Assembly: GCA_036245525.1 (NCBI GenBank)
Contig: BTPG01000004.1
Coordinates: 47,322,823 to 47,386,822, forward strand
Length of the DNA: 64,000 nucleotides
Reading direction: 5' to 3'
Source: Semisulcospira habei
Taxonomy: Eukaryota; Mollusca; Gastropoda; Semisulcospiridae
Part shown: positions 1 to 64,000 of the stretch, piece by piece
Layout of the letters: each line of letters starts with the position of its first letter
Numbering within the stretch: position 1 is the stretch's first letter
The notes under the pieces: generated by a model
The model's database searches: none
What the model saw: only the letters and a program-made list of their open reading frames with translations
Told to the model about the DNA's origin: nothing
Program-made: the position numbers and the translations under genes

Positions 1-80
1 AGGAAGTATGCAAGTGCATTGAGGCCGTCATTGTGCGTTGAGGAAGTATGCAAGTGCATTGAGGCCGTCATTATGTGGTA
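1..80. repeat. 40-bp direct duplication
   Basis: Two adjacent 40-bp copies begin AGGAAGTATGCAAGTGCATT at 1 and 41. The second runs straight into the inverted ribozyme-unit fragment at 79. The array may continue left of the window. Confidence 0.85.
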
Positions 81-149
81 AAAGAGCAAGACCGGTCCCA
101 CCCAGGTATGCATCCGGTCACTTTGGTCTCCCGTGGTAAAAGAGCAAGA
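79..149 (-). repeat. Inverted fragment of the hammerhead unit
   Basis: The reverse complement matches the sequence downstream of the predicted cleavage site in both right-hand units, including the ACCGGATGCATACCTGGGTG block. The ribozyme core itself is absent here. Confidence 0.8.
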
Positions 150-786
150 AAAATATAACACCACACGACCGACAAGCTATAACAAGCAACAAACTACACC
201 GCCTGCGATCCTATTTTTCTGCTGCTTTAACAAGACACGTGTGAGCCAGCTACTCAACCGAGGCCAACAATCGGCCCTGCAGCCCCCCACGGCAAAACCC
301 TCTACTGAAGTGACATCTGTCATGAATCGCTACACGCTATGACGTCATACTGTTTGCTAAAAGACTTAGCTCCCGCCAACGAGAAAGGCAAGCCACCTTG
401 TCCACAACACGGACTAAGAATAGAGGAAACGGACACTGCCTACTTCGCATCGACCACTAAACAACGCAGCACCAACTTTAATCTACAACACCAGGCAACA
501 CTGGTCACAAAGAACTCGTTCTAAAGCGCACAAAAGTGAAAGGAGGACTGAAACGCCGCTTGCAACAAGCGAGGCCAACTATTCTGTGAAGCGGCACTCG
601 AAGAATTGAAGGCCCTTCTACAACGACAAAACGGCCCGGCACTGACCTACCACCAAAACGGTATACAATTCAGGCGGCCCAACAAGCCAACGGCAACAAC
701 AGCAATCAACGAAACAACAGCCACACCAAAACAGCAGCAACAGCTATGATTAAGCTGATTTTAAAGCATCAACTGTGAGATATGCA
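150..786. other. Non-coding body of the composite repeat, left part
   Basis: Short open frames on the plus strand are low complexity and look non-coding. No RNA gene or domain is recognised. Confidence 0.4.
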
Positions 787-858
787 CCACGGCAACACTG
801 CATACCACCTACGCAGAGGACAATACTAGAAACACTAGTCTGTCGCATGGAAGGCAAC
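787..858. repeat. 72-bp target-site duplication, left copy
   Basis: Identical over 72 bp to 4,027-4,098. Together they bracket the LINE precisely, as expected for a long target duplication made by a non-LTR retrotransposon. Confidence 0.92.
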
Positions 859-3800
859 CAATCTTGACTTCGCGAACGAAGATTCTATAGGGCTTGCCCA
901 CGTCGTCTGCAGGCATTTTCGTGGCTGCGGAGGCCAATCCGGGACAGGCAGGTTCGACCGCAGTGGCTGCAGGGGAAGGTCTGGTCAGGGTTCTGAGTTA
1001 TGACAACTCTGTTTTTTCTTCTAAGCCGCTTGTCCTTAAGGTTAGCTCTGCGAGAGTCCTCAAAGGAGATGGCTGCCTTGTGAATGGTGGAGCGCCAGGT
1101 GTCACGGTCCGCAGCAAGCGAAGACCACTGGCGGTGGTCGATTTGGCAGGCACTAAGCGACTTCTTGAGACCGTCTTTGTATCTCTTCTTTGGTGCCCCT
1201 CTGTCTCGGTGTCCAGTGGCGAGCTCGCCGAACAGAGTGATCTTGGGTAGGCGATGATCCTCCATCCTGGAGACGTGCCCCGCCCAGCGAAGCTGTGTCC
1301 GCAGCAGCAAAGCCTCGATGCTCACAGTTTCTGCCTGTTCAAGGACCTCGACGTTGGTGACATAGTCACTCCAGTGAATGCTGAGGATGGTACGCAGGCA
1401 GCGCTGGTGAAAGCGTTCGAGGAGTCGTAGTTGGCTGCGGTAGAGGGCCCAGGACTCGGAACCGTACAGCAGGGTGGTAAGGACGACAGCTCTGTACACG
1501 CTGATCTTGGTGCCTTTTTTCAGCTGTTGATTGTGCCACACCCGCTTGAATAGTCGTCCGAAAGCACTGTTCGCTTTTGCCAGCCTGTTGTCCAGCTCCT
1601 TGTCCAGCTTGGCGTCTGACGTGATGATGCAGCCAAGGTAGGTAAACTGGTGTACAGACTTCAGTTCGGACTCGCCGATGGTGATGTGGGGAGGGCGATG
1701 CTCTTCCTTGGGTGCCGGCTGATGAAGGACCTCTGTCTTTTTCAGACTGACCTCAAGTCCAAAGAGCTGGGCAGCATCTGCGAAGCAGGACGTAATGCGC
1801 TGCAAGGCTCTCTCTGTGTGTGCAACGAGGGCAGCGTCATCAGCGAAGAGCAGCTCACGAATCAGTTGGTCTAGGGTTTTCGTGTGGGCCTGCAGTCGTC
1901 TGAGGTTGAACAGGCTGCCATCGAGACGATACCTGATGTACACTGCGTCGTCATCGTCGAGGTCCACTGTGGCCTGCTTCAACATCATGCTGAAGAAGAT
2001 GGTGAAGAGGGTCGGTGCCAGCACGCAGCCTTGCTTCACGCCGTTGCGAATGGGGAATGGTTCTGAGAGGTCACTGTTTAGTCTGACCTGGCCTTGCTGG
2101 TCCTCGTGGAGCTGGACGATCATGTTGAGGAACTTTGGGGGACAACCTAGTCGCTCCAGGATCTGCCACATACCTTGCCTGCTCACAGTGTCAAACGCTT
2201 TTGTTAGGTCGACAAACGTTACGTACAGCCCTTTGTTCTGCTCGCGGCACTTCTCCTGAAGCTGTCTCAGCACAAAGACCATGTCGGTGGTACTCCTGTT
2301 GGCTCTGAAGCCACACTGGCCCTCTGGGAGGTGGTCTTCAGCGATGGCAGGTACCAGCCGATTCAGGAGCAACCTTGCGAGAATTTTCCCGGCAATGGAC
2401 AGCAGGGTAATTCCACGATAATTAGAGCAGGCAGACTTCTCTCCTTTGTTCTTGTACAGGGTGATGATGACTGCATCACGGAGATCCTTTGGTAGTGTTC
2501 CTTTTTCCCAGCAGCAGAGAAAGAGGTCGTGGAGCTTGTTGTGCAGTGCTGGGCCTCCATGTTTCCAGATCTCTGGCGGGATTCCGTCAATGCCTGCTGC
2601 TTTGCCACTCTTGAGCTGGTGGATGGCTGTGAGGGTCTCTTCGGCGGTGGGCGGTTCGTCCAATTCAACCTTTAGTGGAAGGCGTGGGATTTGGAGGATG
2701 ACTGTTTCTTGAACAGTGCGTTCAGCGCCGAAGAGGTCCTGAAAGTACTCCGACCAGCGGTTCAAGATGGAGGTATTATCTGTGAGGAGTGCCTGTCCAT
2801 CAGCGCTTCGCAGGGGACTTTGTACCAGGTGCCTAGGGCCATACACTGCTTTCAGTGCTTCGTAGAAGCCCCTGTAGTCACCGTTGTCAGCGCAGAGCTG
2901 GGTCCTCTGTGCGAGTCTGGACCACCACTCGTTCTGGAGCTTTCTAAGCTTGAGCTGGAGTCTGCTGCAGATGAGGCGGAAGGCAGACTTCTTCACAGGG
3001 CAGGAAGGCTGGGCTAGGTGGGCCTGGTGGGCGGCTCTTTTTTTTGCTAGAAGTTCCTGGATCTCTACGTCGTTTTCGTCAAACCAGTCTTTGTTCCTCT
3101 TTCTAGCAAAGCCCAAGACTTCCACAGAGGATTTTACAATAGCAGTTTTCAGTTGTTCCCAGAGTGTTTCAGGGGAGGAATCTGCTGGATCAACTGTGTC
3201 TTTGAGCATGCGCTGTAAATCGGCCTGAAGGGCAGCTTTCTTGTCGTCACGCTGAAGGCTGGCAACATCAAGCTTTTTCTTGGGAGGGCCCCCTTTCTTG
3301 GGTTTCAGCTTGAGGCGGAGCCTGAGTTTGCAGCGAACAAGGCGGTGGTCAGTGTGGCACTCTGCGCTGGGCATCACTCTGGTGAGGAGGACGTCACTGC
3401 GGTCCCTCTGACGCACTAGGACATAGTCGATAAGGTGCCAGTGCTTGGAGCGAGGATGCATCCAGGTGGTCTTTCGACTGTCGTTTTGCTGGAAAGTAGT
3501 GTTGGTGATGACAAGTTGCTGCTCTGCACAGAGCTCCAACAGTAGGCGACCATTGTCATTGCAGTTCCCAACGCCATGCTTGCCGAGGACTCCTTTCCAG
3601 GCTTCAGAGTCTTGGCCCACTCTGGCGTTGAAGTCGCCAAGGATGATGACTTTGTCGTCTGCAGGGGTGCTATGCAGGAGGCTGCGCAGGTCAGAGTAGA
3701 ACTTGTCTTTTTCTGCAGGCTCTGCCAGGAGGGTTGGGGAGTACACACTGAGAAGGGTGACGTATTGCTCAGTGGGAGGCGCATGGACATGATGCGGTCG

Positions 3801-4026
3801 GAGTGACCCGTTGGTAGGTTTTCCAACTTAGTCGCAATGGGGGTCTTCACCATGAAGCCCACGCCTGAGAGCCGTCTTTCTGATGCAGGCCTGCCTGACC
3901 AGTAGAGGGTGTAGCCAGCGCCAAGTTCTTGGAGGCTGCCTTCCTCCGGAAGGCGTACTTCGCTGAGCGCGGCGATGTCGATGTTTAACCTCCGCAATTC
4001 ATGGGCAATGAGGGCGGAGCGACGTT
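859..4026 (-). mobile_element. 5'-truncated LINE, family 1, with 72-bp TSD
   Basis: The element is bounded by perfect 72-bp duplications. Its 3' end lies at 859, and the same terminal sequence starts the copies at 17,312 and 48,741. The 5' end falls within the start of the endonuclease domain, so the 5' UTR and any ORF1 are missing. 5' truncation with a variable-length target duplication is typical of target-primed reverse transcription. Confidence 0.92.
885..4026 (-). pseudogene. LINE family 1 endonuclease-reverse transcriptase
   Basis: The frame runs from the truncated 5' end to about 3,770, where a frameshift moves it into a 953-codon frame ending at 885. In order it shows an APE-type endonuclease (ILGDFNARVGQ; TDHRLV near 3,340), a reverse transcriptase with YRGITLLS, FVDLTKAFDTV and the catalytic FADD at about 1,836-1,847, a conserved C-terminal region (LLYGSESWAL) and a terminal CCHH zinc knuckle (CSHCGRTC...HENAC). 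It would nick and reverse transcribe at the target. Only the N-terminal truncation and one frameshift are obvious, so the copy is young. The clade is not certain; RTE-like or I/Nimb-like are candidates. No host gene is involved. Confidence 0.88.
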
Positions 4027-4098
4027 CCACGGCAACACTGCATACCACCTACGCAGAGGACAATACTAGAAACACTAGTCTGTCGCATGGAAGGCAAC
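4027..4098. repeat. 72-bp target-site duplication, right copy
   Basis: Perfect copy of 787-858. Confidence 0.92.
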
Positions 4099-4374
4099 AC
4101 AGCCACACAAACAACCGGCATCGTCTACAAACACGAATACACGGAGAATCAACAACAACAACGACACGAAGTCTGGGATTGATCCGTCAAAACGGACGGA
4201 TTAATAAACAAAGAACATGACTCCCACGTCTATACACGCAAACTCCGCCCAACGGTTCCTTGCGTCTTATCGCGGCTAAGCCCCGCTGAGCAGGAAATGA
4301 CCTTGGAACTGACAGGCACAAGCGCCGAGGGAACAAAAGACGCGGCGATACAATCGGATCCCGACACAAGACTG

Positions 4375-4545
4375 GACCCTGCAAGGATTTGAAGCGATCA
4401 TACTTGACATCAATAACACCGCATCAGGAATACTGCAAGGATTTGAAAGCGTTCATACTAGACATCAATAACACCGCGTCAGAAATACCAAGGGTTTGAA
4501 AGCGACCATACTGGACATCAATAATGCCGCGTCAGGACTACAGTT
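4375..4545. repeat. Three ~56-bp diverged tandem units
   Basis: CAAGGATTTGAA (or CCAAGGGTTTGAA) followed by a CATCAATAACACCGC block recurs near 4,381, 4,436 and 4,488. It lies inside the composite repeat. Confidence 0.75.
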
Positions 4546-4643
4546 ACATGCAAGGACTACACGGATAACATGTCCTTATGTAAGGAATTAAATGCGACAC
4601 ACTTAGAGGAAGACACCAAGAAATGGACTGCGAATTGTAGGCC

Positions 4644-4756
4644 GGTTCCCTGATGAGTAAATCGGAGCCTGTAGTTACTAACTACGAATACCGATCGAAA
4701 CGCCCCCGAGTGCTTCACATTCTTCTGCGGCTCGGATATTTTGAGGCGTCGGGACC
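4644..4756 (+). ncRNA. Hammerhead ribozyme-like RNA, copy 1
   Basis: The order fits a type I hammerhead. Stem I is GGTTCC 4,644-4,649 with GGGACC 4,751-4,756 (one G-U pair). The core CTGATGA is at 4,650-4,656. Stem II is ATCGG/CCGAT (4,661-4,665 and 4,691-4,695) with inner hairpin GTAGTT/AACTAC. GAAA is at 4,697-4,700. Stem III is ACGCC/GGCGT (4,700-4,704 and 4,745-4,749) plus CCGAG/CTCGG. The predicted cleavage triplet GTC ends at 4,750. A 3-nt bulge between G4657-C4696 and the rest of stem II is a weakness. It would self-cleave between 4,750 and 4,751. Activity is not shown by the sequence. Confidence 0.75.
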
Positions 4757-4973
4757 AGAGTGACCGGATGCATACCTGGGTGGGACCGGTCTTGCTTTTT
4801 TACCACCCACCAGACTTCATGAGACGGAATCCCACGAACGGATAAGGAGAAACACGTAGGTTAACTCCAACATCACGACACTAACAACGCACCCACCAAC
4901 TTAAACGACAACCCTCTACGACATTAACAACGCACCCACCCACTTAAACGACAGCCCTCTACAACAATAGGCC

Positions 4974-5113
4974 GGTTCCCTGACGAGTATATCGGAGCCT
5001 GTAGTCACAGACTACGAATACCGATCGAAACGCCTCCCGAGTGCTTCACATAACACAACGCATGCGACAGCAGCGACCACCAACAACTCGGAGAATAAAC
5101 AGGCGTCGGGACC
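4974..5113 (+). ncRNA. Hammerhead ribozyme-like RNA, copy 2
   Basis: Same fold as copy 1. Stem I is 4,974-4,979 with 5,108-5,113; core CTGACGA 4,980-4,986; stem II 4,991-4,995 with 5,021-5,025; GAAA 5,027-5,030; stem III ACGCCT/AGGCGT (5,030-5,035 and 5,101-5,106); extra helix CCGAGT/ACTCGG (5,037-5,042 and 5,086-5,091). Cleavage is predicted after C5107. Relative to copy 1 the inner stem II pair T-A has become C-G (GTAGTC/GACTAC), a compensatory change, and the sixth stem III pair is restored. The stem III loop is longer and unrelated in sequence. The two cleavage sites are 357 nt apart. Confidence 0.75.
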
Positions 5114-5221
5114 AGAGTGACAGGATGCATACCTGGGTGGGACCGGTCTTGCTTTCTTACCACAAGGGACCAGAGTGACCGGATGCATACCTGGGTGGGA
5201 CCGGTCTTGCTTTTTTACCAC

Positions 5222-5560
5222 GTATGTCAGGTGATAATATAGACATGAGTTCTTAGAATGCTTTGCTTTACTTTGATGTGTGTATCAGTTTTTGTCCTTG
5301 TATACTTTGCGTGAATGAGGTGTGTTAAACAACTGCACTGTTGGTTGGTTGGTTAGTTCAGGGTTTACAACGACCTATACCTAGGCAGTAAAGGATTAAA
5401 AGATTGCAATGATTATCTCCTTTATAAATGTGCTTAGTATGTCTTACAATAATGTTGTAGAAAGGGCTAACCTAACCCATTTTACTGAGGCTAAAAGCTT
5501 CAAATTTGTACACAGCCGTATACAAGCTACATTATAGTACTTACCGCTAAGGATATAGAC
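5222..5560. other. No gene seen
   Basis: AT-rich unique-looking sequence. A GGTTGGTTGGTTAGTTCAGG stretch at about 5,343 resembles the reverse complement of the SINE-B tail but is too short to call. Confidence 0.4.
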
Positions 5561-5561
5561 C

Positions 5562-5655
5562 AATGGCTTTAGTTCAAGGGTGGTGCCAGAATAGCTTGGT
5601 GCCTAGAGACACCAAGCTATTCTGCACTACCCTTGAACTATTTTGGTTGAACTTA
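5562..5655. repeat. Hairpin MITE HP-A
   Basis: Near-perfect palindrome. AGTTCAAGGGTGGTGCCAGA, AGCTTGG and a short loop are followed by the reverse complement. This core, or the AATTCAAGGGTAGTGCCAGA variant, recurs throughout the window. Confidence 0.85.
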
Positions 5656-6394
5656 TTTCACACACTGGTGTATTCCGAATGATAAGGGTTAAATTATCAT
5701 AATCCTTTGCAACCTGTAGCGACTCGTTAGAATCAACAGTTTGTCAGTTTGATCGGTCATGGCTCGGCGAAGTGGAGGGACAGCAATGCAGTTCCCACCC
5801 AGCCCGGATCCGCCCCTGTCAGGATCAGGAATTTATTTAATGTCTTTTCACACATTGGTGATATTGGGGGGGTGGGGGGGGTGGGGTGGGGGGGAATTAA
5901 CAACCAAACGCACAACTTGTGAATATCAAAGAATATCAATAATTAACATCCAACCACACACACAAATTACTTATTATAATAGTTTACCCACTGGACTATG
6001 AATTATTACATCAACTATTGGAACTGCAATATTTCTATGTAAGATGTCGTACACATTTTCTGCTAAGTGATCAACTGTTATGTTTTTGTCAACAGATTCA
6101 TTGTAATAGGACATTCACAGATTATATGTTTAACAGAAATGGGGCTTAAGCACTCGCATTGGATGTCTTTTGCGAATTTTGTTTTCCAAGAATTTAGTCT
6201 TGTATATCAATGAAGCTGTTTTTCTTGAACAAGGAGGAACATGATAAGTATGTTTCATATCATCTTTGTGAAAAAAAACTGTTTAGCACAGAGTACATTA
6301 TTGTATTGTATTGTACTATGTATACACACCTTGGACCTAAACGATACCACCTGTTTGTTTATAATCCACGAGTCTAAACATCGCTTACAACAGG

Positions 6395-6602
6395 CACACT
6401 GATGGCCGGAGCTCTGTGGGAGCGGTTTGCACGCGCGGGTCAGCCAGCCTCCCAGAGGGGCTCGCTTTTTACAGTAGGAAATAATGAGTGGGAGCTAGCT
6501 CTATGCTCTGGCCAAATGCCAGGCCTTGCTTCCCAATGGGCCGAAAAATCCCCGGAACACTCTGGAACCGCCCTGTCCTCTTCCCCGATCCGCCCCTGAG
6601 AA
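6395..6602. mobile_element. Possible hAT-type MITE end
   Basis: The right edge GATCCGCCCCTG is the terminus shared with the clearer hAT-MITE copies at 11,994 and 42,759. The body is not similar to them, so this may be a different family or a chance match. A similar short end lies at 5,803-5,815. Confidence 0.35.
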
Positions 6603-6860
6603 CGGATGCCTACGTTTGCCTTGAAAATAGTATTTGAGGAAAGACAACTTCTGTTAAAAATAGGCATTTTCTTTTTACCTATTTAATAAATATTCGGGCT
6701 GGATCATCATCAGTTTGTACGACCTGGCCATGGGCCAAGTATCAGATAACCTTGATGACGTGCGCGGTCTGGTCAGTCGTAAGGGAGGAGCCCCGATTAT
6801 GAAACAGTGCCTGTTATGAAACACCATGCTCCTGTCGAAACGGAACAACTTGAAACAATT

Positions 6861-7025
6861 GGATGTGTGTTGCTAAATGGTCTTAGGTTTATTTAGTGTA
6901 TTAGACCGGCAGGCGACATACATTCAATATTCTGTTTAGTTCGGGTTTTTTTCACAAGCGGTGCAGGCACATCCTGAGAAAGTCTTGTTGCTGTCGGGAC
7001 ATTAAGCAATGTACAACCAACCAAC
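6861..7025 (+). mobile_element. SINE-A, 5'-truncated
   Basis: Matches the 3' half of the 27,046-27,427 element, from GGATGTGTGTTGCTAAATGG to the CGGGACATTAAGCAATGTAC terminus followed by a CAACCAACC tail. Confidence 0.85.
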
Positions 7026-7039
7026 CACACCAGGATCAT

Positions 7040-7620
7040 ATCACTTTTATCAAGGTCAATGTCACAACGGCTACATTTACTATGTACGCCATTTTCCGGG
7101 TAATGATGTTGTAAACGCTGAATCGATTTGATCCCAATGGCAAATTGTGGTATTTTGTGAAGATACAGAGTGTTGCACACCAAAATCTTCCCACTGCCTT
7201 AAAGGCAAAGGTCAGAGTGGCCATATTTGTTTTGTGCAGACTTGTGTGATAGGTCATATCTAAAAAAAACATTGGGTCTATTCAATCCAAATTTTAAATA
7301 ATAGTATTTTACCACATCACACATTGCCATCCCTCTTAACTGCGCTTCTACCTCAAGGTCAAGGTCATAGTTGCTATATTTGTTTTGCATATTATTGAGT
7401 AGAAAATACCTCTAAAACTGCTGTTCTGATTTGCTCTGCTTTTTTGTGTGGAAATGATGCCTTACTCTCATAAGTGATGTCGTTAACAGAATGAATTCAC
7501 GATCTGTAAGGTGAAGGTCGCAGAGGTCATATTTGTGTGAGCCTTTGTGCAGGCAATATCTCTGAAACCTCAGGCCCGATTTTTTCCAAATTTTGCTTGA
7601 TGATATGTTGACAACCCCTT
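7040..7620. repeat. Diverged tandem array with AAGGTCAAGGTCA motif
   Basis: Blocks with CAAGGTCAANGTCA, then CATATTTGTTTTG and a TCCAAATTTT segment recur near 7,043, 7,205, 7,352 and 7,510 at roughly 155-165 bp. No coding is recognised. Confidence 0.55.
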
Positions 7621-8484
7621 CACAGCCGATAAAATCTCAATAGGGTCCATCTGCAAGACACATAGATCCTCATGGGCCCTGCGGGTGTGGTGGCTCTTGG
7701 CGATTTTGGCTCTTGCTGACACAACTGACATATTTTTTTCTGACGGTTGGGGTTCCTTGGGACTAAATTATGAAAGATTTCAGAGCAAAAGTTCAGCGGC
7801 AGCACAGACATGTCAAGAACCAAGTTTATGTCGCTACATACCTTCAAGATAACGCACACAGTTGTTGGGAATGTTTTCGGACAGACAAAATAGCGCATTA
7901 CTGTCTGCCTAGAGGGGGTGGGGCTAAAAAGTTGTATCTAAGAGCAAACCTTGTTGGCTTAGGTGTGACGGCAAATGTGAAACAGTATAAATGTAGTCAC
8001 CAATCATCTATGCATCCGCTCTTCAGCTGTTGTGTGTGTACGCACGCGTTTGTCTAAGGCAATTTCTTAGGAGCTACAAGATCCACAGACTTTAAACTCG
8101 ACACAACTGTAGTTTACAAGAACAATTGTACCTACATATTTTGTCTGTAGAATTTCATCTGTAAAAAAGGTCAAGGTCATCATAGGTCGATGTGTTTGTA
8201 AAGATTAATCATTTTTCTCACACATTTTTTAAAAGTTAACTTCAGGCGCAAATGTTTGTAAGTACCTAAGTATGCATATTATACCATGAATACTATTCTG
8301 AATGACCTCTCTTTATGGTTACGGGCAGTTAAAATGTTAGGGAGATTCTGTAGAACTTTTCATGGGAACTCTTCTTGTCGGCGGTGTCACAGTTGCTGAG
8401 AATGTGAAGAGGGTGAGGACCTACAAATGCACCACTTGTTGACTATCAAACGAGGGGTGCTTGGTGCTGGTGTAGTGAATTTGG

Positions 8485-8508
8485 TGGGGGGGGGGGGGGG
8501 GGGGGGGG
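8485..8508. repeat. Poly-G run
   Basis: An uninterrupted G tract of about 24 bases on the plus strand. Confidence 0.95.
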
Positions 8509-8630
8509 GTCGAGTGAAGGGGGAGAGAGGTCTGGAGACCTTTTCATCACTGGCCGAAAAATCAAACGACGGGAGAGGGTCCACATTTTCAAGGACCGTT
8601 TACAATTTCCAATAAGAGGCACGGTAGAGC

Positions 8631-8632
<2 letters not shown>

Positions 8633-8721
<89 letters not shown>
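8633..8721. repeat. (GT)n microsatellite
   Basis: About 44 GT units. Poly-His and poly-Thr frames across it are artefacts. Confidence 0.97.
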
Positions 8722-8723
<2 letters not shown>

Positions 8724-9671
8724 GGCGGTGGGGCGATTTGATTGTTCCAAACTCCCAAAAATGGAAAATGACACATTAAAAAATATCCTGGGAGCCTTGC
8801 ACCCTGGAACAGCCCCCTCTCCCTGAATTTGCTTCTGAACATATACATAAACCTGTGTCAACAATGCTAGCTTTTATCAAGTTTTACTTCAGAGCAGGAA
8901 AAGCTAAATACAGTATCTTTTATTCCCACATACATAGAACATTTTTCACACACTTGCTGACTATGTTTGACCTTTGGAATGAGCCAATAAAATTAATATG
9001 CATAGACAGTGTAACCCTTAGCAACACATTTCTCCTGGGTTCTTACTGCAAAGTTCACATAGAAACTACCTGTAACTGCAACAACATAAGATAAATAGCC
9101 TTCGTACTTCCCGTGACCATTGACCTTAAGGAGAGGTTTACCTAGAGATGCAAACAAAAGTTTTATCATCAGTTTTCTCTTCTGCAACTTTTAAAAATAA
9201 ATTATAACAAGTTTCTTTAAAAAATCTTGACCTTTCAACGCAAACGACAAAGCTATTGTCAAATAGGATCACTGTGCCAAATTAGAAGTCTGTGGCTCTG
9301 ATGGTCTCTCAGAAATTCAAAATGATATCTGTCACAATTGGATATACAAGGGATGATGGATGGATGGACTAGTGGCTGATGACTCATTATATTTAACTCA
9401 CTTGTAATGTTAAATGAGCCTATAATATGTGCTAACTATCTCTCATATCTTAATTTTCCAACAAAATGTAATTGAAACTTGTAAAAAGGACATACACTGT
9501 TTAATAATAGGAGACCTGGTGTTTCATATTGGGCAAATGGTGCCTAATATGAAACAATGTGTCACTTTTTGGCTCATGTACGAAGCAAAAGTGAGTATGT
9601 TCTGGGCCAGTGGTCATCCGTCCATCGTCTGTGGTCAACTTTAACGTTGGCATTTCCTTGGAGACTATTCA

Positions 9672-10115
9672 AGCTACAGTCTTCAAACTTGGCCCAGGAT
9701 ACTTTGTGGCAAGACCTTTCTAAACATACCAATTTCAGTGACCTCTCACAAAGTTCAAGGTCACAGCAGCTCAGGAAATATATGAAAAATAGCTATTTTG
9801 GTATATCTTTTCTTTTTTCTCAAATTTACTATTGACAACTTCAAACCCAAACTTGGTACATAGATACCTGATGGTAAGATCTTTATATGCACACTAATGT
9901 GTTTGATCCCTCGGAAAGGTCAAGGATCACAAGAGGTCAAGAAATAGGTCCAAAATGCCCATATTTTTACAAAAAAATGTTTTTTTCGCAAATACTATTT
10001 CACAACTTAAAACCCAAACTTGCTACAGAGATACCTGATGGTATGCATACTAATTTGCATGACCCCTCAGAAAGGTCAAGGGTCACAAGAGCTCTGGAAA
10101 TAGGTAAAAAATAGC
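9672..10115. repeat. Three ~167-bp tandem units
   Basis: CAACTTNAAACCCAAACTTG recurs at 9,836 and 10,003, exactly 167 bp apart, with a more diverged unit before it. Each unit contains AGGTCAAGGNTCACA, so it is probably the same family as 7,040-7,620. Confidence 0.75.
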
Positions 10116-10129
10116 CATATTTTGACAAG

Positions 10130-10514
10130 ATTGATTGTACATTGCTTAACGTCCCGACACCAACAAGGCTTTCTCAGGACGTGCCTGCACTGCTTGTGAA
10201 AAAAACCCAACTAAACAGAACATTGAATGTATGTCGCCAGCCGGTCAAATACATTAAATAAACCTAACACATGGGGCCTAAATAAAGCTAAGACCATTTA
10301 GCAACACACATCCAATATCAAGAGCTACAGGCAGTGCAGACAGTAGGGAGAGTTTTAAAAAGGCAAATACAGGTGAATGGACCTCGAGTAGACAGAAACA
10401 CATGCCCCACAATAGAGAAAAAAAAAATCACCCTGTGGGGCTGACCAGGGTGACCCTGGGAACTAAAAAGTACTTAACCCCACCCAAGTCCCCCAGGGCA
10501 GACCCGGGTGGGGG
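10130..10514 (-). mobile_element. SINE-A, full length, 14-bp TSD
   Basis: A 385-bp element flanked by perfect CATATTTTGACAAG at 10,116-10,129 and 10,515-10,528. The 5' end in its own orientation is CCCCCACCCGGGTCTGCCCT and the 3' end is GACGTTAAGCAATGTACAAT. No tRNA A/B boxes are visible, so the head is of unknown origin. It is inserted in the third unit of the 167-bp array. Confidence 0.9.
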
Positions 10515-10849
10515 CATATTTTGACAAGTAACATTCTGTCAGACGTGTAGACTGATCGGTCAATACGCGTGAGCCATATGGCCTTTGCCCTTTTTGTTTC
10601 AAACTGGAATTGCTTATGCGTGGATTCGAGTTTTGAAATTTGGCTTTGTCCTAAGATGCATCAATATAATCTCTATCAAGCCCTGGTTTCGGATTGATTC
10701 TACCTTTCTTTTGACGGTTGCGCGAGATGTTTTTGCTTAAGTGTTTCATACATGGGTCTCCTCCCCTACGTTTAATGCGTTCGCTCCTAGTCTGAAACCA
10801 CTACACCCCGACCGACCGACATTCGCGTGAAGAATGCCACAAAGAACAC

Positions 10850-11167
10850 TGGTTTGGTGTTAGTTCGGGTTTAACGTCCACTGCACCGAGGTGATCATGG
10901 ACGGCCCTGACGGGCGGGTTATGGGGGACAGGGAAATCTATTGTCTATGGAGTACGACCTGAACACTGATCAACTCAGGCGCACTCCAACTGTGCCACTT
11001 TGATTTACCAGGACCTTTCAACGGACATGCTATTGAACAAATCCGCTTTTTTCCCCTGGATTGTGAGTCCAGCTACCGGGGCCGGGACGGGATTCGAACC
11101 CACGACCCGGCGATTCCCTTCGCTCTCCTGCTCCGACGTTTAACCGCCTGAGCTATTTCGGACTCTA
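10850..11167 (-). mobile_element. SINE-B (tRNA-derived), 9-bp TSD
   Basis: Reverse complement of the 44,125-44,445 SINE. The tRNA-like head (TAGCTCAGGCGG..., B box GGTTCGAATCC) lies at its right side. Flanks AAAGAACAC at 10,841-10,849 and 11,168-11,176 are a likely target duplication. Confidence 0.88.
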
Positions 11168-11187
11168 AAAGAACACAGAACTAACAA

Positions 11188-11276
11188 GGGACTTAAATCC
11201 TCAGTCATGAGTCCCCGTGACTCGGCGGGGGGTGGGGGGGGGGGGTGGTGCATGAGGATTTATGTCTCTAGCAGAT
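11188..11276. repeat. Hairpin HP-D with expanded poly-G loop
   Basis: ACTTAAATCCTCA...TGAG pairs with TGAGGATTTATGTCTCTAG. The centre has expanded into a G-rich tract. Confidence 0.6.
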
Positions 11277-11339
11277 GGGTAGCCTCCCCTTCCCCGGCAG
11301 TTATTAACCAACAACCCCAGGGCCCAAATTTTGGAGGTG

Positions 11340-11510
11340 TCACCTAATTACTATGTGCCAGTTGCAGGGGATGGATTGACCATGATAATTCAAGGGTAGT
11401 GCCAGATTAGCTTAACTGGCACCACTGATCAGGCGCTAACCTTTTTATATGGCACTTACATTGCGGAATTATCACGATCGATCCATTTCCTGTGGTGTGT
11501 CGGAGCTAGA
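11340..11510. repeat. Hairpin MITE HP-A, degenerate
   Basis: Left arm GACCATGATAATTCAAGGGT is intact. The right arm is rearranged (AACTGGCACCACTGATCAGG) before ATCGATCCATTTCCTG. Confidence 0.7.
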
Positions 11511-11759
11511 TGATAGAACACTCAGCTTGATTTGGTAAACATCTAGATCCACTCACAAAAGGCAGAGATGCACAATGTTGAGGCCTAGCGGCTGCAGGGT
11601 CTTACGTATATGTATGCCTGTTGCAGAAGGATACTGTATTGGCACACAGACGCCGGTGTGGTGCGGCCGCAGTGTTGATTTCACTTTGAACTTGAGAGAC
11701 GAAAGCGAGACACAGTACTGAATCAAGTTTTTCGCTTCCAGCTTTAGCCAGGCCAAGGA

Positions 11760-11994
11760 GACGATTTGCCCACCCCCCTCCTTCCGTTGTTTGATATTTT
11801 GGCGAGTGATGAGAGTCTTAACACACGCACTCTCCTTACCCCAACCCCTCCCCCGCTTTTCGATTTTTCGGCCCTTGGAAGCAAGGTCTAGCATCGTGGA
11901 GGCCTTTTGTATCAGGTTGAAGGTCCGAAACACTGAAAAAGTTGGACACCCCCCTCCCCCCCCCCCCCCCCGAGGTAACTGATCCGCCCCTGAG
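11760..11994 (+). mobile_element. hAT-type MITE, right part
   Basis: GATATTTTGGCGAGTGATGA, TTTTCGATTTTTCGGCCC, AAGGTCTAGC and TTTTGTATCAGGTTGAAGGT lead to the terminus GAGGTAACTGATCCGCCCCTG. All of these occur in the complete copy at 42,374-42,759. Confidence 0.75.
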
Positions 11995-12097
11995 TTCCGA
12001 CAGCGCAGTGGTCAAAGTGCCGACCCTACTTTGCGCCTGAAGCTAGGGCGCTACCTTTAAGCAAATCATTGTATCAGTCTCGCTTACGTCCAGATCC

Positions 12098-12187
12098 CCA
12101 ATGCGCAAAAGGCGATCGGGCCGATGTCAGCCCGCGCACAGCCGTGCGCTGGCCTATGTCGGCCCGATGGCCTTTTGCGGCATTGGG
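12098..12187. repeat. Hairpin MITE HP-C
   Basis: Arms CAATGCGCAAAAGGCGATCG and its near-complement ending GGCCTTTTGCGGCATTGG fold around GCGCACAGCCGTGCGC. First of about a dozen copies; repeated peptides such as RARPCAG are shadows of it. Confidence 0.88.
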
Positions 12188-12582
12188 TCTGTATCAGAGT
12201 TCTGTTGTACTGACTTTAACACTGAGATACGACAGTGAAAGGGGCACCAATGATCGACACGCTGACCTATATTGTATGACTTAACACGGACTCTAAAGAA
12301 TTCTTATCCAATGTGCAAGACATTTAAAAAAAAAAAAAAAAAAAAAAAAAACCCAAACAGTGCTGTGGTACACACACAACGTTCAGAAGTGATGCGTTCC
12401 GGGGAAAGCTTTGTCTGTAACTGAGTTAGTCAATATTCCCCTCTTCAAGTTATGTAATTATGTCAAGTTACCATTTCGAAGGTGACAGGAGAAATTCATT
12501 CCCGTAGTCAGGCTAGTAGCGGACTCGACGGATCAGTCAAGATCAGCCGGAGTGAATATTGACTGAATTTCGACTTGAGTAA

Positions 12583-12583
<1 letters not shown>

Positions 12584-12638
<55 letters not shown>
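12584..12638. repeat. (GT)n microsatellite
   Basis: About 27 GT units. A 24-base poly-A run lies at about 12,327-12,350. Confidence 0.96.
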
Positions 12639-12643
<5 letters not shown>

Positions 12644-12954
12644 CTGTTAAGTTTTGAAACGGCTGGTCAGTGACAATCGAAGCAAATATGTTTTGAGAAT
12701 CGTAGAATCGTAGGAATTCCGAGTGTATTGTGTAGTTTTGTGTAGGATAATCTATGACAACGCGATTCGACTTCATACTGGATTCTCCGGCAGCAATGAC
12801 CAACCTTCGTACTATTTACCCGTGGTCACAGTGCCGTTAGGACTGAGCCGCCCAAAAACGCAACGACTACTGAACCCGCGCCTGTGCCCATCAAAACACA
12901 AAATGTATGGTCGAGTGACTGGCCCGACTGTCTATTGAGTCAGGGTGACAACAC

Positions 12955-13070
12955 AGCCATAGTAGTTCAAGGGTAGTGCCAGAGACACATTCTTCAGGCT
13001 TCTCTCCAGATTAGCTTGGTGCCTGATCAAGTTAATCTGGCGGCACTACTCTTGAATGACTGATCATGGT
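12955..13070. repeat. Hairpin MITE HP-A with insertion in one arm
   Basis: AGTTCAAGGGTAGTGCCAGA is split from its TTAGCTTGGTGCC half by about 30 extra bases. The right arm reads GGCGGCACTACTCTTGAAT. Confidence 0.75.
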
Positions 13071-13206
13071 CGAGTCACACTCCTGCTGTTGTGCGGCGTC
13101 AGTCGGGTCTAAATGGGTTTGTAGTGATGTTTCGTTTCCAACTCTAACGACTCTATCCGGGCAACAACGCACGAGAGCGAAGTCACGGCGGACAACCAGT
13201 TTGTTC

Positions 13207-13322
13207 CATAAGCACACTGAGACAACTCCAAACATCTCCAAGCTGCACAGATCCTCATGAGCGCTCAAGATGCTATATGTCTCTTCACGTTTGGAGTGCT
13301 TTTGTCTATGCTTATCATATGA
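13207..13322. repeat. Hairpin HP-E
   Basis: CATAAGCACACTGAGACAAC (left) pairs imperfectly with GTCTATGCTTATCATATG (right). Related to the hairpin at 58,138-58,231. Confidence 0.55.
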
Positions 13323-14268
13323 TTATGGAGCGGTGTTGTAGTCTATGCCGTTATAAGTAGTTGGTGCACTCCGCCAAACATTCCGTTCCCAAGAGGCGTA
13401 GACTGATCCTCATTTGCCTTCCAGGCTGGTGAGGTTCTATGATCTCGGTTGGAGATGCGGTTTGACTCAAGTGTTGTCTCTGCTTATGGCGCACACTGGT
13501 TATTCGCCATGATTTTGGCTCTCGTCAGTCGTTGTCGGAAATTGCTCGTAGGCAAACCGAGACCTCACGGCTATGATTAGCGACAGTCGTCGGGACGGTA
13601 CTGACATAAATGTACTTCAGTACAGGAATACCCTTCGGCTGTCTCGGCTGTCAGAGAGCTGTTGCTGTCAGGAAGAATTTAAAGGACGTCAAGTTAACTC
13701 ATTCGAGACTGACGTGCCGCTTCATAGCGACAAGGAACATCCCAACGAAGAAACACGCAGCTTAGAAAAGACAATGAACAACTGACGCAGTTCCGCTCCG
13801 GGATGTTCTGTACATAATTCAGTCTACGCGCCAGGCAGTCACGCACCTAATTTTAGTCTAGCCATATATGCGGCAGCTGTGTTACGGCGCGGAGAGCTAT
13901 TGATTTCAGTCAGACATTGAAACTGAGATACACCAATCAGACAGTGACAACAACAGTGCCACGGACGGCAGCTCACTATTACACAGGGACGTAGCGGGCA
14001 TGAGAAAAGTAGTCCGGCGGTTACCAGAGAAAGTCGAAAGTTTTAAAACTATTTGAGGGACGATGGCGACCAGAAGCTTATTTATTGATGCTAAAATATG
14101 TGAACTCTATTTTAAAGAAACAACATTCACATCCAAAGACAGACTTACCTATGATATGCTGGCTTGAAATCAAGAATTGGGAAATGTCACAATTGTTTAA
14201 ATCATTCAAGTGGTCATGGGTAAACCAATCAATACAAACTGACTCGCCTTTCTGTAGTTAAAAGCCGA

Positions 14269-14930
14269 TCACAACATGTCAGAGTTGAAGATCGTTTGTT
14301 GTAGATGAGACTTGCAAAACAAAATTAATGAAGAGATATAATCCATGAAGAAATGTTCATCACAAAAGCTTTGCATCTCCTGAGTCAACGTTGACGCAGA
14401 CGTCAGTTTGTGTTGCACGGGATTTTTGAACCACATGGGTTCTTCGGACACAATCCAGCTCAGCGGAAAATGTCCCCAAAACTGTTTGCCTGCGTGCTGC
14501 AGAAGCCACAATGTTGTTGGCAACACGAATTAAGTTGAGAGAGTCAGTTTTAGACTTGTAGACGTGAAGTACCATTAAATGGTTCAATCGAGCCTCGTGC
14601 ATGTGGGATCTGAGGTAGGTCAGTTTTAAGGCGTCTCCTAGCACTAAACGCCCGACTGCTCACTGGTGGCATTGGTTGCTGGTATGACCAGGATTTTGAG
14701 GAGAGTAGCGACCTGTGAAAGATGAGAGACCTGGGCGGCTTTGACAGCGACTTGAAATACTTCACAATATCTGTCAAGAGGATGTCATTGTCGGGGTGTA
14801 CTGTCACGTAGTTTTCACCTGGATGGCTAAGGTCTGGAGTTGCGTTTTCAAGTTGGTGATCAGGAAAGTAAAGGCTTGAAATTTCAGCCAATTCTTCGTC
14901 ACAATGTCCACCACATGCACCTTTCAAAAG
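14269..14930 (-). pseudogene. hAT transposase C-terminal region
   Basis: Overlapping minus-strand frames show, in order, LLTDIVKYFKSLSKPPRS, a region matching the conserved RAFSA.RRLKT motif, then LTYLRSHMHEARLNHLMVLH. This is the Dimer_Tnp_hAT C-terminal signature of hAT transposases and their ZMYM-like domesticated relatives. The frame changes near 14,640 inside the RRLK-TYLRS motif, so the copy is broken. The N-terminal zinc finger and catalytic RNase H-like core are absent. It lies within the 16-bp TIRs, so this is transposon debris and not a domesticated gene. Confidence 0.8.
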
Positions 14931-15104
14931 AACCTGCTCTAGGGTTGCCGCATAAAATCAGACTGTGCAAAACGCTCTTTCAGGCACGAGGTTAGAACTG
15001 ACATCGATTGCCTCAAAGTATATTGCTCTGAAACGATCCTCAGTCCACACAGCCTGGGAAATTGTGACTTGACTGGGAATCTCCAACTTCAAACCTAAGA
15101 GGAA

Positions 15105-15139
15105 CTCTCTCTCTCTCTCTCTTTTTTTTTTTTTTTTGG
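15105..15139. repeat. (CT)n plus poly-T tract inside the hAT element
   Basis: CT repeats followed by about 17 T. Confidence 0.9.
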
Positions 15140-15440
15140 TCCAAAAAGTACTACGGCGGTCGCCGGAGCGCCGGGGTGGCCCGCTACGTCCCTGTTACAC
15201 TGTACTACGAGTGGTCAACAGAAGAAGGGTCAAGTCGTGACCTCTAGCACCTAAGTGTTATCTTGGGTCCCGAGTGCGTTCGCTGACTGACAAACTGGCG
15301 TCAGCCGAATGTTTATATCGGAAAGCAAGTGTCCGATTGGCGTCGCTTACAACTGAGCTGCCCGTTTTGACTTGGCATGTGCAAGCCACTTAGTCCAGCG
15401 CAGGTCACAAGAGAACTGACAAGTATGACACCTTGTGGCA

Positions 15441-15830
15441 CTTAAAGGTCCTGGTTCAGCAATTAGTCAGTTGAGGACAGCGAAAAAAAATTTCGAAGTC
15501 CCTACCTGACTTGAAGTGCAACCCTGACAGGGCCTCATCAGATGGGATCCCCGAACATTCACGTTACTATAGCTGCTGTAGAGTGTCAGACGTCCTTGAC
15601 GGCTGTCACAGTTCATGCAAACAGGTATACGCCACTCAGCTGCCAAAGGTCACTTCCAGTTGCATCTGTACGTACACGGTAACACCCACAATTCTCGTGC
15701 AACAACAACGAAAGATGACTATCCAACTTTCACTTCTGGGCCGGTACTGGGAAGCACTGAGCGACGTACACAGCGTCCAAAAATGGCCCAGGGAATGGTG
15801 ACATGCTATATCGTGGTCTTCTCATTTCTT
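15441..15830 (+). repeat. ~390-bp repeat, left arm of a 7.4-kb inverted pair
   Basis: Reverse complement of 22,460-22,865 with moderate divergence. Shared blocks include TCAGCAATTAGTCAGT, GAGTGTCAGACGTCCTTGAC, GGCTGTCACAGTTCA, AGGTCACTTCCAGTTGCATC and TGGTCTTCTCA. A frame (VSDVLDGCHSS...QLPKVTSSCIC) is partly conserved between arms, but whether it is coding is unclear. Confidence 0.8.
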
Positions 15831-16141
15831 ATGTCCTCGCATTTATCCAAAACAAGGTTTCCTCGAAAGCGTTTGCAAACAACAAGTCTTTATGGTAGTC
15901 GCCATTTTTACGAAGGGAAGCTACTAGATAATGTTTGTGTAAGGGACAGCACTCCCGTGCTAAGCAACGCGCAAACGCCCACCTCAAAACGATTTTATTT
16001 TTCACAAAAAAAAGCCTGGGAGATAATTTACAGGTCATCATGCAACAATGTGATGTGCATGGGTGACAGTGCGAGAATATGAAATGAATGTAAACGGGAC
16101 ATAAATATGCCCCATAAATCCATGGCCAGCAAGCGATATAC

Positions 16142-16183
16142 ATTCCCATGAGCTCCTGCGGATGCAGGAGCTCATGAGAATGT
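16142..16183. repeat. Perfect short palindrome
   Basis: CATGAGCTCCTGC and GCAGGAGCTCATG around GGAT, extended by CATTCC/GAATG. Confidence 0.9.
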
Positions 16184-16442
16184 ATGACGTTTGCATTTGG
16201 AACAGGCTGGCTGAAGGCCTGTTCTGTCTGAACCAAACAGCTGAAATTCAGCTTTTCGGGATTTTGAAAAGCTGAATCAGCTTCTAGGAGTGAAGACGGT
16301 CACCCATTGATGTGATTGTGCCTGTTCGTGTGTGTTACACGGACATAAAATTTGATTCCATTATAAGAATCTAAGCACTAGGTAATATTTTGCTTTGTCG
16401 TTTACTTCTCATCTTGTTTTTTGTTTTTTTGTATCACAAAAG

Positions 16443-16612
16443 ATAATTACCGTCTGCAAACTTGATGAGTTCAGTGATAATATTTTCTCCCCAGACCAAC
16501 TGCTGTCTATGCACACGCAATGCACCCTGCCCAATGCATACCTCATGCAGGTGCCTGACAGCAAACACCGATACACCAACTACAAGCTAAAGGGTGCACG
16601 AGCAAACGAGAG
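16443..16612 (+). CDS. Candidate exon, unknown protein
   Basis: A T-rich tract and an AG lead into an open frame beginning IITVCKLDEFSDNIFSPDQL and ending KLKGARANER, followed by a GC-type donor (AG|GCAAGT). Codon use and composition look coding. I do not recognise the domain. It could belong with the plus-strand blocks at 18,148 and 18,630, but intron phases do not join directly, so an exon is missing or the locus is broken. Confidence 0.4.
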
Positions 16613-16789
16613 GCAAGTTTCAAAATAATTAGATACAGGGCCGCAGCAGATGGTTCCGGCCTTCGCCATACCAATAATGTATACATTTTTTTGACAAGAC
16701 CATATAATTATGTCTGTTTATGCCCTCGACCCAAATTAATTTAAATGTTACTAATTTTTCCATTTTTGGGGGGTTGTGCGAATTCTTCC

Positions 16790-16811
16790 CCCCCCCCCCC
16801 CCCCCCCCCCT
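16790..16811. repeat. Poly-C run
   Basis: About 22 C. Confidence 0.95.
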
Positions 16812-17311
16812 GCCCGATTGACTTTAGGAAGCAGATGAAAGCAAGCTGGCATCATGCAGGCATGCACCCCTTCGGCTGGAGCATTAGGTTTCTTTCACCT
16901 CGTGCTATGGTTATGAGATATGAAATAAATGTTAGGAAACAGATATATATATATATATTATGTAATTGGTATTCTAACCACAATATATTTCATTCATAGT
17001 TTATCTATGTTTGCACTGACAGCAAACCATGTGGGATTTATTTCTGATTACTCCATATAGCAATGTTCTCTATCAGAAAACTGAAATGACTCAACCCGCA
17101 AAAATAAATATCAAGGAAATATATCAGTTCACAACAGCAAGAGGTATATCTCACTTGATCTTCATTTTGTGACAAAAACATTGTTTTCAAATACACTTCA
17201 ACGTATGGCTTATTTGTTTATATCTGTACTGAGTGAAACTGTTAAAAATGCCTTTCATTGTGAGGCTTCTCTTATGAGTTTACCAAAATCGTCAAGTACA
17301 TCAATAAGTGT

Positions 17312-17410
17312 CTCTTGGCTTGACTTCACGAACGAAGATTCTATAGGGCTTGCCCACGTCGTCTGCAGGCATTTTCGTGGCTGCGGAGGCCAATCCGGGA
17401 CAGGCAGGTT
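17312..17410 (-). mobile_element. LINE family 1, 99-bp 3' fragment with 15-bp TSD
   Basis: Begins CTCTTGGCTTGACTTCACGA and matches the 3' end of the LINE at 859. Flanks TACATCAATAAGTGT at 17,297-17,311 and 17,411-17,425 are identical, so this is a separate, extremely 5'-truncated insertion. Confidence 0.93.
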
Positions 17411-17597
17411 TACATCAATAAGTGTATACATAAATAAAACACAATTACCATGATTGTCATAATTCCTAAAAATACAGCTGATTTTTTTTATGAAATGAGT
17501 ATGTCTATCCTCAACAAGACCAAGTAGTCTATGTACCCTACAGAACCACATAGTCCAGATCAAAATGGTGACTGCGAAGCGTGTGTAATGCAGAGAC

Positions 17598-17735
17598 GAA
17601 CTCAACGAAAAAAAGAAAGACGCTTAGAAAAGACAGCCACAACACAATTTTATTCATATTATCTAGTAATAAATTGTGTTGTAACTGTCATTTCTAAGCA
17701 ACGTTCTTTCCTCATAGGGTTCTTCTCTACAGAAC
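17598..17735. repeat. Hairpin HP-F
   Basis: GAACTCAACGAAAAAAAGAA...CAACACAATTT pairs with AAATTGTGTTGTAACTGTCA...GGGTTCTTCTC. Cleaner copy at 37,503-37,623. Confidence 0.75.
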
Positions 17736-17977
17736 AACATACATGTGCACTTTTACTTCCTGCACCATATATAACTGTAATAATACATGAGGCAAAAACA
17801 CAAACAGAACAGAGACAACCATTTTAATTATAAAGAAACAATTTCAGTGATGTCATTGAATTATATGCATGGTATATTTTGCTTATGATGCTGTCATTCA
17901 AACTTGGTCACTGTGTTTTGGTAAGTGAGGGAGAGGGGGGGGGGGGGGCTGGAGGGGGCGGGTACACATGCAGGCAT

Positions 17978-17981
<4 letters not shown>

Positions 17982-18033
<52 letters not shown>

Positions 18034-18041
18034 ATATATAT
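17982..18041. repeat. (AT)n microsatellite
   Basis: About 30 AT units with one interruption. Confidence 0.95.
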
Positions 18042-18147
18042 ACCGCAACGATTTCCTAATGTAATGTTACATATGGCAATATAGTTCTATCATCATATGC
18101 TAAATTTTGCTATCCACCAAAATGCTAATATTGCCATGATTCCACAG

Positions 18148-18337
18148 CAGACAGACAGCCTTCATGGACAGGTCCAACCAGTGAAGAGACAACAGACTGG
18201 CCAGTGTCAAACATGTCACCAAACTGCAGAGGCGTTAGCAGCAATGTCACACAGAAACTTTGGAACAGCAAACAGCCTGATGCAGTGCAGTGTGCCCCAA
18301 CTTGCTCTCAGCAGGCAGCTGCAAGACAAGAACAAAG
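18148..18337 (+). CDS. Candidate exon, unknown protein
   Basis: Acceptor TGATTCCACAG and donor AAG|GTCAGT bound a 190-nt open frame beginning QTDSLHGQVQPVKRQQTGQC. A CQTCH pair of cysteines is visible but no complete zinc finger. Function unknown. Confidence 0.4.
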
Positions 18338-18629
18338 GTCAGTTAGTACATGTGAAGATGTACTGCAAACACTGTTCTAGATGAGTTTACTTGGCTACCG
18401 GGTATCAGCCAGTATAATCTACTCAACATGAAACCAACCGTAATGAATCAATCACAGCCAGTGTAATCAATAAACTCCATACAAGACAGATTTGCAAAAT
18501 AACTTTTACAAACAATTTCTTTGTCTCGGTGATGGTCAAACGATTTATACAGTTTTGTTCTAATAATAAAAGACATTGTAGCTTTGCAATGCTGCTTGGT
18601 AACATGATATTATATGAATATGTTTTCAG

Positions 18630-18950
18630 GCCAACATAACCAACTTTTCCCTGGGGGAGACTAAAGATGCACTCAACCGATGAGCAGCCCCTGGTGACCA
18701 TATCGAATGTGGGAGTAGAGGCGACACCTTATCAGCGCGTGACCAGTGAAGACAATCCGGCCTACTGTTTGTGTGGGAATCATCTAATAATAATGGACAA
18801 CAAGAACTACTGAATTTGATCCAGCTGATCGAGTTAACAGAAGAACCAACTTTTCTAGATATTTGTAAGAAGCAGACCGAAGTCAAATTTTGCAGCGTCA
18901 AAAATTATAGCATCACATTTGCAAATAAAATTCCCACATTATAATAGCAA
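18630..18950 (+). pseudogene. Coding-like block with frame changes
   Basis: After a TGTTTTCAG acceptor the plus strand reads ANITNFSLGETKDALNR, then in another frame STDEQPLVTISNVGVEATPY, then ESSNNNGQQELLNLIQLIEL continuing to TEEPTFLDICKK. All three stretches look protein-like but lie in different frames, which suggests a decayed gene or small introns I cannot resolve. Confidence 0.35.
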
Positions 18951-19145
18951 TCAAACATCACCAACACTCTACATACAGATTTTTTTCAGTTGTGGCATGA
19001 GAGCCATATGGGGCTTGGCAACAGCAAACACTGTTGCTCTTGTCAGGTGGCCATAATCAGATGGCAGTTTCTAAGCCCCAATCTAAACTACCTGAGGGCA
19101 CTATCTGGTTGTGTATGTGTGTGAAACCAACCTCCAAGTCTTTAC

Positions 19146-19269
19146 TTCTGCTGAAAAACCACATCCACTCGTCGCTCAATCTTGTCATCTGTACTGCGTA
19201 GGTAATGTAACAAACTGGAGAGCTTCTCATCAGTGAGGCATTGGGGATACAAGGCCACGGAGCACATTC
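19146..19269 (-). CDS. Candidate minus-strand exon
   Basis: Acceptor TTTTTTCTCATCAAG and donor AA|GTAAAG bound a frame reading MCSVALYPQCLTDEKLSSLL then HYLRSTDDKIERRVDVVFQQ. A second frame is also open, and only that one matches the phase of the upstream exon, so the true frame is ambiguous. Confidence 0.4.
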
Positions 19270-19777
19270 CTTGATGAGAAAAAAACAGAATGAAGAGAAC
19301 ATTTTCATTAACTTTTAAAATTTACTTTCTGTCATGGAGATTGTTTACATCTGTTTGTACAAGTAGTTGGGACATGAATAAATGGACACATGCATGTAAT
19401 ATATACTCCATATTGTGCACTTTGTACTCTCTATACAAGAAAGTATTAAAGTTGAATGTAAAAGCAAAATGTTGGACATTTTTTGTTTTCAATATATTTG
19501 GACATTCTTCTTCATAAATTGCATACATGTCTGCTTTCATTTTTCATCCTTGTTATAACTACATACTGTAAACAGTGCACATGAACAGGAATTCTGCACC
19601 TGACTTGCCATAAGAAAGAATTAGTTTTCATGGTCAGTGTCACAATCCTAAATAGTATATTTCTACAAATACATGTACTGTAATGATACTGAAAATGACA
19701 TGTACAATACTGCACTTGTACCAGAAATTGCACAAGTGTGTAACATACATGTACTATGCATATTTCTGCTGTGCTAC

Positions 19778-19948
19778 CTGGTATGCCACAGAGTGCCTGT
19801 TGCTAATCTTGGTATACTGCTTGCATACTTGGTGGTTGAAGTCAAGGATGGTAAGCCTGTTGCGCATTGTGTAGCCTTTGTAGCCAATGAAAGTTTTTGG
19901 GGGGGCCATTTCATTTTCAGCCACATAGATATTATTATATCCCCTTGA
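19778..19948 (-). CDS. Candidate exon of a DDE-transposase-like uncharacterised protein
   Basis: A 171-nt block, phase 0 at both ends, between acceptor GTGTTAG and donor CAG|GTAGCA. It reads SRGYNNIYVAENEMAPPKTF then IGYKGYTMRNRLTILDFNHQ. The pattern APK..FxYxGYxxRxxLxxLDxN resembles, from memory, the conserved tail of a widespread animal family of uncharacterised, often THAP-linked, DDE-like proteins. That family link is inference and should be tested by a profile search. Confidence 0.5.
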
Positions 19949-20030
19949 CTAACACTCAAAACACTCAATGATGAGACTGAAACATATCTAAACTCTAAGT
20001 CAAAATAAGTGCATAAATAAGACATGATAC

Positions 20031-20134
20031 CTTGATCATGCCTGGCAAGGACACTCGTAATGTGTGGTGATGGTTGATAACAGGCTTTATCCCTTGTTTC
20101 AAGTGGTGTTTAGCCTTTGGCAGCAGCAAAGAAA
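20031..20134 (-). CDS. Candidate exon upstream of 19,778
   Basis: Acceptor CTGTTTTCAG and donor AAG|GTATCA bound a frame ending KQGIKPVINHHHTLRVSLPG then MIK in phase 0, which joins the next exon in frame across an ~82-bp intron. An alternative acceptor at 20,114 (TGCCAAAG) would also give phase 0. Confidence 0.45.
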
Positions 20135-20781
20135 CTGAAAACAGATGGCCAATATAATAGATAAAGCAAAACCTGAAAGTAAAAAAAGCACAAAAGTGAA
20201 AATGTACCAGCAGCAGTTTATACTGAGTAGGTTATTTCGATGACAGGACAGTTTCGTGTGTTTTTGTTCTGCATACACTCAAGGATATAATCCTCCATGT
20301 AAACACACAGCTCAACTCAAACCTTTTATGCAATTCGCTTGCCTTTGTGCCACACATCAAAGTAATGATCCAGATTTTTCAGTGGCTGCGATCAAGTCAG
20401 TAATAATATACAAATCTATTTCATACTGGAAAAAAGATACATGCATTACAGAGTGGCAAACTGACCGGTAGCTAGCACTAGCTGTTATGAAGACTTGGGA
20501 GAAAAACCACCATGGCACCATGATAATAATGTTTACTGTCAACTTGTAAATATACTTACAGTGTGGAGGTAGCAGTCATATGTAAATCATAACTTAGTGT
20601 TGTGACAGCAATATTTCCAGGACACTATAAGCTACTTTATGTGTGATGCGATAACACTTTTACAAACAAAAATGATTTTGTGCAAGCGCACGGGTGTACC
20701 ATACTTCAAAATCAAATGCCACCAAACTGATAATTACCTGAAAGTAGCAGGAGATTACAGTAGAACTCTGTCGGTGACAAC

Positions 20782-20913
20782 TTATCGGACAGGTCTTGCT
20801 GTCTTCAGAAACTCGATGCCATGCTGTGCATTCACCAGTTTCAAGTCACCTGACCTTGTGACAGCCCTGCTGTCTAGAAACAAACCATAAACACAGTAAT
20901 GGATGGACAAAAC
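20782..20913 (-). CDS. Candidate exon with stop codon
   Basis: A strong acceptor (TTCTTTTTCAACAG) leads into VLSIHYCVYGLFLDSRAVTR, then SGDLKLVNAQHGIEFLKTAR and PVR-stop. Phase 0 matches the donor at 21,643. The stop means it is terminal, alternatively spliced, or the locus is broken. Confidence 0.35.
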   Translation of the reverse strand, partial: VLSIHYCVYGLFLDSRAVTRSGDLKLVNAQHGIEFLKTARPVR

Positions 20914-21569
20914 CTGTTGAAAAAGAAATAAATACAGAAAATAGGCATGTGTGCACATACGCATGTGCGTGTGGCTTTCTAAAAATGGCTTAGTCACAAA
21001 ATAGCAGCACATTTGAGTGTTATGATATGGAGCAATATATACATACATGTATTTACATGATTCACAGAAAAACTAGCAATAAAATATTTTGGTATACAAG
21101 AATGATATTATAAGTTTTTGTCACTCATATTTCTCCTGTTTATAAGCTTGTGGTTTCAGGAAAATATGAGAAATACATTGTATCAGTGGCAAGCCAACTT
21201 ACAATAGACCACTTATATACCTGATTGTGAGTTTCATAATGAATTATGCACATACATGTATTGCTCTATTTCATCACACTGAAATGTGCTGTTATTTTGT
21301 GAACAAATATATTTTAGGTTGATTATAGTGGTATATTTTATCCTTACCTAGACCTGTTGATTATATTCTCATCCAGACAATTGCTGATGTTGTTTTCATA
21401 CAGCGAGCAGCTGTACATTTGTTTTCATTCAGACAGCTGAACATTTTGTCTGTGTTCAGACAACTGCAGGTATATTTTGTTTTTTATTCAGACAGCTGTA
21501 TATTTAATTCTATTCAGACAGCTGTATATTTTGTTCTAAATATAAGCCAGCTGTACATTTTGTCCCAAG

Positions 21570-21570
<1 letters not shown>

Positions 21571-21622
<52 letters not shown>
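21571..21622. repeat. (CA)n microsatellite
   Basis: About 26 CA units. Confidence 0.96.
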
Positions 21623-21624
<2 letters not shown>

Positions 21625-21642
21625 TTTAGGTTCACAACTTAC

Positions 21643-21720
21643 CTTGCCACTGCGATTATCTGTTATGTATTGTGATGAGATTGGGCGTTGTTCCATTACT
21701 GATGCACCTTCACTTTGTAC
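21643..21720 (-). CDS. Candidate minus-strand exon
   Basis: The frame LVQSEGASVMEQRPISSQYI then TDNRSGK ends at a strong donor AAG|GTAAGT. The 5' boundary is uncertain because an in-frame stop lies upstream near 21,755. Confidence 0.4.
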
Positions 21721-22459
21721 TAGCTTCACAAATGTATCCACAGAAATAACACATTAGCTGCTTGCTGCTCTGTGAGCTCATTTGGTGTGGCACTGAAAAA
21801 GAATCAAATGACTGGTATTTGTATAGTTATGTAATGCACACACGGGTCTTGTACTAGAAAATGGCGTGGCGTTCTGAAGATATTTACACAAAAACAACCA
21901 CCACGAACCCCCAAAACAAATCGCAACTAAAAGTGGAAACTTCTAAATGTACATCAGACCAGAGCTCAGAATATATCGCATATTTCATTATGTATATAAC
22001 ACAAATATGTGTAATAGAAAATTGCCCAGAAACTATTACACTTATTTATAAAGGAGAGAATATTTAAAAACAAAGTTTCAGGCTGTTACTATAGTGACGT
22101 ATATATATATAGTAACTACAGAAGAGACGAACAGTGAGGCTAAGATTTCCAATCTATTCTTCGTCTTGTTCATCGATGTATTCTGCCTACTTCTCACCAC
22201 TGTCGTCTGCTGTTATTTCCTCAGTCATCATTTCCCCCGAAATTAGTGTCCTGTACACCAGAACACACATAACATTACGATCGCTAGGGCTTCTTGTTGT
22301 TGACAAGGAAGTGGTCATTAGAGTGGTGTCCCCTGATAATACATATTTACGAGTACCTTCCCTTTGTAAACACGACGTCAGCTACACGCGCATAGGTGTT
22401 TGTTGTTGTTGGAAATATACTTACCAACAAAAGTAATATTTGTACCACAAAAAGTGAAA

Positions 22460-22865
22460 AGACCACACCATATCATGTTGGACTTACCGCCACCATTCGC
22501 TGGACCTTTTTTGGACGCTCTGGACGTCGCGGCTCGGCGGCCGTGCAGGCTTCACCGGCCAGTGCGGCAAAATGAAAGTTGGATATTTTTCAGTCGTAGT
22601 TGCACGGGAATTGGATGTTACCGCGCACGGACAGATGCAACTGGAAGTGACCTTAGGCAGCTGGATGGTGTATACCTGTTTTCGTGAACTGTGACAGCCG
22701 TCAAGGACGTCTGACACTCTACAGCAGCTATAGTAACGTGCGTGCTCGGGGATCCTATCACACGGGGCCCTATCAGGGTTGCACTTTCTGTGTCAGGTAG
22801 GGACTTTGAAATTTTTTTTTCGATGTCCTCTACTGACTAATTGCTGAACCCGGACCTTTAAATCT
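22460..22865 (-). repeat. ~390-bp repeat, right arm of a 7.4-kb inverted pair
   Basis: On the minus strand this matches 15,441-15,830 and ends in a GTAAGT donor-like site near 22,487 that the left arm lacks. Confidence 0.8.
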
Positions 22866-22995
22866 CAGTTTGCAGCTTTTGAAAGGTAAGACCTGCACTG
22901 TGTCACCATGGCATTACGTAGGAAACACTCAGAGTTTGAGAAAACGCCGCAGCAACTCAGTCTTCCGGCTTAGTCGCCTGCTCGGCTGAGGTGCA

Positions 22996-23185
22996 ATGAG
23001 AAAAACCCGCCCAGCGCGTGTTTTAAAAAGACTACAGGACCCAGCTTGGGCCCTGCCCCTAAGTGGGTCAAATCGGTTCGTAACACAGTTGACGGAGTTG
23101 GCAACTGCGTATCCCGAGCTTGCAAAACTCTCGGAAAACGACAGACCACTTCCTGTTGCACGGAAATCATCGCGATTAGCAGATC
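22996..23185. repeat. Left arm of a local inverted repeat
   Basis: GCGTGTTTTAAAAAGACTAC...GGACCCAGCTTGGGCCCTG and CGGAAAACGACAGACCACTT...CCTGTTGC recur inverted and diverged at 23,640-23,870. Confidence 0.65.
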
Positions 23186-23639
23186 GGACAACAGCAGACG
23201 ATTCTGTGACACTTTGAAACTGACCGACAGCCACGGATTTTACGCGCTGGGGACTATGATGGCAGAATGCACGGCTGTACATGCTGTAAGTATGACTCCT
23301 GACACTTTGTAGTTGTGAACGAATTTTGTCAACACGTACATCCAGTCCAATATAGGATAATATAAATAAATAAAGAAGCATTGTGATGTACATCCAACAC
23401 AGTAAAGTGGATGTGAGAGAGAGAGAGAGAGAGATTATAACAACAAACACAAAACGAAAAATAACCCCTCCTTCCTCACCCTTCCGATATCAAATAAAGC
23501 TTCAGGCTGTACTGTGTAACTTACGGATAGCTCGGCCTGGTCCATATCCAGTGTGCGTCCAGGCAAGACACAAATGGCCTGCTCTGTCCGTCGGGTGGTC
23601 GAGTGTCGTCTGCTACTGTTGATGTCAGTAAAAATATCG

Positions 23640-23870
23640 CTGGTTTAGATCAGTGATCGCGGTGCGCACTCGCTGCAAACAGGAAGTGGCCTGTCTTTTT
23701 CACGGGAGTTTTGCCAGCACGACAAACGCAGTTGAAAACTCAGTCAACTGGGTTGCAAACCGGTTTGCCGAAGTTAGCCGAACGTTCACGAAGACAGGGC
23801 CCTCGCTGGGTCCTGCAAAGTTTTTTTAAAACACGTGCGGGGCGGAGTTTTGTGACTGTTTCTCAGCTTT
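23640..23870. repeat. Right arm of a local inverted repeat
   Basis: AACAGGAAGTGGCCTGTC, AGGGCCCTCGCTGGGTCCTG and TTTTAAAACACGTGC mirror 22,996-23,185. Confidence 0.65.
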
Positions 23871-24079
23871 AAACCCAGCTAACTAACTGGAGCGGGCACT
23901 GTCCTTGAGCACAAGCTACGGTGATCTCTTGTCTTCTGCAGATGGACGGGTGTGGATAAATAGGAGTATGGAGGCATGATGTTCTCGCACCGTGACCCAG
24001 CCGTGACACGATTCAGTTGACATTTGGTTGTAACCTGGAGGATCACGGCTGTGGTGCGGCTGCAATAAAGTTAGCATGA

Positions 24080-24168
24080 ACCCAATGCGCAAAAGGCCAT
24101 CGGGCCTCCGTTGGCCCGCGCACGGCCGTGCGCGGGCCAACGCAGGCCGATGGCCTTTTGCGCAAGGG
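24080..24168. repeat. Hairpin MITE HP-C
   Basis: CCAATGCGCAAAAGGCCATC...GATGGCCTTTTGCGCAAGG around GCGCACGGCCGTGCGC. Confidence 0.9.
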
Positions 24169-24493
24169 GGTTTGATTTAATTTCATTTGATAATAAGTTT
24201 TGTGCAGTTGACAGTAAAATATTTTGAAAAAGTTAAACATAGCATGTACCACCATTTTCTGTGACGGCCGATAAGCAAAACCAGCAAGAGCCTGATGCAG
24301 TTTGCACTGCCGTGAACCTATGCTGAGTATGAACATCGCGCTATTCTACGCCGCAGAGCCGGGACGGTCGTCGAATCGCGGGCGTTGACAATTTCGATCA
24401 CTGCCGGATGGGTTAAAAGATGGCTTGCCTTTTTCAAATCCGCGCATGCGTAAAGCGATCCGTGCTCCATGGCGGGCTTTCATTGCTAAAATT

Positions 24494-24883
24494 CGCCGCC
24501 GTAACTTGACCACGGGTTATCAATGTTGTCTTGCCTCAACAGGCTAGTGACGTTTTATCGCCGCCGTAACTTGACCACGGGTTATCAATGTTGTCTTGCT
24601 TCAACAGGCTAGTGACGTTTTATCGCCGCCGTAACTTGACCACGGGTTATCAATGTTGTCTTGCCTCAACAGGCTAGTGACGTTTTATCGCCGCCGTAAC
24701 TTGACCACGGGTTATCAATGTTGTCTTGCCTCAACAGGCTAGTGACGTTTTATCGCCGCCGTAACTTGACCACGGGTTATCAATGTTGTCTTGCCTCAAC
24801 AGGCTAGTGACGTTTTATCGCCGCCGTAACTTGACCACGGGTTATCAATGTTGTCTTGCCTCAACAGGCTAGTGACGTTTTAT
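24494..24883. repeat. 65-bp minisatellite, 6 copies
   Basis: CGCCGCCGTAACTTGACCAC starts units at 24,494, 24,559, 24,624, 24,689, 24,754 and 24,819. The copies are almost identical (one C/T difference). A single diverged relative (TATCAATGTTGTCATGCCTC) lies at 43,171. Confidence 0.96.
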
Positions 24884-25016
24884 CCCTTCTTTTTACAATC
24901 CACGTGAGCGGACACACGTCTGTACCAGAGGTTTTCCACTGCGGAACGGAAGGAACTCTCCTGCATACGAACTGACTTGGAGAAGAGCAGACAAGTTTCA
25001 TTTCACGACAATCAAC

Positions 25017-25087
25017 AGGGGCGGATCTGGGGCGAGGGGGGTCCAGGGGTTCCGGACCCCCCCTCCCCCCCAAAAAAAAAAAATAAA

Positions 25088-25118
<31 letters not shown>

Positions 25119-25240
25119 AAAAAATAATAATAATAAAAAATAAATCTTTAAAATGCTATTACAAAGTTCCCCCCCCCTTCTTTTCGCCCCCTCCCCCATC
25201 CCCCCCGTTCAGTTTGATATTTTGGCGAATGGTGAGAGTC
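25017..25240 (+). mobile_element. hAT-type MITE, left part
   Basis: The terminus AGGGGCGGATCTGGGGCGAG, GGTTCCGGACCCCCC and GATATTTTGGCGAATGGTGA match the complete element at 42,374. The middle has expanded into A- and C-rich tracts and the right end is lost. Confidence 0.7.
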
Positions 25241-25617
25241 TTGAAGGCCCACTACCACTGTAACTGTTGAAAGATACACTTCTGTATCAAAAGTTACGAA
25301 ACGCTACACACCCGGCAGGCCTAGTTATGGTTCATTTGGACACAGGAGAATCCAGTTCAGCACACGTCTTAATAAATTCAAGTAACCTGACAAAGACTCC
25401 ACTAGTTTCTATAAATACAGTGCTATCAGTACGAGAAACAGCTAAACTAAATAGTTTGAAACGCTAACGGCTGCCAGCACAGAATAAATAAGTGCGATTA
25501 TGCATGTGCTGTTGCTGCCTGTCCAAACGGCTGTTAAAGTTCATTAGATGTGTCGACAAGACATAACAAAGACAAATGGTGCAGAAACATGTCTTCGGAT
25601 TTATGCGGAATGGTACT

Positions 25618-25684
25618 TTAACTCATTGGAGACGTGCCGCCTCCGGATACCGTATCCGGAGGCGGCACCTCTCGAATGAGTTAA
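25618..25684. repeat. Hairpin MITE HP-B
   Basis: TTAA + CTCATTGGAGACGTGCCGCC...GGCGGCACCTCTCGAATGAG + TTAA. Short perfect stem CTCCGGATAC/GTATCCGGAG. Confidence 0.9.
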
Positions 25685-25690
25685 CACGCA

Positions 25691-25691
<1 letters not shown>

Positions 25692-25766
<75 letters not shown>
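25692..25766. repeat. (CT)n microsatellite
   Basis: First of three CT runs; the second is at 25,799-25,869. Confidence 0.97.
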
Positions 25767-25770
<4 letters not shown>

Positions 25771-25794
25771 TTTCCATCATTGAGAAATAAAGTA

Positions 25795-25798
<4 letters not shown>

Positions 25799-25869
<71 letters not shown>
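25799..25869. repeat. (CT)n microsatellite
   Basis: Abuts the 5' end of a SINE-A copy; the same repeat type resumes at 26,258, so the SINE probably inserted into one long CT array. Confidence 0.96.
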
Positions 25870-25871
<2 letters not shown>

Positions 25872-26250
25872 CCACCCGGGTCTGCCCTGGGGGACTTGGG
25901 TGGGGTTAGGTATTTTTTAGTTCCCAGGGTCACCCTGGTCAGCCCCACAGGGTGGGTTTTTCTCTCTATTCTGGGGCATGTGTTTCTGTCTACCCTTTGT
26001 CCATTCACCTGTATTTGCCTTTTTAAAACTCTCCCTACTGTCTGCACTGCCTGTAGCTCTTGATGTTGGATGTGTGTTGCTAAATGGTCTTAGCTTTATT
26101 TAGGCCCCATGTGTTAGGTTTATTTAATGTATTTGACCGGCTGGCGACATACATTCAATGTTCTGTTTAGTTTTTTTTTTCACAAGCAGTGCAGGCACGT
26201 CCTGAGAAAGCCTTGTTGCTGTCGGGACGTTAAGCAATGTACAATCAATC
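25868..26250 (+). mobile_element. SINE-A inserted in a (CT)n array
   Basis: Full-length match to 27,046-27,427, ending GTACAATCAATCAATAAAT. Confidence 0.88.
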
Positions 26251-26252
26251 AA

Positions 26253-26257
<5 letters not shown>

Positions 26258-26339
<82 letters not shown>

Positions 26340-26346
26340 CTCTCTC
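26258..26346. repeat. (CT)n microsatellite
   Basis: Runs into the LINE reverse transcriptase frame at 26,347. Confidence 0.96.
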
Positions 26347-27045
26347 AGTATCACTGCCTTATATTGTTGAACCCCTCACTTACATTTTTAACTTATGTAT
26401 ACAGTATAAGACTTTTCCTGTGGCGTTTAAAAAAGCAAAAGTTGTTCCTATACCCAAGACCAAAGATACTACAGATGTAAATAACCTTCGTCCCATTTCT
26501 CTTCTGTCTGTTTTATCAAAGCCACTTGAGAAGCATATTCAAAAGCATCTCCTCCAGTACCTTGACGAACGGTCCTTGTTAAATAAGTTCCAGTCCGGGT
26601 TTAGACCCAAACACTCATGCCACTCAGCATTAGTACGTATGGTTGATTCATGGCTAGATAACATCAACAATAACAAAATGACTGGCACGGTATTCTTGGA
26701 CCTGAAAAAAGCGTTCGATCTGATAAATCATGAAATTTTGCTGAGGAAACTTAATGTTTATTTCAACAACAACAGCCCGTCAGCCCTTTCATTCTTTAAC
26801 TCTTATCTTTCTGCGAGAACACAAGCCGTCTATGTAAATGGTAACTATTCCACAGAGGGTAAGGTAGAACTTGGTGTTCCTCAGGGTTCGGTTCTGGGCC
26901 CATTGTTATTCTGTATCTTTATTAATGATTTACCACTACACATCACATGTGCTAGTGCTGAGTGTGACATGTTTGCTGACGATTCGACACTACATGCATC
27001 CGGTAAAACTGTAGCTGATATAACCAACAGCCTCCAGCAGAGCCT

Positions 27046-27427
27046 CCCCCACCCGGGTCTGCCCTGGGGGACTTGGGTGGGGTTAGGTACTTTTTAGTTC
27101 CCAGGGTCACCCTGGTCAGCCCCACAGGGTGAGTTTTTCTCTCTATTCTGGGGCATGTGTTTCTGTCTACCCTTGGTCCATTCACCTGTATTTGCCTTTT
27201 TAAAACTCTCCCTACTGTCTGCACTGCCTGTAGCTCTTGATATTGGATGTGTGTTGCTAAATGGTCTTAGCTTTGTTTGGGCCCCATGTGTTGGGTTTAT
27301 TTAATGTATTTGACCGGCTGGCGACATACATTCAATGTTCTGTTTATTTTTTTTTTTTCACAAGCAGTGCAGGCACGTCCTGGGAAAGCCTTGTTGCTGT
27401 CGGGACGTTAAGCATTGTACAATCAAT
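27046..27427 (+). mobile_element. SINE-A, 382 bp, 12-bp TSD, inside LINE RT
   Basis: CCAGCAGAGCCT flanks it at 27,034-27,045 and 27,428-27,439. It starts CCCCCACCCGGGTCTGCCCT and ends GGGACGTTAAGCATTGTACA + ATCAAT. This copy fixes both ends of the family because the host LINE frame is known. Confidence 0.95.
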
Positions 27428-27956
27428 CCAGCAGAGCCTACAAGAAGTATCTGAATGGTGCAGTAGAAACAGAATGATAGTCAATCCAGCTAAAACTAAA
27501 AGCATGCTAGTCACAACACGTCAGAAACACCAGCTGCAACCCGCGCCTCTAAACCTCTCATTCGAAGCTGTCCCCATAGAGCAAGTAGAACAGCACACTA
27601 GGGGTAATTGTAGATAACCAACTTAGTTGGCAGCCTCATCTCATACACATCGGAAAGACAATTTCAAAGAAATTATTTTTACTGTCTAAACCGCTGAAAG
27701 CGGTCATTAATCTGAACACGCGTAAACTATTTTTTAATGGATACATCAAGCCCCACATTGATTATGCCTCAACAGTTTGGGATGGCTGCAGCGAGGTCCA
27801 GTTCAAGAAAAAAAATTCGCTATACAGGAGAGCAGCCAAACTTATTATTCCTAGCTCATCTCTACCCACTGAGGTGAGGCTTGAGGCAGCTGGACTCATT
27901 CCTCTTGACAAACACTTAGTATTTAACAAGTGCGTACTAGTGCACAAAGCTCTTAA

Positions 27957-28162
27957 CTCATTCTACCCCATCACCGAAATCCCCCAATGTTGCCGTTGTC
28001 TTCTGAAGACTGCATTGCAGTGCAGGCCACAGATCGACCATGATAGTTCAAGGGTGGTGCCAGAATAGCTTGGCGCCCATAGGCGCCAAGCTATTCTGGC
28101 ATCACCCTTGAACTATCATGGTCGATCCTTATCTTGCTGTTGTGTGTCTGGGGTAGAATGAG
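27957..28162. mobile_element. Hairpin MITE HP-A in LINE, TTAA target
   Basis: Termini CTCATTCTACCCC and GGGGTAGAATGAG are inverted and flanked by TTAA at 27,953-27,956 and 28,163-28,166. Removing the element and one TTAA restores the LINE reading frame, so TTAA is a true target duplication. The centre is the HP-A palindrome. Confidence 0.93.
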
Positions 28163-28880
28163 TTAACGGTAAGGCCCCCGGCTACTTATCGGAACTCTTT
28201 ACTCTTACTGAGAAGAGATACAGCACCTCTCGGAGCAACCTGAGCATAAAACGTCCCCGCATTGATTTGTATAAATCCAGTTTGTCATACTCAGGTGGTT
28301 TCCAGTGGAATTCTCTTCCTCTGCATTTACAACAAGTTAATTCCCTAGCTGCGTTTAAAGCAAAATTGTACAAGCACTTATCCAAGGCAACGTAAATTTA
28401 ATTATCTCATGTTGTGAAAACATAATATATTTTAATTTCTTTTTATGCAACTATTATTTTTTATCATACCATTTACGCTCACGTCCCGTTTGTGGGGGTG
28501 ATTCCCGTATAGACCTGGTCAGGGGATGCAGTGCCGGTGCACAGTTTATTCAAACGATGTGCTTAGCATGTCATTCGAGTGAAAGTATACTTGCGTGCCC
28601 CCCGGATGGGAGTTTCTGGGGAGAGCTCCCGCAAACGGATATTATGACACGTGCTAAAATCTTCCTATGAGTACCTGTGTGTTTTGTTAAATAATTGTTG
28701 CTGTTTGTAGTGTTGTTGTAATTCGCATTACTTTCGATGTTGTTTGTGAGTGTAATGTAGCTTTGCCTGTTATTATATATCAGTAGATGTAGCAAGGACA
28801 GATTGGAAGAAAGGCCTGTGCGCCTAATATCTCAATCCTTGATAAATAAAGTTTCAGTCAGTCAGTCAGTCAGTCTCTCT

Positions 28881-28925
28881 CTTAATGCTTTTATGTAATA
28901 TAATTATGCATTTATTTATATTGTT

Positions 28926-28982
<57 letters not shown>

Positions 28983-29200
28983 TATAAGATGAATGTTAAG
29001 TGTTATTATTATTTTGTGTCATTTTTAAAAATAAATTTGATTGTTGCATGAAATAATATGTGTAAATATAATTCTTTATTATTATATTATCTTTTAATCT
29101 ATTTTATCTTGTAGATGTTAGCAACGGCAAGTTTGTAAAATGACGATTTGTTTCTGTCAAAACTTTTTACCGTTGATAAATAAAGTTTCATCATCATCTC
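28881..29200 (+). mobile_element. LINE family 2 3'-end fragment
   Basis: Ends GATAAATAAAGTTTCATCAT with a short (CAT)n tail, like the copy ending at 33,478. Contains a (GT)n run at 28,925-28,980. Confidence 0.6.
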
Positions 29201-29209
29201 TCTCTCTCT

Positions 29210-30243
29210 CACCGTCCAATACATGTTGGAAGGCGCAGGGCATAGAATAGGGTATGACCCTGTAGTTCTAACAATATATTCCGATGTGATGCCGACTCAA
29301 GATCTTCATCGACCGTTGATTGTGAGCTGCGTCTGAGAAAGAAAATGAAATATTGCTTTACTAGCATATGTTGTCGCTTTACTAATGTTGCATATCTGAG
29401 ACTTTTCACTTGTCGAAGGTGTTAAGCATAAAAACTGAATATGACCTCTGTCTGAGTTTGAAATGATATTCTCGGCAGGATCCTTTCAGCATGTCAGTAG
29501 CATACTTTATTTTATGCCCATCGCTTTTTTTCCCGTTACTGTATTGTCTTGACGTGCACTCGTACACATTATACGAGGAAGGCGGTGAGCATAGAATAGA
29601 CTATGACTCTCTATTTATTTTACTTCGTTGGTGATATTCACTACGTCATAATCACTAGAATGTTTCATTGTCTGCCTGTCGACTTATCTAATATGTCAAG
29701 CTATGCGAGGCGCTCAAACTCAATACAACAGAAATGTGACGGGCATAGAGTGTCTTAATATGATTCCTTCAGTATTATATGCCGATATATTGCTAGCTGA
29801 AAATAGTAATTCATGAACTACTATGTCTTACTGTATTTTGATTACTAATATCTATTTAATATCTTAAATGTGTGCTGCGATGGCATCATCTTGACATATC
29901 GTGCGAGTGTTGACACTTTCATCACAAGCATATTAATTTGTATCTGCTTGTGCTTTTCTTGGGATTTGTCCGGACATAAGAAATTGCTGGACGCTTCTGC
30001 GATTTAAAAAATAATAATTTTGGCAGCATTGAGATATAGGAACATTGAACTCTCATTTGTGCCACGTACCGTGTTTGGAAATCTTATTGCGTGTCATTAC
30101 ATTGCATAGATTAGATCGTTCGTGTTAAACCTGTTATCGGGTATTTAGCTTCGGTTATTTAGCTTTACTTTCTCATTCTCTTGTTACTTCACATGTGCAA
30201 CCAGTTTCTTTTTTCTCCCATTATCCTGTAGTCAGAAAGACAC
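29210..30243. other. No gene seen; possible LINE 5' region
   Basis: AT-rich sequence with no recognised motif before the endonuclease frame at 30,244. Part may be the 5' UTR of the next LINE. Confidence 0.35.
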
Positions 30244-33050
30244 ATGTCACCAAATACCAACAACCCAGATCGTCTCTTAAACATTGGCCGCCTTAATGTG
30301 TATCATCTCTGCCGCAAAATACCTGACATCACAATTCTCTTAAATCAGCCATCACAATTTCATATCTTTGGCTTTACTGAATCCCGCCTGACAGACAATA
30401 TCAGTGATCAGGCAATCTCCATACCTAATTTTGCTATTCTACGTCGTGATGCCTCTGTTCTAGGCCAAACTGGCATAGTAATATACATACATGACTCTAT
30501 AATTCAATATGTGACTAGAAGATTTGACCTAGAATCAAAGCAAATTGAATGCATGTGGCTGGAAATAAAAATATCGAAGTCATCACCCGTTGTTGTAGGG
30601 TTTATTTATAGAAATCCAGCGGGCACAGTGGCATGGCTTGATGACTTTGAATCAATGATTGACACAGTACAGAAATGCAGGGGTGATATACATATCCTAG
30701 TTGATTTTAATGTTGATTTGTTAAAAGACTGTTACTCTTCATGGATTTCAATGAACTCTTTTCTTGGTTTAACACAAGTTGTTCAGTCGCCCACACGAGT
30801 TACTTCATCTTCTGCCACAATGATAGACCATATCTATACTACAAATGTAAATGCTGTTAATAATGTCCATGTTCTCAATTTTTCTATCAGTGATCACTTC
30901 CCAGTATCTTTCTCGCTGTCTGCCAAATTAGCTAAGAAATTTTGCACAGGGCATACTACTATTATTTACAGGTCTTTCAAAAAATTTAACCAGAATGCCT
31001 TTCTCTATGACTTATCCAATATCCCATTTAATGATGTGTTAAATTACAATGACCCAAATGAAGCCCTCACCCGCTGGTATGAACTGTTCCTCGGTGTTCT
31101 AGATAAACATGCCCCAGTGCGAACAAAACGTGTCAAACATCCCACAATCCCTGAATGGCTAACTGGAGAAATAAAAGCAGCCATGCAACTCAGAGATACA
31201 CTTAAGAAAGAAGAGAAATTTGTTGACTATAAAAAACAAAGAAATTTTGTCAAATCTTTAGTCCGAAAAGCTCAAAGACAACATGCCGAATAGATCATTG
31301 CAGATGGCAAGGACCTGCGCTCTGTTTGGCAAGTTATCAACACCTTTACTAAAGGTCACAATCACAGAGACATGAACATTGCACCTGAGCTCACTGCAGA
31401 TACCTTCAATACCCACTTTCTTAGCATAGCTGAGACTTTAGCACGCACTAATACAAATGATCCTGCGAAATACCAATGTTCTGAGCAACTACGATTTCAC
31501 AGTAACAGTAATGCTGGTTGTGTTTTTTCACTCCCCCCAATGACTGTTTTTGACGTGGGTAAATATATATCTAATATGAAAAAGAGGTCATGTGGTTCAG
31601 ATGGCATCAGTTGCGAAATTCTTAAAATAGCTCTGCCCTACATAGTTGAGTCTCTAACGTTCATTTACAATCTGTCTATTCAAAGAAATATTTTCCCTGA
31701 TGAGTTAAAAACAGCTAAGGTCATTCCCCTTCCCAAAAGCAAAAACTTAAACTCAATGAATGATTATAGACCTATCTCCATTCTACCAGTCATCTCAAAA
31801 CCTATTGAAAAACATATCCATACACATCTGCAAAATTTTCTAGAACAGAACTGTCTACTCAGTAAAATGCAGTCTGGGTTTCGCCCGCAACACTCTTGCC
31901 AAACTGCCCTTATACATATAATTGATAAATGGCTTACAGCCATTAATAATTCTCAGTTATCAGGTGCAGTTTTTCTTGACCTTAAAAAAGCCTTTGATTT
32001 AGTCAATCACTCTATCTTATTAAAAAAAACTACCGATGTATCACATCGATTCCAATACCGTACATCTGATATCATCCTATCTAAGTGACAGAAGACAGAA
32101 AGTTTTGCTTAATGGTAATTACTCGAATGAAGGTTTAGTAACGTGTGGTGTTCCCCAGAGGTCAATTTTGGGCCCATTGTTGTTCAACATATTTATCAAT
32201 GATTTACCATTCTCTATCTCACATCCCGATGCAACATGTGACTTATTTGCTGATGACACTACCATACATACATCAAACAGCGAATTGCCAAAAATAAACG
32301 AAGTTCTCCAGCAAAGTCTTGATGAGGTTTCAAGCTGGTGCCAACATAATCATATGATAATTAGTGTCCAAAAGACAAAGAGTATGTTGATTACTTCACG
32401 CCAAAAACATTAACGTGGTCTCCTGCTCTTAACATTATACCTGAACTCTGAGCCCCTTGATCAAGTTAAAAAAACATCGTTTGCTTGGAGTCACAGTAGA
32501 TAACCAGCTCAGCTGGGAACCACATATCGAAAACACATGCAAAACAATATCTAAAAATCTATTCCTGCTATCAAAACTAAGTCAAATAGTTAACACTGAC
32601 ACTAGAAGACTCTTTCTCCATGCCCACATTAAGACACGCTGTGATTACTGCTCCACTATCTGGGATGGATGCAGTGAGGTACACTACTTTAAAAAAACTT
32701 AACTCATTGTATCGTCGAGGGGTAAAGTTAACTGTGCCTGGTCCCTCTCCTACCGACGAAAAGTTTAGAACTATCCGACTGCTAAACCTGAACAAACAGT
32801 TCACATTTAATCGATGCATACTTATGCATAAAATTCTTCACCATAAAACCCCATCTTACCTTCGTATGTTAATTTTGGATAGTCAAAGAAAAAACACGAG
32901 GAACAGTTTGCTACAGCTACCATGGGCCAGGCTCGATATATATAAAACCAGCCTTTCGTTCTCAGGTGCCAAAGCCTGGAACGAACTAGCACCCCAAATT
33001 AAATCCATTTCTAACTCTAGAACGTGTTCAAAACTCGTTTATATAACATC
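30244..33050 (+). pseudogene. LINE family 2 endonuclease-reverse transcriptase
   Basis: The N-terminal part is an APE-like endonuclease (LNIGRLNVYHL; IFGFTESRL; VVGFIYRNP; MIDHIYTTN; ISDHFPVSF), 350 codons to an in-frame TAG at 31,291. The same frame continues past the stop into RT (NDYRPISILPVISKPIEKHI; FLDLKKAFDLVNH). A frameshift in an A7 tract near 32,025 moves to the frame with GVPQRSILGPLLFNIFINDL and CDLFADDTTIH; the glycine usual in the VPQG motif is arginine here. A stop at 32,411 and further frameshifts follow before the last conserved block (KAWNELAPQIKS). The few lesions make this a recent copy. Confidence 0.9.
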
Positions 33051-33110
33051 TTGTTACAGTAACTTAATACCTGAACGGACTACTTATATTATATTATATT
33101 ATATTATATT

Positions 33111-33239
<129 letters not shown>

Positions 33240-33479
33240 TATTCACTGTTATTGATATGTGTGCGCATTATTTGCATTGCTTTTATATTGGTTTTTTCTT
33301 TTCTTTTTTTCTTTTTTTTTGATTTCAGTTTATTTCTTCATGTTTCGATTTATTGTGTTTCTCTTACTCTTTGCTATTAATGTTTCTTTTCTAACAGGAC
33401 AGTTTGTAAGAGAGGCGTTTCGCCTAAAACTTTATCCTGTCAATAAAACGTTTCATCATCATCATCATCATCATCTCTC

Positions 33480-33617
33480 TCTCACTCACTCACCCTCCCT
33501 TTCCGCCGCTTTCGATTTTTCGGCCCCTGGAAGCAAGGGAGGCCCTTTGTATCAGGTTGAAGGTCCCCAACAAATGAGTCGGACCCCCTCCCCTCAAGGT
33601 AACTGATCCGCCCTTGA
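33480..33617 (+). mobile_element. hAT-type MITE, right fragment
   Basis: TTTCGATTTTTCGGCCCCTG, TTTGTATCAGGTTGAAGGTC and GGTAACTGATCCGCCC match 11,760-11,994. Confidence 0.7.
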
Positions 33618-33813
33618 TCACACATAAGTTAGCTTTTTTGTCCAGCATTATTGTGAGACGTACTAAGATTAGTTGTAAAGGAGATATTGCGATCGATTAA
33701 CCCTTTACCGTCCGTCTTTAGTAGGTTGGCTTTAACATCATACTAACAAACATGACATGTTATGGCTGCAGATTGGAGAGACTTTCCCATAACAAGAAAA
33801 TACCAGCTAGGCT

Positions 33814-33886
33814 GTTAACTCATTCGAGACGTGCAGCCTCCAGATACGCGGCTTTACCCGGAGGCGGCACGTCTTGAATGAGTTAA
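33814..33886. repeat. Hairpin MITE HP-B
   Basis: TTAA + CTCATTCGAGACGTGCAGCC...GGCGGCACGTCTTGAATGAG + TTAA. Confidence 0.9.
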
Positions 33887-34144
33887 ACGACAATACACGT
33901 TATTAGGAAAGCTTGGGTGGTTTTAGCATTGTGTCTGGTGAGGGGCCCGGACCCTAAGGAATTATTCCAAGAACTGCTGCATGGATTTGAAATGGTTAAG
34001 TTTACAAGTTTACAAAACCACCAGACACACTGACTATTCATCAAGGTAGACTACCCGCAGTTGGTCTTGAGGGTGGATAGGAGGAAAGGAGTCCAGGGGT
34101 ACCGGAAACACAATAAAATAATGAACAATGAAAGGTTCGTTACC

Positions 34145-34165
34145 CAATGCGCAAAAGGCCACCGG
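34145..34165. repeat. HP-C arm fragment
   Basis: CAATGCGCAAAAGGCCACCGG only; the other arm is missing. Confidence 0.6.
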
Positions 34166-34189
34166 ATAACTAACTTACCTCTCTTTCAC

Positions 34190-36392
34190 TCCTCGCGCTG
34201 GGACCATATGGCGTACTCACAAACCAGATAGGTGAGGCTAGCGCTGGTAGAATTGTACATATGGCGTAGAGGCGCGTCCCCTGGGTGGTGGATAGAGGGT
34301 CCCTCGCGAGAGGGGTGCACCGAATGAAATAAGGTGCCGTGAACCAACATCGTCTAAGGAAAGGAGACCCCGACAGAAAACCCCTGGTCCTCCTAGCAAG
34401 GGGGTTGGGCGTGGGGATCGCTTCCCCACCCTGCAAATAAAGAAATAGGTACAGAAACGCCGACGAAAAGACAAACAGCAATTCCTTTCCTGGAGGAGGA
34501 AGGTTCTTCAACCAGAAGATTTATGACGTCGTGTGGTGAAAGCCGGAAGTCTTCGGAAGCCACAGGATCCAGCCGCCTCTCTCTATCCAGGGACACAATC
34601 ATGGGCACATGGAATGTCAAGACCATGTACCATAGTGGCAAGGCCGCCCAGATAGCAGCGGAAATGCAAAAGTACAACCTTGCCCTGCTAGGTATCAGTG
34701 AAGCCAGATGGACGCAGTCTGGGCAAGAAAGGCTGTTAAGTGGGGAGATGATTCTGTATTCAGGTCATGAAGAGGAGAATGCCCCCCATACAAAAGGTGC
34801 AGCATTCGTGCTGTCACCAGTGGCACAGAGAGCGCTGACGGGCTGGGAACCTCTTGGACCAAGAATTATCACAGCAGCCTTTTGAACCAGGAATAAGATT
34901 AAGCTAAACGTCACCCAGTGTTATGCGCCCACCGATGACAGTGACGAGGAGAGAAACAAGAGTTCTACGACCGACTCCAGAGTGCTGTGGACAAATGTGC
35001 GGAGCGAGACATCACCATTGTCATAGGCGATTTTAATGCCAAAATAGGGGAGGACAACACCGGATACGAAGAGGTGATGGGGAGACAGGGACTAGGGGAG
35101 ATGAGTGAGAACGGGGAAAGGTTTGTAGACATTTGTGCTCTAAACAGACTTGTCATTGGAGGCAGCATCTTCCCACACAGAAGAATACACAAAGCAACTT
35201 GGGTCTCGCCTGACCATACTACAGAGAACCAAATAGACCATATTATCTGCATTAGCAAGAAATTTAGAAGATCCCTCCAAGATGTTCGAGTGAGGAGGGG
35301 AGCAGATGTCGCCTCAGACCACCATCTGCTTACCTTAAGAATAAAGCTCAAGTTAAATAAAAGCCGCACAGAGAAAACAAGACAGCGCTATAATGTAGGC
35401 CTCCTTAGAGAGACTGAAGTGAGAGAAGAGTTCAGACTGATGCTGTCCAACCGGTTTCAAGCGCTACAGGAGCTAGTAAATGAAGAGGAGGCGGTCACCA
35501 CAGAGCAGCAGTGGAAGGCAGTTAGAGAGGCGCTGAACTCAACCTGCAAAGACACTGTAGGGTTCAGGAAACAACATGCCAAGGACTGGCTGTCAGCACA
35601 GACCTTGAAGAAGATAGAAGTGAGGAAGAAGAAGAAAGCAGTTGTCAACAACACAGAGCAGACCAACTCGACATATGGGCCGAGTATTTTGAAGAGTTAC
35701 TGAACAGACCCACCCACCCGACCCCCCAGACATCCAGCCAGCAGAGACTGACCTACCCATCAGCTATGACAGACCCAGCCGGGAAGAGATCAGAAGAGCA
35801 GTGGCATTTTTGAAGAACGGCAAAGCAGCAGGGCCAGATGGCATCCCAGCGGAGGCTCTGAAAGCATACCTAGAGACAACAGTAGAGCTGCTGTACCCAC
35901 TGTTTCGAAAGATCTGGGAAGAGGAGGTGATGCCGGCTGACTGGAAGGAGGGGTACCTAATCAAGCTTCCCAAGAAAGGTGACCTCAGCAAGTGTTCCAA
36001 CTACAGAGGAATCACCTTGCTGTCAGTACCAGGAAAGGTCTTCAACAGTATCATCCTGGAGAGAAGGAAGAGCTCCGTCGAGCCCCAGCTGAGAGACCAG
36101 CAAGCAGGATTCAGGAAACACCGATCATGTACAGACCAGATCGCCACTCTCCGCATCATCGTGGAACAGTCTCTGGAGTGGAGCTCCTCGCTGTACATCA
36201 ACTTTGTTGATTACGAGAAAGCATTTGACAGCGTGGACCGAGAGACTTTGTGGAAACTCCTACGACACTACGGTGTACCCACAAAGCTCGTCTGCCTGAT
36301 CAAGAGCAGTTACGATGGCATGATATATCGCATGATCCACGAAAGGCAGTTCACCAGGGAGCTCCAGGTCAGAACCGCGTCAGGCAGGGGTC
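34190..36392 (+). mobile_element. LINE family 3, copy 1, 3'-deleted
   Basis: Shares its 5' UTR (GGCGCGTCCCCTGGGTGGTG onwards) and endonuclease with 38,940-41,033 but keeps the RT and loses everything after about 36,390, where it joins a SINE-C tail. Confidence 0.88.
34523..36385 (+). pseudogene. LINE family 3 endonuclease and partial RT
   Basis: Endonuclease starts (MGTWNVKTMYHSGKAAQIAA; SEARWTQSG), then a TGA at 34,883 where copy 2 has an intact codon, then a one-base deletion near 34,950. The frame resumes at 34,987 with DITIVIGDFNAKIGEDN and ends after SDHHLLTLRIKL and a basic linker. After a further frame change RT begins at 35,801 (NGKAAGPDGIPAEALKAYLE; CSNYRGITLLSVPGKVF; NFVDYEKAFDSVDRETLW). 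It stops before the catalytic FADD box, so no active RT can be made. APE-type, probably RTE-like; clade uncertain. Confidence 0.85.
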
Positions 36393-36421
36393 GTGGTGGA
36401 CAAAAAGACGTTAAGCCCTAA
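36393..36421 (+). repeat. SINE-C tail fused to a broken LINE
   Basis: GGTGGACAAAAAGACGTTAAG is the 3' tail of the SINE at 45,269-45,457, here without its tRNA-like head. Confidence 0.7.
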
Positions 36422-36423
36422 TA

Positions 36424-36800
36424 CCTGTACCGCACAATACTGAGCATGACAGGGCCACTCACTGTTACAGCACCTGTACCGCACAATACTGAGCATGTAC
36501 AGCCGCGCCACTTTTACAGCACCTTCCTCACAAACCAGAAAGGTGAGACTAGGTTAGGTTAGTTCGGGGTTTAACGTCCACGGCACCGAAGGTGAGACTA
36601 GCGCTGGTAGAACTGTACACATACCAAGGGAAATTACTCAGCACTGGACAGACAAACAGTTAGATCCCCTGCCCCCACCTATCAGGCACCCAATCACCAG
36701 CCCACAGAAAAATACGCAGGTATAGAACAAGACCATCATATACATCCCTTATACTACCTGTGTTACAGCACCTGTACCGCACAATACTGAGCATGTACCG
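36424..36800. repeat. Scattered 28-bp repeats
   Basis: ACCTGTACCGCACAATACTG + AGCATG occurs near 36,424, 36,471 and 36,769. Confidence 0.8.
36552..36590 (-). mobile_element. 39-bp SINE-B tail insertion with 10-bp TSD
   Basis: GGTTAGGTTAGTTCGGGGTT...ACGTCCACGGCACCGAA is the extreme 3' end of SINE-B, inverted. GGTGAGACTA flanks it on both sides (36,542-36,551 and 36,591-36,600). The same locus without insertion exists at 34,216-34,262 (CAGATAGGTGAGGCTAGCGC). Confidence 0.93.
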
Positions 36801-36933
36801 GGCTACTGTTGCTGAACCTGTATCCAGCGCGCGAGGGTTCACGCCAAGAAACCGTAGTTAATGTATGACTTCAACGCTTGCATGACGAATGCCTATCTAG
36901 TGTTGAGTACATCACAGATAATTTAGCATTTAC

Positions 36934-37017
36934 CTTGCTCTTCGGGCGACGCCATTCTGGACATGATGGAGCGGAGTATGGGCAGCGGTGTGACACTGGT
37001 GATGCCCACAGCGGGTA
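36934..37017 (-). CDS. SLC46-like transporter exon, paralogue (equivalent of exon 7)
   Basis: An 84-nt exon between acceptor CATGCTAG and donor CAAG|GTAAAT. After completing the split codon it reads PAVGITSVTPLPILRSIMSR then MASPEEQG. It aligns without gaps to exon 7 of the 52.8-64 kb gene, with the same length and phase 1 at both ends. The R(S/A)I(M/L)S(R/K)M...(E/K)QG motif is the cytoplasmic end of a late transmembrane helix in SLC46 proteins. The next exon is not found downstream before the LINE at 36,392. Confidence 0.78.
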
Positions 37018-37074
37018 CTAGCATGCAAACAAACAAATAAACGTGCAGTGCATTTTTGACGTGACAATGGATCG

Positions 37075-37163
37075 ACCACATTAATTCAAGGGTAGTGTCA
37101 AGATACCCAGCCTTGGTGTATCTAGTCGTCAAAAATCCTATGACTTGAACTATAATGTGGTCC
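37075..37163. repeat. Hairpin MITE HP-A, degenerate, in intron
   Basis: GATCGACCACATTAATTCAA and a decayed right arm ending AACTATAATGTGGTC. Confidence 0.6.
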
Positions 37164-37287
37164 GAGTACGATGAGCTTGCAAAGGTGCAAAAAAACGGTA
37201 GTATCACACGAACGTACCGACAGCCTTTGATCTACATGTTGACCTACTTAGACCCCACCTTCCCCCAACCCTCCAGGCTGCACTGAC

Positions 37288-37465
37288 CCAGGTACATCAT
37301 GAGGTCCGTGGTGGCAAAGGCCTCCAGCGCAAACGATCCTGTGGCCAGCAGTAGTGAGAGAAAAGCGATCACCTCGTCGTTTATACACACGTAGAGTACT
37401 TTGATCACCAGCGTGCCCAGCGTCTGCAACACAGCGTCGACGAGCACAATATTCAGCATAATTAA
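37288..37465 (-). CDS. SLC46-like transporter exon, paralogue (equivalent of exon 6)
   Basis: A 178-nt exon, phase 0 to 1, between acceptor GATTATCAG and donor CTGG|GTCAGT. It reads LIMLNIVLVDAVLQTLGTLV then INDEVIAFLSLLLATGSFAL and ends ATTDLMMYL. Length (one codon longer), phases and hydrophobic pattern match exon 6 at 61,768-61,942, so this is a second family member on the opposite strand. No earlier exons were found to the right (37.5-52 kb). The gene is therefore a fragment, or its exons are separated by large repeat-filled introns. Confidence 0.78.
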
Positions 37466-37502
37466 CTGATAATCACACACAAACAGGCGAGAGAGTAAAA
37501 TT

Positions 37503-37623
37503 CAGAAAAGAACCCAACGGAGAAAGAAACACGCTTAAAAAAGACAGTTACAACACAATTTGTATTGTGTTGTAACCGGCTTTTCTAAGCGTGTTTCAGT
37601 CTTTCTCCGTTGGGTTCTTCTCT
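37503..37623. repeat. Hairpin HP-F
   Basis: Arms GAAAAGAACCCAACGGAGAA...GTTACAACACAAT and ATTGTGTTGTAAC...TTCTCCGTTGGGTTCTTCTC fold into a stem of about 55 bp. Confidence 0.88.
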
Positions 37624-37777
37624 AGAAGAATGAGTTTAAAAACACACTGATGCAATTGGGGGACATCATATATACGTTGTATTGCTACTCAAGTACATGA
37701 ATCTCCGGTGTCGAGAAAGGTCTTGCTATATGCGATACAGTGTTTGAGTCTGCCGAGCGTTTATTTGTTTGTATGGT

Positions 37778-37888
37778 ACCCATTGAGCAAAAGGCCATCA
37801 GGCCGACGTCGGCTGACGTTGGCCCGCGCACAGCTGTGCGCGGGCCAACGGCGGCCGACATCGGCCCTATGGCCTTTCGCGCGCTGGT
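37778..37888. repeat. Hairpin MITE HP-C
   Basis: CATTGAGCAAAAGGCCATCA...TATGGCCTTTCGCGCGCTGG around GCGCACAGCTGTGCGC. Confidence 0.88.
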
Positions 37889-38122
37889 TAGGGTCCTCAG
37901 TCCTATACCTGTCAACAGCGCTTCCTGCACCCTTAATTCTACAAGTCAAAGAGAACAGAAGTAGACAGAAACCAAGAAGCAGGGACTTAATACGCGATCA
38001 TAGCGTTATACACAAGAGGATGACGACAGTTCTTAACTACTGTTCGACTAAAACACGAGTAAAGACACGTATAATTAGTTTTCAATTCTGGAGATTGTCC
38101 ATTTGCTTTGTGATGAGTAAGC

Positions 38123-38820
38123 AAAGTCGGCAGCATCACGGGGACCAATGAAAAGTCGGCAGCATCACGGGGACCAATGAAAAGTTGGCAGCATCACGGG
38201 GACCAATGAAAAGTTGGCAGCATCACGGGGACCAATGAAAAGTTGGCAGCATCACGGGGACCAATGAAAAGTCGGCAGCATCACGGGGACCAATGAAAAG
38301 TTGGCAGCATCACGGGGACCAATGAAAAGTTGGCAGCATCACGGGGACCAATGAAAAGTTGGCAGCATCACGGGGACCAATGAAAAGTTGGCAGCATCAC
38401 GGGGACCAATGAAAAGTTGGCAGCATCACGGGGACCAATGAAAAGTTGGCAGCATCACGGGGACCAATGAAAAGTCGGCAGCATCACGGGGACCAATGAA
38501 AAGTTGGCAGCATCACGGGGACCAATGAAAAGTTGGCAGCATCACGGGGACCAATGAAAAGTTGGCAGCATCACGGGGACCAATGAAAAGTTGGCAGCAT
38601 CACGGGGACCAATGAAAAGTTGGCAGCATCACGGGGACCAATGAAAAGTTGGCAGCATCACGGGGACCAATGAAAAGTCGGCAGCATCACGGGGACCAAT
38701 GAAAAGTTGGCAGCATCACGGGGACCAATGAAAAGTTGGCAGCATCACGGGGACCAATGAAAAGTCGGCAGCATCACGGGGACCAATGAAAAGTCGGCAG
38801 CATCACGGGGACCAATGAAA
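38123..38820. repeat. 29-bp minisatellite, about 24 copies
   Basis: Unit AAAAGTTGGCAGCATCACGG + GGACCAATG. Copies are identical except for a GTTGG/GTCGG dimorphism scattered along the array. Confidence 0.96.
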
Positions 38821-38939
38821 AGATGTGTTATATCCGACTTTCGTTATTTTGTATCCGACCTTGTTCACACGCGGCTCACTTTTACAAAGACAAACAACGA
38901 CTTTGGCCTGGACTTTCAAAAGCATTGTTATGTTCGACT

Positions 38940-41033
38940 TTTATACTGACGTGCAAAAGAAATCCTCGGGCTGGGACCATACGCCGTTGAGGCGCGTCCC
39001 CTGGGTGGTGGATAGGGGGTCTCTCGTGAGAGGGGTGCACCAAATGAAATAAGGTGCCGTGAAACAACATGGTCTAAGGGAAGGAGACCCCGACAGAAAA
39101 CCCTGATCCTCCTAGTAAGGGGGTTGGGCGTGGGGGTAGCTTCCTCACCCTGCAAATAAGGAAATAGCTACAGAAACGCCGACGAATAGGCCAACAGCAA
39201 TTCCTTTCCTGGAGGAGAAAGGTTCTTCTACCAGAAGATTTATGACGTCGTGTGGTGAAAGCCGGAAGTCTTCGGAAGCCACAAGGCCGAGCCGCCTCTC
39301 TCTATCCAGGGACATAATCATGGGCACATGGAATGTCAAGACCATGTACCAGAGCGGCAAGGCCGCCCAGATAGCAGCGGAAATACAAAAGTACAACCTT
39401 GCCCTGCTAGGTTTCAGTGAAGCCAGATGGACGCAGTCTGGGCAAAAAAGGCTGTTAAGTGGGGAGATGATTCTGTATTCCGGACACGAAGAGGACAATG
39501 CCCCCCATACGGAAGGTATAGCATTCATGCTGTCACCAGTGGCACAGAGAGTGCTGATGGGCTGGGAACCTCTTGGACCAAGAATTATCACAGCAGCCTT
39601 TAAAACCAAGAAAAAGATCAAGCTAAACGTCATCCAGTGTTATGCGCCCACTAATGACAGTGACGAGGAAGAGAAACAAGAGTTTTACGACCGACTCCAG
39701 AGTGCTGTGGACAAATGTTCGGCACGAGACATCACCATCGTCATGGGCGATTTTAATCTCAAAATAGGGGAGGACAACACCGGATATGAAGAGGTGATGG
39801 GGAAACATGGACTGGGGGAGTTGAGTGAGAATGGGGAGAGGTTCGTAGACTTTTGTGCTCTAAACAGACTTGTCATAGGAGGCAGCATCTTCCCACACAG
39901 AAGAATACACAAAGCAACTTGGGTCTCACCTGACCATACTACAGAGAACCAAATAGACCATATCTGCATTAGCAAGAATTTAGAAGATCCCTTCAAGATG
40001 TTCGAGTGAGGAAAGGAGCGGATGTCGCCTCAGACCACCATCTGCTCACCTTAAGAATAAAGCTCAAGTTAAAGAAAAGCCGCACAGAGACAACAAGAAG
40101 ACAGCGCTATAATGTAGGCCTGCTGAGAGAGACTGGAGTGAGAGAAGAGTTCAAACTGATGCTGTCCAACAGGTTTCAAGCGCTACAGGAGCTAGTAAAT
40201 GAAGAGGAGACGGCCACCACAGAGCAGCAGGGGAAGGCAGTTAGAGATGCGCTGAACTCAACCTGCAAAGACACTGTAGGGTTCAGGAAACACCATCACA
40301 AGGACTGGCTGTCGGCACAGACCTTGAAGAAGATAGAAGTGAGGAAGCAGAAGAAAGCAGATGCCAACAACAGTCGCACGAGAGCAGCCAAACCAAGGGC
40401 ACAGAAGGAATACTCGGAAGCGAACCGCGAGGTGAAGAGGAGTATCAGGGCAGACAAGAGAACTTACATAGACAGCCTAGCAGCAGAGGCAGAAAGAGCA
40501 GCTGACAGCAGCAACATGGAAACAGCTCTACGACATTACCAGAGAGCTGTCACAACACACCAAAGTTCGGATTTTCAACTAAAACGTAAAAGCAGTTCTA
40601 TATGGAGCAGAGACTTGGAGGTTGACAAAAACCACAGTCAGCAGAGTACAGACCTTCATAAACAGTTGTCTTAGAAGAATCTTGAAAATCCACTGGCCAG
40701 AGAAGATCAGCAACATCAGACTCTGGGAGAGAACACAGCAGATAACAGCAGAGAATGAAATTGGGCGAAGAAGATGGGGATGGATTGGTCACAGTCTGAG
40801 AAAGCCAGTTTCCAGTATCACTAGGCAGGCATTGTCATGGAACCCCCAGGGAAAGAAGAAAAGAGGCAGGCCGAGAAACAGCTGGCGTCGAGACCTCCAA
40901 GCAGACATCAAGAGACTCGGAACCACCTGGAGTAAAATCGAAGGAGAAGCACAGGACAGGAGTCATTGGAGGTCTCTCGTCGACGGCCTATACACTGGGA
41001 GGGGTGATAGGCGTAAGTAAGTAAGTAAGTAAG
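38940..41033 (+). mobile_element. LINE family 3, copy 2, RT-deleted
   Basis: 5' UTR and endonuclease parallel copy 1. The 3' end finishes with a (GTAA)n tail at 41,013-41,033. Confidence 0.88.
39242..41020 (+). pseudogene. LINE family 3 endonuclease joined to C-terminal region
   Basis: Endonuclease is nearly intact: MGTWNVKTMYQSGKAAQIAA, SEARWTQSG, CYAPTNDSDEEEKQEFYDRL, DITIVMGDFNLKIGEDN, QIDHICISK. A frameshift near 40,005 moves into SDHHLLTLRIKLK. The frame runs to about 40,590, then jumps to VLYGAETWRL, LRRILKIHWPEKISNIRLWE and GWIGHSLRKP at the C-terminus. The whole RT catalytic core retained in copy 1 is deleted here. Neither copy could move itself; the two deletions are complementary. 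Confidence 0.87.
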
Positions 41034-41200
41034 CAAAAGAAATGCGACATTTTTGATCATCGGAAACACTTTAGTGTTTCCGATGGTTCCCCAAATGTCG
41101 CATTTATTTTGCTCGTCATTTCTTTTGCCCGCATTTCTTTTGCTCGTCAGGAAATGCAACATTTTTGGAATCCAAAAATGTCGCAATTCTTTTGCTTGTC
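41033..41200. repeat. Two nested hairpins with shared ends
   Basis: AGCAAAAGAAATGCGACATT...AAATGTCGCATTTATTTTGC forms the first (41,033-41,113). GCATTTCTTTTGCTCGTCAG...AAAAATGTCGCAATTCTTTT forms the second (to about 41,195), with related arms. Spacer CGGAAACACTTTAGTGTTTCCG is itself palindromic. Confidence 0.8.
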
Positions 41201-41345
41201 AGTATACATCCGACCTTGCAGCGAAGTTGACTTATGTATTTTTGTCGCAGGATTTTTGTGGTGATCAGCAGAAAACGATAAGACAGATCAACCAAGGGAC
41301 GTTTCCGGTGGAGAACACAACTTCTGGACACTTTATTTTTTCTCA

Positions 41346-41464
41346 GCCACCACCGATTGAACAGCCTGAACTGGAGACAGGTCACCGACATTTTAGGCGT
41401 GCGTTCCGCAGATCTCAAGACCATGATAAGGAAGTTTGGTGTTAACCGTAGTAAGGTGACATGA
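41346..41464 (+). other. Weak exon-like block
   Basis: After TTATTTTTTCTCAG one frame reads LNSLNWRQVTDILGVRSADL then KTMIRKFGVNRSKVT-stop, which has a helix-turn-helix look. A different frame over 41,266-41,445 is also open, so neither is secure. Confidence 0.22.
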
Positions 41465-41787
41465 GTACAATCGCCTTATTCAGGTTTAATTCAAACTACC
41501 ACTGGAGCTGCATCGACCAGACAGTTCACGTAGTTAGTTATTTAGTTTGATTGTTGATTGTTTGTTACTGATTAACGCCGAGCAGGCCACTAAGGTCAGC
41601 TCACGGTTATTTTTGTTGTTTTTCAGTTGTTTTGTTTGTTATTGTCTTGTTGCGGAGAAGGCCATCTCACGGAGTGAAGGGTAAACAGCCAGGCCAGCTA
41701 TACTAACTCATTACATACTGAGGATGAAATTACCTAATTTTTACAAAAATCTTTATTTTGAATTCTAATTCACAGTTTTGCAAGATA

Positions 41788-41884
41788 TATGGACCATGGT
41801 AGTTCCAGGGTGGTGTCAAAATAGATTGGCGCCTAGAGGCGCCAAGCTATTTTGACACCACCCTTAAACTATCATGGTCGATCC
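41788..41884. repeat. Hairpin MITE HP-A
   Basis: GACCATGGTAGTTCCAGGGT...CTTAAACTATCATGGTCGAT; the stem carries TCAAAATAG where others have CCAGAATAG. Confidence 0.9.
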
Positions 41885-42167
41885 ACATCAGTCATGTCGG
41901 GACTTTATGGACAAAAAGGAAGGTCTTAAGACAAATATGATTTTAATCATATTTCTGGTTAAAAGGAAGCATATAGGTCTACAGACATTTGAAAGGTCAA
42001 AACAGTAAAAATGTACATAGGCCGTAAAGACTCAAATATCCTTGTGAAAAATATTTGCCTCTCTCAGAAAACTGAAGATGAAGATTAGACTAAGCGCTTG
42101 ATGAGCAGCTCAGTTGACTGGGCCGTCTCATGGTCCATCTTTCTCACGCACCAGGGTCTAGTTCCAC

Positions 42168-42260
42168 GAGCAAGCTTGAATCCTGCGCAATGTACTAAGC
42201 AGGGTGCTCCGCTGTAGCAGAGCACCTTGCTTAGTGGCTTGCGCAGAATTTAAGCTCGCT
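42168..42260. repeat. Imperfect hairpin
   Basis: GAGCAAGCTTGAATCCTGCG...CACTAAGC-type arms pair with GCTTAGTGGCTTGCGCAGAA...AAGCTCGCTC. Confidence 0.75.
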
Positions 42261-42373
42261 CATGCAGCCGAGGCCTGGTGCACAGTGTCGCTTTGGCGAT
42301 GATGACGAGTACGGTATGCACTACAGATTGTTGGTGACTTTTATGTTCGTCGATGATGTTGTGTTGATATGTT

Positions 42374-42759
42374 CAGGGGCGAATCGGGGGAGGGGGGTTC
42401 CAGGGGTTGCCCCCCCCCCCCCAATAAAAAAAATTGTATAACAAAGTCCTTTTTGGCGTGTTTGGACCCCCCCCCCCTCCCGGATGTTTAAAATTTTGGC
42501 TTTTTTTCACACACGCCCTCCCCCCCCTTTCCTCCCTTCCCCCCTTCCCCTTTGTTTGATATTTTGGCGAACGGTGAGAGTCTCAACACACTCGCGCCTT
42601 GTCTCCGCACCCCGCCACCCCCTCCCGCTTTTCGATTTTTTGGCCCCTGGAAGCAAGGTCTAGCGTCGGAGAGACCTTTTGTATGAGGTTAAAGATCTCA
42701 AACAAAACGTTGGAACCCCCCACCCCTCCCTCCCCCTTGAGGTAACTATTCCGCCCCTG
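42374..42759 (+). mobile_element. hAT-type MITE, complete
   Basis: Left terminus CAGGGGCGAATCGGGGGAGG and right terminus TAACTATTCCGCCCCTG are inverted over the CAGGGGCG(G)A core. About 386 bp, with the internal GATATTTTGGCGAACGGTGA and CGATTTTTTGGCCCCTGGAA landmarks. It serves as reference for the five copies. Flanking 8-mers do not match, so the TSD has decayed. Confidence 0.8.
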
Positions 42760-43029
42760 CTGTTGGTAGAGTAGTAGTTTATTTGTTTACGCTAAGGTCG
42801 GTGGTAGTGCTGATTTCCCAGGTAGCTGTACCTGTTCCTTCCCTTGGTTTGTCAATCGTCTTCTCAGGTTGGACACGTTTTGGTCTGTCTTTGACGTAGG
42901 CCCAGTCTTCACAATGTTAATCAGAGAATGGTAGCGTTTGGGGATGGTAATCAGTTACGTGACACAGCGTCTTTTAACCTGATTTAAAAAAAAAAGAAGC
43001 TTATTGTCCTATGAAGGCTACGTTACTGA

Positions 43030-43135
43030 TTAGGAGATAGATCAACCATTTTAGTTCAAGGGTGGTGCCAGATTAGCTTGGCGCCTCAGGCGCCAAGCTA
43101 TTCTGGCACCACCCTTGAACTATCATAGTCAATTT
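43030..43135. repeat. Hairpin MITE HP-A
   Basis: GATCAACCATTTTAGTTCAA...TTGAACTATCATAGTCAAT. Confidence 0.9.
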
Positions 43136-43345
43136 TATTTCAAGCAGTTAGTGTATCAGGATAAAAAGTATTATCAATGTTGTCATGCCTCAACTAAGAC
43201 TTTTCTAGCCTTCTTTTCACAATCCATGTGAGTAGGCACGCGTATCAGAGGTAACGGGGCGTACAGAGCAGACGAAGAGCAGAATTGTCTTTAATTTTGC
43301 AACATTCAGACTTCATGATTTAAGTTAGCCCGTTGTTCTGCATTT

Positions 43346-43562
43346 TTAACTCATTCAGCTCGGCGCACGTATTTCCCAAATTTTGGAGGCGTCATCAGTT
43401 CACGACTATGCACCTGTTGCAGGAGATCGATCGACCATGATAATTCAAGGATAGTGCCAGATTAGCTTGGCGCCATCAGGCGCCAAGCTAATCTGGCACT
43501 ACCCTTGAATTATCATGGTCGATCCATCTCCCGCTGTAGTGCGTCAGGGCTCAATGAGTTAA
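43346..43562. mobile_element. Hairpin MITE HP-A, full length
   Basis: TTAA + CTCATTCAGCTCGGCGCACG...GTGCGTCAGGGCTCAATGAG + TTAA. Outer arms diverge while the central 45-bp arms are nearly perfect. Confidence 0.9.
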
Positions 43563-44124
43563 GACATACTAGAAACATCAGTGTATGTATGTTTCTCCTG
43601 CCTACTTCCTAAGTTCCGGAGAAAGACATGGGTTATATAAGAGACCTGATCCATTCTTTTTGAGGATGAAAATGATTGTCTTATTCTATACCTGCGTATT
43701 TCTCTGTGGGCTGGCGATTGGGTGCCTGATAGGCGGGGGCAGGGGATCTAACTGTTGTCTGTCCAGCGCTGTGATTCCCCTTGGTTTGAATACTAGAAAC
43801 ATGTATAGAGGAGATATTGCGACCTATTAAACATTTATGGTCCTTAATAGGTATCTTTAAGATAAGCAGTGCCTATTTAGCTTCGGCTTCGCTTGAACAC
43901 TACTAAGATTCTACCCCTAATCTATCTTGGTCGATCAATTTTTCGTGACAAATGTGCACAGTGCTTGGCGCAAGATTGTGAAGTGTAAACATTTTGGGAG
44001 ACGGTGTTTACATAGTGCTTAGACAATAGGGTTCGAATGAATTACCGATATATTGTTCACCGAGGTTCACCGAGCATTCCGGTTCCTCCAAATAAAATAC
44101 GAAGTGATCAATTTTTCTGTAATC

Positions 44125-44445
44125 GGGGTCCGAAATAGCTCAGGCGGTTAAGCGTCGGAGCAGGAGAGCGAAGGGAATCGCCGGGTCGTGGGTTCGAATC
44201 CCCGTCCCGGCCCCGGTAGCTGGACTCGCAATCCAGGGGGAAAAGACGGGCTTGTTCAATAGCATGTCCGTTGAAAGGTCCTGGTAAATCAAAGTGGCAC
44301 AGTTGGAGTGCGCCTGAGTTGACCAGTGTTCAGGTTGTACTCCATAGGCAATAGATTTCCGTCCCCCATAACCCGCCCGTCGGGGCCGTCCATTATCACT
44401 TCGGTGCCGTGGACGTTAAACCCCGAACTAACCAACCAACCAACC
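44125..44445 (+). mobile_element. SINE-B (tRNA-derived), 321 bp, 12-bp TSD
   Basis: TTTTCTGTAATC flanks it at 44,113-44,124 and 44,446-44,457. The head is tRNA-like: A box TAGCTCAGGCGG and B box GGTTCGAATCC, about 45 bases apart, which suggests a long variable arm. The body continues to GTGGACGTTAAACCCCGAAC and the tail (TAACCAACCAACCAACC). Internal RNA polymerase III promoter expected. Confidence 0.93.
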
Positions 44446-44929
44446 TTTTCTGTAATCCACGAGAGCATTACTGCCTAAGCAGTTTATACCACGCACCTCC
44501 TTCAACTTCAAATCAATACACAAACTCTTACAAGACTCTTGTTTTTCGGAAGATGCTGCCACTGCTTTCTATTACTAGTGACAAAAGGAAGCCTACATCT
44601 GACGTCAAACTCTAATTTTAAAGCTGAAACGACGCACTTCCCTGCTTCATACATGCGTCATTTCAATCTGCACAAGTCTTGTTACGTCACACTTTCACTT
44701 CAGCACGTGCTCATTTTGCGGTCGTCGGTCCATTTTTTTTGTTTTTGCTAGGTAAATCGAAGGTTCCTAGGTAGATCGAACATCGATAATCCACCTCAGA
44801 AGATACAACGCGAGTGATATCAACGGTAGTACTGAACGCACATGAAACGCATTCAATACTGCTGGGTAAACACTGTCACCCAAAATGTGTTGGATACACT
44901 TCCGCTCACATGATGTAAGCTCTCATTGG

Positions 44930-45035
44930 TCAGCAAAAGGTCCTCGTGCCCACGTCAGCCTTAGCTGGCCCACGCGACACAGCCATGTACGGGCCAACAT
45001 AAGCTGACGTCGATCCGTACACCTTTTGCTTACTT
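44930..45035. repeat. Hairpin MITE HP-C, diverged
   Basis: CAGCAAAAGGTCCTCGTGCC...GTACACCTTTTGCTTA. Confidence 0.75.
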
Positions 45036-45140
45036 TGTCTCAGGGATTTTACACTATTGATTTATCTTATCATTATGTTTAGCTTGTTCACACTGCATTA
45101 TTTATGATAATGGATCATAAGCAGATTTGTATGGTGTGAA

Positions 45141-45552
45141 TTGACCCTTTCAGCGCCAACACCTTACAGCAGGAGATTGATTGACCATGATAATTCAATG
45201 GTAGTGCCAGATTAGTTTGGCGCCATTAGGTGCCAAGCTAGTCTGGCACTACCCTTGAATTATCTTGGGGGATCTGGGTGGCTCGGTGGTACAGCGTTCG
45301 ACTCTTGTCCAAAAGGTCCTGGGTTCGAACCCAGCTGAGGTCAAAATTCGTACACGGACCTCTTTTCGGTGCCCTGTCTTTGAAATCACCTTCGTGGTGG
45401 ACAAAAGACGTTAAGCCATAAAACGTTTAACGTTGCTTTTTTTTGTTTTATTTTTTAAATTATCATGGTCAATCCATCTCCTGCAAGTGGTACATAGTCG
45501 TTCAGTAACTTCCAAAATTCGGAAAATGCGCGCATGGCGCTAAAAGGGTTAA
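45141..45552. mobile_element. Hairpin MITE HP-A split by a SINE
   Basis: Outer ends TTGACCCTTTCAGCGCCA and TGGCGCTAAAAGGGTTAA are inverted. The right arm is interrupted at AATTATC by SINE-C (45,269-45,457). Confidence 0.9.
45269..45457 (+). mobile_element. SINE-C (tRNA-derived) nested in HP-A
   Basis: Head GGATCTGGGTGGCTCGGTGG with A box TGGCTCGGTGG and B box GGTTCGAACCC (45,322-45,332). The tail region is GTGGACAAAAGACGTTAAGC, then a T-rich end. AATTATCTTGG (45,258-45,268) and AATTATCATGG (45,458-45,468) flank it with one mismatch. Confidence 0.88.
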
Positions 45553-46277
45553 GCCCATTCGGAGCCGGAACAGAGAAAACGACACCTGCATGCCGCAAGA
45601 GGCATCCCGTATGAGGAGCTGCAGATGCGGGGCCTCATAAGGAACTATGCATCCTGGTGTCCTTATTCGTACACAGTCCCTAAGTGAGTCTAGTTTTTCA
45701 ATGGCCTGCTGCCGTCTTTTGGACAAGATATCAGAGCATTATTTTTCGGTTTCTAATGTGAACTACAGGCATTGGGTTTTGTAGTTCAGTATCCATCTGG
45801 CGTTACACGCGGCCAAAGGTTACAGTGGCCACTAGTCTCCTACCAGAGTTTGCCTACACTGGTTGTCTCCCTCGATTCGCTGCACAACGGACTGTGTTTA
45901 TATGTGACAGTATGACGATTGTTCCAAAGCTCGTGGACACTCTTTGGCCTGAGTCTACACGTGCTTTGTGGCGCACTCCACGATCGAGCTTTGTGAGAAC
46001 CAAACATTTTGTCACAAAGCACTTGGGAGTGTCTCCGGGATTTGTGGCAGATGTTACGTACTCCTGCACCAGTCAAACTTGATAATGCTAATGATGTAGT
46101 GGCAAGCAAATCAAACAGAGATTTGAAACCCGTGGTTAAACGTTGTAAATTATGCCTGTAATGCCAGTGTAACTTTCATGTCATCCAGATGAGATTAAAC
46201 TGATAAATACTTGTGCAATAATGCATGTTATCTAACGGAAATACTCGGCAGAACTGTGGTGTCCCTGTGTTTGCCAG

Positions 46278-46371
46278 TGTGTGTGTGTGTGTGTGTGCGT
46301 GTGTGTGTGTGTGCGCGCGCGCACACACAAACGCGCGCGTGTGTGTGTATGCATGCGTGTGTGTGTGTGTG
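46278..46371. repeat. Alternating purine-pyrimidine tract
   Basis: GT runs switch to GCGCGCGCGCACACAC and back, with ATGCATGC inside. Long alternating tract with Z-DNA potential. Confidence 0.9.
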
Positions 46372-46499
46372 GGTTTGTACCTTTTTAATGAGGCCAATCA
46401 TAAACTTGCCAGGCCAATCAGGCAGTGTGTTGATGTCTCGCTCGCTGTTTCTGACTGGATTTCCAGTTAAAGCTGAGGCTGAGACGCACACTTAGAGAC

Positions 46500-47200
46500 C
46501 GCTGACTGACCCTTAACACTTTTAGCCCCTGTTACGTCGTAGTCGTAGTATGATACAATCACACCAGACGCACGCACGTAGGGTTCTTGTAAAGAAACTT
46601 CACTCAGCTGCAACTCGTCACTCGTGGCACAATGTTGTAGACCAGACTGGAGTAACAGTTCCAACAATATTTTATCGCAGCGATGCAATCTCAGCACAAT
46701 GCGTCCACAAATGCATCCACACGTTGCACTGTCTCGTACAATGCATCCACAATTCTGATACACTGCGTCTCCCATACAATGCACACATATTTCCTAGCGC
46801 CGTCTTTTCAAGTATACTGTTACAGATTTCCAGAACAATTTAGCAAATTCACACAACACAATCAATCAAAAAAGAAAACGTAACCAAAATGTATTAATAT
46901 TCATTAAAACAACACTAGAACTAACTACAAATTTCCACTAACATCTAGGCGCAGACCATAAATGTTGCAAAATGTTACGAAATGTACCATACTACATTGA
47001 CGTCAAATCTGAGGTCACTAGAAAGATCGCGACCCCGCCTGCTCGAACCTTCCAGTCTAATGTAGGTCAAACTTTACAACATTGCAGCGAACGCGTCACA
47101 ACAAAAATCGATCGCAATTCTCTGCGCAAAAGAAAATGAATCCTACTAAGAAGGTACACAATTCTGATCCAAAATAACTCAAATGAATATCGGATCTTTT
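46500..47200. other. No gene seen
   Basis: Short ACAATGCATCCACA repeats at 46,698-46,790. No motif or frame that I trust. Confidence 0.4.
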
Positions 47201-47211
47201 ATATGATTAAC

Positions 47212-47595
47212 TCCCCCATCCGGGTCTGCCCTGGGGGACTTGGGGTGGGGTTAACTATATACTTCTTAGTTCCCAGGGTCACCCTGGTCAGCTCCACAGG
47301 GTGGGTTTTCCCCTCTATTCTGGGGCATGTGTTTCTGTCTACCCTTGGTCCATTCACTTGTATTTTCCTTTTTTAAACTCGCCCTACTGTCTGCGCTTTC
47401 CTGTAGCTCTTGATATTGGATGTGTGTTACTAAATGGTCTTAGGGTTGTTTTTTTTTAGCGTATTAGACCGGCTGGCGACATACATTCAATATTCTGTTT
47501 AGTTGATTTTCACAAGCAGTGCAGGCACGTCCTGAGAAAGTCTTGTTGCTGTCGGGACGTTAAGCAATGTACAACCTACAACCAACCTACTTTTC
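47212..47595 (+). mobile_element. SINE-A, 10-bp TSD
   Basis: TATGATTAAC at 47,202-47,211 and 47,596-47,605. Starts TCCCCCATCCGGGTCTGCCC and ends GACGTTAAGCAATGTACAAC with an (ACCTACA) tail. Confidence 0.9.
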
Positions 47596-47659
47596 TATGA
47601 TTAACATGCACATGCTCTCAAAAGAATAACACAACCACAAACGTAACAGCCTCCTATCC

Positions 47660-47852
47660 CTACAGCAGGAGATGGCTTGACCATGATAATTCAAGGGTAG
47701 TGCCAGATTAACTTGGCGCCTTCAAGGCGCCAAGCTAATCTGGCACTACCCTTGAATTATCATGGTCAAGCCATCTCCTGCAACAGGTGCATAGTCGTTA
47801 AGTGACACTTCCAACATTTGGGAAAGGCGCCCGTGGGGCTAAAGGGGTTAAA
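47660..47852. repeat. Hairpin MITE HP-A
   Basis: Very clean: GAGATGGCTTGACCATGATA and TATCATGGTCAAGCCATCTC extend the central stem to about 55 bp. Confidence 0.92.
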
Positions 47853-47970
47853 CAAGCAACACTCTATTGTGAGATGTATATGGACAATAGTGAGTTGCTG
47901 ATCGACGTGATCCCGCAGTCAGTGTCCGTTTAGACACCAACCGGCCCGTTCGCTGACACTTTGTTTCACG

Positions 47971-47971
<1 letters not shown>

Positions 47972-48008
<37 letters not shown>

Positions 48009-48020
48009 GGGGGGGGGGGG
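47972..48020. repeat. Poly-G run
   Basis: About 48 G with two T interruptions; strong G-quadruplex potential. Confidence 0.95.
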
Positions 48021-48136
48021 TCGGGGTGCGGTCGGGGTTTTCTTCGCGTCGCACTGATAAACGAAAACGTTTGGTGCGCGGGGTGTTTTTATATCACCTG
48101 TACCACAGTGTAGACAATCTGTGAACCTGATCCCGA

Positions 48137-48213
48137 AGCGCAAAGGTGCTCGGGCCGTCGACGGCCACAGCTGGCGGCCGTTGTCGGCCCGAAGACCTTC
48201 TGCTACTGGGGAC
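48137..48213. repeat. Hairpin MITE HP-C, short
   Basis: CGCAAAGGTGCTCGGGCCGT...TCGGCCCGAAGACCTTCTGC. Confidence 0.75.
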
Positions 48214-48740
48214 AATCCTTTTTTTGTGTGTATGTGTCATCTGACCTAGATAAGACCTAGTGTCACCATAATCAGCTGACGTGCGTTGGGACTACAGCAC
48301 CAAAATCACCTGCAGAATGTACTAATACTAATGCAGTGTTCATTTTTGGAACGCGCCTCGTATCCAATTGACGCATTGAGTCTCATGTTGCGGCCCATTG
48401 CTTTTCCGGGGTGCGCGACATCAGGCGCATCGTTTTTACGTGCGCGCGCGCCAGCCATGTGTTTATTTCTTGCACAACTCTATAATCGATGCTGGAAACA
48501 AACCAGCTAACCACAACTCGCTTAGACTGAAACTGAAAAAGGTACCCTGACAGTTCGATCGGTGCCGTTCGCTGTGATCGCTGTAAGATTTATTTTTTAA
48601 AGTTTTATGTTTCTTCTTTTTCTGGCCGATCTCCTTGGCGATGAATGATTGACCAGTGCTCATTGAATTGGTCCATTGAATTTTGGACTCAGTGGGCCAA
48701 TTGGCCCACAGCCTATTTTTAGAAAAATAAACCCTGCTAT

Positions 48741-48958
48741 TCTCTTGGCTTGACTTCGCGAACGAAGATTCTACAAGGGTTGTCCACGTCGTCTGCAGGC
48801 GCGCTCGTGGCTGCGGAGGCCAATCCGGGACAGGCAGGTTCGACCGCAGTGGCTGCAGGGGGAGGTCTTGGTTACGGTTCTGAGTTGCGGCGTCTCTGTT
48901 TTTTCTCCTGAGCCGCTTGTCCTTAAGGCTAGCTCTGCGAGAGTCCTCAAAGGAGACG
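48741..48958 (-). mobile_element. LINE family 1 3' fragment
   Basis: Begins CTCTTGGCTTGACTTCGCGA and follows the 859 copy for about 218 bp (GCAGGTTCGACCGCAGTGGC; CTGCGAGAGTCCTCAAAGGA), then stops. A 5'-truncated insertion encoding only the zinc-knuckle end of the ORF. Confidence 0.9.
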
Positions 48959-49077
48959 ACCAGCAAATGCACTAATAATATCCACCTGCATCAGGCATGC
49001 ATTCACATGAGGCCCAGGGACTCGTCATAGTCCGTTTCAGGCAGAACTTAACTCTAGCTCTGCCTCACATAATGGAG

Positions 49078-49151
49078 TTAACCCTGTGGCTGTCGTAGCG
49101 GTTTTTGTCCAGGAATCGCATCGACAAAAACCGCTACCGACAGTCAAAGGG
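49078..49151. repeat. Hairpin HP-G (piggyBac-like ends)
   Basis: TTAACCCTGTGGCTGTCGTA...GCGGTTTTTGTC pairs with GACAAAAACCGCTACCGACA...GTCAAAGGG. Confidence 0.85.
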
Positions 49152-49370
49152 CTATATAATGGGGTGCACAAAAAGTACACGATACCTCGATAGAAATGCG
49201 ATGACAATGGTGATTAACACTAATCAAACAGTTAAACACTGTAGCTGATATCGGTCGGACCGACTTGAAACAATATGACTTCTACACAGTGAGACCTGTG
49301 CAAACAGACAGAAAGTTGCCTCGTCGGACAATAACAAAATAAAAGAGAGAAAAAACAAACACCAGACATC

Positions 49371-49426
49371 GCAATGTGCAAAAGACCATCGGGCCGACAT
49401 AGGCCCGATGGCCTTTGTGCGCTGGC
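49371..49426. repeat. Hairpin MITE HP-C, internally deleted
   Basis: CAATGTGCAAAAGACCATCG and GGCCCGATGGCCTTTGTGCG are joined without the GC-rich centre. Confidence 0.85.
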
Positions 49427-49650
49427 GGCTAGTTTCTTCCCATCTGCACGGAGCAAGTATCCAAAAGGGCCTGCGCCTCGGGAGATCGGTAGTGGTCTCG
49501 AACCAGAGGAAACTGCGAGTGCTTTTATGTAAGGACTTACGCAATGGCGCCTCAGTGTAGGCTTGACGCCATATGGATACGGTATTAAATTAAACTTATA
49601 TATACTCTCAGTATCATTCATCATTGTCAGCACAACAGTACCTCACACTG

Positions 49651-50141
49651 TAGAGCCACACCCGTCATACACTACTAACAAGTCACACTCGTCATACACT
49701 ACTAACAAGGCACACCCGTCATACACTACTAACAAGTCTTATCTCGTCATACACTTATAACAAGCCACACCCGTCATACACTATTAACAAAGCGCACCCG
49801 TCCGTCTTACTCTACTAACAAGCCACACCCGTCATAAACTACTAACAAGCCACACCCGTCAAACACTACTAACAAAGCTTATCCCGTCATAAACTTCTAA
49901 CAAGCCACACCCGTCATACACTACTACCAAGCCACACGCGTCATAGACTACTAACAAGCCACACCCGTCATACAGCACTAACAAGCCACACGCGTCATAC
50001 AGCACTAACAGCCGCACGCGTCATACACTACTAACAAGCCACACCCGTCATACAGCACTAACAAGCCGCACGCGTCATACACTACTAACAAATCACACCC
50101 GTCATACACTATTAACAAACAGCACCCGTCATACATTAACA
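49651..50141. repeat. 27-bp minisatellite, about 18 copies
   Basis: Degenerate unit CACACCCGTCATACACTACT + AACAAGC with many substitutions, unlike the homogeneous 29- and 65-bp arrays. Confidence 0.93.
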
Positions 50142-50142
50142 A

Positions 50143-50252
50143 TCTAGGAGAGATGCATCGACCATAATAGTTCAAGGTAAGTTCTGGATCAGCCCGGCGT
50201 CATAACGTCGCCAAGGTAGTAGCTACTGCCCATTTAGCCGTCATGGTCGTAA
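50143..50252. repeat. Hairpin MITE HP-A, degenerate
   Basis: TCGACCATAATAGTTCAAGG left arm; right arm reduced to TAGCCGTCATGGTCG. Confidence 0.65.
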
Positions 50253-50492
50253 AATCAGTATTGTTAAACAGGTGGGTTGACTAGGACAGCAGGTGTCAGT
50301 GTACAGATCAAGTCGTTCTGTACGGCGTGTAACGGTTGGTCGCAGTATAGTGTATCATGTCATTGCAAAGTGAGAAAGTGATGTCGTCTGGAATGTGGAC
50401 TTCTGTGTTCGGTTGGTGCGGGAGAGGCAGGTTTGAATCAAGTATTTGACTATTTAGAAAGCAGAAGGGGCTGGGCCCGACGTGAGACAGAG

Positions 50493-50572
50493 TTAGCTCA
50501 TTCGAGACGTGCCGCCTCCGGATACGCGGCATAAGCCGCGTATCCGGAGGCGGCACGTCTCGAATGAGTTAA
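50493..50572. repeat. Hairpin MITE HP-B, near-perfect
   Basis: GCTCATTCGAGACGTGCCGC...GCGGCACGTCTCGAATGAGT with only one or two mismatches. Confidence 0.93.
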
Positions 50573-50943
50573 CTCAAGCATAACTGTGACGTCAGTCTGA
50601 GCTCCTGTTGCTTACTGAGTATATGCTCTGGTGTGGTTTTCAAAATGGATTATAAAGAATGATGTTCCGAGCCTGATAGTGAAGCCCGAAGTCGACCCTA
50701 CAAAAACCCATTCTGGATGTGTGTGGTAGTGCATTTGCCAAACACTCACAAAAGGTTAGTTTCCTCTACGAACGTCGTTTGTTTTCATACGAAATGGGAC
50801 GAGGTCGAGCGTGTTCAAAAACAAGTATCATGACGTCAGATGACACTTGGCGTCAAGTTCCAGACAAAGAAGTAACATCTACAACGACGTCATGTCTGAC
50901 TACGCCGGCCACATAGCGGAGTGCAGCTTTTGCGCCACGCGCA

Positions 50944-50944
50944 G

Positions 50945-51013
<69 letters not shown>

Positions 51014-51020
51014 ATGTGAT

Positions 51021-51089
<69 letters not shown>
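50944..51089. repeat. (GT)n with (GTGC)n
   Basis: About 146 bp of GT with CGTG blocks. Confidence 0.96.
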
Positions 51090-51091
<2 letters not shown>

Positions 51092-51266
51092 CTTTCTTCA
51101 GAACAGGCACTAGTTGAGTTCTGTAGCTGAGTTGAGTTCCCGCGTAGCTAAGCTAACTTTTTCCTACAAACTTCCTTCTTTGCTGCCTTTGAGCGCGGGA
51201 AACGGCTGTATTCGCATACGTGTGTGATACAGCCCTGCTGCGTGAACGGCCAAGTATGCACAAATA

Positions 51267-51447
51267 GATTTTTACATCGGTGTTTAGGTGATACCAAAGA
51301 TCCTAAATATCTATCGTTGGTGATACTGATAATCTCACTCTCGTGGTCTTAAAACCTTATCCTACTCGCTTTCGCTTGTAGGATAAGGTTTTAAAAGCAC
51401 TCGAGTGAGATTCTCAGTATCACCGAAACACCGATGTAAGAATCTAT
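51267..51447. repeat. 180-bp imperfect inverted repeat
   Basis: CATCGGTGTTTAGGTGATAC...ACCTTATCCTAC pairs with GTAGGATAAGGTTTTAAAA...AGTATCACCGAAACACCGAT. Confidence 0.85.
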
Positions 51448-51837
51448 ATGTAGGCCTATCTCTTCAACATTTTTGGTGGGTGAGGATGTATGGCGGGAAA
51501 AGGATAACACACCGAAAACTATCTCAGTCTTCAGATCAGCCAAATGCAGGAAGTTGTTAAAATACTACTGTTTAACTTATCTAAATTTCAACTCTATTGA
51601 CCTTTTATTTCAGGAGTTCTTTCTTTTTTTTTTAAATGCAAAACAAACCCAACTGTAGTGTTCTTCCTAAAATACACGTAAATCAAAAGACTGTTTTAGA
51701 GACAGTGACGTAAAGTATCAATAGAGCCCTGAGGGAGAACTCTGTCCACGTTGTCAGTAGTGTTCCGCGTCCATCCGGTATACGTACTAGGATTCGCGTC
51801 CGTGCAACCCCGATCTGAATGTAGGGTTCCACTGGGA

Positions 51838-51965
51838 ATGTTCAACATTGGAAAATGTACTCTGAAAGTGCATGTTACCAAAGACAATACATGATACAAT
51901 ATATGATAAATAATATACTGTCTTTGATGTTACTAGCATGCACTTTCAGAGTACATTTTTCAACG
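51838..51965. repeat. Inverted repeat
   Basis: AAAATGTACTCTGAAAGTGC and GCACTTTCAGAGTACATTTT are perfect 20-mers around AT-rich sequence. Confidence 0.92.
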
Positions 51966-51995
51966 CCGACGAACATCCTCATTGTTAAGTCGTGT

Positions 51996-52112
51996 CCTAG
52001 TGCGCGAAGGCCATCGGGCCCTACGTCGGCCGGCGCCGTTGGCCCGCGCACGGTAAGTGCGCGGGCCAACGGCGCCGGCCGACGTAGGCCCGATGACCTT
52101 TTGCGCGTTTTG
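51996..52112. repeat. Hairpin MITE HP-C, near-perfect
   Basis: Arms GGCCGGCGCCGTTGGCCCGC / GCGGGCCAACGGCGCCGGCC are perfect around GCACGGTAAGTGC. Confidence 0.93.
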
Positions 52113-52493
52113 GGATTTTGGGATACGACAGACTTCAGGTATATGGTAGGTTCCGTCTTGTTGATTTTCGATGTGTCAATGCTTTCGCTGGAGATTGACG
52201 CTAGGTCTCCATAGACGGCGTAGACATATAGATACTGGTTATCGACGCGCTCAGCCACGTTCCGTTTTAATACTGTCTATCGTATTTTCAGTACGATAAA
52301 CTAGAAGCACACTTGAGAAAGACGAAACATTTTTAATGCGGCCAATCAAAATGAGGGACAAAGAAATACTTATTATAACTCCTTCCTTGCCAGTGGATGT
52401 AGATTGCGTTTTTGAAATCATAGTTAATTCAAAGTTTTAAAAAATCCTCAGTCGTCAAATAACATGAGTGGCTACAATATGGTTTCAGCAAGA

Positions 52494-52550
52494 GGCATAG
52501 ATCCTCATGAGCCCCCTCGACAGCGGGGGCTTATGAGGATCTATACCTCC
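52494..52550. repeat. Hairpin HP-D
   Basis: CATAGATCCTCATGAGCCCC and GGGGCTTATGAGGATCTATA. Confidence 0.88.
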
Positions 52551-52802
52551 TGCAGTCGGGTGCTGTTTAATTTTTTTTTAATCGGCATTGACATTGAGGA
52601 GGTTAAATGTCACGTGAATGGAACATTAACTCTATCTCATTTCACGATAAGTAGATGTCTGTCCTTGTTGCCTGTCTATTATTTGTTGCGCAAATTCTTG
52701 CATTTTCCGCGCTTGGTGGTCACTGTTCCAAATTTCAGCAGGTACTGAGCAGAAGTCTCCGACGTGTCCACCAGTTTTCTTTAGTGTCCTGTTCTGAGCA
52801 CG

Positions 52803-53016
52803 ATGGATACAAATGAAACAAGACCGCTGCTGTCTGGAAGAGACGGTGACAACGACGGCTTGCAGAACGTGGCGCGGGTGCCCACGCCTTGGAACCTCAG
52901 ACCCCACCCCTCCCCTCCCCCTCCCTACTACTCTCCCCCAACATCCAGCAATGGCGGCGCCGGGAACTGTCAGACTGAACACGGTGTGAACAGCGTCCTC
53001 AACTCTACAGCCAGCG
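52803..53016 (+). CDS. SLC46-like MFS transporter, exon 1
   Basis: The gene spans eight exons to the window edge: 52,803-53,016; 55,293-55,567; 56,895-57,064; 57,638-57,825; 58,529-58,887; 61,768-61,942; 63,036-63,119; 63,858 onward. All junction phases agree. It encodes a major facilitator of the SLC46 type, a plasma- or endolysosomal-membrane proton-coupled solute carrier (folate or antifolate-like and muropeptide substrates are known in relatives; the substrate here is unknown). Exon 1 begins at the ATG in MDTNETRPLLSGRDGDNDGL; ETRPLL is an acidic dileucine sorting-type motif, and a proline-rich cytoplasmic N-terminus (PSPPPPYYSPP) follows. Donor AGCG|GTAAGG, phase 1. A TTTTCTTTAG just upstream may be an acceptor for a 5' UTR exon. 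Confidence 0.82.
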
Positions 53017-53169
53017 GTAAGGGAAGTGTGTATGTCTGCCTACTTTGAACTTCATCAAAACAATCCAGAATAGTCACTACGAAGAGCTGTCTGAACTGAA
53101 GTCCTTAGAATCCGAACCGCGAGTGCGCGGCAGCACCCCTTCGCAAAAACATACTTACATATGAATAAA

Positions 53170-53249
53170 TTAACTCATTGGAGACGTCCCGCCTCCGGAT
53201 ACGCGGCTTAAGCCGCGTATCCGGAGGCGGCACGTCTCCAATGAGTTAA
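53170..53249. repeat. Hairpin MITE HP-B in intron 1
   Basis: TTAA + CTCATTGGAGACGTCCCGCC...GGCGGCACGTCTCCAATGAG + TTAA. Confidence 0.92.
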
Positions 53250-53362
53250 GATAAGATATTTTATTGCCATAATTATGTTTCCATGTAACAAAGAAGAAAA
53301 AGAAACCAATAAAAACAATGGAATGTGTCTTGAAGTCAGTTACTAAGACTAAAATAATATCG

Positions 53363-54241
53363 AAAAAACTACCAAGTGAGTAGGAAAAGGCACTGTCAAG
53401 GGAGAGAAGTGTGCATGATCGACCAGTGATCATAGATCTACTGTGGCCAAAGCACACAAAAAAAAAGATAGGAAAGAGAGGGGGCGCTAAGAAAGTGACT
53501 AAAAGCAATGCATATGGAAGCCCCCCCCCGAAGGGGGGCGTATCACATATCCACTGTTCCAGCCACTCAGTGCATGGAAATTTAAATCTAGGTCCCCCCA
53601 AGGGGGGTCCAGATATTTAGCCGGTGTGGACAGCTGTTTCAGTCTTGGCGACCTCTTCAGCACACCATCGGCAATACTGGAGGAAGAAGGAACTTCTGCT
53701 TACCTGCAAAGAAGACCACATTTTACTGTGGTTTCTGCAGGGGCATACATTCCATGCCTCCACCTAGAGCCAAATTTCCATGCACCCTAAGAGAGAACCT
53801 ACTAAAAAGGGGGAAGGATTTGCAGTCGAAATTGTGTTAAAAAAGCAGACCGAAAGGGTTGACTGCCAGTGCCTGTAATTTAGAAAAAACTACCAAGTGA
53901 GTAGGAAAAGGCACTGTCAAGGGAGAGAAGTGTGCATGATCGACCAGTGATCATAGATCTACTGTGGCCAAAGCACACAAAAAAAAAAGAGGAAAGAGAG
54001 GGGGCGCTAAGAAAGTGACTGAAAGCAATGCATATGGAAGCCCCCCCCCCCCCCCCCGAAGGGGGGCGTATCACATATCCACTGTTCCAGCCACTCAGTG
54101 CATGGAAATTTAAATCTAGGTCCCCCCAAGGGGGGTCCAGATATTTAGCCGGTGTGGACAGCTGTTTCAGTCTTGGCGACCTCTTCAGCACACCATCGGC
54201 AATACTGGAGGAAGAAGGAACTTCTGCTTACCTGCTTACCT
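53363..54241. mobile_element. 879-bp insertion with terminal direct repeats, 13-bp TSD
   Basis: TAAAATAATATCG at 53,350-53,362 and 54,242-54,254 brackets it. Two ~345-bp direct repeats (53,363-53,707 and 53,885-54,236), almost identical, flank a ~177-bp unique centre. No coding capacity and no TG...CA ends. It resembles a TRIM, a tandem SINE dimer or a PLE-type pseudo-LTR pair; none is proven. Confidence 0.85.
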
Positions 54242-54494
54242 TAAAATAATATCGCACCAATTATCACACAAACTAATAATCACAGCATACATAAGGATGA
54301 AAACATAACATATAAAACTGTTACCAGAGCAACCATCACCTTTCTCCAGTCTTCACGACAAATTTCATGTTTCCGAGAGTTGTCTTCTCCCAGCTAACAG
54401 CTCCGGAAGTTCATGCCCAGTCAAAGTTTGTGTGTCTGTTATGGAGCTCTCGTGTCGCGATTTTAGAGCTATCGTATAACACTATATGATATGC

Positions 54495-54550
54495 CCCTTC
54501 CCCCCCCCCCCCCCTCCCCCCCCCAAAAAAAAAAAAAAAAAAAAAAAATG
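54495..54550. repeat. Poly-C then poly-A tract
   Basis: C-rich run followed by about 26 A. Confidence 0.93.
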
Positions 54551-54687
54551 AAACAAAAGAAAAAAGAAAGGCACAGATTCAAACGGTCGACTTAAAACAA
54601 AAATAATGTCTGATCTTTTTGAAACTTCATATCAAAACTGTGTTAAAGTCAAACCTTTCTCAGATATCTTTCCAAGCCTGCCCTTGT

Positions 54688-54743
54688 TAACCTTCTGCGT
54701 GTCGGTAGCAGTTTTTGTCGCGATGATTCCTACAAAGGGTTAA
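54688..54743. repeat. Hairpin HP-G
   Basis: TTAACCTTCTGCGTGTCGGT...ACAAAGGGTTAA; the right arm is mostly lost. Confidence 0.7.
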
Positions 54744-54956
54744 CTCTTGCAGCTGCAACACATTTAAGATGACCTCGGATCAAAGATAGCAAGGGCGGAA
54801 TTTTCGCTGATGACAATGTGTTGTAGTCTGTGCCGCGCGCTTCCTTCGCATTTTCAAACTCTTATTATGCCGTCGAAAACAACAGTTATTTCTAAACAAC
54901 TGGAAAAGTAAAGCTGACAATTATCCCTTTTAGTAGCCCCCGGCCGGGACCCTGCA

Positions 54957-55142
54957 GCATGATGGTTTGATCATGATAATTCAAGGGTAGTGCCAGATGA
55001 GCTTGGCGCCTGAAGGCCCCAAGCTCATCTGGCACTGCGCTCTTGAATTATCATGATCAATCGGCCATCTCCTACAACTGGTACATAGACGTTACGCAAC
55101 ACCTCCATGATTTGAGAAACGGGACCTTGCGGCTGAAAGGGT
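54957..55142. repeat. Hairpin MITE HP-A in intron 1
   Basis: TTGATCATGATAATTCAAGG...GAATTATCATGATCAA, with compensating AGATGAGC/GCTCATCT in both arms instead of AGATTAGC. Confidence 0.9.
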
Positions 55143-55292
55143 TATTACTATAACCATATTACTATTTTTAAATAAAATATTAATCACTGAGAACAGTTAT
55201 TCTGAACAAAACATGGCGAGCGCTCCTGTAAGGAAGGGAAAGCACCCTGGTAAGAGCAGAAATCGATTTTTTTTCTTTGTTTTTGCGTTTAG

Positions 55293-55567
55293 ACAACACC
55301 ACCCCTCTCAACCAGCCCGAGGGCGCAAGTCGAGGCCGCCCCCTTCCCCCTGGTTTCCCTGTCGTGCTGGCCCGCTTCTTGTCGGCGGCGGTGTTGGTGT
55401 TGTACATGGCCGCAAACATCGGCTCCATCCCGCTACAGGCCCAGTACGTGTACGCGCGCCTACAGCCTCAGTACCTCAACATGAGCGACAACAACAGTTA
55501 CGTGGACACAGGGGCCTGCACAGCCAACTACAGCGACCCGCGCGTTATAGCGCTGGGGGAACTGCAG
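55293..55567 (+). CDS. SLC46-like MFS transporter, exon 2 (TM1)
   Basis: Acceptor TTTTTGCGTTTAG. Phase 1 joins exon 1 to give an aspartate. A short N-terminal segment leads to the first membrane helix (FPVVLARFLSAAVLVLYMAA), then the conserved QAQYVYARL and an extracellular loop with N-glycosylation sequons (NMS, NNS, NYS) and a cysteine (TGACTANYS), as in SLC46 proteins. The intron starts with GC (CAG|GCAAGG), a rare but valid GC-AG donor; reading through would hit a stop within 30 bases. Ends phase 0. Confidence 0.85.
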
Positions 55568-55678
55568 GCAAGGCCGGGGTGTCTTCATTAAATTTTGTGT
55601 AACCTCTTTTTTGCGTCTGCCACCTGTGCTGTTAACTCCTCACCTGCCGGGGCAAAGCTGCCGCCGCAAACGCAACCC

Positions 55679-55748
55679 ATATACAAGAGACATAAATCCT
55701 CATGAGCCCCCGCTGTCGCGGGGGCTCATGAGGATTTATGTCTCTTGT
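55679..55748. repeat. Hairpin HP-D in intron 2
   Basis: AAGAGACATAAATCCTCATG and CATGAGGATTTATGTCTCTT are perfect arms. Confidence 0.93.
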
Positions 55749-56060
55749 TAGTCTGTGTTGCTTGTCTGTGGTCCCATTTCATTTGTGTTCTTCACGCGGC
55801 GAACGCTGGTCAGTGTCCAGCTGTGGTAGTCGGGCGCGAAACGCGCGCCCATTAATTTTGCACTCAAAGGGTCAGCTACAGTGCAGACGGCTGCGTGCTC
55901 AAGGGACTGCACTGGAAATGTATGTCCCGCTGAGCATTGGACTTATGGGTCCATCAGATAGTTCATGCCATTTGTACGAGGTCTAGATCCCCAGGAGCCC
56001 GCAGCCGTACTGTGTGTGCCCTGTTAGTAATAGAGTTATAAATGTGCCGTGTCCATTCTA

Positions 56061-56147
56061 ACCCTTTAGCTGTCGGCAGCCGGCTTTCATCGCGATGATT
56101 CCCGCACGACATCGCGACAAAATGCGCTACCGCCAGTCAAAGCGTTA
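56061..56147. repeat. Hairpin HP-G in intron 2
   Basis: AACCCTTTAGCTGTCGGCAG...CTACCGCCAGTCAAAGCGTT. Confidence 0.8.
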
Positions 56148-56205
56148 TGAAATGCCCAGCACTTTATGCATGTCTTGTCGTCGTCGTGGGTTTTCGATAT
56201 AGTGT

Positions 56206-56375
<170 letters not shown>

Positions 56376-56471
56376 CAATAGGTAAAGGGATCGAGTATTA
56401 GTTTACGTGTTTGTCCAGGGTTGAGCCCCCCCCCCCTCCCCCCCCCCCCCTTGCCATAGTACCTCCCTGGT

Positions 56472-56582
56472 AACAGATCGAGCGTGATAGTTCCAAGGGG
56501 TGTGCCAGAATAGCTTGGCGCCCTTGAACTATCACGCTCGATCCATGTCCTGTCGTGGCGTGTCGGAGTTGAACGAGTTAAT
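56472..56582. repeat. Hairpin MITE HP-A, half-deleted
   Basis: GAGCGTGATAGTTCCAAGGG...GAACTATCACGCTCGAT; most of the second inner arm is missing. Changes in both outer arms (GCGTGATAG/CTATCACGC) remain complementary. Confidence 0.85.
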
Positions 56583-56639
56583 TCATGTGCCTATTAGTTT
56601 GTCAATTAGATCTTGTCGTAAGCTCATCCCCTCCATTAA

Positions 56640-56840
56640 CTCATCACATCCTGAAGATGAAATTATCATTATTTTAGGTATCCTTTGAGGTCTGCGCCTG
56701 GAGACAGATCAACGTTGATTGTTCAAGGGTGGTGTCGAAAAAGCTTGGCGCCCACAGGCGCCAAGCTATTCCGACGCCACCCTTGAACTGTCATGGTCGA
56801 CCCCATCTTGTCGTAACATGTCTTGAGCTTTACGGGCTAA
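56640..56840. repeat. Hairpin MITE HP-A in intron 2
   Basis: TGATTGTTCAAGGGTGGTGT...GCCACCCTTGAACTGTCATG. Confidence 0.88.
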
Positions 56841-56894
56841 ACGTTCATTTTGTGCCGTATATTTGTGCCTAAAGTTTACATCGTGATCATGCAG

Positions 56895-57064
56895 GCGGCT
56901 GTGGCTGAGGTGCTGCTGTATTTCTCGCTGTCCAACACGGGCCCCATGGTGCTGACCACCATACTACTGGGCGCCTACTCGGACGTCATCGGTCGCAAGC
57001 TGCTTTTCCTCCTGCCCACTGTAGCAGGTCTGGGCGAGTTTATCGTCACCGCCATTATCGTCAG
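56895..57064 (+). CDS. SLC46-like MFS transporter, exon 3 (TM2-TM3)
   Basis: Acceptor GATCATGCAG, phase 0. Reads AAVAEVLLYFSLSNTGPMVL, then TTILLGAYSDVIGRKLLFLL and a third helix (PTVAGLGEFIVTAIIV). GAYSDVIGRK is the MFS signature motif A between TM2 and TM3. Donor CAG|GTGGGC, phase 2. Confidence 0.88.
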
Positions 57065-57183
57065 GTGGGCATACACGTCTGTAGTTATTGTATGCTCAGC
57101 AGCCTGGTGCAGACATTCTGTGCACCGATTAACAGTGACTGCTGATGATTCTGTTGTAGTTTTGCTGTGGTGCCTAGAATGTA

Positions 57184-57193
57184 TGTGTGTGCG

Positions 57194-57275
<82 letters not shown>
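57184..57275. repeat. (GT)n microsatellite
   Basis: About 45 GT units in intron 3. Confidence 0.96.
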
Positions 57276-57278
<3 letters not shown>

Positions 57279-57355
57279 CTGTGTACAGTTTTGTAATTGT
57301 ATTTTTGAAATTTGTAAGGCGCCTAGAGCTCTACCTGAGGTTAAGCCCCATAGAA

Positions 57356-57356
<1 letters not shown>

Positions 57357-57416
<60 letters not shown>
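57357..57416. repeat. (ATT)n microsatellite
   Basis: About 20 ATT units. Confidence 0.96.
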
Positions 57417-57432
57417 GACAGGGCATTCCCAT

Positions 57433-57477
57433 TGCGGAAAAGGATCGACGTCGGCCCGATGGCCTTTGCGCACTGGG
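57433..57477. repeat. HP-C right-arm fragment
   Basis: GACGTCGGCCCGATGGCCTT + TGCGCACTGGG; left arm reduced to GGAAAAGGATC. Confidence 0.75.
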
Positions 57478-57637
57478 TTTTTAACGTGCGTGCTGATCAC
57501 AAGCTGGAACCAAGTGTACACCAGTTTCACCTTCTGCGAGTGTTGGAGGATTTCAGCGGGTTCCAGTGCACCCATCGTTCGTTCACTCACTGTCACTGAA
57601 TCACTCGCTTAAAAAATTGTACTGTTTTCACTGACAG

Positions 57638-57825
57638 ACTTGAGCTGAGCCTGGACTACTTCTACGTGATACAAGTGGTGGAGGGCTTCAGCGGGTCGTT
57701 CTCTACCCTCCTGCTGGCCACGTTTTCCTACACAGCCGATCTAACACCCCCCGCCAAGGCTCGCACCTTCGCCATCACCATCTTAGAGTGCTGCTTAGCT
57801 CTGGCAGGGGCCGGGTCCAGCATCG
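57638..57825 (+). CDS. SLC46-like MFS transporter, exon 4 (TM4-TM5)
   Basis: Acceptor TTTTCACTGACAG. Phase 2 completes an arginine. Reads LELSLDYFYVIQVVEGFSGS, then FSTLLLATFSYTADLTPPAK and ARTFAITILECCLALAGAGS. The FS(Y)xAD..xxxxR element is typical of the TM4-TM5 loop in this family. Donor ATCG|GTAATG, phase 1. Confidence 0.88.
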
Positions 57826-57887
57826 GTAATGCTCTTCATGCTGTTAGTGGTTGTGATTGTGGTGGTGGTGGTGGTACAGCTCCTAGT

Positions 57888-58045
57888 ATTAACACTTTCA
57901 GCCCGGCGCACGTATTTCCCAAATTTTGGAGGCGTCATCTAACGACTATGCGCCTGTTGCACGGCGCCAAGCTAATCTGGCACTACCCTTGAATTATCAT
58001 GGTCGACCCATCTCCTGCTGTAGTGCGTCAGGGCCGAATGGGTTA
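57888..58045. repeat. Hairpin MITE HP-A, left arm deleted
   Basis: TTAACACTTTCAGCCCGGCG...CTGTTGCA joins directly to GGCGCCAAGCTAATCTGGCA. Only the right inner arm remains. Confidence 0.85.
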
Positions 58046-58137
58046 AGTGAGTCAAGTTTTTCAACGGCGACAGTGTCTAAGAAGACAAACCGCACTATCG
58101 CTTTGTAACTACAGAAGCAAAATCGCAGCGGGTACCA

Positions 58138-58231
58138 TAAGCATAGACAACACTCCAAACAGCTCCGTCCACGAGGCTTAGATCCTTTTGTGCCTCTTGT
58201 AGATGTTTCTAATGTTGTCTATGCTTGTGTA
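58138..58231. repeat. Hairpin HP-E
   Basis: CATAAGCATAGACAACACTC...AATGTTGTCTATGCTTGTG. Confidence 0.75.
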
Positions 58232-58271
58232 CAACATGCCAAGCGTTTTTCGTCGTTATTCCACTCATAGC

Positions 58272-58441
58272 GGTCCGTGGATAGTAGCTTTGACTAATGC
58301 AAATCCACCACGCCATCGCGTGCGCGCAAGCGCCCATACTAAGCTCAAGACTAAGTATTTAGTCTTGAGCTTAGTATAGGCGCTTGCGCGCACGCCGTGG
58401 CGCATTGGATTTGCACTTAGTCAAAGCTACTACCACGGACC
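58272..58441. repeat. 170-bp inverted repeat in intron 4
   Basis: Arms of about 78 bp: GGTCCGTGGATAGTAGCTTT...TACTAAGCTCAAGACTAA and TTAGTCTTGAGCTTAGTATA...AAAGCTACTACCACGGACC, nearly perfect with a TAAATACTTAG-like centre. Single copy in this window. Confidence 0.95.
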
Positions 58442-58528
58442 CCTATGATTCCACTGTAGTTGCTCATTTGATAATTTACATGTGCAGTATTTATGTGCGT
58501 ATCCGTTGATACTGTTTTCTGCTCCAAG

Positions 58529-58887
58529 GCGTTGGCTATCTGATCCTGTATGTGAGTTATTTTTATGCTGCCATCTTGCTGGCCATCTGCATGGCTCTGG
58601 CAGTCGCCATCGTTATTTTCGCCATGCCGGAAACCATCCAACGCCAGCACCAGCATGTCAGCAACCAACCAACCAGACAGCTAATCTGCCATCAGCCACC
58701 GAGCCGCAACCCCTTGAAATACGTCAAAAATATTTTCTCTTTTTACTTTACTGGGTCGCCGCGGAGGCGCTTTCAGTTTCTGCTGGCCCTGACGGTCTTG
58801 TTTCTCATATTGCTGTGTTTCCTTGGGCGTAACGGCGTGGAAACTTTGTACCAGCTGAATGCGCCCTTCTGCTTCAACTCAGCTGAG
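58529..58887 (+). CDS. SLC46-like MFS transporter, exon 5 (TM6, central loop, TM7)
   Basis: Acceptor TTCTGCTCCAAG, phase 1. Reads VGYLILYVSYFYAAILLAIC and ALAVAIVIFAMPETIQRQ, where the sixth helix ends in the family-typical (L/M)PET. A hydrophilic central loop of about 45 residues follows (QHVSNQPTRQ...NPLKYVKNIFSFYF), then the start of the second half (RFQFLLALTVLFLILLCFLG) and an ETLYQLNAPFCFNSAE segment. Donor GAG|GTAAAA, phase 0. Confidence 0.88.
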
Positions 58888-58899
58888 GTAAAATATGAA

Positions 58900-59310
58900 G
58901 AAAGGTAGAAAAACTGACTGTATCTGGCTGTTTATCATATAAATGATGCCATTATAAAGTGAGAAAATGTTGGCCATTTGTTCCAGTTCAGTCAAAATCA
59001 CAAGGTCGGTATGGTATGAAATAAGGGCAGTGTTCGACTAGAAGCGGTGAGGTGATGTTCCAAGTTTGTACGTTTGACCCAATCTATTTCACACAATCAG
59101 CTGAGAGGACTGACTTTCACATACAAAGATACTGAAGATGGATTTTTATGTCAGAGTTGAGTCCAGATGCTACTAGGAACACGACCGATCCATTGTCCCA
59201 TGCATTTTTTGTAGAAAATGCCATTTGTTTCAGCCATCTGTCTCTCAGACACCCCCCACCCCTCCACACACACACACACACACAACCATTTTACAGAACA
59301 CATTCAAAAT
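58900..59310. other. Intron 5, no feature
   Basis: Nothing recognised except a short (CA)n run at 59,268-59,283. Confidence 0.4.
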
Positions 59311-59313
59311 GCG

Positions 59314-59527
59314 CTAACTCATTCTACCCCAGACACACCACAGCAAGATATGGATCGACTATAATAGTTCAAGGGTGATGCCAGAATAGCTTGGCGCCTA
59401 TGGGCGCCAAGCTATTCTGGCATCATCCTTGAACTATCATGGTCGATCTGTGTCCTACACTGCACTGCTGTCTTCGGAGGACAACGGCAAAATTTGGAGA
59501 TTTCGGTCTTCGGGGACAATGAGTTAA
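59314..59527. mobile_element. Hairpin MITE HP-A, full length
   Basis: CTAA + CTCATTCTACCCCAGACACA ... GGGGACAATGAG + TTAA. Same CTCATTCTACCCC subtype as the copy in the LINE at 27,957. Confidence 0.92.
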
Positions 59528-59914
59528 GCAGTGAGTGGCTATAAGAAAACATCAAGCTCAATTCATAGGATATCAAAATTTGTTGTTGCAAAAGACGTTA
59601 GTTTTGGTCAGTTGTATTCTGAGTGCAACTACTAAAGTCCGATGTTACCAACAGAAAATTTCAGCAAGGTGATCATGACAATACGAGTGTTTCCAAATTG
59701 CTCTGGCCGTTTTTGTTTTTTTATTTTATTTTTACGAATGTGTGTCAAAACTGATATCTCAAGCTTTTGTTGTGCTCAAACTATTAAGTTCCTCGCCAAA
59801 ATAGACACTTTGAGCTGTTTTTTGCTTCCATTTTTTTCTTCTTCAGGGGAAGCAATCTAGGTAGTCTCCCATTACTAAAGGCACGTCTTGTGCGAGCCCC
59901 GACACTATAATATG

Positions 59915-60128
59915 TTAACTCATTCTACCCCAGACACACCACAGGAAGATAAGGGTCGACCATGATAGTTCAAGGGTGATGCCAGAATAGCTTGGCGCCT
60001 ATGGGCGCCAAGCTATTCTGGTATCACCCTTAAACTATCATGGTCGATCTGTGTCCTGCACTGCAACACAGTCTTCAGAGGACAACAGCAAAATGTAAGG
60101 ATTTCGGTGTTGGGGTAGAATGAGTTAA
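59915..60128. mobile_element. Hairpin MITE HP-A, full length
   Basis: TTAA + CTCATTCTACCCCAGACACA ... GGTGTTGGGGTAGAATGAG + TTAA. Very close to 59,314-59,527. Confidence 0.94.
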
Positions 60129-60448
60129 ATAAACGCGTTGTTTACCGTAGTCCCGATAGTCCATGTGTTTATCACGAAGAATGGTGTGTGGACAACCCGC
60201 GTTCGAATCGCATTTGAGAAATTTTTGTTGAAAATATTTTTGTTAGTTTCAATTTTTAAAAAATATGTCGAGTTAAATATTTTACCTTTTTACTGTGGAA
60301 ACTAGACTGTTTGGTTTTCTATAACAATTTGTTTTCTAATCTTACCAGTGAGCTTTTGGTGAGTTTTATTCTTTATGCACTCGCAACAAATTTCCATGCA
60401 AAACTTCCTGAGCAGACCCAGCCTCCCTAATGTGACTCACCGTACTCC

Positions 60449-60537
60449 TTCCCAATGCGCAAAAGGCCATCGACACAACCGTGCGCGGGCTAACGGCGGC
60501 CGACGTCGGCCCGATAGCCTTTTGTGCATTGTGTCAT
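60449..60537. repeat. Hairpin MITE HP-C
   Basis: CCAATGCGCAAAAGGCCATC and GATAGCCTTTTGTGCATTG with part of the left inner arm deleted. Confidence 0.85.
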
Positions 60538-60866
60538 TGCGTAGCTGCGTGTTGAACTATTTCTCAGGCTCATTACGCGCGTTTCACGCGATAACTGAAC
60601 TGAGACTCGTAGTGCAGTTTTCCGTAGCAGCAGCTATGACCTCATACGCTGGTTCTCCTCTTTGCTGTATACCATAGGAAACTGCATTTATGAACGAGAC
60701 TAAGTGCAAAGTTTAGTTGTTGTTTCTGGTCAGTGCTGAGGTTTGTATAATGTGTTGACTGCAGGCTGCACTGCGAGTAGTGAAGTTACTTACACGCCGT
60801 CGGAACGAACAACAAACGAGAATGAAGCCACGGGGGATAACTAGCTTCTACCATATGACAACACTT

Positions 60867-61437
60867 AGGCTGGGCCCACGCTACCAGAATTTGCCACTAG
60901 CAATGTGTGCACAATTTGCCCCCTGCCACATCGGCTTCGTGGCACACGTTTCAATGTACGCGCAATGTTTTGTACTGACTGACCTGCCATTACCATATAT
61001 GGAACAGCTCTCGGGCACGGCGCGCCCGGTTCAGTGAAATATTCGGAGCTGCGGGAGTCCCATATGCATGGGAACTCTCGGACAAGGTTGATCAATTTAC
61101 TCACTGGAGACGTGCCGCATATTGCAGCGTTTCCACATGCGGCGCGTCTCCAATGAGTTAACAGTCTCAAAGCCGTCGGCCGTCGCTCAGCTTCTCCGCC
61201 ATTTTTCCCGGCTCGCCGGAAGACGAAGAAACGGGAAGTGGCGCAAGAACACCGCTGATTGGCTGAGAGGCGGCAACATTGCTCGAGCCTTGCCGGCTAC
61301 CACAAATGAATAGACTCGGTTTGTATCGGGTCGCAATTTGTGGCGGCAATATTGTAGGCGCCCCCTAATTGAGGCGGCAACATTGCCGCCACAAAATTGC
61401 GCCCGGCAATAGGTGTTTGTGGTAGCGTGGGCCTAGC
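60867..61437. mobile_element. ~570-bp MITE with GGGCCCACGCTACCA ends
   Basis: AGGCTGGGCCCACGCTACCA (left) and TGGTAGCGTGGGCCTAGCTT (right) are inverted. The interior has AATTTGCC and GGCGGCAACATT-type repeats, and an HP-B hairpin is nested at 61,096-61,162. CTTAG occurs on both sides. Confidence 0.75.
61096..61162. repeat. Hairpin MITE HP-B, nested
   Basis: TTTA + CTCACTGGAGACGTGCCGCA...TGCGGCGCGTCTCCAATGAG + TTAA. Confidence 0.88.
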
Positions 61438-61767
61438 TTCTTAGCACAACTTCAAAAGGCATAGATTCTCATGAGCCCTACAGGCTCGATGTGTCATTAT
61501 CATCATCACCATCATCACCACCACCATTACCATTATAATACGGTAATCATAAGGTTGAGAAATATTCCCGCTCATTTGTCCATGGTTACAATGACGGTAC
61601 ACGCTAGTTGTCCGCTCTCGGCGTTCGTTGTTAGAGGAGTCGTTCCGGCGTTGCAAGCGTAACCTCACTAGTCTCTTTACTACAATCTTTGCCACTTATA
61701 GATTTTTTTCTTTTGATCGACTTTTTTTTTCTGTATCACTTAGCGTGCTTTCTTCTGTAACTTAAAG

Positions 61768-61942
61768 ATCGGTGTGTACGGTGCGGTGAGCGTGGGTGTT
61801 CGCGCCGTGGGAAGTCTAGGAGCCGTGCGCCTTCTGCAGAACTTCTTGTCGGACCCGGCCATAGCAGCCGCCACCTTGCTGTCTGGTGTGGCCGCCAACG
61901 TGATTGAGGGCCTGGCGGGGAACATGATGGTCCTGTATTTGT
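61768..61942 (+). CDS. SLC46-like MFS transporter, exon 6 (TM8-TM9)
   Basis: Acceptor TGTAACTTAAAG, phase 0. Reads IGVYGAVSVGVRAVGSLGAV, then RLLQNFLSDPAIAAATLLSG and VAANVIEGLAGNMMVLYL. Same phases as the paralogous exon at 37,288-37,465 and one codon shorter. Donor TTTGT|GTGAGC, phase 1. Confidence 0.87.
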
Positions 61943-62187
61943 GTGAGCATTGTCAGACGATCTGGGTTGTTTTTTTTTTTGTTGCTTGTGGGTTGTTGGT
62001 TTGGCTCGTGTGTTCTTTCTCTCTGAGTGCTTTGGCGCGGAGCGAGACTTTGCGGTGAAGCCTATTTTGATCATCGTGATAATCGTGGTGATGATAGTGA
62101 TGAAGGCGAGGACGATGATGAACATCTTGTGTGTGTGCTTGCATATGTGTCTAGTGATACTGGAAGAAGGTTGTAGGTTTTTCTTTT

Positions 62188-62391
62188 TACCCCAAGGCCG
62201 CTATTCCCAAATTTTATAGGTGTCACCTAACGACTATGTACCGGTTGCAGGAGATGGATCGACCAAGATAATTCAAGGGTAGTGCCAGATTAGCTTGGCG
62301 CCTGATGGCGCCAAGCTAATCTGGCACTACCCTTGAATTATCATGGTCGATCCATCCCCTGCTGTAGTTCCTCGGGGCTAAATGGATTAAT
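62188..62391. repeat. Hairpin MITE HP-A in intron 6
   Basis: GAGATGGATCGACCAAGATA...TATCATGGTCGATCCATC with complete inner arms. Confidence 0.92.
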
Positions 62392-62477
62392 ATATGTGTA
62401 TTGTATGCGTTGCGACCAGACTCGAGATTGATTGATAAGCGGGATTGATACAATATTTATTTTTTTATGTTATGCAG

Positions 62478-62793
62478 GGGGGCCCCAACTTTTTGTTTGG
62501 GACCTTCAGCCTGATACAAAAGGCCTCCCCGACGCTAGACCTTGCTACCAGGGGCCGAAAAATCGAAAAGCGGGGTGAGGGGAGGGGGGGGGGGCGGGCG
62601 GGAGTGGGGGGGGGGGAGGGTGCGTGTCAGAGACTCTCATCATTCACCAAAATATCAGACAGTGGGGCGCGGGGAGGGGGAGGGGGTTCCAAACACTCCA
62701 AAAAGGGGCTTTGTTATAGCATTTTAAAGAATTTTAGGTCGGGAGGTGGGGAGGGGGGTTCCGGAACCCCGCCCCCCCCCCCGATCCGCCCCT
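62478..62793 (-). mobile_element. hAT-type MITE, reverse orientation
   Basis: CAGCCTGATACAAAAGGCCT, GGGGCCGAAAAATCGAAAAG and CACCAAAATATCA lead to the terminus CCCCGATCCGCCCCT. Reverse complement of the 42,374 family. Confidence 0.78.
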
Positions 62794-63035
62794 CTTATGT
62801 TATTTTACGTTATGTTATGTTTCTTTCTTTATTTGCCAGTTTGTGACTCTCTTTCTTACTGCGTTATTTTGCGGGAATAAAAAAGTTTAAAAATTCTTCT
62901 GTATTTTCCGCTGACCAGTCACTGAGCTGATTAGTTGTGCCTTCAAGTCTGTCAGTACACTCGTATCGGTCCATCAGGCATGACAAACCAAAAACACATC
63001 AGTTACAAACATGTTCTTGCTGTCGGCTGTTACAG

Positions 63036-63119
63036 CTACAGTGGCTGGCACCATCAGTAACGCTGCTTTACCAGTCACTCGCGCCATCTTGTCCAAAATG
63101 GCCGGCGCCTCCAAGCAAG
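63036..63119 (+). CDS. SLC46-like MFS transporter, exon 7 (TM10)
   Basis: An 84-nt exon. Acceptor TGTCGGCTGTTACAG, chosen over an upstream AG at 63,002 because the paralogous exon at 36,934-37,017 is also 84 nt and aligns codon for codon. Reads TVAGTISNAALPVTRAILSK then MAGASKQG. Donor CAAG|GTCAGT, phase 1. Confidence 0.86.
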
Positions 63120-63227
63120 GTCAGTACATGATACGTTTCCAGTCAGCAGAAGGTCCTCGTGCCGACTGGCTGTGCGCAGTGCAACAAACCCCCGGCGTGG
63201 GCACGACGATATTTTCCTATCCGTCCA

Positions 63228-63338
63228 CCCAGTTCGCAAAAGACCATCGGGCCTTTTGTCGACCGCCGGGCCTGCGCACGGTCGTGCGCGGGCCAACGGC
63301 GGTCGACAAAAGGCCTGATGGCCTTTTGCGCAATGGGC
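63228..63338. repeat. Hairpin MITE HP-C in intron 7
   Basis: CGCAAAAGACCATCGGGCCT...GGCCTGATGGCCTTTTGCGC around GCGCACGGTCGTGCGC; inner arms carry CTTTTGTCGACCGCC. Confidence 0.93.
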
Positions 63339-63399
63339 AGCTGTATATGTCAGGCCCGTAATCAGTCCACCCTCAAATGTGTGTGTTTGTGCGTGTGGA

Positions 63400-63401
<2 letters not shown>

Positions 63402-63478
<77 letters not shown>

Positions 63479-63487
63479 CTGTGTGTG
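63402..63487. repeat. (GT)n microsatellite
   Basis: About 42 GT units in intron 7. Confidence 0.96.
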
Positions 63488-63663
63488 TGAATACGTAATA
63501 AAAATAACATTTTATTACATGAATGATTTCTGCGTATCTTTTCTCAAGAGTTCAACCTTTGCGCTCTCAACACACTGTCTTAAAATGGACACTTGGGAAA
63601 AAAAACATTTCTTCAAACTCGAGACCCCCGCGACATTACAAGTCGACTTTTACCAGAGGCGGT

Positions 63664-63763
63664 ACCCAATGCGCAACAGGCCATCGGCCGACGTCGGCCG
63701 CCGTTGGTCCGCGCACATCCGTCCGCGGCTGACGTCGGCTCGATGACCTTTGCGCACTGGAGT
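63664..63763. repeat. Hairpin MITE HP-C in intron 7
   Basis: CCAATGCGCAACAGGCCATC...TCGATGACCTTTGCGCACTGG. Only about 325 bp from the previous copy. Confidence 0.9.
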
Positions 63764-63857
63764 CATACTTACATGTGATAGGCTTATAATGGTGCTACCT
63801 GCTGAAGATGATGGTGTATTTTCTGACCTGATGCCTGTCTGTCCGTGTGAGTTGCAG

Positions 63858-64000
63858 GCGCCCTGTTTGCCAGTGTAGCAGTGTTGGAGTCCCTGTGTTC
63901 TCTGGCGTCCAACTCCATGTACAACGCCATATATGAAGCAACTGTTATGCACATGAGGGGAGCGGCGTTTTTCTGCACGGCTGGCGTCATTGTCCTGTGT
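63858..64000 (+). CDS. SLC46-like MFS transporter, exon 8 (TM11-TM12, partial)
   Basis: Acceptor GTGTGAGTTGCAG. Phase 1 completes a glycine. Reads ALFASVAVLESLCSLASNSM, then YNAIYEATVMHMRGAAFFCT and AGVIVLC, cut by the window edge. The EQG.LFA..A..ES(L) boundary across exons 7-8 (here KQGALFASVAVLESL) is a family landmark. The stop codon and C-terminal tail lie outside. Confidence 0.86.

Follow-up and report, generated by a model that had tools for sequence, protein, structure and literature searches.

Two hammerhead motifs at one locus

Two hammerhead ribozyme (HHR) motifs with predicted cuts 357 nt apart on the forward strand of a 64-kb stretch of the Semisulcospira habei genome (64,000 nucleotides, hereafter the window) raise the question of whether they delimit one small self-cleaving unit or belong to different mobile elements. 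The original prediction, made from the letters alone, placed both in a single non-coding repeat whose dimer transcript would release a unit-length RNA of 357 nt.

Both motifs were found on the + strand in the order and at the positions first proposed, and they are confirmed as genuine. HHR1 spans 4638-4750 and comprises the 5' strand of stem I (4644-4649), the core CTGATGA (4650-4656), G10.1 (4657), a bulge (4658-4660), stem II (4661-4665/4691-4695), C11.1 (4696), GAA (4697-4699), stem III (4700-4704/4745-4749) and C17 at 4750. HHR2 spans 4968-5107 and repeats this arrangement with the stem I 5' strand at 4974-4979, the core CTGACGA at 4980-4986, G10.1 at 4987, the bulge at 4988-4990, stem II at 4991-4995/5021-5025, C11.1 at 5026, GAA at 5027-5029, stem III at 5030-5035/5101-5106 and C17 at 5107. 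Stem I is formed by the 6 bp of GGUUCC/GGGACC; stem II consists of a G-C pair, a 3-nt bulge (TAA / TAT) and ATCGG/CCGAT; and stem III has 5 or 6 bp followed by an inner CCGAG/CTCGG helix. The stem II segment is 40 nt long in both motifs and the stem III segment 50 and 77 nt, and the core CUGANGA ... GAA(A) ... UH with its three helices in the correct order conforms to the type I layout.

A descriptor combining CTGANGA, a stem II of >=4 bp with a one-sided bulge of <=4, GAAA, a stem III of >=4 bp ending in UH and a stem I of >=4 bp matched only HHR1 and HHR2 in the 64 kb, both strands included, and a mean of 0.0 sites was returned from 60 Markov-random windows, with the qualification that the descriptor allows the stem II bulge and was composed after the finding had been seen. 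The Rfam hammerhead models gave no match at E <= 10 in the 1-kb stretch 4400-5400, presumably because G10.1 is followed by a 3-nt bulge and the stem-loops are long; a bulge adjoining the HHR core in this manner is unusual. The covariance-model hit that the original prediction had looked for was thus lacking, but the loss of core conservation that it had named alongside as counting against the motifs was not observed, the core being kept between subfamilies (see below). Minimum-energy folding does not choose the HHR structure: forcing it costs 5.0 / 4.6 kcal/mol for the ribozymes alone, and with the tail included the HHR fold lies 9-11 kcal/mol above the ensemble in families A and B.

Two elements with a common ribozyme and tail

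The notion of a single non-coding repeat did not hold, as HHR2 forms the 3' end of a protein-coding Penelope-like element, termed A, with a reverse transcriptase (RT) lacking a GIY-YIG domain, and HHR1 forms the 3' end of a related non-coding element, termed B. Both HHRs lie directly 5' of a common 56-nt tail, most A and B copies terminate at its ...TACCAC, and the last tail base was reached in 52 of the 56 loci of one set.

In loci of 10 kb, A is made up, in this order, of a 5' region containing short repeats, a 671-codon open frame (669 codons from its ATG) with an RT core including YRDD, 604 nt, a further 161 nt (window 4807-4967), HHR2 and the tail. Canonical Penelope-like members carry a GIY-YIG endonuclease, and some members are without it, Athena and Coprina being names of such endonuclease-less elements. 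The product of the A frame, which had no Pfam match at E <= 1e-3, we take to be a Penelope-like RT by recognition and not by any tool, its RT core being aligned with GIY-YIG-bearing relatives. The frame ends where the RT block ends, and no GIY-YIG endonuclease was found in it. Altogether 165 relatives of the protein were retrieved (best E 8.9e-239), including named bivalve proteins (Pinctada, Saccostrea, Mytilus), which on their own would point to a probable molluscan host; the 22 best measure 612-678 aa, and among the 120 listed of the 165 the GIY-YIG label is absent from the best 60 (P0002-P0061) and first appears at P0062. A search with the protein in genome contigs and one with the alignment in viral contigs confirmed none; the tail 21-mer had 0 matches in viral contigs, and the 51 exact matches of a 16-mer there are probably due to chance.

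Within the snail's own 1.98-Gb assembly, 26 of 66 scored matches to the A protein (counted by hand, from 3,851 first-look candidates) cover the protein completely or almost completely and contain no stop, an indication of recent activity; A and B are two related, recently active mobile elements. The 40 best-scored genomic matches to window 4807-5221 (1,373 first-look candidates) are 97-100% identical, and these copies share the tail end and differ in their 3' flanks. Upstream of 4807 the element continues in all 21 other A copies printed, many of them into the RT frame. The A copy in the window is therefore a 5'-truncated remnant of 415 nt that begins at the end of a B tail: its 3' untranslated part occupies 4807-4967, its tail 5108-5163 after the predicted cut 5107^5108, and an AA spacer (5164-5165) leads to an extra tail (5166-5221) that is B-type at a diagnostic C and begins exactly one base past the cut site. 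A near-perfect inverted repeat of MITE-like appearance lies 3' of the element end, at 5570-5640. No target-site duplication was seen: from 22 loci, 13 bounded intervals were printed, not all of them clean whole insertions, and the longest shared word was <=5 in 12 of the 13 (random mean 4.7, 95% 6), the thirteenth (16 nt, L066) being an interval that belongs to another repeat.

The longest B copy seen measures 2,653 nt, and its longest same-strand open frame, of 167 codons, has no Pfam match. B is 71% alike to A in part of the 5' region, 75% over HHR1 plus tail with the length difference included, and 98% in the tail; 40 B matches, the window included, score 98-100% (1,269 first-look candidates). 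In the window, B occupies 151-858 and 4099-4806 on the + strand. The left part of its interior (151-858) matches that of other B copies at 92-94% identity, the right part (4099-4637) contains 53-nt repeats at 4379-4541, and after HHR1 the tail follows at 4751-4806, with 4751-4756 serving as the stem I 3' strand and the predicted cut at 4750^4751. The two parts are separated by an unrelated 5'-truncated LINE on the - strand (859-4026; Pfam RVT_1 and Exo_endo_phos_2 in 888-3827), which encodes an endonuclease and reverse transcriptase frame and is flanked by an exact 72-nt direct repeat (787-858 / 4027-4098). The LINE is missing from other B copies crossing the same point (L060, C6, C8, L078, L080), and from this absence it can be deduced that the LINE is a nested, later insertion. 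It had been considered as the autonomous partner, a tail copy lying beyond its 3' side, and was rejected on the ground that other B copies lack it. The 72-nt repeat looks like a target-site duplication, though an unusually long one. An inverted tail on the - strand (75-150) borders the B fragment on the left and consists of a partial tail (150-133), a GG spacer (132-131) and a tail (130-75) whose start departs from G1.1 by substitutions.

Elsewhere in the window, long near-perfect minisatellites are present at 24493-24884 (65-nt unit x6) and 38123-38822 (29-nt unit x24), a tRNA-like match on the + strand at 45272-45342 (30.7 bits, gathering 29) is possibly a tRNA-derived SINE, and exon-like open frames on the + strand at 56841-58908 appear membrane-transporter-like by eye.

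Constraint on the ribozyme

The view that this is retroelement DNA with a structure under constraint was borne out by comparison among copies. Among about 24 A copies, picked by their similarity to the window, HHR2 has 0.0015 differences per cell, next to 0.0017 in the tail, 0.0049 in the body, 0.0081 in the post region and 0.0056 in the open frame (depth 14). In six aligned sequences of A, B and a third subfamily, A2 (L150, L153, L154), the core bases are invariant save N7, which is a free position in hammerheads. With loop III (columns 82-117) excluded as not alignable, variable columns amount to 3 of 68 in core and stems vs 9 of 48 in free positions (Fisher p 0.026). A2 differs from A by about 3.6% in the HHR and by 10-11% in the body, that is 5/139 (HHR) vs 25/276 (body plus post), p 0.045. 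Single core changes are present in individual copies, including those of family B, as expected from the decay of dead copies after insertion.

The pair changes between the two motifs were as originally described, an inner stem II pair being T-A in HHR1 and C-G in HHR2 and the sixth stem III position C.A and T-A, respectively. Their reading as covariation is weak: A2 has a T.C mismatch at the supposedly covarying pair, and the one pair with a double change was equalled in 92 of 500 shuffles and hence does not exceed them. Covariation was accordingly discarded as proof of the structure.

Tail-tail junctions at the predicted cleavage site

Extra tails of the kind seen at 5166-5221 were present at 17 of 25 A ends and 0 of 7 B ends in a first set and at 0 of 17 A ends and 1 of 39 B ends in a further set (pooled, 17/42 vs 1/46). 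The first A set was biased because its query held two tails, and the whole assembly was therefore searched with a tail-tail pattern. TACCACN{0,30}GGATGCATACCTGGGTGG recovered 101 tail-tail junctions and the reversed control pattern 0, and a control with the same 31-position span placed inside the HHR (TACCACN{0,30}ACTACGAATACCGATCGAAACG) recovered 2 places, the 101 and the 2 being raw counts that are not normalised to anchor copy number.

Per-junction counts refer to the 100 of the 101 junctions that were listed. The second tail is complete from G1.1 with <=1 mismatch in 93 of them; of these, one starts within the ribozyme, 13 nt upstream, and another carries an insert of 14 nt, so that in 91 of the 100 the second tail begins exactly one base past the predicted cut after a spacer of 1-6 nt. 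Among the remaining 7, five start inside the tail (base 3 x1, base 7 x3, base 9 x1); in the other two, L062 and the inverted copy within the window itself, the start is altered. The 91 exact junctions have 22 different short spacers. CAA (26), AA (17) and CA (10) are the commonest among the 100, and a small number of events may have given rise, by copying, to many of the junctions. The second tail is B-like in 63 of the 93, also on A elements, from which it follows that A and B templates both seem to have been used within one event. In B copy L077, itself without the first 20 bases of HHR1, 5 extra bases lie exactly between C17 and G1.1.

Had the RT been halted by stem I, the stop would be expected at the 3' edge of that stem, about 6 nt before G1.1, and run-off of the RT at a 5' end made by the HHR fits the junctions best. 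Judged from these genomic junctions, the pattern suggests, as indirect evidence, in vivo cleavage at the predicted cuts.

Joins between units and a proposed mechanism

The units form chains in which the tail of one runs directly into the 5' start of the following one. A B tail is joined to A at window 4806|4807, at L080 6711 and at L060 3601, and an A tail to B in C6, C8, L078, L060, L061 and L067; joins of like with like occur for A in L079 and for B in C6 and L078, and inverted joins in L060, L062, C6 and window 75-150. Element pieces joined in inverted orientation, as in twin priming, were noted at L060 919, L062 3014, L074 7878-7936 and window 75-150. Unit starts are recurrent at B 825-834, at A about 645 and exactly at the ATG of the open frame (L080, L142), and these may be RNA 5' ends. 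The B start TGATCTGAAGG is preceded by a tail in 13 of 13 rows found, at 9 distinct places. Recurrent unit starts were noted at L088, L089, L092, L103, L105, L125, L131 and L146, at L138-L140 and L143, and at L080 and L142, several of them sitting behind a tail with varying spacers.

In the reading that we prefer, with a probability of roughly 0.78, the locus is where the 3' ends of two related mobile elements, served by the same machinery, have been joined, with run-off at HHR-made cuts. The A RT would start internally at the tail end on A or B RNA. On a template uncut at the hammerhead it would copy through the HHR into the unit; on a template already cut it would meet the ribozyme-made 5' end after 56 nt and run off, add a few bases and jump to the tail of another RNA, the outcome being additional 56-nt tails whose starts coincide with the cut site. 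Both events would be on display in the window: the B tail followed by a truncated A, and the B-type tail added after A. The timing of cleavage could be governed by the tail itself. GGCCGGUUCC is predicted to pair with UGGGACCGGU near the tail end at -15.6 kcal/mol vs -7.5 for stem I, and this rival pairing of the stem I strand with the distal tail could keep the ribozyme inactive until the tail is bound by the RT, an event that may in turn release stem I; such an alternative pairing predicts faster cutting when the distal tail GGGACCGGU is removed.

A more specific proposition, to which we give even odds, is that the HHR is a working part of the life cycle of an endonuclease-less Penelope-like element, its cut fixing the 5' end from which the RT runs off before jumping between RNAs, and that B is copied by the A enzyme by virtue of the same ribozyme and tail, giving mixed A/B chains at insertion.

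Alternative explanations

The spacing of 357 nt between the cuts 4750^4751 and 5107^5108 invites comparison with the small retrozymes of metazoans: a non-coding unit of 357 nt, present as a dimer, would free a 357-nt RNA that then becomes circular, and mussel retrozymes indeed lie in repeats of about 350-390 bp and carry type I HHRs, according to PMC7229834. We give this reading next to no credence, since the supposed units are unlike each other outside the HHR and tail, the second is a Penelope-like element truncated at 4807 that extends upstream in the 21 other printed copies, and tandem cuts elsewhere lie much farther apart. In the A-A tandem L079, an arrangement that gives pseudo-LTRs with an HHR, they are 3,641 nt apart, and in the B-B tandem of C6 1,743 nt; the former is a single example that defines no fixed unit, longer A copies being present in L060, L080 and L082. 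The spacing in the window arises because a 5'-truncated A abuts the B tail, and the retrozyme-dimer look is the coincidence of one truncated insertion, so that the release of a unit-length RNA falls away with it.

The main competitor of run-off is a start of transcription at G1.1; the HHRs would then be inactive relics, and this base a transcript start, or a host nuclease cut site, unrelated to self-cleavage. GGG is a plausible start and would leave the same footprint, the other recurrent starts (B 825-834, A about 645, the ATG) also resemble RNA 5' ends, and the HHR is not the predicted minimum fold. We nevertheless hold this explanation to be unlikely, as the start matches the predicted cut to the base in the tails of both families, among the non-coding parts compared, ribozyme and tail show the strongest conservation, and the differences spare the catalytic core. 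Duplication at the DNA level, by unequal exchange of one ancestral tail pair, would account for the dominance of a few spacers, yet it appears highly improbable in view of the 22 different short spacers at one boundary, the B-type tails attached to A elements and the inverted cases.

Relation to known elements and significance

HHRs in the terminal repeats of Penelope-like elements have been on record since 2014 (Cervera and De la Pena, cited in PMC11167929). The closest likeness is to such HHR-bearing elements and, within them, to the Anolis element Poseidon PAc, described in PMC11167929: tandem and partial-tandem copies occur, the HHR lies near the tail where reverse transcription starts, insertions end at the tail, and the start site is AC-rich. 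The kind of RT is the same by our recognition. For the Anolis element, PMC11167929 describes that internal RT initiation was shown in vitro, that its HHR cuts only with the protein present, that insertion in vitro was unaffected by HHR mutants and that no reads were found at the HHR cut site. The elements described here differ from HHR-bearing Penelope-like elements in that the A frame is without GIY-YIG, stem II of the HHR is bulged and its stem-loop III long, extra tails start from the cut site, and a separate non-coding partner family exists.

With Terminons (PMC6431247) and the Athena and Coprina elements, the absence of an endonuclease domain, an HHR near the 3' end and tandem arrays are held in common. 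In contrast to Terminons, one clear open frame and no giant multi-ORF structure was seen here, and none of 52 tails had two TTAGGG/CCCTAA units, the telomeric repeat sought, within 100 nt 3'. Metazoan type I retrozymes resemble B in being non-coding, hammerhead-bearing and tandem, and presumably moved by the RT of another element, Penelope-like elements having been proposed as a strong helper candidate (PMC7229834). B departs from them in length, reaching 2,653 nt as against about 170-400 nt, and in having its tail and HHR in common with a visible helper, A.

Overall, the locus contains an element of a familiar kind whose layout is new and whose genomic cleavage footprint is unusual. Two features look new, the run-off footprint and the non-coding partner; a literature search covering titles and the starts of abstracts, with subscription papers mostly outside its coverage, found none on run-off at hammerhead cuts in Penelope-like elements. 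For the matter of HHR cutting in vivo and of HHR retention in Penelope-like elements, the DNA here appears to hold a record, in about 100 junctions, the majority of which lie at the predicted cut. The coding and non-coding pair with a common ribozyme and tail likewise offers a concrete case for Penelope-like enzymes moving hammerhead-bearing RNAs, as proposed in PMC7229834. If the proposed reading is true, this genome would constitute a direct record of in vivo ribozyme cleavage and of the mobilisation of a ribozyme-bearing RNA by a Penelope-like enzyme.
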